From the NCBI GenBank assembly GCA_023263995.1, contig JALQTQ010000007.1, forward strand, positions 1 to 37,061: DNA of 37,061 bases. Reading direction: 5' to 3'. The stretch's first letter is position 1, and each line of letters starts with the position of its first letter. Of this stretch, positions 1-37,061 are shown piece after piece. The DNA is from Akkermansiaceae bacterium. Lineage in GTDB: Bacteria > Verrucomicrobiota > Verrucomicrobiia > Verrucomicrobiales > Akkermansiaceae. The position numbers and the translations under genes are program-made. The notes under the pieces are model-generated. The model searched no databases and was not told the origin of the DNA. It worked only from the letters and a program-made list of their open reading frames with translations.

Positions 1-1
1 T

Positions 2-277
2 GAAGGGTTTCACGCCTTCGGATCAGTCAATCTGAAGGACGAGGAGGGTTCGGTTGAAATGAAGACCCGGGGAGGCAAGCGCACCGTCATCGTGCGGGAT
101 CCCGCCGGGGAAGTTCTCTTCGAGGGGCCTTACAACACCGATGAAGAAAAGAAAGCGGTTCCGGAGGATTTGCGTCATCGGGTCGAGAAACTCGACATGG
201 GGAACGGTGCCGGAGGATTTCGTTTCAATTTCCGGGGATTTGAAAAACCGGAAGAACCCAAGAAGGAGGGAAACTAA
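2..277 (+). CDS. C-terminal part of an unrecognised protein (5' end outside window)
   Basis: The reading frame is open from base 2 to a TAA at 275-277. An ATG lies at 59, but the residues before it (ending DEEGSVE) read as continuous protein, so I treat this as the tail of a longer gene that starts upstream. The visible 91 residues are charged. They contain a strand-rich VIVRDPAGEVLFEGP segment, then a short helical part and a Lys/Glu-rich end. Similar tails (charged strand, 'GKVLFEGP', then 'VPEDLRHRVEKL') are something I associate with PDZ-domain or secreted proteins of Verrucomicrobia, but no PDZ domain is visible here and I do not assign a function. An intrinsic terminator follows 20 bases after the stop. 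Confidence 0.6.
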   Translation, partial: EGFHAFGSVNLKDEEGSVEMKTRGGKRTVIVRDPAGEVLFEGPYNTDEEKKAVPEDLRHRVEKLDMGNGAGGFRFNFRGFEKPEEPKKEGN

Positions 278-297
278 CCACTCACCGACTTGTGATC

Positions 298-332
298 ATC
301 CTCCGGAGAATGCTCCGGGGGATTTTCTTTTT
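298..332 (+). terminator. Rho-independent terminator after the first gene
   Basis: An 11-bp stem (298-308 with 313-323, one G-T pair) encloses the 4-base loop AATG and is followed by TTTTCTTTTT. It closes the plus-strand gene ending at 277. It touches the stop codon of the convergent rhodanese gene, so it separates the two transcription units. Confidence 0.85.
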
Positions 333-880
333 CAATCCAGTTCGATACGGTAACGGGGGATGCTGGGATCGACTTCCCGGGCGAATCGGTCGATGCCACC
401 TTCGAGTCCGTAAGTTTCACCGAGTCCGTGACCGCGGAACCACGCGCAGTGGTCCAAGACGCTGCGGCCTTGATGGTCGATCAGGATGATTTTTTTGGTG
501 GCCATTTCTTTGTCAGCAAACAGGGCGGTTTGGACTTCGTGAGTCATTAGTTCTGCGCCGGGCAGGCTGATGGCTTCGAATTCCTCGCGGGTCCGGGTGT
601 CGAGGAGGATCAATGAAGCTCCGCCTTGTAGCAGGGATTGGAGCTCCGAAGGCGAGATCAACATCCGTTGGTCGTGGTCCCGGCTGTCGGCCAGACAAGT
701 CAGGGCCTCCGCCAGATCGATTCGGTGATGATGGCAAACTTCCGTCAGGGTTTGCTCCGGTTGGTAGGCACAAGATTGGCAGCCCCCGATGTGGAAAGCG
801 GAAAACAGGGCTCGCCGGGCACCCGGGTAATGCTCCAAAAGGGTCTCCATCGTCAAATCACCGCTCAGCTCGAAGGTCAT
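332..880 (-). CDS. DUF1858-like + rhodanese-like domain protein lacking the catalytic Cys
   Basis: Predicted cytoplasmic protein of 182 residues. Residues 8-60 resemble the DUF1858 family (TMETLLEHYPGARR, then a C34-x2-C37 pair followed by TLTEVC), a small domain often placed before rhodanese or redox domains. Residues 78-178 are a rhodanese fold, recognised by LLDTRTREEFE, LPGAELM and GLEGGIDRFAREVDPSIPRY. In active rhodaneses a Cys sits in the loop before the WxRxxG helix. Here that loop reads IDHQGRS and Asp replaces the Cys, so sulfurtransferase activity is doubtful; binding or scaffolding is more likely. The frame stays open upstream to 1348, but the family start is the ATG at 878-880, because the upstream part overlaps pssA and is unlike any protein. 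The gene is divergent from pssA. Confidence 0.8.
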   Translation of the reverse strand: MTFELSGDLTMETLLEHYPGARRALFSAFHIGGCQSCAYQPEQTLTEVCHHHRIDLAEALTCLADSRDHDQRMLISPSELQSLLQGGASLILLDTRTREEFEAISLPGAELMTHEVQTALFADKEMATKKIILIDHQGRSVLDHCAWFRGHGLGETYGLEGGIDRFAREVDPSIPRYRIELD

Positions 881-975
881 GGGAAAAGGATGGCAGAGAA
901 TTGGCTCGGGGAAAGAGGGGAGTTGGAGCTTTCCAAGTGAGGACCGGTTTGAGAATCTCTCGCCTGACAAGACCG

Positions 976-1773
976 ATGGAGGACGACGAGCCAAAGATCT
1001 ATTTGTTGCCCAACCTGATGACCGCGGGAAATCTCCTGTGTGGGTTTCTGGCGATCCTGACCATTTTTCAGGGGATGCAGTCCGACAGTCTCCTTGAGGC
1101 CAAGCCCTTTTATCAGAACGCCATGCTCTACATTTTCGGATCGTGCTTGTTCGATCTGCTTGATGGAAGACTGGCCCGCCTCGGGGGGCAGGAATCACCT
1201 TTCGGGCAGGAATTCGACTCACTGGCCGACATGGTGTCTTTCGGTCTCGCTCCTGCGATGTTGGTCTCGCGAGCCGTTCTGGCCGATTTGCAGTTACCCA
1301 AGTCGTTTGATCCCACCGGAACGCGGGAGAGCGGTTTGACTTGGGCAATCGCCTTTATTTACCTCCTCTGTGGTGGTATCCGTCTCGCCCGCTTCAATTG
1401 CCTCGCTCGGACCGGTTCCTCGGGAGGAGACTTTCGTGGCATCCCCATTCCCATGGCGGCCGGCTTTGTCGCTTCGCTCACCTTCATCATGATCAGTGTG
1501 GCTGATGATTCGCGCTCGCTCGGGTGGTGGTCCTACGTCCTCGCGGCCATGATTCTTGGGATCTCCTTTCTGATGGTGAGTAACGTGCGCTACCCCAGTT
1601 TCAAAAAAATCGACCTTCGCACCAAAGCCAATATTTGGACGCTCCTTGGCTTTGCCCTCTTGCTCGGGCTGATCGTGAAGTGGACCGTCTATGCGCCCGC
1701 GGCCATTTTTGTGATTTACCTGATCCTTCCATTGGTCCGCCGAAAGGGGGAAACGGCAGTTCCTTCACCCTGA
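976..1773 (+). CDS. pssA: CDP-diacylglycerol--serine O-phosphatidyltransferase
   Basis: This is an integral membrane enzyme that makes phosphatidylserine from CDP-diacylglycerol and L-serine, the step before phosphatidylethanolamine. The 265 residues hold the full CDP-alcohol phosphatidyltransferase signature DGx2ARx8Gx3Dx3D at residues 63-85 (D63, G64, A67, R68, G77, D81, D85). About seven or eight hydrophobic segments are visible, starting with NLLCGFLAILTIF near residue 20. The IPIPMAAG segment near 155 is typical of PssA. The start is uncertain: ATG 976 has no Shine-Dalgarno, while an in-frame TTG at 949 is preceded by GAGGA at 939-943 and would add nine residues. The enzyme call is firm. 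The divergent partner is the rhodanese-like gene. Confidence 0.92.
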   Translation: MEDDEPKIYLLPNLMTAGNLLCGFLAILTIFQGMQSDSLLEAKPFYQNAMLYIFGSCLFDLLDGRLARLGGQESPFGQEFDSLADMVSFGLAPAMLVSRAVLADLQLPKSFDPTGTRESGLTWAIAFIYLLCGGIRLARFNCLARTGSSGGDFRGIPIPMAAGFVASLTFIMISVADDSRSLGWWSYVLAAMILGISFLMVSNVRYPSFKKIDLRTKANIWTLLGFALLLGLIVKWTVYAPAAIFVIYLILPLVRRKGETAVPSP

Positions 1774-1973
1774 TTGGTTCCCGTGGTAATCTCGGGTGAC
1801 TGGTGACCTTGTGGAGTTTGGTTTTCGCCAAGTGACCCATCTTGTTCTTTTCGCCTCGATGGTCATCTGTCCTTTTGGGAAATTTGAGATTCAATGACCC
1901 CGTATCATTAGTTTTTTTAAAATATCTAATTGACTGATTTATTTTTTAGAGGTATCCGCTCGGGATATTCTCT

Positions 1974-2780
1974 ATGAAGGTGGACAGCCCGTTTCTTCTT
2001 TTCTTGGCGACCTTGGTTTTCGGGATGCTGGCTGTTCCAGGGGTGGCGCAGACCCATGTGGTTCGGGAAGGCGAGACTTTTTATGCGATTGCGAGGAAGC
2101 ACGGGGTTTCGGTTGAGCGGCTTATGGCGCACAATGGCTTTCGCGATCCCTTGAAGTTGCAGGTGGGCAAGGCCCTCAAGATTCCCCCGGAGGAGGTGAA
2201 GGTGGCGACCAAGACGACAAGGTTGGAACCGAAGCCGTTGATGCGAAAATCTTTGCGGGTGATCATCGACGCTGGCCATGGTGGAAAAGATCGCGGGGCC
2301 GTTTGGGGAGGGGTGCACGAGGCAGATCTCAATTTGAAAGTAGCCCTCCGGGTTGAAGAGTCGCTCAAGAAGTTGGGTTACTCGGTCACTATGACCCGTC
2401 GGAGTGATGCCTTCGTGAGTCTCTCGCAGCGGGCCGAGGTGACGAACCGGTGTCGCAATGGCATCTTCATCAGCATTCACTTCAATGCCTCACTCCATAC
2501 CAGCGTGAAGGGGGCGGAGACCTTTTATGTGGGGGAGAAAGGCGCATTTCTTGCCAGGTCGATTCAAGAGAAGTTGGTGAGCGGGCTGAAGGTTCGCAAC
2601 CGAGGGTGTCGCCACCGGAATTTTGCCGTCCTGCATCAAACGGCCTGTCCGGCCGTTTTGGTCGAGTGCGGATTCATCAGCAACCCGTCTGAACGCGCAC
2701 GGTGCAGCACCCCTTGGTATCAGGCAACGGTGGCCCAGGCCATTGTGCAAGGCGTGCAACGGTATTATCAGAATCATTAG
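1974..2780 (+). CDS. N-acetylmuramoyl-L-alanine amidase with LysM domain
   Basis: Secreted zinc amidase that cuts the bond between MurNAc and the stem peptide of peptidoglycan, as in daughter-cell separation. The 268 residues are a signal peptide (1-25, ending GVAQ), one LysM domain (about 28-71, HVVREGETFYAIARKHGV) that binds the glycan, a short linker, and an Amidase_3 domain (94-266). Zinc ligands H102 (DAGHGG), E116 and H169 (SIHFNA) and the catalytic E231 (LVECGFISN) are all present, so the enzyme should be active. A weak promoter candidate lies just upstream (TTGACT at 1930, TATCCG at 1953, 17-base spacer) in an A/T-rich patch of the 200-base gap after pssA. The AsmA-like gene follows 61 bases later. 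Confidence 0.93.
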   Translation: MKVDSPFLLFLATLVFGMLAVPGVAQTHVVREGETFYAIARKHGVSVERLMAHNGFRDPLKLQVGKALKIPPEEVKVATKTTRLEPKPLMRKSLRVIIDAGHGGKDRGAVWGGVHEADLNLKVALRVEESLKKLGYSVTMTRRSDAFVSLSQRAEVTNRCRNGIFISIHFNASLHTSVKGAETFYVGEKGAFLARSIQEKLVSGLKVRNRGCRHRNFAVLHQTACPAVLVECGFISNPSERARCSTPWYQATVAQAIVQGVQRYYQNH

Positions 2781-2841
2781 CTGACTGGGAGGGTGAGCAG
2801 AACGAATTTGCCTCCGTCGTCGGGCACGCTACTCTTCGGCC

Positions 2842-4431
2842 ATGGCCCGTCGGAGAAGTCGTCGCTCAAGAGCCCGTCAATCGGGGAAAGGTAAGGCCCC
2901 GAATCGCGGGGGAACCCGCTTGTTTCTTTATGCCGGTTTGGTGTCGGGCTTCCTTTTGCTCGCGGGATTGGTTTACGGTTACAACGTCGTTCGGAGTTAT
3001 CTGAGGAGTGATGAATTTCGCATCATGCTGGGGAGTCGGGCTGGTGAGATGCTCGAAGGAAAGGGGGAATTCGCCCCCTTCCAGTGGGATGGTTGGAGTG
3101 TCTCGACTGATCGGTTTGCTTTCGTGGGGGCAGACGGGGTGCAGAGCTTCCGCGCCAGCGGGATCGAAGGTGAGGTTGATCTTGGTGCAATTTGGGGGAA
3201 TGCCTATCGGCTGGAGAACATTCAATTGCGAGAATTTGAGTTCAATGGTGACTTTCGCGACGGGGTCACCGGCACCGGTGAGGTTGATCGTTGGGAGTCG
3301 GAGCCGGGATTTTTTTCTGATCTGTTGCCTGACCGGGTGGAGGTGAGCGGGGTAGATGTGGCCTCGGTGAGTGGTCATGCTCTGACTGATCCGGGTGACT
3401 GGCGCTGGTCGAATGTCACGGCCCGGATTCGGCCCGGGTCGGGAGAACAGGTTTATGATGTGGAGTTGAATGGCGGTGCGATCACCACGCCGCTTTCGCT
3501 GGTGGATCGTCTTTCCCTGAGATCGGCAAAAGGGCGCTACTCCAATGGTCAAGTTTTCCTTCTTTCTTCGGAGTTCGAAGCGCTCGACAAGGCCGTGGTG
3601 CGGGCCGAGGGTGATTACAGCCCGCTCAATGGGTCTTGGCAAATTCGGGGTGAGGTTACCGGAGCGCGAGTTGAGGATGTCGTCGAGGAGGATTGGAAGC
3701 AAAAATTGATGGGACCGATCGCCGCTCGTTTTGAGGTTGCGGGTTCGGCGGAGCGGGAGGCCGTTATTCGCGGGGAAGTCAAGATCACCGATGGTGTTCT
3801 GACCGCCCTCCCGGTTTTGAATCATATCGCAGCCTATGCCAACACCACGCGCTTTCGCCGCTTGGTCTTGAATGAGGCCAGCTTGGAGTTTGAAAAGAGT
3901 GGAGAGCGACTGGATCTTCGCCGGATCCTCCTTTCGAGCGAGGGGCTGGTGCGGATTGAAGGGGGCATGAGGATCGATGGTGAACTGATCCGGAAGGGTG
4001 ATTTTGAGGTGGGGATCACGCCGGGGACTCTGGCCCATTTACCGGGGGCCGAGACCAAGGTCTTCCAACGGGGGCGGCTCGGTTTGTTGTGGGCTCCTTT
4101 GAGAATCAGCGGAACCTTGAGTGCGCCACAGGAAGACCTGAGTCGGCGCTTGATCGAGGCGGCCGGCGAAAGGATGTTTGAAATGATCCCGGAGACAGGC
4201 CAATTCGCCCTGAAGTATGGTGGTCAGGTCATGGAGGAATCGACCAAGGCCATCCTCGATGAAAACGGGATCATCCTCGGAGTGGGCAAGAGTGCCCTCG
4301 AGAGGTTGCGAGGTGAGGGAACTCTGCCCAATCCGGCCGATGGCTTGATTGAGAAGGGCAAGGAGGTCGTGGGTGAGGGGGTGAATCGGATTTTCGATAT
4401 TTTCGGGCGACCCATTCCGAAAGAGGAGTAG
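2842..4431 (+). CDS. AsmA-like membrane-anchored protein
   Basis: The protein has 529 residues. A very basic N-terminus (MARRRSRRSRARQ) is followed by one transmembrane helix (about 27-50), so the bulk lies in the periplasm. The body is beta-rich. Its C-terminal half (about residues 290-430) carries the AsmA/TamB-type pattern: an 'ITDGVLTALPVLNHIA' segment, an 'FRRLVLNEASLEFEKSGERLDL' stretch split here between motifs, and a later 'LRISGTLSAPQEDLSRRL'. Family members span the periplasm and are linked to phospholipid transport to the outer membrane or to outer-membrane protein assembly. The exact substrate cannot be read here. The position between an amidase and an SRPBCC gene fits envelope work. 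Confidence 0.65.
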   Translation: MARRRSRRSRARQSGKGKAPNRGGTRLFLYAGLVSGFLLLAGLVYGYNVVRSYLRSDEFRIMLGSRAGEMLEGKGEFAPFQWDGWSVSTDRFAFVGADGVQSFRASGIEGEVDLGAIWGNAYRLENIQLREFEFNGDFRDGVTGTGEVDRWESEPGFFSDLLPDRVEVSGVDVASVSGHALTDPGDWRWSNVTARIRPGSGEQVYDVELNGGAITTPLSLVDRLSLRSAKGRYSNGQVFLLSSEFEALDKAVVRAEGDYSPLNGSWQIRGEVTGARVEDVVEEDWKQKLMGPIAARFEVAGSAEREAVIRGEVKITDGVLTALPVLNHIAAYANTTRFRRLVLNEASLEFEKSGERLDLRRILLSSEGLVRIEGGMRIDGELIRKGDFEVGITPGTLAHLPGAETKVFQRGRLGLLWAPLRISGTLSAPQEDLSRRLIEAAGERMFEMIPETGQFALKYGGQVMEESTKAILDENGIILGVGKSALERLRGEGTLPNPADGLIEKGKEVVGEGVNRIFDIFGRPIPKEE

Positions 4432-4442
4432 GGTCTGTCATC

Positions 4443-4931
4443 ATGAAGGTTCATTCGCTGAGCCAAGAGCAGACCCTCCCGCTTTCGCTTGAGGAAGCTT
4501 GGGGCTTTTTTTCCAGTCCGCGCAATCTTGAGGAGATGACGCCGCCAGGGATGGGGTTCCAGATCGTCTCCCTGCCTTCGGAAACGCTCTACGAGGGCGA
4601 GATCATCCAATATGCGGTCAAGATTCTGCCGGGGGTTTGGATCCCTTGGATTTCCGAGATCAAGGCGTTGCGGGAGAAAGAAAGTTTCGTCGATGATCAG
4701 ATTTCAGGGCCCTTCAAATTCTGGCATCACCGTCATTCTTTCGAGGAGGTTGAAGGCGGCACGGTCGTCCGTGATCTGGTCCATTATGCTGTCGGTTTCG
4801 GACCGATTGGCGAGGTCGCGCGCAGGCTCATGGTGGCCCCACAGCTCGATGAAATGTTTCGTCATCGTCGCGCGACCTTGGAGAAAAAATTTGGAGTCTT
4901 TACTGCTCCTCGACAAAGCGCGGGTCGGTGA
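4443..4931 (+). CDS. SRPBCC-family (START/cyclase-like) ligand-binding protein
   Basis: The 162-residue soluble protein has the helix-grip pattern of bacterial SRPBCC proteins: LPLSLEEAWGFFSSPRNLEEMTPP at the N-terminus (given here as a short family hallmark), a middle strand set ending GPFKFWHHRHSFEE, and a C-terminal helix with QLDEMFRHRRATLEKKF. Members bind hydrophobic ligands in a deep pocket; several are called cell-division-inhibitor-like or polyketide cyclase-like. No catalytic residue set can be named. It starts 11 bases after the AsmA-like gene, whose last codons contain AGGAG, so the two are probably co-transcribed. Its last 32 bases overlap the convergent cytochrome c peroxidase gene. 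Confidence 0.85.
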   Translation: MKVHSLSQEQTLPLSLEEAWGFFSSPRNLEEMTPPGMGFQIVSLPSETLYEGEIIQYAVKILPGVWIPWISEIKALREKESFVDDQISGPFKFWHHRHSFEEVEGGTVVRDLVHYAVGFGPIGEVARRLMVAPQLDEMFRHRRATLEKKFGVFTAPRQSAGR

Positions 4932-5919
4932 GGGTCTCGAGAAAGGCGACCAGGGCAGACAGGTCCTCGTCGCTGAGTTTCAAGCCGTCTCCCTTGAGTT
5001 GGGGGTCCAGGGTGGCACTTTGGTGCAGAGGACCTTGGTAGTGGGCCACCGCATCTGCGAGTTTCTGGTATCGGCCGTCGTGCATGTAGGGGGAGGTCAG
5101 GGCGATGTTGCGAAGGCTGGGAGTGGCAAAGCGCCATTTGTCGACTTCTTGGCCGGTGGCTCGGAAGCGGCCCTCGTCCCGCAGGTCATCGTCGGGAGCC
5201 AGGCCGTTGTTGCGGAACTGATAATCGGTGAAATGAGGGCCGCCGTGGCATTGGAAACAACCGGCTCCGCCTTCTTGGTGGCGGGTGAAGAAGAGCTGGT
5301 GACCGCGCTTCTCAAGCGGGGTCAGGGTCGCTTTTCCAGCCTGGAAGCGATCGTATTTCGAATCGGTGCTCACAATCGTGAGGAGGTAATTTTCAAGCGC
5401 GAGGGCGAGGGTTTTGCTGGTGATGGGCCCGGGGCCGTAGGCTTTTTCAAAATCGCGGCGGTAGCTCTTGTTTCGATTGAGGTCAGAAAGGACGCGTCGC
5501 AGGTTGGCGGCCATTTCGAGGTGATTCTGGATTGGTTCGAGCACTTGCTCACGGACGGTGGTGGCCCGTCCGTCCCAAAAAAAGTGGGGTTTCCAAGCGA
5601 GGTTGAAGAGCGGAGGGGAATTGCGTTTGCCGAGGCGACCCTCGAAACCTCGGGACCGATCGACGTCGTCGCCAAAGGCGAACTCTGGCACGTGACAGGC
5701 GGCGCAGGAAACGGTCCCGTCGATGGAGAGGATGGTGTCGTGGAACAAGCGCTCGCCCAAGGCACTTCGTTCGCGGCTCGGGGTGTTGTCGGCGGGCAGG
5801 GAGGGCTTGGGGAAAACGACGGATTTTTCTTCATTTTTCTTTTCTGCAACGGTTTGACCGTGCAGCCACGCCCAAGCGGTGGCCAGCGCCACGCTGAGAA
5901 TCATGCCTTTGCCCTTCAC
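4900..5919 (-). CDS. Di-heme cytochrome c peroxidase (CcpA/MauG family)
   Basis: Periplasmic enzyme expected to reduce hydrogen peroxide with electrons from a small c-type cytochrome, or to be a MauG-like oxidase. The 339 residues begin with a signal peptide (about 1-25) and carry two CxxCH heme sites: C72-C75-H76 (CAACH) and C221-C224-H225 (CFQCH). The family segment SPPLFNLAWKPHFFWDGR lies between them, and PYMHDGRY (M279) supplies the distal axial Met of the electron-transfer heme. Length and order match the family. The 3' end overlaps the convergent SRPBCC gene over 4900-4931. It lies downstream of the LamG gene, whose terminator separates them. Confidence 0.92.
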   Translation of the reverse strand: MKGKGMILSVALATAWAWLHGQTVAEKKNEEKSVVFPKPSLPADNTPSRERSALGERLFHDTILSIDGTVSCAACHVPEFAFGDDVDRSRGFEGRLGKRNSPPLFNLAWKPHFFWDGRATTVREQVLEPIQNHLEMAANLRRVLSDLNRNKSYRRDFEKAYGPGPITSKTLALALENYLLTIVSTDSKYDRFQAGKATLTPLEKRGHQLFFTRHQEGGAGCFQCHGGPHFTDYQFRNNGLAPDDDLRDEGRFRATGQEVDKWRFATPSLRNIALTSPYMHDGRYQKLADAVAHYQGPLHQSATLDPQLKGDGLKLSDEDLSALVAFLETLTDPRFVEEQ

Positions 5920-5994
5920 GTCAGAAGCAATAGCACAGCTTTGGCCTTTTCTGAAAGCGATCCTGTTTTTTTGAGAAAGGGCGATCGAAAAGAA

Positions 5995-6022
5995 ATGCCG
6001 CCCTTCTTGGGAAAGGCGGCAT
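5995..6022 (-). terminator. Rho-independent terminator after the LamG gene
   Basis: Perfect 8-bp arms (ATGCCGCC at 5995-6002 and GGCGGCAT at 6015-6022) with a 12-base loop. Read on the minus strand, the hairpin is followed by TTCTTTTC. It lies 50 bases past the LamG stop codon and 75 bases before the peroxidase start. Confidence 0.75.
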
Positions 6023-6073
6023 GACGGGGAGAGAGGTCATTTCGGTCGCGCTTGAGGCCAGCGCGCCGGGCTG

Positions 6074-8128
6074 CTACTGGCGGACTCGGAAAAAGAGACG
6101 CGGCTCGGTCGCGGCATCGAGGCCTGGAAAGCCCGCGTTGAAGGTGAAGCTGGTGGTGCTTCCCTGCGAGACGATCCCGAGACCCACTTCCACCCAGTTC
6201 TCGCTCAGGTCTTTGTTGACATCGACGTTGTAGGTGGTGTTCGGGCTGGAATTCCACGTCAGCACCACATCTCCGTTGCCGTTACGGGTGATCGAGGTGA
6301 TGGCGAGGGCCCCTCCGGTGAGGTCGATCGGAGAGGTTCCTGCCGCCAGCTGGGAGATTTCGACCGGAGTCAGAACCCCTTTCCATAAGGAGACCTCATC
6401 GACCATTCCCGCGGCCCAGCAGCAGGCTGTGCCTCGGAGGATGGCTCCGATGGTCGTGGTGTCGACGTCAGGAGAAATGATGTCCTTGAAGGTCCAGTCG
6501 TCGCGGTCGAGAACGCCGTCGATATAGAGCTGAATCTTCTGGTTGGCGTCGTTGTGAGTGTAGGCAAGGTGTCTCCAGGTGCCATCAAGGGGCTCGCTGA
6601 GGGAATATTCGTGATTGGGGGTGCCTTGGTCACGGAGATAGACGTCGAAGCGGTTGTCCGCGCCCTGGTTCTGAGTCCCGAGATTCAGGAGCGGGTCGTT
6701 GTTGAAGGATGAGCTTTCGGCAAAGAAGCGGCGGTCATTTTGTCCCGCGCCGGTGATCTTGACCCACATCGAAATGGTGTAGGCTGCCGAGGCTGAAATG
6801 GGAAGGACGTCCTCGGATCCGTGGGTGCGCGCAAGCAGTTCCTCAACACCGTCGAAAGAGGCGGCTTGGCGGCCTCCGTCGCTGACGAAGTTCGAGGCAT
6901 CCATGTTGATGAGATTGAGATGGTATCCATTTGGGCCCAGGTCCGGGGTGCTGGTGCCGTCGGTGGAATCGAGTGGCCAGTAAGCGCAGAGTCGCTCGGA
7001 GAGGGACGGGGCTTGCGTGGGGTCGGTGCCGGCAGTCCTTTCCTCGCCATCGCTGATTCCGTCGCCATCCGAGTCGGCGAGGAGTGGATTGGTTCCGCCC
7101 CTCACTTCTTCCCCGTCCTCTAATCCGTCACCATCGGTGTCGGCGAGGAGCGGATTGGTGCCAGCCGCAGCTTCCGCGCCGTCGTTCAAATCGTCCTCAT
7201 CAATGTCCGCTTCTTGGGGGTCGGTCCCGTTGGCAAATTCTTCGGCGTTGGTCGAGTTGTCGTTGTCAGGATCCCCGTCGGGACCATTGGCGGGGTTGAT
7301 GCTCCCGTCGTCGTTGGATGCAAGGCCGTATTGAAGTTCCCAAGCGTCGAGGAGGCCATCGTTGTCGGCATCGATCTCGAGTTCATTGGCACCGGTCCCC
7401 AAGGCAAGCACACCGACTTGACCAGCGGAAAGGGCGTTGTCCCAAACCGCCACTTCGTCGATGCTCCCGAGGAAGTTGCAGCAATCGGTGTCACGGAGAA
7501 TGCCCCCGATGGTGGTGGTGTCCGGGGTGAAATCGGGCACGCGGTTGTAGTCATACTGCCCGTCCAAGATTCCATCGATGTAAAGATCGATGATCTTGTT
7601 TTGGGAGACCACGGCGACGTGGTGCCAAGTGTTGTCGAAGACGAGGTTGTTGGAGTAGACGTGACCGAAGGTTTGAGCAGCGGGTCCGTTGCGGATGTAG
7701 AAATCGAAGCGCCCGTCGACACTGCTGTTGTGGGTCCCGAGGTTGTAAAGTGGGTTGGCTTCGGTAGTGATGCCCTCGCTGAAGACCCGGTCGTCGGAGT
7801 TCAGGGTGCCATCACCCTTGACCCACATCGAAATGGTGTAGGCGGGGTTGGCACTGACGGCGACTCCTCCGGTCCCGTGGTTGATCGAACCGTAAGTTCC
7901 CGGCAACCCGTCGAAGGTCGCGGATTGGCCGCCAACGAGGGCTGCCGCAGTGTCGGACGTGTAGCTGACCCCGCCAAACATCGTGCCTTCGTTTCCATTT
8001 CCCGAAGCGTCGCTGAAGTCGCCGTCGAGTTTCCAGTATCCCACCAGTTCGGCCGGGGCGATGGTGGGGAGTAGGAGAAGGGTGGCGGCGAGGGGAAGCC
8101 GCGCGGTTTGAAGGATGTTTGTTTTCAT
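6074..8128 (-). CDS. Secreted protein with two LamG domains and Ca-binding thrombospondin-type-3 repeats
   Basis: 684 residues. A signal peptide (about 1-26, ending IAPA) leads to a first LamG/concanavalin-like domain (about 27-245). Next come a run of Asp-rich type 3 repeats (about 250-375, units like DTDGDGLEDGEE and TNPLLADSDGDG), which bind calcium, and a second LamG domain (about 380-600). The C-terminal beta module ends LFFRVRQ and resembles the terminal modules of many verrucomicrobial exported proteins. The two LamG domains share AYTISMWVK, DTTTIG-ILR, a Cys-Cys pair and VDEV/IDEV followed by W, which points to an internal duplication. Such proteins usually bind polysaccharide or act in adhesion; there is no catalytic domain. 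The gene is monocistronic, with a terminator at 5995-6022 and 265 non-coding bases upstream shared with the divergent hydrolase. Confidence 0.88.
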   Translation of the reverse strand: MKTNILQTARLPLAATLLLLPTIAPAELVGYWKLDGDFSDASGNGNEGTMFGGVSYTSDTAAALVGGQSATFDGLPGTYGSINHGTGGVAVSANPAYTISMWVKGDGTLNSDDRVFSEGITTEANPLYNLGTHNSSVDGRFDFYIRNGPAAQTFGHVYSNNLVFDNTWHHVAVVSQNKIIDLYIDGILDGQYDYNRVPDFTPDTTTIGGILRDTDCCNFLGSIDEVAVWDNALSAGQVGVLALGTGANELEIDADNDGLLDAWELQYGLASNDDGSINPANGPDGDPDNDNSTNAEEFANGTDPQEADIDEDDLNDGAEAAAGTNPLLADTDGDGLEDGEEVRGGTNPLLADSDGDGISDGEERTAGTDPTQAPSLSERLCAYWPLDSTDGTSTPDLGPNGYHLNLINMDASNFVSDGGRQAASFDGVEELLARTHGSEDVLPISASAAYTISMWVKITGAGQNDRRFFAESSSFNNDPLLNLGTQNQGADNRFDVYLRDQGTPNHEYSLSEPLDGTWRHLAYTHNDANQKIQLYIDGVLDRDDWTFKDIISPDVDTTTIGAILRGTACCWAAGMVDEVSLWKGVLTPVEISQLAAGTSPIDLTGGALAITSITRNGNGDVVLTWNSSPNTTYNVDVNKDLSENWVEVGLGIVSQGSTTSFTFNAGFPGLDAATEPRLFFRVRQ

Positions 8129-8393
8129 GTTGATGGTATGTGTCGAAAGGGAAGGAGAGGTCTCCGTTTACAGAAGCCAATCTCACAACCTGAGTGGGAG
8201 GATGGCCTATCGTGGAATGGGCGGGCAGGACAAGAAAAATGGTCATCGGGAGCCTCCTTTTTCATGGCCTTCCCCGGATGGAAGGATTTTTTTCTTTTCG
8301 ACCCCTGTGCGGCAGACACGATGTCGTCGGCCGGATTGTTCCCGGAACCGGGAGACCGGGGAAGGAGAGGCCATTGCACCTGAAAAAGAACTT

Positions 8394-9233
8394 ATGATTG
8401 AACTGGAAGACCACTTCGAGGATGTCATCGGAAAAACCCTCCGGGGAACGGGGATCTCGGATGGGGTCCTTTCTTTCCTCACCAATGTGGCTCCTGACAA
8501 AATTGCCGAACTGCAGCAGGGCGTGTTCGACGAGGTGGTGGTGCGGGCGATCGCGCCGGCCTTGGGACTCGATGCTAACTCACTGGTTGAACTGGCTGGT
8601 CAGGCTTGGCGACCAGAGGCGGTTGAGCTGGACGGCCTGAGGCAGTTCAATACTCTCTTTGATCCCGATCCTGACGACCCGATGTCCGTCAATTCTTACC
8701 TCATCTGGGACTCCCAAACCAAGGACGCTGCCCTCTTCGACACTGGGGCGGATGCTGGTCCGGCCCTCGCTCTGATCGACGAACTTGGGCTGACCCTAGA
8801 GACCCTGTTCATCACTCATTCACACATCGACCACATCATCGATCGTGACAAAGTGCAAGCGGCCCATCCCGGGGTGCAGGTGCGGGTGAATGCCCGTGAG
8901 CCGGTGCCCGATGCCAAACGGTTTGCAGTGGGCGAGGTTTTTTCGATTGGCACGCTGCGGGTTAATACTCGTCTCACTTGGGGGCATTCCCCTGGTGGCA
9001 CGACTTACGTCATCAATGGATTGAAAAGGCCAGTGGCGGTGGTGGGGGACGCTCTTTTTGCCCAATCGATGGGAGGCGGGGTCATCTCCTACAAGGACGC
9101 CTTGGCGACAAACCGATCGGAAATCTTCACCCTTGAGGATCGAACCGTGATTTGTCCTGGTCACGGGCCGATGACCTCGGTGGCCGAGGAAAAGACCCAC
9201 AATCCTTTTTTTCCTGAATTCAAACCATCCTAA
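8394..9233 (+). CDS. Metallo-beta-lactamase-fold hydrolase with N-terminal helical extension
   Basis: 279 residues. The MBL domain (about 83-279) has all metal ligands: H142, H144, D146 and H147 in THSHIDH, H198 (WGHSPGGT), D219 (VVGDALF) and H257 (CPGHGPMT). It resembles glyoxalase II-type thioester hydrolases or persulfide dioxygenases. The substrate cannot be told. Residues 1-80 form an extra helical segment that most MBL enzymes lack. The upstream frame is open to 8115, but its translation is not protein-like, so I chose the ATG at 8394; only weak purine bases precede it. The reductase gene follows after 17 bases, so the pair is probably one operon. Confidence 0.85.
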   Translation: MIELEDHFEDVIGKTLRGTGISDGVLSFLTNVAPDKIAELQQGVFDEVVVRAIAPALGLDANSLVELAGQAWRPEAVELDGLRQFNTLFDPDPDDPMSVNSYLIWDSQTKDAALFDTGADAGPALALIDELGLTLETLFITHSHIDHIIDRDKVQAAHPGVQVRVNAREPVPDAKRFAVGEVFSIGTLRVNTRLTWGHSPGGTTYVINGLKRPVAVVGDALFAQSMGGGVISYKDALATNRSEIFTLEDRTVICPGHGPMTSVAEEKTHNPFFPEFKPS

Positions 9234-9250
9234 CCCAAATCCTGAAACAC

Positions 9251-10141
9251 ATGAGCAAGATAGCATTCGTTGGAGTCGGCCGCATGGGCGCAAACATGGC
9301 GCGTCATTTGCAACTCGATTGCGGTCACGAGGTCACTGCCGTCTATGATGTCAACAAGGAGGCCTCGGCGGTGCTCGCCGCAGAACTGGGGGCTTGTGAT
9401 TGCACTTCGCTCGCCGAGGTCACTGCGGCGGCTGACCTCATCTTCACGGTGGTGACCAATGACGACGCGATGAGAGCGATCTATCTGGGCGAGAAAGACA
9501 ACCTCTTGCAGGGTGCTGCAGGTAAGACCTTGATCAATTGTGCCACTCTCTCCCCGGCGATCCATCGTGAGGTCTACGAGGCCGGCAAGGCGGTGGGAGC
9601 AGAGGTTCTCGAAGGGGCCATGGCATCCTCGATTTCCCAGGCACGGGACGGCTCGCTTTTCTTGATGATCGGGGGTGACCGGGAAGTTTTTGACCGTCAT
9701 CAGGGAATCCTCGACGATCTCTCGGTGAATCTGCGTTACTGCGGCGAAATCGGGCGGGCCGCCGAGGTCAAGGCGCTGGTTAACATGGTCATGAATATCA
9801 ATACCGCTGCACTGGCCGAGGGGTTGGGTTTGGCCGAGGCGCTGGGCCTTGATCTTGAGATGGTGTGCGAGGTATTCTCACAGACCGGAGCCAACAGCCG
9901 GGTCTTGGAAACCGATTCCGAGGACATGATCAATCGTGATCACGATTGCTGGTTCTCGGCCGAACACGCCGCCAAAGATTCCGGGATCGCTGCTGACTTG
10001 GCAGCGGCGAAAGGGCTAACGCTGCCGGTTAATGCCGCTACGAAAGCTCAGTATGACGCCATGGTGGCTCGGGGCCTCGGAGGACTCGACAAATCAGGCA
10101 TTGCCGAACTCACCTTCCTGGGCCGGGGAAGCTCTAATTAA
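9251..10141 (+). CDS. 3-hydroxyisobutyrate dehydrogenase-family NAD(P) oxidoreductase
   Basis: Cytoplasmic beta-hydroxyacid dehydrogenase of 296 residues. The Rossmann motif GVGRMGANMA (8-17) is followed by the helical C-terminal domain with AEVKALVNM, whose Lys is the family's catalytic base. The substrate-recognition loop that is usually DAPVSGG reads EGAMASSISQA here, so the carboxylate-binding Ser-Gly-Gly is replaced by Ser-Ser. Family members oxidise 3-hydroxyisobutyrate or reduce tartronate or succinic semialdehyde; the substrate here is open. It is 17 bases downstream of the MBL hydrolase, a pairing that suggests hydrolysis of a thioester or lactone coupled to a hydroxyacid step (inference). 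Confidence 0.88.
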   Translation: MSKIAFVGVGRMGANMARHLQLDCGHEVTAVYDVNKEASAVLAAELGACDCTSLAEVTAAADLIFTVVTNDDAMRAIYLGEKDNLLQGAAGKTLINCATLSPAIHREVYEAGKAVGAEVLEGAMASSISQARDGSLFLMIGGDREVFDRHQGILDDLSVNLRYCGEIGRAAEVKALVNMVMNINTAALAEGLGLAEALGLDLEMVCEVFSQTGANSRVLETDSEDMINRDHDCWFSAEHAAKDSGIAADLAAAKGLTLPVNAATKAQYDAMVARGLGGLDKSGIAELTFLGRGSSN

Positions 10142-10182
10142 GCCCGCTCCCGGGGATTTTGGCATTTTCCAAACTTCCTGGT

Positions 10183-10212
10183 TTGACACCGAGACGCAGG
10201 TTTGTCTTTAAT
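10183..10212 (+). promoter_or_regulatory. Sigma-70-type promoter for the Pro/Ala-rich protein gene
   Basis: TTGACA at 10183-10188 and TTTAAT at 10207-10212 are separated by 18 bases. This is a perfect -35 and a 5/6 match to the -10 consensus. Transcription would start near 10219, giving a leader of about 60 bases before the ATG at 10278. Confidence 0.6.
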
Positions 10213-10277
10213 CCTAAAAAGAGCGCGTCATACCGACGAGATTTTTTCAACACATTCACACTCACCTACGATAAGTT

Positions 10278-10901
10278 ATGGCTGACGAAAACGAGACTCC
10301 CAAGCCGCCGACAGTGGCGAACAAAGAAACCGTCCAAGTGACCTTGAAGCCCGGTCCCCCCTCTCCACCTGCTCCTAGTGTGCCCCCGGCTCCCCCGACC
10401 GCCGGAGGTGCCCCTCCGGCTCCGGCTCCAACCATTCCCCTCAAGACTGCCCCTCCGGCTCCCAGTGTCCCTGCTCCGGCTCCCACCATCCCCTTGAAGC
10501 CCGCAAGTGCTCCCTCTGCTCCTGCTCCCGCTCCTACCATCCCCCTTTCTGCTCCGGCAGCTCCGAGCCCGTCCGGGCCGGCTACCGTGCCTTTGAAAAC
10601 CTCCCCGGCAGCCTCCGTGCCCGGGGCCTCGCTCCCGGCTGGCGCTCCCACCACCAGCCTCCCTCAGGCGACCGTGCAACTGCAGAGTACCCAGCAGCTG
10701 GGTGCTCCCACGGCCCCGACTGCGCCCACCATGGCAACGATCGGGACCATCGCAACCGACGACGACGAGGAGGAAAGCGATACCATCCCGACCGTCCTCT
10801 CGATTCTGGGATTTGTCCTCAGTCTCGCCGTGTTGGCTCTCTCTCTCCTAACTTGGATGACCGAGGATAACGGAATGAAATTCGGAGATCTTTTCAAGTA
10901 A
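10278..10901 (+). CDS. Pro/Ala-rich tail-anchored membrane protein
   Basis: 207 residues of unknown function. The N-terminus MADENETPKPPTVANKETV is hydrophilic. Residues 22-130 are low-complexity Pro/Ala/Ser/Thr with repeated APTIPLK units (near 50-56, 68-74 and 84-90) and looser TVPLK and TVQLQ copies. A Thr-rich stretch and an acidic patch DDDEEESD (161-168) precede one transmembrane helix (about 170-193) and a short tail. With no signal peptide and the helix near the end, a tail-anchored protein with a long cytoplasmic arm is likely. I associate similar N-termini with Verrucomicrobia but know no function. A 26-residue membrane peptide gene follows 27 bases later, and both lie between a good promoter and a terminator. 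Confidence 0.8.
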   Translation: MADENETPKPPTVANKETVQVTLKPGPPSPPAPSVPPAPPTAGGAPPAPAPTIPLKTAPPAPSVPAPAPTIPLKPASAPSAPAPAPTIPLSAPAAPSPSGPATVPLKTSPAASVPGASLPAGAPTTSLPQATVQLQSTQQLGAPTAPTAPTMATIGTIATDDDEEESDTIPTVLSILGFVLSLAVLALSLLTWMTEDNGMKFGDLFK

Positions 10902-10928
10902 GTCGAAACCTTTTCACCAACAGATTTT

Positions 10929-11009
10929 ATGGCCCTTCCACTCATCATTTTCCTCATTGCCACAGGTGTGGCAGCCCTCAATTATCTTACGATGATTGTG
11001 GGTGGTTAA
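10929..11009 (+). CDS. 26-residue hydrophobic membrane peptide
   Basis: The ATG at 10929 opens a frame of 26 codons ending in TAA at 11007-11009. The peptide starts MALPLIIFLIATGVAALNY and ends with GG; nearly all of it is one transmembrane helix. It begins 27 bases after the Pro/Ala-rich membrane protein gene and lies before the terminator at 11063, so it would share that transcript. No Shine-Dalgarno is visible. The length is small enough to arise by chance, but the uniform hydrophobicity and operon position favour a real small protein, possibly a partner of the upstream protein's single helix. Confidence 0.5.
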   Translation: MALPLIIFLIATGVAALNYLTMIVGG

Positions 11010-11062
11010 TGTCCTCAAGCACCAGACATCAGGTCCATTTATGGGCGCTCGATTCCTCAAAG

Positions 11063-11087
11063 GGTGGCGCTTGACGCCACCTTTTTT
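11063..11087 (+). terminator. Rho-independent terminator abutting trxA
   Basis: GGTGGCG (11063-11069) pairs perfectly with CGCCACC (11075-11081) around a 5-base loop and is followed by six T (11082-11087). It ends the unit containing the Pro/Ala-rich protein and the 26-residue peptide. Only 17 bases separate it from the trxA ATG. Confidence 0.85.
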
Positions 11088-11100
11088 CCAGCCATAGTCT
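11071..11100 (+). promoter_or_regulatory. Possible leaderless trxA promoter overlapping the terminator
   Basis: TTGACG (11071-11076, from the hairpin loop into its right arm) and TAGTCT (11095-11100) are 18 bases apart. The trxA ATG begins four bases after the -10, so the transcript would start at or next to the A of ATG. No Shine-Dalgarno lies between terminator and ATG, which fits a leaderless message. The -10 matches only 3/6 positions. Confidence 0.35.
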
Positions 11101-11104
11101 GTCC

Positions 11105-11425
11105 ATGGCTCTTACGATCACAGAAGAAAATTTCGAATCCGAGGTACTGAACTCCGACCAACCGGTCCTCGTCGATTTTTGGGCGGAATGGTGTGGTCCT
11201 TGCAAGATGATTGCTCCTTTGGTGGATGCAGTGGCGAAGGATGTCGAGGGAACGGCCAAGGTGGGCAAATGTAATCTCGACGATGGTCAAGCGCTCGCCG
11301 CCAAATACGGAATCCGTTCCATTCCAACTCTGCTCTTTTTCAAGGACGGCGAGGTCAAGGAGCAAATCGTGGGAGCCAACGTGACCCAAGCCCAGCTTGC
11401 CGACAAGCTTAAGGCCCTGGCCTAA
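11105..11425 (+). CDS. trxA: Thioredoxin
   Basis: Cytoplasmic disulfide reductase of 106 residues, the normal thioredoxin length. The active site WCGPCK has C30 and C33, and the cis-proline loop is SIPTLLFF (P74). VLVDFWAEW before the active site is typical of TrxA, so this is a general thioredoxin that would be recharged by thioredoxin reductase (not in the window). The gene stands alone between two terminators. The upstream one is so close that its promoter must overlap that hairpin or lie before it. Confidence 0.97.
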
Positions 11426-11451
11426 CTCGCGTCTTTTCCATACGACACTCA

Positions 11452-11485
11452 AAAAACGGGAAGCTCCATCGAGTTTCCCGTTTTT
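11452..11485 (+). terminator. Bidirectional terminator between trxA and the lipoprotein gene
   Basis: AAAAACGGGAA (11452-11462) pairs perfectly over 11 bp with TTCCCGTTTTT (11475-11485), and the loop has a further CTC/GAG pair. The T-rich right arm ends trxA. The A-rich left arm supplies the U-tract for the convergent lipoprotein gene ending at 11508. Confidence 0.85.
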
Positions 11486-11507
11486 GCGTTTTGAAATTAG
11501 AGTCAGC

Positions 11508-11660
11508 TCACCACTTCTTACCGTAGGCGGTGTTTTCAAGACCTTGGCCAAGCCGCTGAAAATCCCGGCCCATCCCCAAAAAAGTGTTGCAGGAAGAGAG
11601 GAGCAGAGAAGTGGTCAAGGCAACGGCCGCAATTAGGATCAGTCGATAGTTCACTTTCAC
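11508..11660 (-). CDS. Entericidin-like small lipoprotein
   Basis: A 50-codon frame starts at GTG (11658-11660) and ends at TGA (11508-11510). The product begins VKVNYRLILIAAVAL (first residue Met in the cell), continues to the lipobox LSSC (residues 21-24), and then reads CNTFLGMGRDFQRLGQGLE. A signal peptide ending in a lipobox followed by CNTxxGxGxD is the hallmark of the entericidin EcnA/EcnB family of tiny membrane lipoproteins. Entericidins were described as an antidote/toxin pair in enterobacteria; most homologues elsewhere are single genes of unknown role, as here. An alternative GTG lies two codons in. No Shine-Dalgarno; the upstream DNA is A/T-rich (AAATAAA). The shared terminator at 11452-11485 follows. 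Confidence 0.8.
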   Translation of the reverse strand: MKVNYRLILIAAVALTTSLLLSSCNTFLGMGRDFQRLGQGLENTAYGKKW

Positions 11661-11728
11661 AAAATAAATCGCCCCGGGTCTCTGGCAAGTCCTTTGTTTG
11701 CGGTCTTTGGTGGTTTTCCGGTCCGTGA

Positions 11729-13540
11729 TTAGAAGCGTTCCCGCAGTTCCTTCAGAATGGACTGGAGGCGTTTCACCTCCTCGAAGGCCCGGAGGGTTTC
11801 TTCTGGTCCCAGGGATGGATCATTGAGGTGCGACCGCAAGGCCTTTTCCTTCATCTGGTAATGTCGGGCTGAGAGCATTGCGATGGTATCAGAGCTTGCG
11901 GTAACCGGATCATCCGGCACGGCATCGCTGAAACTTTTTTCAAGAGCGAGGCGGTCTCCTTCAGGTCTGGTGAGAAGATAGGCTTGGCGGGAGGCGTTAC
12001 TTTCGGGATTGGGGCGTTTGGCGAGGATATCGAGGAGAAGTTGGTTCCCGAGGGTTTCGTGAAGGCATTCTTGCAGCGATTCCAGCTGCTCCCGGAGGAA
12101 TTCAGCGGCGTCTTCCGAGTGTAGGGCAAGATGGCAAAGATAGGCGACCAAGTGGTCGACGGGGGTGGGGACGGCGGTTTTCCGGGCTGGTTCGTCAGAG
12201 TCACGCCGCCGAAAGCGTGCTTGTGCCTTTTTGGCAAGGGCCACCGCTTGGCGGAAGTCGTCCGCGCCCAAGCGCAGCCGGATGGCGAGGTTTTGGATGG
12301 TGGCATCGCGAAGCAGTTCATCGGACATCACGGAGACCGATTCCGCGAGATCCTTGAGAAGTTGCGCTCGCTCGCTGGCTGAGGTCAGGTCGATGCCCGG
12401 CAGTTCCTTGTCGAGCTTGGCATCGAAGTAGTCCTTGGCGGACATCAGAAGTTCATGGAAGGCCTCGACTCCGTGGTTTTTGATGAAGCTGTCGGGGTCA
12501 TCTCCTTGTGGCAGGTGCATCAATTTCACTGGCAAGCCATGGGCCGTGAGGTGCTTGAAGGCCTTGTCGGCTGCCGCCATTCCGGCCTTGTCCCCGTCGT
12601 AACACAGCACCACACGATCGGTGTATCGCTTGATCATACGGGCATGCTCCTCGGTGAAGGCGGTGCCGAGGGGGGCCACGGTGTTTTCGAAGCCTGATTC
12701 CTGAAGGACGATGGCGTCGATCTGACCTTCGCAGACGAGGGCGAACTTTTCCTGCCTCATTGCGCGGCGAGCCTTGTCGAGACCGAAGAGTAGCTTGGAC
12801 TTGTTGAAAAGGGGCGTGTCGCTGGTGTTGATGTATTTGCCGCGTTTGTCGTCCTCGCGAAGAATGCGGGCACTGAAGCCCACCACGTCGCCATAATCGT
12901 TGTGGATAGGAAAAGTCAGCTGGTCGTAGAATTTTACCCAGAGGCCCGAGCGGGGATTGTTCTTGTCCCGCAGTCCGCCAAGGCCGGCCTGCAGGATCTC
13001 GCGTCCCGTGAAATTGCTCTGGCGGGCCATTTCCAAAAAAAGGCGGGAGTCCCTGGGGGCCCATCCGATGAGCCATTTCTTGGCGGTCGCTTTGTCGAAG
13101 CCGCGTGATTTGAGGTAGTCGCGGGCGTGCTGGGCGTCGGGTGAGCGCAGCAGTTGCTGATGGAAGAAGCGGGCAGCCTTGTTGTTGAGTTCCTTGATGC
13201 GGCTGATCTTGCGCCGCTTTCGGTCGGATTCGGGATCGTGGGCTTCCTCAATGATCGGGATGCCTGCCTGGTCGGCGAGTTTGCGGACGGCATCGATGAA
13301 AGGAAGATTTTCGTATTCCATCAGGAAAGAGATGGCATTCCCGCCCTCTCCGCACCCAAAGCATTTGTAGTATTGTCGGGCCGGGTTGACGTTGAATGAT
13401 GGAGTCTTTTCGTTGTGGAAAGGGCAATTGCATTTGAAGGTTGAACCCGCACGCTTCAGCGGGAAATAGGATCCAATAAGGTCGACAATGTCCGTCGCCT
13501 GGAGGACTTGTTCGATCGTTTCGGGAGGAATGTGCCCCAT
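11729..13540 (-). CDS. dnaG: DNA primase
   Basis: Synthesises RNA primers for replication at the fork together with the replicative helicase. 603 residues, normal for bacterial DnaG. The N-terminal CHC2 zinc domain has C39-P-F-H42 and C60-F-G-C63. The catalytic core includes the Toprim segment with VCEGQID (the metal-binding Glu), LGTAFT and CYDGDKAG (the Asp pair). The C-terminal third (about 440-603) is the helicase-binding part and is less conserved. The frame is open 37 codons further upstream, but that stretch overlaps the divergent gene and is not family-like; the ATG at 13538-13540 gives the usual start (MGHIPPETIEQV). Its start is 57 bases from the divergent NfeD gene. Confidence 0.96.
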   Translation of the reverse strand: MGHIPPETIEQVLQATDIVDLIGSYFPLKRAGSTFKCNCPFHNEKTPSFNVNPARQYYKCFGCGEGGNAISFLMEYENLPFIDAVRKLADQAGIPIIEEAHDPESDRKRRKISRIKELNNKAARFFHQQLLRSPDAQHARDYLKSRGFDKATAKKWLIGWAPRDSRLFLEMARQSNFTGREILQAGLGGLRDKNNPRSGLWVKFYDQLTFPIHNDYGDVVGFSARILREDDKRGKYINTSDTPLFNKSKLLFGLDKARRAMRQEKFALVCEGQIDAIVLQESGFENTVAPLGTAFTEEHARMIKRYTDRVVLCYDGDKAGMAAADKAFKHLTAHGLPVKLMHLPQGDDPDSFIKNHGVEAFHELLMSAKDYFDAKLDKELPGIDLTSASERAQLLKDLAESVSVMSDELLRDATIQNLAIRLRLGADDFRQAVALAKKAQARFRRRDSDEPARKTAVPTPVDHLVAYLCHLALHSEDAAEFLREQLESLQECLHETLGNQLLLDILAKRPNPESNASRQAYLLTRPEGDRLALEKSFSDAVPDDPVTASSDTIAMLSARHYQMKEKALRSHLNDPSLGPEETLRAFEEVKRLQSILKELRERF

Positions 13541-13597
13541 GCCAGAGAGTGTGAATCGGATGTTTTGACTTCGCCAGCCTTGGGTTAGATTGACGCC

Positions 13598-15022
13598 GTG
13601 AAAGCGATCCTTTTTTTTCTTCTGGCCGGGCTGGGACTGGTCTTCGGGCAAGACCAGCGGGTTTTCGGGAGATCCGACGAAGTGAGCCTGAGTGGGAAGA
13701 TTCTCCGCATCGAAGTGGGGGAAAATGACTTGACGAACGGGCAGAGTTTCAAGTTCTGGGAACGCATTCTGGAGCGCGCCAAGGAGGAGGGTGCCAAAGG
13801 GATTATCTTTGATCTCAATACCCCGGGCGGTCTCGCATTTCCCACCAAGGAGTTGATGACCAAGATTTCCGAGGTGGGGATTCCGACGGTCTCTTTTGTG
13901 AACCCAGATGCCATCAGTGCGGGCTCCTTTATAGCGGTCTCGACCGACCGTATCTACATGAAGCCGGGGGGCTTGATCGGCTCATCGGGAATCGTGAATT
14001 CCATGGGCACCGAGATCGACCCGGTCATGCGAGCCAAGCTGGAGAGTTATTTTGGGGCTCACCTTCGTTACATCGCCGAGAAAAAGGGTCACCGCCTCGA
14101 AGTGATCGAAGCCATGATGGTCTTGAGCGACGAGGACCGACAAATCGGCGATGTCACCGTGAAAGCGGGGGAGCTTTTGAATCTGAACTCCATCGATGCC
14201 ACCAAGATGCTTGATGATGGGCCTCTTTTGGCCGAGGCCGAGGTGGAAGACCTCGAAGGAGTGCTGAAAATGGAAGGGTGGGACCAAGACGAGTTGGTGA
14301 CTGCCGAGCCCACGGGCTTTGAAAAGCTGGCGTGGTGGATTGCGAGCTACTCCGGCATTCTGATCATGATTGGGTTGGGTGGGGGTTACTTCGAGCTCAA
14401 GACTCCGGGCTTCGGGATCGGGGGGATCGTTTGTCTTTCGGCTTTTGGGATTTTCTTTTTTGGCAACTACATGGCCGGAAACATGGCGGGCTACGAATTA
14501 GCCGCCCTTTTCATCCTCGGGATCATTCTGATCGCGGTCGAGGCCTTTGTCATCCCCGGTTTCGGGGTGGCAGGGATCACCGGGTTTCTTCTGATCATCG
14601 GAGCGCTTGCCTTTTCGATGCTCGATGGGATGGAGTGGCAGAAATACCAGTGGGGAGGAGCCGACGGGGGGGATCTCATGGATGCCTTCGAGCGGCCGGC
14701 TCTGAACCTCGCCCTCGGAATCTTCGGTTCGCTGGCATTTCTGTTTGCCATGCTGAAGTTCTTGCCGCAGCTCAAGTTTATCGAGAATACCATGTTGCCG
14801 GGTTCGCTGGCCCGGGGGAATGGATCGGAGGATCAGTCAAAGGCAAAGCTGGTTGGGGTGAGTGGGGTGGCCACCACCAACCTGCGGCCCAATGGGAAGG
14901 CGGAGATCGACGGGAAGGTTTTCGAGGTTCTCGCCGAGGGAGAATTTGTCGACAAGGGTGAAGCGATCCGCGTGGTCTCAAGCGATGGCATGGGCGTGGC
15001 AGTCAAGCGGATCGAAGGATGA
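13598..15022 (+). CDS. Full-length NfeD membrane serine protease (ClpP-class)
   Basis: 474 residues. A signal-like helix (1-17) precedes a ClpP-type protease domain (about 33-235), with DLNTPGGL and the nucleophile segment NPDAISAGSFIA (S107). K147 lies 40 residues later, where the Ser-Lys dyad of the archaeal homologue PH1510 places its Lys. Four transmembrane helices (about 246-342) and a fifth (about 368-387) follow, then a C-terminal OB-fold NfeD domain (about 417-472, GVSGVATTNLRPNGKAEI). Relatives are linked with stomatin-type proteins and cleave hydrophobic C-termini or act in membrane quality control; no stomatin gene is adjacent. The start is GTG at 13598. The stop is three bases from the stop of the convergent ClC gene. 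Confidence 0.88.
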   Translation: MKAILFFLLAGLGLVFGQDQRVFGRSDEVSLSGKILRIEVGENDLTNGQSFKFWERILERAKEEGAKGIIFDLNTPGGLAFPTKELMTKISEVGIPTVSFVNPDAISAGSFIAVSTDRIYMKPGGLIGSSGIVNSMGTEIDPVMRAKLESYFGAHLRYIAEKKGHRLEVIEAMMVLSDEDRQIGDVTVKAGELLNLNSIDATKMLDDGPLLAEAEVEDLEGVLKMEGWDQDELVTAEPTGFEKLAWWIASYSGILIMIGLGGGYFELKTPGFGIGGIVCLSAFGIFFFGNYMAGNMAGYELAALFILGIILIAVEAFVIPGFGVAGITGFLLIIGALAFSMLDGMEWQKYQWGGADGGDLMDAFERPALNLALGIFGSLAFLFAMLKFLPQLKFIENTMLPGSLARGNGSEDQSKAKLVGVSGVATTNLRPNGKAEIDGKVFEVLAEGEFVDKGEAIRVVSSDGMGVAVKRIEG

Positions 15023-15025
15023 CGA

Positions 15026-16828
15026 TCACAGGATCTGGTCGGAAGCGTTCTGCTGTCTTGAGATGTCATTAAGGGTCAGGATGCCCACCATGCGGTCGGG
15101 ATTGGTGGGGCTGACCACCGGAACCTGCTGGAAGTCGCGTGCGATCAGTTGGTTGGCGGCGTCACGGATCGGGCAGTTCGGGGCAATGACAAAGAGTTTC
15201 TGATCCTTGATGAGGTCTGCGAGGGCGGAGCGGGCAGGTGCTTGGTGGATTTCCGATCGGGTCACGATTCCGACCAGGCGGTTGTTTTGGTCGACAACCG
15301 GGTAGCCGTGATGGCGTTCGAGCCGGGTTTTGAGGTCGCGGCGGATGTCCTCGATCGAAGCGGTGAGGGAGAGCGTTTCGACATCGTGGGTCATGATGGT
15401 GCTGACTGGGAGCTTGGACCAATCACGGGCCCCACGGTAGCTTGGGAGCTTTCGCAACGAAACACCGTCCTGAATGAGCAGGGCGTGGTAGATCGAAACC
15501 GGGCTCAGGCGCCCGGCGATGGCCCAGGAGATCAGGTTGCCGACCATCAAAGGAAGAATCAAGGAGTAGGTTCCGGTCATCTCAAAGATCATGATGAGGG
15601 ATGTCAGGGGGTTGCGAATGATTGAGCCGAAAAAGGCTCCCATTCCGAGCAGGACGCAGGCCCCGGTGATGTGGGAGTCGCCTGGGTAGCCTGGCAGGGG
15701 CATGATCTGATGGAGGGTGGTTATTCCGAGGCCAGCCATACCGCCGAGCATGCCACCAAGGAAAAGTGTCGGAGAGAACAAGCCTCCGGACCCTCCGGTG
15801 GCATAGTTGATGATCACCGCGAGCCCTTTCAGGATAAAAAGGAGAGCGAGGACTCCGAGAGTCAGTTGGGCCTCGAAGGCCAGTTCGAGGCTTTCGTATC
15901 CCACACTGAAAACATCGCGGTTTTCCTGGCCGAGAAGGCCGGTAAGAAACCAACCGGCAAGGCCTAGACATCCGGCAGCGAATCCTCCGGATGCCGGTCG
16001 AAGCCAAAGCGGAAAGACCTTTCTCCGTCGCAGCACCTGGCGCAGTTTCAGGATCGCTCCGGTAAAAAGGGGGCCGAAAACACCGGCGATGATTCCTATC
16101 GGGAGGGCCACCAACATCCAGAGAGACGTCTCGTATTCGAGGTCGAGATGGGTCGAAACCACGGGTGCTTCTCCGAGGATCATACGGGAGACCGTGGCCG
16201 CGATGACCACCGCGATCGCAATGCCACCGAGAGCCTTGGTGGAGAAGTCGTCGAGGAGTTCCTCGAAGACAAACATGATGGCGGCAATCGGGGCGTTGAA
16301 GGCCGCCGCAATCCCGCCGGCCACCCCGACCGGGACCATGGCTTGCTTGCGGGCCGGGTCGCGAAAGCCCCAGCGTCCGATCGTGGAGCCGACGGCGGCT
16401 GAGACATGGACGGTGGGGCCCTCCCGCCCGAGGGAATTACCCAGCCCGACATAGAGCGTGCCTAAAAGGAAGCGCCACAGACCAGCTCGGGCCGAAATGT
16501 TGCCCCCTTGGTTAAAGTAGGCCGCTTTGGTTTGCGGAATGCCGCTGCCCGCGCATTGGGGGGCCCGCGTGGTCACCGCGATCCCAACGAGGAGACCGCC
16601 CAGGGTGGGGGCCATCAGCATGATGGCAATGAATTCGCCGAGAGAGCGCGATCGGGCAAGGTCCCAAACTGCCTCAAAGAGAGCGTGGATGACCAGATGA
16701 AAACCCACCCCGACCAGCCCACAGATGAGCCCGCACATGATGCACAGGACGAGGAAGCGCTGTTGATCATCCAGGCGCGCCCGCATCCACTCCGGGATGG
16801 TTTGGCGATTTTCGGAGGGGATGGACAC
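15026..16828 (-). CDS. ClC-family chloride channel/H+-Cl- antiporter with two CBS domains
   Basis: Inner-membrane anion transporter of 600 residues. The three ClC selectivity motifs are present: GSGIP (94-98), GREGP (134-138, with the gating Glu E136) and GGLFSP in the second half. The intracellular 'proton' Glu of antiporters is matched by FVFEELLDDF (E189/E190), so exchange rather than pure channel activity is likely. This tyrosine-level distinction cannot be proven from sequence alone. After about ten membrane spans, two CBS domains (about 476-528 and 538-590) form a cytoplasmic regulatory module that may bind adenine nucleotides. Function is typically acid resistance or ion homeostasis. 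Stop codons of this gene and the NfeD gene are three bases apart with no terminator visible between them. Confidence 0.93.
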   Translation of the reverse strand: MSIPSENRQTIPEWMRARLDDQQRFLVLCIMCGLICGLVGVGFHLVIHALFEAVWDLARSRSLGEFIAIMLMAPTLGGLLVGIAVTTRAPQCAGSGIPQTKAAYFNQGGNISARAGLWRFLLGTLYVGLGNSLGREGPTVHVSAAVGSTIGRWGFRDPARKQAMVPVGVAGGIAAAFNAPIAAIMFVFEELLDDFSTKALGGIAIAVVIAATVSRMILGEAPVVSTHLDLEYETSLWMLVALPIGIIAGVFGPLFTGAILKLRQVLRRRKVFPLWLRPASGGFAAGCLGLAGWFLTGLLGQENRDVFSVGYESLELAFEAQLTLGVLALLFILKGLAVIINYATGGSGGLFSPTLFLGGMLGGMAGLGITTLHQIMPLPGYPGDSHITGACVLLGMGAFFGSIIRNPLTSLIMIFEMTGTYSLILPLMVGNLISWAIAGRLSPVSIYHALLIQDGVSLRKLPSYRGARDWSKLPVSTIMTHDVETLSLTASIEDIRRDLKTRLERHHGYPVVDQNNRLVGIVTRSEIHQAPARSALADLIKDQKLFVIAPNCPIRDAANQLIARDFQQVPVVSPTNPDRMVGILTLNDISRQQNASDQIL

Positions 16829-17040
16829 GGAGGCAAGGCTCTGATGAATTGCGGCAAGAGGCTGTCGGGGGCCTGCCCCTACGGCCTGGAGCAGTTTCTT
16901 GGCTTTCGGCCTGCCCTGCCAAGGGGATGGGAAAGCGAGGGGTCCTTAGTCGGTTGAGCGGCGTCATGCAAAGACGAAATCCAGGCCCGGGCTTTTTGGC
17001 CGAAAATGGCAGTGGGAATCATCTGCCGCTAATGCAAAAT

Positions 17041-17057
17041 TGGTCTTCGGTAAGACC
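17041..17057 (-). terminator. Weak terminator after the AraC gene
   Basis: GGTCTT (17042-17047) and AAGACC (17052-17057) form a perfect 6-bp stem with a 4-base loop. On the minus strand it is followed by AATTTTGC. It lies 16 bases past the regulator's stop codon. The U-run is only four bases, so termination may be partial. The rest of the 244-base gap up to the ClC gene holds nothing I can identify. Confidence 0.45.
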
Positions 17058-17072
17058 GTGCTGCCCCGGAGT

Positions 17073-17831
17073 TTAAGTGCGCGGGGGCGAAGACGAACGG
17101 GCCCCGGACTTCTTGGTGAATCGCCGACGGTAGGCGCTGGGAGGTTCACCAATGAGCTGGGTGAATTTACGGGAAAAGGCACTGTGATCATAAAATCCCA
17201 CATCGAGGGCGATGGTGGTGACCGGGTTGACGCCAAATCGGAGCATCTCACAGGCGCGGAGGATGCGCAGGCGCATGAGGTATTGCCGCGGAGTGGTCTG
17301 GTAGATTTCCTGAAATTTTCGCTCCAGCTGTCGCACCGACATGTGGACTTCCCGGGCGAGGTCGGCGATGGTGATGCGCTCTGCGAAGCGGGCGTTGAGG
17401 ATTTCGGTGACCTTACGCAGGCTCGGGTCGAGCTCGACCCGATAACTGCGGACCAGTCCACAGAGTCCAGCGATTTTTCCGTCACGAGTGAAGAGGGGAA
17501 TCTTGTCGGTGGTGTACCATTCGGGAATTCCCAGTTCGTTGGGAAAAAGCTCAACGATATCGTTCACGGGTTTGCCGGTTTCGAGAATGAGGCGGTCGTC
17601 CGAGGCGAATTTTTCCGCCATTTGGGGTGGGAAGATCTCCTGGTCCGTCTTGCCGAGGAGCTCTTCTTCCCGGGCGAGGCCACAGTGGTGAACGAAGGCA
17701 CGATTTCCAGCCACAAGCCGGAGCTGGTGGTCCTTCGCAAAATACATGAGATTGGGAAGGTATTCGAAGAGATCGCGCACCGTGCCTGGCCGAAGGCTTT
17801 CAGTCCAACGATTGATTTCTCCGCGGGTCAT
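17073..17831 (-). CDS. PAS-AraC family transcriptional regulator
   Basis: 252 residues from the ATG at 17829-17831; the frame is open further upstream but that part overlaps the divergent gene. Residues 18-130 are a PAS domain (LFEYLPNLMYFAKD, GKTDQEIFPP, then WYTTDKIPLFTRDGKIAGLCG), a likely small-ligand sensor. Residues 150-238 are the double helix-turn-helix of AraC proteins, with ITIADLAREVHMSVRQLERKF and the signature VGFYDHSAFSRKF. It is divergent from the Gfo/Idh/MocA oxidoreductase across 78 bases, the classic layout for a regulator controlling its neighbour. I infer that it activates the 17910-22468 operon in response to a sugar-related signal. Confidence 0.9.
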   Translation of the reverse strand: MTRGEINRWTESLRPGTVRDLFEYLPNLMYFAKDHQLRLVAGNRAFVHHCGLAREEELLGKTDQEIFPPQMAEKFASDDRLILETGKPVNDIVELFPNELGIPEWYTTDKIPLFTRDGKIAGLCGLVRSYRVELDPSLRKVTEILNARFAERITIADLAREVHMSVRQLERKFQEIYQTTPRQYLMRLRILRACEMLRFGVNPVTTIALDVGFYDHSAFSRKFTQLIGEPPSAYRRRFTKKSGARSSSPPRT

Positions 17832-17909
17832 GACGCAAAGATACACGAAATTAACGCATTCATACAAGACATGATTGCCGTCCCTTCCTAGTTTGAGAGA
17901 GTAATCACC

Positions 17910-19037
17910 ATGTCGAATCCACCCAACATCGCCATCGTCGGTCTCGGTTTCGGGGCTGAGTTCATTCCCATTTACCAACGTCACCCCGAGGCCAATCTGG
18001 CTGCGATCTGCCAGCGCACCGAGTCATCGCTGAACGAGATTGGGGACAAGTATGGCATCGACAAGCGCTACACCAGCTTCGAGGAGCTTTTGAAGGACCC
18101 GGAGATTGACGCCGTACACATCAATTCACCCATTCCTAATCACGCCGAGCAAACCATTGCCGCGTTAAAGGCCGGGAAGCACGTGGCCTGCACCGTGCCG
18201 ATGGCCACTTCGGTGGAAGATTGCCGCGCCATCGTTGAGTTGTGCGCCGACACCGGCTTGAAATACATGATGATGGAAACGGTGGTCTATGCCCGCGAGT
18301 TTCTCTACATGAAGGATTTGTACGACCGTGGGGAACTCGGGAAGTTGCAATTCCTAAAGGCCTCGCACCAGCAGGACATGGATGGATGGCCGGGATACTG
18401 GCCGGGTCTTCCTCCGATGCACTACGCCACCCACTGCGTGGGACCGGTCTTGGGGCTGGGGCGTGACCAAGCCGAATATGTCTCCTGTTTTGCCTCCGGA
18501 ACAATTCGGGAGGAAATGCACGGTTGTTATGGATCGCCCTACGCGGTGGAAAGCTGCCACATCAAGTTCAAGGACAGCGATCTCTCCGGTTTGGTCTATC
18601 GGTCCCTTTTTGATGTGGCCCGCCAATACCGCGAGTCCTTTGAAGTCTACGGGGACAAGAAAGCGGTCGAGTGGCCGCTCATCGAGGGAGAGGAGATGGT
18701 GGTCCACACTGCCAAGAAGCCGGAGCCCGAGATCCCCGAAAAGGTAGTGTGTCCTGACTTCGCCCACCTGTTGCCCGAGGAAATTGCGCCCTTCACCACC
18801 GGTGGGGTTTACGGGGGAGAAGAGGGGGAAGAGCATCTCAGCTTCACCCAGGGAGCGGGTCATGGAGGATCCCACCCGCATCTCGTTCACCAGTTCGTGG
18901 AACTCCTTTTGGGGAGGGGTGAGGGCTACCCTAATGCGGTTCAGTCGGCCAATATCACCTGCACCGGTATCCTCGCTCACGAGTCGGCGCAAAAAGGCGG
19001 CGAGATCGTCCGACTCCCTGAATTTACTCTCAGCTAA
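17910..19037 (+). CDS. Gfo/Idh/MocA family oxidoreductase
   Basis: 375 residues. The N-terminal Rossmann domain has GLGFGAEF (11-18). The family's usual EKPxA loop reads CTVPMA (94-99), so the Lys that often helps catalysis is absent; NHAEQTIAALKAGKHV just before it keeps the family pattern. The C-terminal alpha/beta domain has the substrate face MHYATHCVGPVLGLGR, whose His is the usual catalytic candidate. Members oxidise, reduce or epimerise sugars and cyclitols with NAD(P). It is five bases upstream of the ThuA/propeller gene, so the two form an operon. No signal peptide, so it acts in the cytoplasm. Confidence 0.9.
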   Translation: MSNPPNIAIVGLGFGAEFIPIYQRHPEANLAAICQRTESSLNEIGDKYGIDKRYTSFEELLKDPEIDAVHINSPIPNHAEQTIAALKAGKHVACTVPMATSVEDCRAIVELCADTGLKYMMMETVVYAREFLYMKDLYDRGELGKLQFLKASHQQDMDGWPGYWPGLPPMHYATHCVGPVLGLGRDQAEYVSCFASGTIREEMHGCYGSPYAVESCHIKFKDSDLSGLVYRSLFDVARQYRESFEVYGDKKAVEWPLIEGEEMVVHTAKKPEPEIPEKVVCPDFAHLLPEEIAPFTTGGVYGGEEGEEHLSFTQGAGHGGSHPHLVHQFVELLLGRGEGYPNAVQSANITCTGILAHESAQKGGEIVRLPEFTLS

Positions 19038-19042
19038 AAACA

Positions 19043-22000
19043 ATGAAGAATTTCCGTCTCTTTCTCGTGTTGGGTCTCGCAGTTCTAGCGATGGGTCAAT
19101 CTTTGGTGGTTCCCAAAAAGGAGGCACGGCGGATTTCGGTGCTCTTCTTTGGTGCCCCGACGTCCAATGGCCCTGCCCATGATCCCATCACCCGTTACCG
19201 TGTTCTGAAGAAACACTTGGGAGTGCGCGGAATCGACTTCACTTACAGTGAGGATCCCGCCGAAGCCCTGAATGCCGAGACGCTGGCGCAGCACGATGCC
19301 CTTCTCATGTATGGCAATTGGGAGCAGAACGGACGGATGCCTGAGGCTCAGGAAAAGGCCTTGCTGGACTACGTGGAGGGAGGGGGGGCCTTTTTGCCGA
19401 TTCACTGTGCCTCTGCATGTTACGGAGCTTCACCGTCATTCGTGAAGCTGGTGGGGGGCCGCTTCCGCTCCCACGGTGACGGTGTCTTTGCTCCCGAAAC
19501 CACCCGGGTGAAGCATCCGGTGACCGATGGTTATCGGTCCTTCAAGGCGTGGGATGAGACCTACGTGCACAGCGACCACACCGAGGATCGGATCGTCCTG
19601 CAGACCAGAGACGGGGAGCCCTGGACTTGGGTCAGGGAGCAGGGGAAGGGCAAGGTTTTTTACACCGCCTCGGGACACGATCACCGAGTCTGGGACACTC
19701 CGGAATATCACGAATTGCTCTGGCGTGGCATCATGTGGTCGGTCGGTAAGGCGACCCGTGCCAAGTTGCGTGAACTCGCCCTCCCGGAGCTCAAATTCGC
19801 CAAAGCCCAACTGCCGGGTTACCTAGAGCGAAAGACCATCGAAGAATACCAGCTTCCATTACCTCCCGAAGAATCGCTCAAGTTGGCCCAAGTCCCTCCG
19901 GGGTTTGAGCTTTCCCTGTTCGCGAGCGAGCCGGACATCGTCAATCCCATCGCGATTCGCTTCGACGAGCGCGGTCGGGCATTCGTTCTGGAGACCATCG
20001 ACTACCCCAACAACCTTCAGCAGGGCGATTTGGGGCATGACCGCCTGACCATCTGCGAGGACACCGATGGCGATCACCGGGCCGATCGTTTCACCCGGTT
20101 TGCGGAGAAGCTTTCCATTCCCACTTCACTCGTCTTTGCCTATGATGGGGTGATCATTACGAACGGCTCGGAGATTCTCTACCTGCGCGATACCGACGGC
20201 GATGACCGGGCTGATGTCCGCAAGCCTCTCTTTCGCGGCTTCAACATGGGGGACACTCACGCCGGGCCCTCGAACCTCCGCTTCGCGCCCGATGGATGGA
20301 TCTATGCCACCATCGGCTACTCCGGCTTTCGCGGGCAGGTCGGCGGCCAGGAGACCAGTTTCACTCAGGGCATTTTCCGCTTTCGCCTGAATGGTGACCC
20401 CACCACAACGGACCCGGGATCAGACGGAACCTTGCAGGAGTTGGTGCAACTCGAATACATCCAACCCACCACCAATAATACCTGGGGGCTCGACTTTACC
20501 GAGGAATTCGACATTTTCGCGTCTACCGCCAACGGAAACCCGTCTGCTTACGTGACCTTTCCCCGGAGCGAATACGAGCGATTCCAGATCGAGCAACCCC
20601 GCACACCCAGGGCCGATTTCAGGGATCCCTTCAATCCTTCTTCCGCGGATATTCGTCAGGTCGAGAACCACAACACCTACACCTCGGCAGCTAGCCATGC
20701 CATTTACAAGGGAACTCGCTTTCCCGAGGAATATCGGAACAAAATCGCCTTCATCTGCGGACCGACCGGAAAGTTGGTCGGGCAATTTCGCCTCGAACCC
20801 GAAGGCTCGGGGTTCCGCTCTTACCAATTGCCCAATAACATCTACAATTCGGCTGATGCTTGGTCGGCCCCGGTTTGCGCGGAAGTCGGTCCGGATGGAG
20901 CCCTCTGGGTCTGCGATTGGTATAACATCATCGTGCAGCACAACCCGACGCCCTCGGTGCGGTCGGCCGGCTACGATGCCCGCACCGGAAAAGGGAATGC
21001 CTACGTGACTCCGTTGCGCGACAAGCAGCACGGGCGAATCTACCGGATTTATCCCAAGGGAAGCACGGACCAGAAAGCGAAGCCCGCTGTCGCTGGAATT
21101 TTCGAGAAAATGACACGGGCTGGAATCGATGATATCCGTGCGTCCTTGCTTTCGGACGACCGCGTCGTGCGCCGGGCCGCTCTGCGGGTGGCACCGCTCG
21201 ATGACACCTTGGAAAAGACCTTCATCAAGGACGGAAGTTTCACCGAGAAGGATCCCCGCACCCTGGTGGAGCTTCTCCTCGCCTTTTCCCGGGTTGCTCC
21301 TTCTGAGAGCGTGGCGCGAGCCCTGCTAGCCCTCAAGATCGCTCCTTCAGACGCCGGGCTATCTGATGCCCGTCGGGTCGCGATCCGGGCCCATGCCGCC
21401 GAGGTCATTCCTCTCTTGGTGCGCAAGGCCAAGGAAGGCGAAGTTCCCGAGCAAGTGGATCGCAATCTCTTCCCGGATCCCGGTCTGACCGAGGTAAAAG
21501 GTTGGGAGCCCCGGATCTATGGTGGAGACCGGCAGAAGGTCGAGCACGGGGTCTCGAAGGACGGAGGACGCGACGGCTCACCCTGCCTGGTGATCAAAGC
21601 GAGCGAGCCGGTCGACACGGGCTGGGCCTTCAACCTCAGGGTCAAACCGAACACCCGCTACGAATTTGGTGGATACGTCCGGACCGAGAATCTCAAAGTG
21701 CAGACCGGGCCCGGGGTGCTTTTCAATATCCACCGCGGGACCCGCACCAAGGCGGTCAATGATGATAAGGGATGGACCCGCCTGAGCACCACCTTTACCA
21801 CGGAGCGGGGGCAGACCGAAGATCTCTTCCATTGCCTCTTCGGGGGATATGGAAGAGCCACTGGCACGGCTTACTTTGATGACCTTTTCTTCCGGGAGTT
21901 GGGACCAGCCAGCGGGGGGGATGATCCCGAAGAACTGGCTCGGTGGTTTGGAGCCAATGCCCCGATCGCGCAGGTCGAAATGGCCAAGGCGACCTTGGCC

Positions 22001-22468
22001 GGAATCGGGAATCCCCAGTCAAAGCAGATCCTCGCGATTTTGGCCGAAGTTCCCCGACGGACGGAAGGTTCCCGTCAATTTGCGATTGATGCCAAGGTTC
22101 ACCAGCGTGGGAGCGAGGTTTACGCTCAGACCTGCATCGCCTGCCATGGCCCAGACGGCAAAGGCGTGGAAGGGGCCTTCCCGCCCTTGGTCGGTTCCGA
22201 TTGGGTCACCGAAGGCAAGGAGCTGCCGATCCAGATTGTCCTCCACGGCCTGATGGGGCCGGTCGAGGTCGGTGGTAAGAAGTTCAACAACGTTATGCCG
22301 CCGCTTGGGCCCACCTTGGACGACCAGCAGATCGCCGATGTGCTGACTTACGTTCGCCAAAGCTGGAGCAATGATACCTCGCCGGTGTCGGCCGCAGAGG
22401 TGGCCAAGGTGCGCAAGGAAACCGCCGATCGGACTTCAATGTATCAGGCGGCCGACCTCCATCGCTAG
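19043..22468 (+). CDS. ThuA / PVC-type beta-propeller dehydrogenase / CBM-like / cytochrome c fusion
   Basis: Exported protein of 1141 residues. Order: signal peptide (1-19); ThuA domain (about 30-240, with YGNWEQNG, LPIHCAS and GHDHRVWDTPEY), related to sugar-utilisation class I glutamine amidotransferase-like folds; PVC-type 'membrane-bound dehydrogenase' beta-propeller (about 285-680, PPGFELSLFASEPDIVNP at its start, DTDGDDRAD and GPDGALWVCDWYN inside); a helical HEAT-like stretch (about 690-800); a carbohydrate-binding-like jelly roll (about 805-952, ending AYFDDLFFRELG); and a cytochrome c domain with CIACH (C1031, C1034, H1035) and axial M1085 (NNVMPP). The design implies periplasmic sugar or polyol oxidation with electrons passed through the heme. 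The substrate is unknown. It follows the oxidoreductase by five bases. Confidence 0.88.
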   Translation: MKNFRLFLVLGLAVLAMGQSLVVPKKEARRISVLFFGAPTSNGPAHDPITRYRVLKKHLGVRGIDFTYSEDPAEALNAETLAQHDALLMYGNWEQNGRMPEAQEKALLDYVEGGGAFLPIHCASACYGASPSFVKLVGGRFRSHGDGVFAPETTRVKHPVTDGYRSFKAWDETYVHSDHTEDRIVLQTRDGEPWTWVREQGKGKVFYTASGHDHRVWDTPEYHELLWRGIMWSVGKATRAKLRELALPELKFAKAQLPGYLERKTIEEYQLPLPPEESLKLAQVPPGFELSLFASEPDIVNPIAIRFDERGRAFVLETIDYPNNLQQGDLGHDRLTICEDTDGDHRADRFTRFAEKLSIPTSLVFAYDGVIITNGSEILYLRDTDGDDRADVRKPLFRGFNMGDTHAGPSNLRFAPDGWIYATIGYSGFRGQVGGQETSFTQGIFRFRLNGDPTTTDPGSDGTLQELVQLEYIQPTTNNTWGLDFTEEFDIFASTANGNPSAYVTFPRSEYERFQIEQPRTPRADFRDPFNPSSADIRQVENHNTYTSAASHAIYKGTRFPEEYRNKIAFICGPTGKLVGQFRLEPEGSGFRSYQLPNNIYNSADAWSAPVCAEVGPDGALWVCDWYNIIVQHNPTPSVRSAGYDARTGKGNAYVTPLRDKQHGRIYRIYPKGSTDQKAKPAVAGIFEKMTRAGIDDIRASLLSDDRVVRRAALRVAPLDDTLEKTFIKDGSFTEKDPRTLVELLLAFSRVAPSESVARALLALKIAPSDAGLSDARRVAIRAHAAEVIPLLVRKAKEGEVPEQVDRNLFPDPGLTEVKGWEPRIYGGDRQKVEHGVSKDGGRDGSPCLVIKASEPVDTGWAFNLRVKPNTRYEFGGYVRTENLKVQTGPGVLFNIHRGTRTKAVNDDKGWTRLSTTFTTERGQTEDLFHCLFGGYGRATGTAYFDDLFFRELGPASGGDDPEELARWFGANAPIAQVEMAKATLAGIGNPQSKQILAILAEVPRRTEGSRQFAIDAKVHQRGSEVYAQTCIACHGPDGKGVEGAFPPLVGSDWVTEGKELPIQIVLHGLMGPVEVGGKKFNNVMPPLGPTLDDQQIADVLTYVRQSWSNDTSPVSAAEVAKVRKETADRTSMYQAADLHR

Positions 22469-22860
22469 CCTGAGCCGAGCCGGGGAGTTTGCCGCGGCAT
22501 GCTCTCCGGATACTTCAAGTCGGGAAGGGTTGAATGTCGACGCGACCGGGCTGCGTCTCCTTCTTTCGTCTTCCTCCATACCGGTGGGCGCCAAGGGATT
22601 TGCGCGACTGTTGAAGGGGACTCATCTCGCCGAGGCTGGCTTTTTCGTCTGGCCCCCAAGGGCGTGGCGATTGGACCTGCTTCTCCTGCGGGATGATGTG
22701 ACGAAGCCTCAAGGCCGGCACCCGGTTTCTTGCTCACTGAGGTTTCTCCCTGCTTCTGTGCAGAAAAGACAGGCGTAGCTGAGGGGCCTGCAGTCGAAGC
22801 TCGAAGAGATCCCAACCTGATGGCCAGCCGGAGCTGCCTCGATGGCCCAAGCCAGCCAGC
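22469..22860 (+). other. 392-base gap with no recognisable gene
   Basis: This stretch lies between the convergent dehydrogenase and epimerase genes. Frames of 65-135 codons are open on both strands, but their translations are Arg/Ser/Pro-rich and match no family I know. No start is supported by a ribosome site. No clear terminator was found, although short inverted repeats occur (for example CTGC-TTCTGT-GCAG near 22752). It may be a degraded gene or a dispersed repeat. Confidence 0.5.
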
Positions 22861-23955
22861 TTAGCGAGACACTCCCAGTTGGTAGATGGTGGTCTGGCGA
22901 TAGGTCTCGCCCGGCCGGAGGACCGGGCTCGGAAATTCCTTTTGATTGGGAGAATCGGGAAAGGTCTGGGCCTCGAGACAAAGCCCGGAACGATATTTGT
23001 AAATCTTTCCACCCTTTCCGGGGAGGTTGTCGAGGAAGTTGCCGCAGTAGAACTGAATCCCCGGTTCGGTGGTGCTGACCGTGAGAGTGCGTCCGCTCTT
23101 GGGTTCGGTCAGGATCGCGGCCTTCATCAATTTTCCATCGTCGCTGGTCTTCAATACGAAGTTGTGGTCATATCCCAAGCCGTTCTTAAGCTGAGTGTTT
23201 TCCACGCCGATTCGTGAGCCGATGGCAGTGGGCTTGGTGAAATCAAAGGGGGTGTCCTTGACGGGGGCGATGCCGGTGGGGATCGAGGTGGGATCGATCG
23301 GATTGTATTGGGTGGCATTGATCTGCAATTGGTGATCGAGAATGGTGTCGGCTCCCTCGCCGACGAGATTAAAGTAGCTGTGATTGGTCAGGTTGATGAC
23401 CGTGGGCTTATCGGTGCTGGCTTCGTAGTTGATGTGAAGGGCGTTCTTCTCAGTCCATCGATAAGTGACCGTGGTCTTCAAGGTGCCGGGGTATCCTTCC
23501 TCCCCGTCCGGGCTGGTGTAGTTCAGGACAAGCTCGCTGTCCTTCACGGTGGCGTTCCAGATTCTTTTATCGAATCCCTGATCACCACCGTGGAGGTGGT
23601 TCGGGTCGTTGTTGGTCGCGAGGGTGAATTCGGTGCCAGCGAGCTTGAACTTGCCTTTCGCGATGCGGTTGGCGTATCGACCAGTAATACACCCGAAGTA
23701 GGGGCTCTTTTCCCGGTATTCGGCCAAGGTATCAAAGCCGAGGGCCACGTCAGCCATCTTGCCGTTCTTGTCGGGCACGATGATCGAAGTGACGGTCCCG
23801 CCGTAGTTGCTGATGCTGACGGAAGCTCCCGATTGATTCTTCAGGGTATAGAGAGTGACGGAGGTCCCATCGATCTCTCCCCACGGGCGGCTGGTGACGG
23901 TGGTGGCCGAGGCAAGGCTGGCGAGAAAAACGGGACAGAAAAGCAGTGGTTTCAT
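22861..23955 (-). CDS. galM: Secreted aldose 1-epimerase (mutarotase)
   Basis: Interconverts the alpha and beta anomers of aldoses such as glucose and galactose. 364 residues. A signal peptide (1-17, ending LASA) places it in the periplasm, unlike the cytoplasmic enterobacterial enzyme. The catalytic acid H192 lies in NLTNHSYFNL and the catalytic base E328 in GLCLEAQTFPDSPN. The substrate loop residues GRYANRI (92-98) and NHLHGG (H122) are also present. Length and order match GalM. It is divergent from zwf over 202 bases. Next to a periplasmic sugar dehydrogenase it would keep the right anomer available (inference). Confidence 0.94.
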   Translation of the reverse strand: MKPLLFCPVFLASLASATTVTSRPWGEIDGTSVTLYTLKNQSGASVSISNYGGTVTSIIVPDKNGKMADVALGFDTLAEYREKSPYFGCITGRYANRIAKGKFKLAGTEFTLATNNDPNHLHGGDQGFDKRIWNATVKDSELVLNYTSPDGEEGYPGTLKTTVTYRWTEKNALHINYEASTDKPTVINLTNHSYFNLVGEGADTILDHQLQINATQYNPIDPTSIPTGIAPVKDTPFDFTKPTAIGSRIGVENTQLKNGLGYDHNFVLKTSDDGKLMKAAILTEPKSGRTLTVSTTEPGIQFYCGNFLDNLPGKGGKIYKYRSGLCLEAQTFPDSPNQKEFPSPVLRPGETYRQTTIYQLGVSR

Positions 23956-24078
23956 GGGCGGGTTCTAGCAGTTCAGTTCCACCGTGGGGAGGGAAAACTG
24001 GCTGATCGTTCGGATGCCCAGATCGCAATAGGGTTCCGGGATGGTCAGCGCCTTGTCACTGGAAGGAAGGTGGCCCCG

Positions 24079-24101
24079 ATGACGGTGAAACGGACCGTCA
24101 T
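24079..24101 (+). promoter_or_regulatory. Operator-like inverted repeat upstream of zwf
   Basis: Perfect 8-bp arms ATGACGGT (24079-24086) and ACCGTCAT (24094-24101) flank a 7-base centre. The centre GAAACGG recurs directly at 24103-24109. There is no U-tract, so it is not a terminator. It sits 57 bases before the zwf start and 124 bases from the galM start, a place where a dimeric regulator could act on either gene. Confidence 0.45.
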
Positions 24102-24157
24102 TGAAACGGGCGATGCTCCCAAAACTCGTTCTCGGGAGTTGAAAAGGGCGGGGTGCT

Positions 24158-25714
24158 GTGGGACAAAGCGGCGTGAGCAATCCATTCCGCGAGGATCTTG
24201 TTTCCCGCAATCTGGCCGAGGCCTGCAGCGTGGTCATTTTCGGAGCAACCGGTGATTTGACCCATCGCAAGCTGATTCCGGCTCTCTATAATCTGGCGGT
24301 CGACGGCGAACTCCCCACCGGCGTCCGGATCCTCGGGTTTGCGCGCCGGGACTGGAGCGACGAGCGTTTCCGCGAAGGGCTCGAGAAGCTCAATCGCGAG
24401 GTCTCGCGAACCGGGCATGACGACGAGATTTGGGAAAGCCTGGCCAGCAACGTCCACTACCATCAGAGCGAGTTTCAGGACGAAAATGGATACCGGCGAT
24501 TGGCCGAGCGCCTTGACCAGATCGATCAGGAGCGCGGAGGGAAAGGAAACCGCCTTTTTTACATCGCGAGCGCCCCAGAATATTTCGACGACATCCTCCT
24601 CAATCTGAAGAAAGCGGGCTTGAGCCAGAGCAAGGAGAATTGCAACGCCTGCTGGTCGCGGGTCATTGTGGAAAAACCCTTCGGGACCACCCTGGCCACC
24701 GCGCAGCATCTCAACCAAGTCGTCGCGGGCACCTTTGAGGAGAAAGACACCTACCGCATCGACCACTACCTCGGGAAGGAAACTGCTCAGAACATCATGG
24801 TGCTGCGCTTTGCCAACGCCATTTTTGAGCCGATGTGGAACAAGGAGCACATCGACCACGTCCAAATCACCTGTGCCGAGCACCTCGGAATGGAAGGAGG
24901 GCGCGGTGGTTATTACGACAAGGCAGGAGCCCTCCGGGACATGGTGCAGAACCATCTCCTGCAGTTGTTGAGTCTGGTGGCGATGGAGCCGCCGACCGAC
25001 CTCAGTGCCGACGGGGTGCGCGATGAAAAGGTCAAGGTGATCCGCTCCCTCCGGCAGTGGGACACCCCGGAGCTGGTGGCCGAGAATGTGGTGCGGGGCC
25101 AGTATGTCGCGGGCAATGTAAATGGTCGTGAGGTTCCCGGATACCGAGAGGAAGACCGGGTCGATCCCGATTCCCAGACCGAGGCCTTTGTCGCTCTTCG
25201 GTGCATGATTGATACCTGGCGGTGGAGCGGAGTGCCGTTTTACGTGCGCATGGGCAAGCGACTCCCGAAAAAGGCGACCGAGATCTCAGTCCACTTCAAG
25301 GAAATCCCAAGTGTCCTTTTCAATGCCATGCCCGGCGGGGTGCCGGCCGGAAATGTCCTCGTCATCCGCATTCAGCCGGACGAGGGAATCTCGTTGATGA
25401 TGAATTCCAAGTTGCCCGGCACCACCCTGCGCATGGAGCCGGTGAAGATGGATTTTCACTATGCCAGCAGTTTCGGGAAGAGCAGTCCGGAGGCTTACGA
25501 GCGCTTGCTGCTCGATGCCATGGCGGGCGACGCCACCCTCTTCGCGCGGCGCGATGAAGTTGAGGAGGCCTGGCGATTTATCGATCACATCCACAATGCG
25601 TGGAATGAAAATGGGCGGGACATTCCCATTGCGGAATTCCCGGCCGGGTCTTGGGGGCCGCGGGAGGCCGATGAGATGCTGGCGAAGGACGGTCGAACCT
25701 GGAGAAGGCTGTAA
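24158..25714 (+). CDS. zwf: Glucose-6-phosphate 1-dehydrogenase
   Basis: Oxidises glucose 6-phosphate to 6-phosphogluconolactone with NADP+, the entry to the oxidative pentose phosphate or Entner-Doudoroff pathway. 518 residues. The nucleotide motif FGATGDLTHRKL is at 28-39, VIVEKPFGT near 168, and the active-site signature RIDHYLGKE at 200-208 (H203 next to the catalytic base region). MVQNHLLQLLSL and the C-terminal YERLLLDAMAGD are family hallmarks. The start is GTG at 24158; a second GTG at 24173 is equally possible. The stop TAA directly touches the ATG of opcA, so the two are translationally coupled. Confidence 0.96.
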   Translation: MGQSGVSNPFREDLVSRNLAEACSVVIFGATGDLTHRKLIPALYNLAVDGELPTGVRILGFARRDWSDERFREGLEKLNREVSRTGHDDEIWESLASNVHYHQSEFQDENGYRRLAERLDQIDQERGGKGNRLFYIASAPEYFDDILLNLKKAGLSQSKENCNACWSRVIVEKPFGTTLATAQHLNQVVAGTFEEKDTYRIDHYLGKETAQNIMVLRFANAIFEPMWNKEHIDHVQITCAEHLGMEGGRGGYYDKAGALRDMVQNHLLQLLSLVAMEPPTDLSADGVRDEKVKVIRSLRQWDTPELVAENVVRGQYVAGNVNGREVPGYREEDRVDPDSQTEAFVALRCMIDTWRWSGVPFYVRMGKRLPKKATEISVHFKEIPSVLFNAMPGGVPAGNVLVIRIQPDEGISLMMNSKLPGTTLRMEPVKMDFHYASSFGKSSPEAYERLLLDAMAGDATLFARRDEVEEAWRFIDHIHNAWNENGRDIPIAEFPAGSWGPREADEMLAKDGRTWRRL

Positions 25715-26788
25715 ATGAGCGCGACCATTCCAACCGAAGGCCTCGGAATGCCGGTGGAGGTCGGTTCCATCGATACCGCCCTGAAGAAGCTTTGGGAGGC
25801 CGACGAGGCGAGCACCAATGCGTCCCTCATGAATTTCCTGGTCTACACCGAGGACCCGCAGCGCTTGCAGAAGAACTCGGCGATGGTGCAGGGTCTGACC
25901 CGCGAGCACGCCTGCCGTGCGGTGCTGATCGCGATGAACCGAAAGGCCACCGAGGTCAAGGTGGAGGCTTGGATCACCGCGCATTGTCACCTCGCTCACG
26001 GAAAGAAGTCGATTTGCTCGGAGCAGATTGCCTTTCTGCTCCACGGGAAATCGCTGGGCCGACTACGGAATACGGTATTCGCCCACCTCAACAGCGATCT
26101 CCCGCTGGTCTTTTGGTGGCAGGGGGAATTTACTGACCTCTTCGAGGAACGGCTCTACCGCCTGTTGAATCGTCTCATCTTCGACAGCGCCACCTGGAGC
26201 GATCCCTTGGCGGGATTCCGTCGGCTCGCCGAGGCCCGTGAGGACACCAAGGGGCGCATGATCACTCAGGATTTGTCTTGGACGCGCAGCTACTTCTACC
26301 GCCTGGCGGTGGCCCGTCTTTTCGATGATCCCATGGCCCAGAAGGCTGTTCCGGAAATCCGGGAGGTGCGTTTGAAGGGAAACCCGGCCTATCGGGTCGC
26401 CATCTTGCTCCTCCTCGCCTGGGTGGCCACGCGGTCCAAGTGGAAACCAGAGAGGGCGTGCGGCGACGAGTGGACCTTGGTCGCGCGCAATCACAAGGAA
26501 ATCTCGGTCATTTTTGAATGGGATGAAGAGGCCGCGCCCATTGCTGCACTGGTCCTGACCGCTCCGGATTGTGAAGTGAGCATCACGCGGGAGGCCGGGA
26601 GTCCCCACCTTTGCCAGTCGGTCGTGGGGCAGGGGCACCGGGTAGACTTCAGCGGTCCAGCTGATGCCGACGAAGCGGAAGGGCTGGTGGCCAGTCAGCT
26701 CTCACGGGGTGGCAAAAACACCCTCTTTTTGACGGTTCTGCCGCGCTTCATGGAGCTGTTGGAGCTGGCTTCTTCAAAGGAAAGATGA
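25715..26788 (+). CDS. opcA: Glucose-6-phosphate dehydrogenase assembly protein OpcA-like
   Basis: 357 residues. OpcA proteins bind and activate glucose-6-phosphate dehydrogenase, described in cyanobacteria and actinobacteria as a redox-linked activator. Visible family features are SLMNFLVYTE near residue 38, EQIAFLLHG near 103, DLPLVFWWQGEF near 128, RSYFYRLAVARLFDDP near 190 and a C-terminal beta region. The start ATG directly follows the zwf stop; GGAGAAGG at 25701-25708 inside the end of zwf is a good Shine-Dalgarno. Adjacency to zwf is the strongest support for the name. Confidence 0.88.
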   Translation: MSATIPTEGLGMPVEVGSIDTALKKLWEADEASTNASLMNFLVYTEDPQRLQKNSAMVQGLTREHACRAVLIAMNRKATEVKVEAWITAHCHLAHGKKSICSEQIAFLLHGKSLGRLRNTVFAHLNSDLPLVFWWQGEFTDLFEERLYRLLNRLIFDSATWSDPLAGFRRLAEAREDTKGRMITQDLSWTRSYFYRLAVARLFDDPMAQKAVPEIREVRLKGNPAYRVAILLLLAWVATRSKWKPERACGDEWTLVARNHKEISVIFEWDEEAAPIAALVLTAPDCEVSITREAGSPHLCQSVVGQGHRVDFSGPADADEAEGLVASQLSRGGKNTLFLTVLPRFMELLELASSKER

Positions 26789-26815
26789 AAATCCCAAAAA
26801 GCGGAAGGATTTCTG

Positions 26816-26844
26816 TTGCCAAGCTCTCTCGGGAACCGTATCAC
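26816..26844 (+). promoter_or_regulatory. Promoter of tRNA-Phe
   Basis: TTGCCA (26816-26821) and TATCAC (26839-26844) are 17 bases apart: 5/6 and 4/6 matches to consensus. The start would be near 26851, in a CCCGCCCGC stretch. A GC-rich discriminator is typical of stable-RNA promoters under stringent control. Confidence 0.5.
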
Positions 26845-26868
26845 CCCGCCCGCAGCAAGAAATTGTTC

Positions 26869-26944
26869 GGCTCATTAGCTCAGTTGGTAGAGCAGAGGAT
26901 TGAAAATCCTTGTGTCCCTGGTTCGATTCCGGGATGAGCCACCA
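26869..26944 (+). tRNA. tRNA-Phe (anticodon GAA)
   Basis: Full cloverleaf of 76 bases. The acceptor stem GGCTCAT pairs with ATGAGCC, the D stem is GCTC/GAGC, the anticodon stem GAGGA/TCCTT encloses loop TTGAAAA with anticodon GAA, and the T arm is CCTGG-TTCGATT-CCGGG. The discriminator is A and the 3' CCA is encoded. A promoter candidate precedes it and a terminator follows. Confidence 0.97.
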
Positions 26945-26950
26945 CTTTCG

Positions 26951-26986
26951 AAACTCCGGTCGCCTTGGCAGCCGGGGTTTCTTTTT
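26951..26986 (+). terminator. Rho-independent terminator after tRNA-Phe
   Basis: AAACTCCGG (26951-26959) pairs over 9 bp (one T-G) with CCGGGGTTT (26972-26980), followed by CTTTTT. It lies seven bases beyond the tRNA CCA end. Confidence 0.85.
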
Positions 26987-26995
26987 GACCCGGCC

Positions 26996-27637
26996 TCACG
27001 GGCTGAGCCGCTCAAGGGTCCAGCCCCCTCCGTGGGGCCGGTAGCAAATCCGGTCGTGGAGACGGCCTTGCCGCCCCTGCCAGAATTCGAGGTAGTCCGG
27101 GGCCAGTTCATACCCACCCCAAAAATCTGGGCAGGGGACGGGGCTTCCTTCCGGGAAGCGTTCCATCAACTCGGCCTCGCGCCCCACGATGGTGTCTCGG
27201 TTGGGAATGGGGGCCGATTGTTCCTCGGAGACCCAAGCGCCGATTTGTGAGGCATAGGGGCGGACTTGAAAGTAATCCTCGGAGACCGCCCGCGAGGTCT
27301 TGGCGACCGTTCCGCGCACGCAGATCTGGCGTTCCAGTTCTTTCCAGTGCAGGGTGATCGCAGCGCGTGGGTTTTCCTCGAGATCGCGTGCCTTTTGCGA
27401 ACGATAGTTGGTGAAGAACTGGAGTTTGCCATCGACCAGCCCCTTGAGCAAAAGAGTGCGGGAGCTGACAAGGCCCGCCCGATTGGCTGTCGAGACCGTC
27501 ATCGCGTTGGGATCGGGGATGCCCTGTTCCTGCGCCACCGTGAGCCAGCTTTGAAAGGCTTGGAAGGGATCGGCGGGCATTTCGGAGCGGGCAATACCGC
27601 CCTTGGTGTAGTCTTCGCGGAGATGGGCGAGGTTCAT
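26996..27637 (-). CDS. pdxH: Pyridoxamine/pyridoxine 5'-phosphate oxidase
   Basis: FMN enzyme that forms pyridoxal 5'-phosphate, the last step of de novo and salvage vitamin B6 synthesis. 213 residues, as usual. FMN-binding regions include SSRTLLLKGL, FFTNYRSQKARDLEENP and the RGTVAKTS segment; QIGAWVSEEQS follows. The C-terminal PdxH signature LEFWQGRQGRLHDRI(C/Y) is complete, which separates it from general FMN-binding split-barrel proteins. Its ATG overlaps the stop of the upstream small membrane protein gene by four bases (ATGA), so the two are translationally coupled. Confidence 0.96.
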   Translation of the reverse strand: MNLAHLREDYTKGGIARSEMPADPFQAFQSWLTVAQEQGIPDPNAMTVSTANRAGLVSSRTLLLKGLVDGKLQFFTNYRSQKARDLEENPRAAITLHWKELERQICVRGTVAKTSRAVSEDYFQVRPYASQIGAWVSEEQSAPIPNRDTIVGREAELMERFPEGSPVPCPDFWGGYELAPDYLEFWQGRQGRLHDRICYRPHGGGWTLERLSP

Positions 27638-27918
27638 GGCTTTGGGTCGTCTTCGGAATCGTCTTCGATTTCGAGGGAGACGTATTCGTCCCCTTCCTTT
27701 TGCAAGCGGAGGTTGTTGATCGAGAAAATTGCGAGGAGGCCGAGGAAGGCAAAGGTCAGCTCAAGGAAGACCGGGGTAAACATAATCCCGGAGATCATCC
27801 GGAATACCTCACCGGGGAAACCGGGAAGTTTGCCGCCGAGACCAACCCCGAGCAGCACCGCCGACACCCCGAAGATGGGGAGGAGGCCGGTGAGAATCAT
27901 CCGGGTGCGCTTGCTCAT
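27634..27918 (-). CDS. Small two-helix membrane protein
   Basis: 94 residues from the ATG at 27916-27918 (MSKRTRMILTGLL). The longer open frame upstream overlaps the divergent cysS and is not protein-like. Two hydrophobic helices (about 7-27 and 43-65, GIMFTPVFLELTFAFLGLLAIF) are followed by a polar, very acidic tail ending EDDSEDDPKP, which probably faces the cytoplasm. No family is recognised. It overlaps pdxH by four bases and is divergent from cysS across about 120 bases. Confidence 0.75.
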   Translation of the reverse strand: MSKRTRMILTGLLPIFGVSAVLLGVGLGGKLPGFPGEVFRMISGIMFTPVFLELTFAFLGLLAIFSINNLRLQKEGDEYVSLEIEDDSEDDPKP

Positions 27919-28037
27919 GCCCCAATCTGGCAGAAAGATCGAACGAAGCCAGCGGAGAGTCTCGATTTTGCGGGCCGGACGTGATTTCGAGCGAGGGGAA
28001 GCTTGCCCGGCTAGCGGCGGACGGGCATTCTCCCGCC

Positions 28038-29402
28038 GTGAGGTTGTTTGACACTCTGACCCGCGAAGTGGTGCCGCTGGAACCGGTCGACGGAAAAACC
28101 TTCCGTTTCTATTGCTGTGGACCAACGGTCTACGGCCCGGCCCACATCGGGAATTTCCGGACTTTTGTGATCCAGGATGTCCTGCGCCGCGTCCTCGAGC
28201 TGGGGGGCACCCAAACCAAGCACGTCCGTAACATCACTGATGTTGATGATAAGACAATCCGAGATTCGGTGGCGGCGGGAATGACCCTGGCCGAATTCAC
28301 GGCCGGCTGGCGGGGCCGCTTTCATGAGGACTGCGAGGCCCTGAACTGCCTCAAGCCGCACGTCGAACCGAGCGCGGTGGCCCACGTCCCGGAGCAGATC
28401 GCGATGATCGAGGAGCTCGTCGCGAAAGGGCACGCTTACGCCTCCGACGACGGTTCGGTGTATTTCAAGATCTCTTCCTTTCCCGAATACGGTCGCCTTT
28501 CCCGTCTCGACACGCGAGAGCTGGACCTCGGCAAGACCCAGAACACCCGGGCCAATTCGGACGAATATGAGAAGGACAACGTCGCGGACTTCGTGCTCTG
28601 GAAAGCTCGGCGCGAGGAAGACGGAGACAATTTTTGGGAAAGCCCCTGGGGCCAGGGGCGCCCCGGCTGGCACCTGGAGTGTTCCGCGATGATCTTGAAA
28701 TATCTTGGCACCACTTTCGACCTGCACGGGGGAGGAGAAGATCTCGTTTTTCCCCACCATGAAAACGAACTGGCCCAGTCCAAGTGCTCTTGTGGCGGGG
28801 AATTCGCGCGACATTGGTTTCACTCGACCCATCTCCTCGTCAACGGGAAAAAAATGTCCAAGTCGAGCGGGACCCTCTACACCTTGGCTGATCTGACAGC
28901 CGAGGGCTGGACCCCGATGGAAGTGCGCTACGTGCTCATCGGGGCCAATTACCGTAAGCAGCTTAATTTCACCATGGAATCGCTCCATGCAGCCCGGGAA
29001 GCCCTTGCCAAATTGGCAAAGGCAGCCGAGGGGCACGATGCTCCAGGATACCGCGAACTTACCAAGGGCGGGGACCTCGGCGTCTTCGCCGGCGCTTTTG
29101 CGAAGTTACAGGACGATCTCAATACCGCTGCCGCCCTCGGAGAGCTTTTCGGGCATCTCAAGGAGGCGTCAACCGACGACGACTGGCGGGGCTTTTTCTC
29201 CATACTCGCGGCCCTCGGGATCGTCTTGCCCGATGCGCAAGGCTTCGAAATCCCGGCAGAAATCACAGCACTGGCCAAGCTCCGTTGGGAGGCCCGGCAA
29301 GCCAAAGATTGGGAAGCCTCCGACCGCTATCGCGACGAGTTGGCGGCCAAGGGGTGGACCGTCAAGGACGGGCCCAACGGATACGAAATCGTTCCTGGCT
29401 GA
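28038..29402 (+). CDS. cysS: Cysteinyl-tRNA synthetase
   Basis: Charges tRNA-Cys with cysteine. The class I signatures are HIGN at residues 36-39 (YGPAHIGNFRTF) and KMSKS at 272-276 (NGKKMSKSSGT). The zinc site uses a Cys of YCCGPTVY, the Cys of WHLECSAM and the His/Glu of FPHHENE. The C-terminal tRNA-binding helices end with WEASDRYRDELAAKGW, then a short beta hairpin. I chose GTG 28038 because MRLFDTLTREVVPLEP is the usual N-terminus; a GTG at 27981 would add 19 unlikely residues. 454 residues. Confidence 0.95.
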   Translation: MRLFDTLTREVVPLEPVDGKTFRFYCCGPTVYGPAHIGNFRTFVIQDVLRRVLELGGTQTKHVRNITDVDDKTIRDSVAAGMTLAEFTAGWRGRFHEDCEALNCLKPHVEPSAVAHVPEQIAMIEELVAKGHAYASDDGSVYFKISSFPEYGRLSRLDTRELDLGKTQNTRANSDEYEKDNVADFVLWKARREEDGDNFWESPWGQGRPGWHLECSAMILKYLGTTFDLHGGGEDLVFPHHENELAQSKCSCGGEFARHWFHSTHLLVNGKKMSKSSGTLYTLADLTAEGWTPMEVRYVLIGANYRKQLNFTMESLHAAREALAKLAKAAEGHDAPGYRELTKGGDLGVFAGAFAKLQDDLNTAAALGELFGHLKEASTDDDWRGFFSILAALGIVLPDAQGFEIPAEITALAKLRWEARQAKDWEASDRYRDELAAKGWTVKDGPNGYEIVPG

Positions 29403-29495
29403 GACCGGTAAAAGTTGGTCCACTTCGTGCATAGTCCCTCCCACAACTTTCGATGCTTGAGTTGTTAAGGTGTCTAAAATATTGAGGCGCCGCAC

Positions 29496-30611
29496 ATGAC
29501 ACAGGTTAGCAAGGATATTTCTGAAATCGGTTCTCGATTTGCCATCGATGGCGAATTCGTGGAAGGGGTGGAGGTTGAGAGTGGACACATCAACACCACC
29601 TACTTGGCGACTTATCGTGACGGGGATGGCGAACTCGCCCGTTATATTTTGCAGCGAATCAACGAAAAGGTCTTTTCCAACCCGCTGGTGGTGATGAAGA
29701 ACATCGAACGAGTCACCCGACACATCAACCGCAAGGTCTTTCAGAAGAAGCGGGATTTCGGCGGGCAGACCCTCAATTTGTATCCTGGTCGAGATGGCAA
29801 AAACTGCGTTCAAGGTCCCCAGGGCGGCATTTGGCGGTGCTACAATTACATCGAAGGCTGCCGCACCTACGATGTCGTCGAAAACACCCGTCAGGCCTAC
29901 CAAGCAGCAAGGGCTTTCGGAGCCTTTCAGGATCTCGTCAGCGACCTGCCGGCCTCGCAGGTGGCGGTAACGATCCCGGGTTTTCACGATACTCCGGCCC
30001 GCTTCGCCAAATTGCTCGAGGCCATCCGGCACGACCCGCTCGAGCGGGCCTCCGAGGTGGAAAATGAGATCGCCTTCATCAAGGAACGGGAGCCCATCAT
30101 CGGGGTGCTCCGAGACCACCTCGAAGCCGGACGCCTCGTCGAGCGGGTGACCCACAACGACACCAAGCTCAACAATGTCATGATCGATGAGCAGACCGAC
30201 GAGGCGGTGTGCGTCATTGATCTCGATACCGTCATGCCCGGCCTGGCTTTGTATGATTTTGGCGACCTGATCCGGGGCGCGACCAGTCCAGTGGCCGAGG
30301 ACGAAAAGGATGTTTCAAAGGTCGAGATGCGCCTCCCGATGTTCGAGGCCATCGTGGAAGGCTATCTGGAAACCGCGCGACGCTTCCTCACCCCGCTTGA
30401 GATCGAATTACTCCCATTTTCAGCCAAGTTGATTTCACTCGAAGTTGGCATCCGCTTCCTGACCGACCATCTCGAAGGTGACCGCTATTTCAAGATCCAC
30501 CGGGAGGGACACAATCTCGACCGCTGCCGGACTCAGCTGGCCATGGTCAAGTCGATCGAAGATCAGGAAGACCGCATGCTCGAGTTCGTTCGAAAGTCGA
30601 ATTCTCAGTGA
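29496..30611 (+). CDS. Phosphotransferase (APH/NahK-like sugar kinase)
   Basis: 371 residues with the aminoglycoside-phosphotransferase-like kinase fold. The catalytic loop VTHNDTKLNNVMID has D222 as base and N227 as metal ligand; VIDLDTVMPGLALYDFGDLIR supplies the metal-binding Asp (D242/D244). ESGHINTTYLA (28-38) is the nucleotide-binding loop. These two motifs match the N-acetylhexosamine 1-kinase (NahK)-type and 'mucin desulfatase' group, so a sugar such as an N-acetylhexosamine is the likely substrate rather than an antibiotic. It begins 93 bases after cysS, probably with its own promoter, and is followed 42 bases later by a conserved hypothetical gene. Confidence 0.82.
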   Translation: MTQVSKDISEIGSRFAIDGEFVEGVEVESGHINTTYLATYRDGDGELARYILQRINEKVFSNPLVVMKNIERVTRHINRKVFQKKRDFGGQTLNLYPGRDGKNCVQGPQGGIWRCYNYIEGCRTYDVVENTRQAYQAARAFGAFQDLVSDLPASQVAVTIPGFHDTPARFAKLLEAIRHDPLERASEVENEIAFIKEREPIIGVLRDHLEAGRLVERVTHNDTKLNNVMIDEQTDEAVCVIDLDTVMPGLALYDFGDLIRGATSPVAEDEKDVSKVEMRLPMFEAIVEGYLETARRFLTPLEIELLPFSAKLISLEVGIRFLTDHLEGDRYFKIHREGHNLDRCRTQLAMVKSIEDQEDRMLEFVRKSNSQ

Positions 30612-30653
30612 ATTACTCTTGGGTTTTCCCTTCTCTCCGAATAGGTCTCCGGC

Positions 30654-31115
30654 ATGTTCAGCGTGAGCGATTTGAGCGAGGAGCAGATCGAAGTGATCCG
30701 TGCTTGGGTAGCTGGCGGTGCCCAAATGGCCGAGGTGCAGAAAAAACTGAACGAGGAGTTTGGCTTCAAGGTCACTTACATGGATACCCGTTTCCTTGCT
30801 CTCGATCTGGACCTCGAGTTCGCTTCGCAGGAGGAACGAGAATCCGAACCAAAGCAGGAAGCGTCCTTGATCCCGGAAAAGCCTGCCGCTCCGGATGGAG
30901 TCGGTGAAGTTTCGGCCACCCTTGACCAAGTCACCCGTCCCGGCGCAATGGTGAGCGGTTCGCTGACCTTCAGCGATGGCGTGAAGGGCATCTGGCTCAT
31001 CGATGAGATGGGGCGCCCGTCGATCGATCCCGACCAACCCGGCTATCAGCCGACGGAGGCCGATCTCATCGCCTTCCAAGAGAAGCTGCGGGTCCTTTTG
31101 GACGGGCATTTTTGA
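30654..31115 (+). CDS. Conserved hypothetical protein with N-terminal helix-turn-helix-like segment
   Basis: 153 residues. Residues 5-45 (LSEEQIEVIRAWVAGGAQMAEVQKKLNEEFG split between helices) look like a small helix-turn-helix or UBA-like bundle. A linker rich in Glu/Pro/Ala (about 55-82) leads to a beta part, ATLDQVTRPGAMVSGSLTFSDGVKGIWLID, ending in an amphipathic helix ADLIAFQEKLRVLLDG. I associate this arrangement with verrucomicrobial proteins of unknown role, but cannot name a function. No signal peptide. It is 42 bases after the kinase gene, so probably one transcript with it. No terminator is obvious before the large gene. Confidence 0.75.
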   Translation: MFSVSDLSEEQIEVIRAWVAGGAQMAEVQKKLNEEFGFKVTYMDTRFLALDLDLEFASQEERESEPKQEASLIPEKPAAPDGVGEVSATLDQVTRPGAMVSGSLTFSDGVKGIWLIDEMGRPSIDPDQPGYQPTEADLIAFQEKLRVLLDGHF

Positions 31116-31183
31116 GACGCCCCTCCTTCCTGAGTATGCGCTCACGTGTCACGGCCCGGCTTTCTTCCGGCGCGGAGAATTCT

Positions 31184-31214
31184 TTGACATTTTCTTCCAA
31201 GAAGATCGTTCTTC
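31184..31214 (+). promoter_or_regulatory. -35-like box and overlapping palindromes upstream of the giant gene
   Basis: A perfect TTGACA lies at 31184-31189, but no good -10 is found at 16-18 bases. Just after it are two overlapping perfect palindromes: TTCTT-CC-AAGAA (31192-31203) and GAAGA-TCGT-TCTTC (31201-31214). They share GAA. Read together they look like an operator covering the promoter. Confidence 0.35.
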
Positions 31215-31295
31215 GCGTTTCCTAGGGTGAAAGACCTCTTCGTTTTCCGGGCCGCCCGCTGAGGGTCCGGATGGGGGTAACTTCACCGTCGATCC

Positions 31296-34200
31296 ATGAA
31301 ATCCTTCCGCCTCCCTCGTTTTCGCTTCGAATCCTTTCTCGCCCTAGCCGGAACCATCGCCCTCCCAGCCTTTGCTCCGGCTCAGCAGGAAATCGGCTTC
31401 ATCGAGCAGTTTGCCCTCGCCGAAGACCGAGCCAAGGTGCTCACCCAACTGATCCCGGGCACCGAGGATTATTACTACTTCCATGCCCTCCATTACCAAA
31501 CCGAACGCGATGTCGCGGCCCTCAAGACCATCATGGAGGAATGGAAGAAACGCTTCCAGCATTCGGCCCAGCGGAAAGTGATCGAGAACCGGGAGGCTCT
31601 CCTCCGCTACTCGGATGACCCCGCCGCGACCTTGGAATATCTCAAGAGGGAACTGGGAGTGACCCTGAATCATCAACAGGACGGCAAGGTCCGGGAAGCC
31701 CGGCATCCCTCGGCCCTCGACCCAAAGCTGATTTCCTGGGAATCCTGGCTCAGCGACGCCCTTGGGGGATCCGGCAAGGTGGAGATGATCGATCCCTCGG
31801 GCCTTCATCGCTTCCTCGAAGGAAAACCACAGCTCGATGCCCGCCAACGCCGGGAAATCCTCGCTGCCTTGACGACTCCCGACGCCCCGGGATTGGTCGA
31901 TCTGGTGCTGGCCGAACTAAAGAGCAAGACCAGCCAGGGCTATGGCGAATTCCCGATCCATCGGATGCTCACCAAGGACCAGCTTGATCGACTGGTGGAA
32001 GCGATGCCCACCCTGCGGAATGATCGCAACTTTGTGGACGATTACCTCCTGCGCCTTTTGCCGGGACCCGATGAAAACATGGCCTCGTCGGTCACCGTGC
32101 GGGAGGCCTACCTCGATCGCGCGGAGGCCTTTGTCACGACCCTCGGCGCGCCCTTCAACTCGCTGAAGGCGCACGTTCTCTTCCAGCGCCTCGTCCACGA
32201 CCGGGCCCTCGGAAAGGAGAACCAAAAGCGCTTCCTGACCTACCTGGCCCTTCCCCGCAATGTCGCCTACACCAGTCCGGTCTGGCGGCGGGATGCTCCC
32301 GACGATTGGCGGCATCCGGCCAACTTGGGCGAGGATTTTCGCAACGTGACCACCTTCCCTCCCGTCGGCAGCGAGGAGACGGTGGTGAAGGCCTACCTCC
32401 TGAAGTTCCTCAAGGAGGCCAAGGATTCCTCGACCTTCGCGCCCTACCTGCGCGACACCTGGCTGCGGGAGGTCTTTGCCGAGGCCAAGATCACCCAGGG
32501 GGTTGGGAAGCCTTCCGATTGGGCCTCGCTCCTCTCGCCCTCCCAGTTCCAGGCCTTGAAGGAGCGGGTCGACATTGAATTCGATCCCACCAGCCCGGAG
32601 GTCTTCGGCATCAATGACGAGGTGGTCCTCCCGGTCCATCTCAAGAATGTCCCCAAGCTCATGGTCAAGGTCTTCGAGATCAACACCGTAAACTACTACC
32701 GCAAACTGGGGCGCGAAGTCAGCACCGATATCGATCTCGATGGACTGGTCGCGAATGCCGGCGAGGTCTTCGAATACGACCGCCCGCCCCAGCTCCGCGC
32801 CCTGGAAAAGCTGGCCATCAAGGGCATCCCGAATCGACGGGGACTCTGGGTGGTGGAGTTCATCGGCGGTGGCAAGAGCAGCCGGGCCGTCATCCGTAAG
32901 GGCTCCCTCGGCATGCTCCAACGCACGATCTCAAATGGACAGTTGGTGACGGTGCTCGATGAAAACTACGCTCCCCTGAAAGGAGCCTCGCTCTGGCTGG
33001 ACGGGATGCAATACGACACCGACGACCAAGGCCGCGTTCTCCTTCCCTTCTCGAACAACCCCGGGGTGGGCACCGCCGTGGTGCAGGACGGCGAGGGCTT
33101 CGCCACTCTGGTGCGCCTTTCGCAGACTGCGGAACAATATCGCCTCTCAGCCGGCTTACACCTCGAACAGGAATCGCTCCGCACCGGCGGCCAGGCCCGC
33201 GTGATGGTGCGGCCGTCCCTCTCGCTGGCCGGCGAGACAATCTCGCTCAGCCGACTCGAGTCAGCCTCGCTCGAATTCGCCTCGGTCAGTCTGGACGACA
33301 CTCCGGTGCGAATGACGGTGAACGATGTCAAACTCGCCAGCGACCGGGAATTCCTGCACGAGTTCCGCGTGCCCGACCGGGTGAAATCCCTGACCGTCAC
33401 CCTGCGCGCCAAGGTCAAGGTGGCCAGCCAGGGCGGCAAGGAAGTCGAGCTGACCGCCTCGCGCACCTTCACCGTCAACGAGACCCTCGCCGGCCCGGAG
33501 GTCGCTGATCTCTATCTGAGCCGGATCGACGGACACTACCGCGTCGAGTTCTTCGGCCGCAACGGCGAACCCCTCGGCGGACGCAACCTCGTCGTCCACC
33601 TCCGTCATCCTCATTTCAAGAACCGCAAGACGGTCACCTTGAAGACCACCGAAAATGGAGCCGTCGATCTCGGTGCTCTTGATGGTATCGCCAGCCTCGA
33701 GGTCGAGGCCGCCAATGCCGCCAGCCGCCAGTGGACCTTGCAACACGACCGACGCGACCAGGTCGGGCTCATGACGGTGCGGGCCGGCGAGCCGCTCAAG
33801 GTGCCTTTCACCGGATCCCTGAACCGACGGGAAGTGGCTTTCTTTTCCCTCGCCCGAAACGGCTACCTGGCCGACCAGTTTTCGCTCCTTCGCTTGACTG
33901 ACGGATACCTCACGGCCCAGCTCCCTTCCGGTGACTACCGCCTCTTCCTCAAGGAGGCGGGACAAAGCATCACCATCCTGGCCGCCGACGGGGAAGCCTC
34001 GCAGGGTCACATCTTCAATGAAGCCCGCCGGGTGGAGCTGCCAACACGGGTGCCTTCCCACCTCAAAGGAGTGAAGGTGGGCGCCAAGGCCCTTGAAATC
34101 GAGGTGGCCGGACTTGACCCCCTCACTCGGATTCACGTCGTGGGGACCCGCTTCGTTCCCGGATTTGATCCCTTCGCCTCCCTCGGTGGATCGGAACGCA

Positions 34201-37061
34201 CCGCTCCCCAGATCGGCGAGGCTCGCTTCCTTCCCAGCCTCTACATCAGCGGACGGAAGCTCGGCGACGAGCTGCGCTACATCCTCGAGCGCCGCTACGC
34301 CGAGAAATTCCCCGGCAACATGCTCGACCGCCCCGAACTCCTCCTCAACCCGTGGGCCGTTCGCGATACGGAATCGGGACAGGAGGTCCTCGAGGCCGGG
34401 GATGCCTTCCAACGCAAGCCGGTGCCCGCTCCCGCTGCCAATGCCCTACCCTTCGGCGAGCGACGTGCGGACGCCAGGCAGGAGAAGGCTGGAGGAACTC
34501 CCTCGTTTGAATTCCTCGCCGAGGCTCCCCTCGTGATGGCCAACCTCGTTCCCGACAAAAACGGGAAGCTCACGGTCGACCTCGCGGCCTTCGGAGACCG
34601 CCAGCACGTCCACGTCCTGCTGGTCGATCCCGACGGCACCACCTACCGCACCGTCTCTCTGCCGGATCGCAAGACCCGCGTGCGCGACCTCCGGCTCCTG
34701 AACAATGCCCTCGATCCCAAACGCCACTTCACCGAACAAGACCAGGTGAGCTTCCTCCAGAAGGGCGGGGCACTTGAAATCCCCGACCTGCGCAGCGCCC
34801 GCTTCGAGGTCTACGATCATCTCGGGGCCATCTACCGCTACTACCAAACGCTCAACAACGACCCCGTTCTCCGCAAGTTCTCCTTCGTGGCCAATTGGAG
34901 CAGCCTCGACGACGACCAGAAGAAGGCCAGGTATTCCGAGTTCGCCTGCCACGAACTGAGCTTCTTCCTCTCCCGCAAGGACCCAGCCTTCTTCAAGGAG
35001 GTCATCGTCCCGCACCTCGCCAACAAGAAGGACCGCACCTTCATGGACGACTACCTCCTCGGCCGTCCGCTCCAGAAATACTTCGAGCCCTTCGAGTTCA
35101 CCCGCCTGAATGTGGTCGAGCGCATCCTCCTCTCGCAAACCGACCAGGAAAGAATGAAGGCCCTGCAGCTTGACCTGGAACACCGCCTCGCCATTCAACA
35201 GACCGACCCGTCGCTCACCGCCTACTGGTTCGACACCGGAGTGAGCGGAGGGGGCTTCGGCGGATACGCCAATCTGGCCAAGGACCGCCTGCCTGAGCTG
35301 AATGAAAAGCTGAAGACCGATACCGCCGTGACCGGAGCCCTCCTCGGTGGCCTGACCGATGCCAAGAAAGGGATCCCGGAAGCCGCCGCCAAGGCCAAGG
35401 AGAATGGTCGAGAGCGGAAACGCGCCTTGCAGGAGGTCGAGAAGTTGGAAAGAAAGCAATTGAGTCAGGAGCTTGACGGAGTGGCTGCTGATCCCTTCGC
35501 CGCCGAACTGGGCGAGGCCCTGATCCCTCAGGCCCCGCTCTACCGGGCACTCGAACCAACCCGCGAATGGGCCGAAAACAACTACTACCAGCTCCCCCTC
35601 GACCAACAAAACGGAGAGCTGGTGAAGGCCAATCCGTTCTGGCTCGACCTCGCCCGTCATGGCCTCGGACCGGGCTTCGGTTCGGCCCACCTCGGTGCCG
35701 CCAGCGGAAGTTTCACCGAGGTGATGTTCGCCCTGTCCTTCCTCGACCTTCCCTTTGAAGCCGCCAAGCATCAGGACGAGATCAAGGAAGGCTCCCTGAG
35801 CTTCACCGCCGGGGGCAACGTCCTCTTCTTCCATCGTGAGGTGAAGGAGTCGGGCTTCGCCGCCGACCGCCCGCCCCTGCTGGTGAGCCAGAGCTACTTC
35901 CAGCTCAACGACCGCTTCCGCCTGGAAGACGGCCAGAAGGTCGACAAGTTCATCACCGCCGAATTCGTGAAAGGAGTGGTGTATGGCAGCCAGATCGTGG
36001 TGACCAACCCGACGAGCTCGACCCGTCAGCTCGACCTCCTTGCCCAGATCCCGAAAGGCGCCCTCCCGGTGTCCGGCGGGCTGGCCACCGATTCGTGGGT
36101 CGTTCCCTTGAAACCCTACTCGACCCACCGCGTCGAAACCGCCTTCTACTTCCCGGCTTCCGGGGAATTCCCGGTCTACCCGGCGCACCTCTCCAAGGAA
36201 GGGGAAGTGGTGGCCCACGCCGATGGACTCGTCTTCCAGGTGGTCGATGAACCCTCGAAGGTCGATGAAACCTCGTGGGACTGGATCAGCCAGTGGGGGA
36301 GCGAGAAGGACGTCCTCGATTTCCTCCGCACGGCCAATCTGCACGCCCTCGACCTTTCCCGCATGGCCTGGCGATGCCGGGAGAGCGGCCAGTTCTTCCA
36401 GGACGCCCTCGCCACCCTCAAGCTCCGCGGCTTCTACCATCCCGGCATCCAGGGATACGCCCTCGTCCACAATGACACCGGAGCCCTGCGCGATCTCCTC
36501 CTCATGCAGCGCAGCTTCCTCGATCAATGCGGCACGGCCCTGAGCTGCGATCTCATCGAGATGGACCCGATCAACCGCCGTCGCTTCGAACACCTGGAAT
36601 ACCGTCCCCTCGTCAACAACCGGGCCCACGCTCTCGGCGGGGAAAACCGCATTCTGAATCCGGTGGTCCGACAGCAATACCTCGATTTCCTCACGGTCCT
36701 GAGCCAGCGGAAGTCACTCGATGACCGGGACCACCTCGGCGTGACCTACTACCTCTTCCTGCAGGACCGCGTGGCCGCCGCCCTCGCCCATCTTGCCAAG
36801 GTGCGGCCCGGCCGTCTTGAGACCCGGATGCAATACGATTACTTCCAAGCCTACGCCGCCTTCTATCAGGAAGACCTGAACAAGGCCCGCACTGTGGCGA
36901 AGAAATACGAAAGCTATCCGGTCGACCGCTGGCGCGAACGCTTTGCCGGCCTGCTCGGCCAGATCAAGGAAATCGAAGGAGCCGCTCCCGGCGTGGTCCG
37001 GGAAGGGGACCGCGACCAGGAACAGGAATTGGCCGCTTCCAAGGAACCAGCGCTGGACCTC
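31296..37061 (+). CDS. Giant secreted multidomain protein, alpha-2-macroglobulin-like architecture (3' end outside window)
   Basis: The ATG at 31296 opens a frame of at least 1922 codons with no stop before the window ends. The first 30 residues form a signal peptide (basic MKSFRLPRFRF, a hydrophobic core, then FAPAQ). Residues 35-400 are helical, repeat-like. From about 430 follow several beta-sandwich modules whose loops read like the MG domains of alpha-2-macroglobulins and their relatives (PLKGASLWLDGMQYDTDD-GRV near 560; PLGGRNLVVHLRHPHF near 755). A region near 1200-1250 has CHELSFFLSRKDPAFFKEVIV, and WAENNYYQLPLDQQNGELV lies near 1425. The C-terminus visible is again helical, TPR-like. 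No thioester CxEQ motif was seen. The protein belongs to no family I can name with confidence. Confidence 0.8.
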   Translation, partial: MKSFRLPRFRFESFLALAGTIALPAFAPAQQEIGFIEQFALAEDRAKVLTQLIPGTEDYYYFHALHYQTERDVAALKTIMEEWKKRFQHSAQRKVIENREALLRYSDDPAATLEYLKRELGVTLNHQQDGKVREARHPSALDPKLISWESWLSDALGGSGKVEMIDPSGLHRFLEGKPQLDARQRREILAALTTPDAPGLVDLVLAELKSKTSQGYGEFPIHRMLTKDQLDRLVEAMPTLRNDRNFVDDYLLRLLPGPDENMASSVTVREAYLDRAEAFVTTLGAPFNSLKAHVLFQRLVHDRALGKENQKRFLTYLALPRNVAYTSPVWRRDAPDDWRHPANLGEDFRNVTTFPPVGSEETVVKAYLLKFLKEAKDSSTFAPYLRDTWLREVFAEAKITQGVGKPSDWASLLSPSQFQALKERVDIEFDPTSPEVFGINDEVVLPVHLKNVPKLMVKVFEINTVNYYRKLGREVSTDIDLDGLVANAGEVFEYDRPPQLRALEKLAIKGIPNRRGLWVVEFIGGGKSSRAVIRKGSLGMLQRTISNGQLVTVLDENYAPLKGASLWLDGMQYDTDDQGRVLLPFSNNPGVGTAVVQDGEGFATLVRLSQTAEQYRLSAGLHLEQESLRTGGQARVMVRPSLSLAGETISLSRLESASLEFASVSLDDTPVRMTVNDVKLASDREFLHEFRVPDRVKSLTVTLRAKVKVASQGGKEVELTASRTFTVNETLAGPEVADLYLSRIDGHYRVEFFGRNGEPLGGRNLVVHLRHPHFKNRKTVTLKTTENGAVDLGALDGIASLEVEAANAASRQWTLQHDRRDQVGLMTVRAGEPLKVPFTGSLNRREVAFFSLARNGYLADQFSLLRLTDGYLTAQLPSGDYRLFLKEAGQSITILAADGEASQGHIFNEARRVELPTRVPSHLKGVKVGAKALEIEVAGLDPLTRIHVVGTRFVPGFDPFASLGGSERTAPQIGEARFLPSLYISGRKLGDELRYILERRYAEKFPGNMLDRPELLLNPWAVRDTESGQEVLEAGDAFQRKPVPAPAANALPFGERRADARQEKAGGTPSFEFLAEAPLVMANLVPDKNGKLTVDLAAFGDRQHVHVLLVDPDGTTYRTVSLPDRKTRVRDLRLLNNALDPKRHFTEQDQVSFLQKGGALEIPDLRSARFEVYDHLGAIYRYYQTLNNDPVLRKFSFVANWSSLDDDQKKARYSEFACHELSFFLSRKDPAFFKEVIVPHLANKKDRTFMDDYLLGRPLQKYFEPFEFTRLNVVERILLSQTDQERMKALQLDLEHRLAIQQTDPSLTAYWFDTGVSGGGFGGYANLAKDRLPELNEKLKTDTAVTGALLGGLTDAKKGIPEAAAKAKENGRERKRALQEVEKLERKQLSQELDGVAADPFAAELGEALIPQAPLYRALEPTREWAENNYYQLPLDQQNGELVKANPFWLDLARHGLGPGFGSAHLGAASGSFTEVMFALSFLDLPFEAAKHQDEIKEGSLSFTAGGNVLFFHREVKESGFAADRPPLLVSQSYFQLNDRFRLEDGQKVDKFITAEFVKGVVYGSQIVVTNPTSSTRQLDLLAQIPKGALPVSGGLATDSWVVPLKPYSTHRVETAFYFPASGEFPVYPAHLSKEGEVVAHADGLVFQVVDEPSKVDETSWDWISQWGSEKDVLDFLRTANLHALDLSRMAWRCRESGQFFQDALATLKLRGFYHPGIQGYALVHNDTGALRDLLLMQRSFLDQCGTALSCDLIEMDPINRRRFEHLEYRPLVNNRAHALGGENRILNPVVRQQYLDFLTVLSQRKSLDDRDHLGVTYYLFLQDRVAAALAHLAKVRPGRLETRMQYDYFQAYAAFYQEDLNKARTVAKKYESYPVDRWRERFAGLLGQIKEIEGAAPGVVREGDRDQEQELAASKEPALDL

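Follow-up and report, generated by a model that had tools for sequence, protein, structure and literature searches.

Introduction

In a 2025 preprint, McCafferty et al. describe CAGE, a class of proteins from Tetrahymena and Dictyostelium, about 2,200 residues long, that assemble into hollow D2 homotetramers of ~1 MDa around a cavity of some 600 cubic nm (PMC12485934). The authors count several thousand homologues, most of them from bacteria, chiefly Planctomycetota and Verrucomicrobiota with some Thermodesulfobacteria, that span 1,890-2,418 aa, contain no Pfam domain and carry signal peptides in bacteria, and name alpha-2-macroglobulin (A2M) as the top structural match of CAGE domains 4 and 6 (PMC12485934). 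Bacterial A2Ms include the type I proteins of Salmonella and E. coli, the latter with a bait region at residues 923-963 (PMC4498604), and the type II protein MagD of Pseudomonas aeruginosa, which traps protease without a thioester (PMC5764988). Here we analyze a giant gene at the end of a 37,061-nucleotide stretch of DNA (the window), a complete contig from the metagenome-assembled genome of an Akkermansiaceae bacterium, and compare its product with both families.

Results

The last 5.8 kb of the window (31296-37061, + strand) form one uninterrupted frame of 1922 codons that lacks a stop and remains open at the contig end. By inspection, its N-terminus, MKSFRLPRFRFESFLALAGTIALPAFAPA followed by QQEIG, is a signal peptide with cleavage read between ALPAFAPA and QQEIG, and an equivalent N-terminal hydrophobic segment occurs in 77 of 80 homologues. 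Full-length relatives measure 2,089-2,247 aa, so the window copy is short of about 180 C-terminal residues; a search of its own genome for the absent 3′ end did not find it elsewhere. The sequence-only reading had described a single open frame with a signal peptide, helical ends around a beta-sandwich middle, few cysteines and no CxEQ thioester, and each point agrees with our results: the 1922 residues contain four Cys, no C-x-E-Q thioester is present at a conserved site in any of 81 homologues, and predicted helices occupy residues ~27-423 and ~1663-1918 with beta sandwiches modeled between them.

We predicted two overlapping models, one of window residues 26-1145 (pLDDT 86, pTM 0.79) and one of the C-terminal 1,043 residues of a relative, L024 (pLDDT 78, pTM 0.62). 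Together with the translation and homologue alignments, these models give the following features, all on the + strand:

31296..37061, giant exported protein assigned to the CAGE family, residues 1-1922 of about 2,100, truncated at its 3′ end by the contig edge
31296..31382, signal peptide, likely cleavage after Ala29 between APA and QQ (reading of the translation and homologues)
31374..31655, predicted helical domain, equivalent of CAGE domain 1 (structure model against the CAGE table)
31722..32564, predicted helical domain, equivalent of CAGE domain 2 (structure model against the CAGE table)
32571..33164, first NIE-MG1-like beta pair, CAGE domains 3-4 (structure match to 4zjh, Z 9.4; hhalign to the same A2M region)
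33192..34037, run of three beta sandwiches of macroglobulin type, CAGE domains 5-7, with A2M MG2 aligning to the first (model, structure and profile alignment)
34059..34259, CAGE domain 8a, the leading part of a beta sandwich that is split in two (structure model against the CAGE table)
34401..34514, predicted disordered, hypervariable segment of near-constant length, residues 1036-1073, at about the A2M bait position (pLDDT below 50)
34530..34658, CAGE domain 8b, the remaining part of that split sandwich (structure model against the CAGE table)
34719..35855, split beta domain with an inserted helical domain, CAGE domains 10 and 11 (transferred from the L024 model, uncertain by a few residues)
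35247..35531, disordered linker of variable length within the helical domain (model, homologue lengths and pN/pS)
35886..36248, beta domain resembling complement C3 MG7 and transglutaminase barrels, CAGE domain 12 (coordinates from L024)
36282..37049, two predicted helical domains, CAGE domains 13 and 14 (coordinates from L024)

Comparison of this layout with segments taken from the published CAGE1 table reveals that all 17 compared segments recur in the models in the same order, with the same helix or strand type and at near-equal length; the segment boundaries were set with the CAGE table known, and the length correlation of 0.995 over the 17 segments is accordingly descriptive. Recurring features in the models include the split domains 8 and 10-11 and an unstructured gap in domain 11. 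The giant protein further shares with CAGE proteins (Tetrahymena CAGE1-3, Dictyostelium AbpF and bacterial homologues) its length, the lack of a Pfam domain, a PVC taxonomy, the bacterial signal peptide and A2M-like sandwiches. Differences lie in domain 15, which the window copy lacks because the contig ends and which in the L024 model is a second NIE-MG1 unit; in the signal peptide, which eukaryotic members generally lack; and in the oligomer, seen in Tetrahymena and Dictyostelium, whereas the window copy is known from sequence and models. We hold with high confidence that the gene encodes an exported bacterial CAGE, an assignment made by setting its length, taxonomy, signal peptide and modeled domains against the published description, and it almost certainly adds a member to a known, functionally unsolved family. 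The earlier reading saw here a candidate for an undescribed system; the family is CAGE, described in 2025, and this is a single gene without an operon.

Sequence searches gave no useful match to known families. The window protein gave no convincing match in Pfam, no match in NCBIfam and no match in a PDB sequence search, and among 18 family members the only Pfam signal was a weak CarboxypepD_reg match in three (best E 0.0017). None of the 18 matched the A2M, MG2, BRD or TED models at E 0.1, whereas two A2Ms from related genomes matched all four. Fold searches with the two models returned no CAGE entry, which does not exclude that one exists, and no whole-length fold match in the PDB, and from BFVD came only generic Ig-rich proteins of phages and viruses.

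We used structure and profile alignment to examine the relationship with A2M. Structural re-alignment lays model residues 397-1101 on Salmonella A2M 4u48 residues 155-1011 (Z 13.0, 429 residues), with an rmsd of 14.1 indicating that the modules correspond and their arrangement differs. Native E. coli A2M 5a42 matches the N-terminal model with Z 12.2, and the best row outside the A2M/complement superfamily reaches Z 7.5. An independent hhalign comparison of the 81-homologue profile with one built from 19 A2Ms of related genomes gave 460 collinear columns (score 72.3, P 3.6e-6) and laid the A2M bMG3 and MG2 regions, as positioned by Pfam, on CAGE domains 4 and 5. Control alignments to reversed and unrelated profiles scored 24.0 or less, and shuffled profiles were also run; the score depends on settings, at 46.6 without insert states and 36-44 with A2M subsets. 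The first and last beta pairs match the same A2M unit: the C-terminal 190 residues of the L024 model match the E. coli NIE-MG1 fragment 4zjh (Z 13.7, rmsd 3.2, 180 residues), N-terminal model residues 393-584 match the same fragment (Z 9.4, rmsd 6.2), and profile slices of the first and last beta pairs both align to one A2M region (368-563 and 377-555, P 1.5e-4 and 5e-4). Taken together, these alignments of predicted structures and sequence profiles speak for common ancestry between the beta core and the MG chain of bacterial A2M, and for an internal duplication of NIE-MG1 that placed a second copy at the C-terminus, and both points go beyond what the available portions of the preprint state (PMC12485934). 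Type I A2M and the giant protein align collinearly from NIE-MG1 through the MG chain after it, and in both a disordered insert precedes the second half of a split sandwich; in contrast, the giant protein has no CxEQ and no TED, BRD, MG2 or A2M Pfam match, and has long helical domains on both sides and NIE-MG1 twice. The description of a thioester-free A2M relative offered from the sequence thus fits the beta core, by structure and profile alignment, and fails for the family, which is CAGE and matches no A2M Pfam model. Among A2Ms themselves, several from related genomes carry CxEQ and the window's own genome also encodes a CAEQ thioester A2M (G000:C59, L156); many related genomes have a pair of A2M genes, and CxEQ is absent from many of the copies examined (L142-L160).

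The giant gene represents a conserved family that consists of a single gene. Intact frames of 2,089-2,247 aa occur in 17 relatives (full-length identity 31-63%), and most of about 80 named loci are intact as well, so the frame is no product of chance. Matches occur in 29 of 58 related genomes, counting the window's own, at up to 64% identity, and one scan of named genomes found 268 loci, mostly from Verrucomicrobiota and Planctomycetota; the 80 kept of these 268 include single loci from Desulfobacterota, Myxococcota, Acidobacteriota, Kiritimatiellota and Lentisphaerota. In a FastTree tree the two main phyla are largely separate, with a few changes, and the named entries nearest to the window copy are Verrucomicrobiales. 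An even draw across the phylum found the family in 29 of 240 genomes, a patchy presence that argues against a generally essential function. Folded regions have a pN/pS of 0.11-0.16. Irregular copies also occur: a 3,000-codon frame with a CAGE-like region, perhaps a fusion or start-site artefact (L118:1302-10307, + strand), a tandem pair of CAGE copies with the first cut by a contig edge (L113:1-8142, + strand), and frames broken into two (L032/L048) and into four (L087), probably by frameshifts or sequencing errors.

In the window, the giant gene is preceded by a 153-codon frame without a Pfam match (30654-31115) that ends 180 bases before its start, and ahead of this frame by an APH-type kinase gene and cysS. 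The sequence-only reading had suggested that genes just downstream may matter, and this was not borne out: in several close relatives the gene after CAGE lies on the opposite strand, and neighbor clustering around about 80 copies found no conserved neighbor, arguing for a stand-alone gene and against an operon-encoded system. The recurring neighbors were only common PVC genes (DUF1501, sulfatases, PSCyt/PSD1, GFO/IDH/MocA) and MoxR-DUF58, the latter mainly in the window's genus, and the idea of a conserved operon was dropped on this result. Genes for a MoxR ATPase and DUF58 occur upstream of CAGE, at 2.3-5.5 kb, in L043, L045, L050 and L052 and downstream in L058. These loci cover several close relatives and a single more distant contig of Verrucomicrobiota, and the independent cases are too few for a link. 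A plasmid search found none.

Discussion

The A2M-like core raises the possibility that the protein is a type II A2M like MagD, a periplasmic protein whose bait is cut and which traps the protease non-covalently. The core is A2M-like by structure and profile, the protein resembles MagD in being exported, thioester-free and built of A2M-like modules, MagD sets a precedent for trapping without a thioester (PMC5764988), and a disordered segment of nearly constant length, residues 1036-1073, sits near the bait position. The structural matches extend only slightly beyond this loop, to A2M residues a short way after the E. coli bait, which places it approximately and not at residue level. The segment (pLDDT below 50) is hypervariable, with a length of 35-43 in most homologues, and its pN/pS of 0.35 exceeds that of the folded regions, yet the second, length-variable linker reaches 0.47 and pN/pS shows no sign of positive selection in residues 1036-1073. 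The loop thus evolves like an ordinary loose linker, with no excess over a plain one, and we claim neither a bait region nor a protease-trap function from it. The type II reading is further weakened by the failure of all 18 members to match A2M Pfam models that true A2Ms match, by extra helical domains and a C-terminal NIE-MG1 copy foreign to A2M architecture, and by gene context: MagD belongs to a six-gene operon with partners MagA, MagB and MagF, whereas CAGE genes are longer and stand alone, with no mag-like operon and no mag partner conserved near about 80 copies. We judge this reading improbable.

A large cell-surface adhesin or structural scaffold, suggested from the sequence, would account for the size, export signal and tandem beta sandwiches, and Foldseek returns Ig-rich adhesion proteins too, at lower rank. 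However, the prediction is compact, confident and multi-domain rather than repetitive (pTM 0.79), the module order follows A2M and CAGE, and the relatives' C-termini show no anchor or sorting signal; our analysis brought nothing in support of this suggestion, and we consider it very improbable. We give almost no credence to an artefact of assembly or annotation: the frame is cut by the contig end and in several relatives the sequence breaks within the gene, but the intact frames of the 17 relatives and most of the about 80 loci refute this reading, and the low pN/pS of folded regions speaks against it.

The explanation we favor as a whole, and regard as likely, is an exported bacterial CAGE that would form a tetrameric shell with an A2M-like core and act non-covalently. 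Our analysis establishes the export signal, an intact and conserved family, the domain order, the A2M-like core and the lack of a thioester; tetramer, cavity and cargo would apply to this protein by analogy. From its signal peptide, the protein is probably periplasmic, and as in the CAGE family four copies probably form a hollow ~1 MDa shell, which could enclose or hold other proteins non-covalently, as a container, holding chaperone or protease trap. With no thioester, no recognized enzyme domain and no partner genes, non-covalent action is the most likely mode; the enclosing or trapping function itself we consider evenly balanced. CAGE is an ancient megadalton shell of unsolved function, and the tie of its core and duplicated C-terminal unit to bacterial A2M gives it an evolutionary origin and a testable function in non-covalent trapping, for which bacterial copies offer a tractable single-gene system. 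A tentative and rather doubtful scenario is that CAGE arose in bacteria from A2M by losing the thioester, adding helical domains and gaining a second NIE-MG1 at the C-terminus by duplication, turned into a periplasmic tetramer that serves as trap or container, and was later transferred to eukaryotes; the preprint raises the reverse direction as a possibility (PMC12485934).

Two other frames were noted. On contig G026:C266, a 2,608-aa frame (L161:3539-11365, − strand) lies on the same strand as CAGE, about 5.6 kb upstream; it has a TPR/YfiO-like N-terminus, matches bMG3, MG2, BRD and A2M weakly, and is a possible intermediate architecture between A2M and CAGE. Within the window, positions 19043-22465 encode a 1,141-aa protein that joins ThuA, DUF7133 and cytochrome c domains and adjoins a GFO/IDH/MocA oxidoreductase gene.
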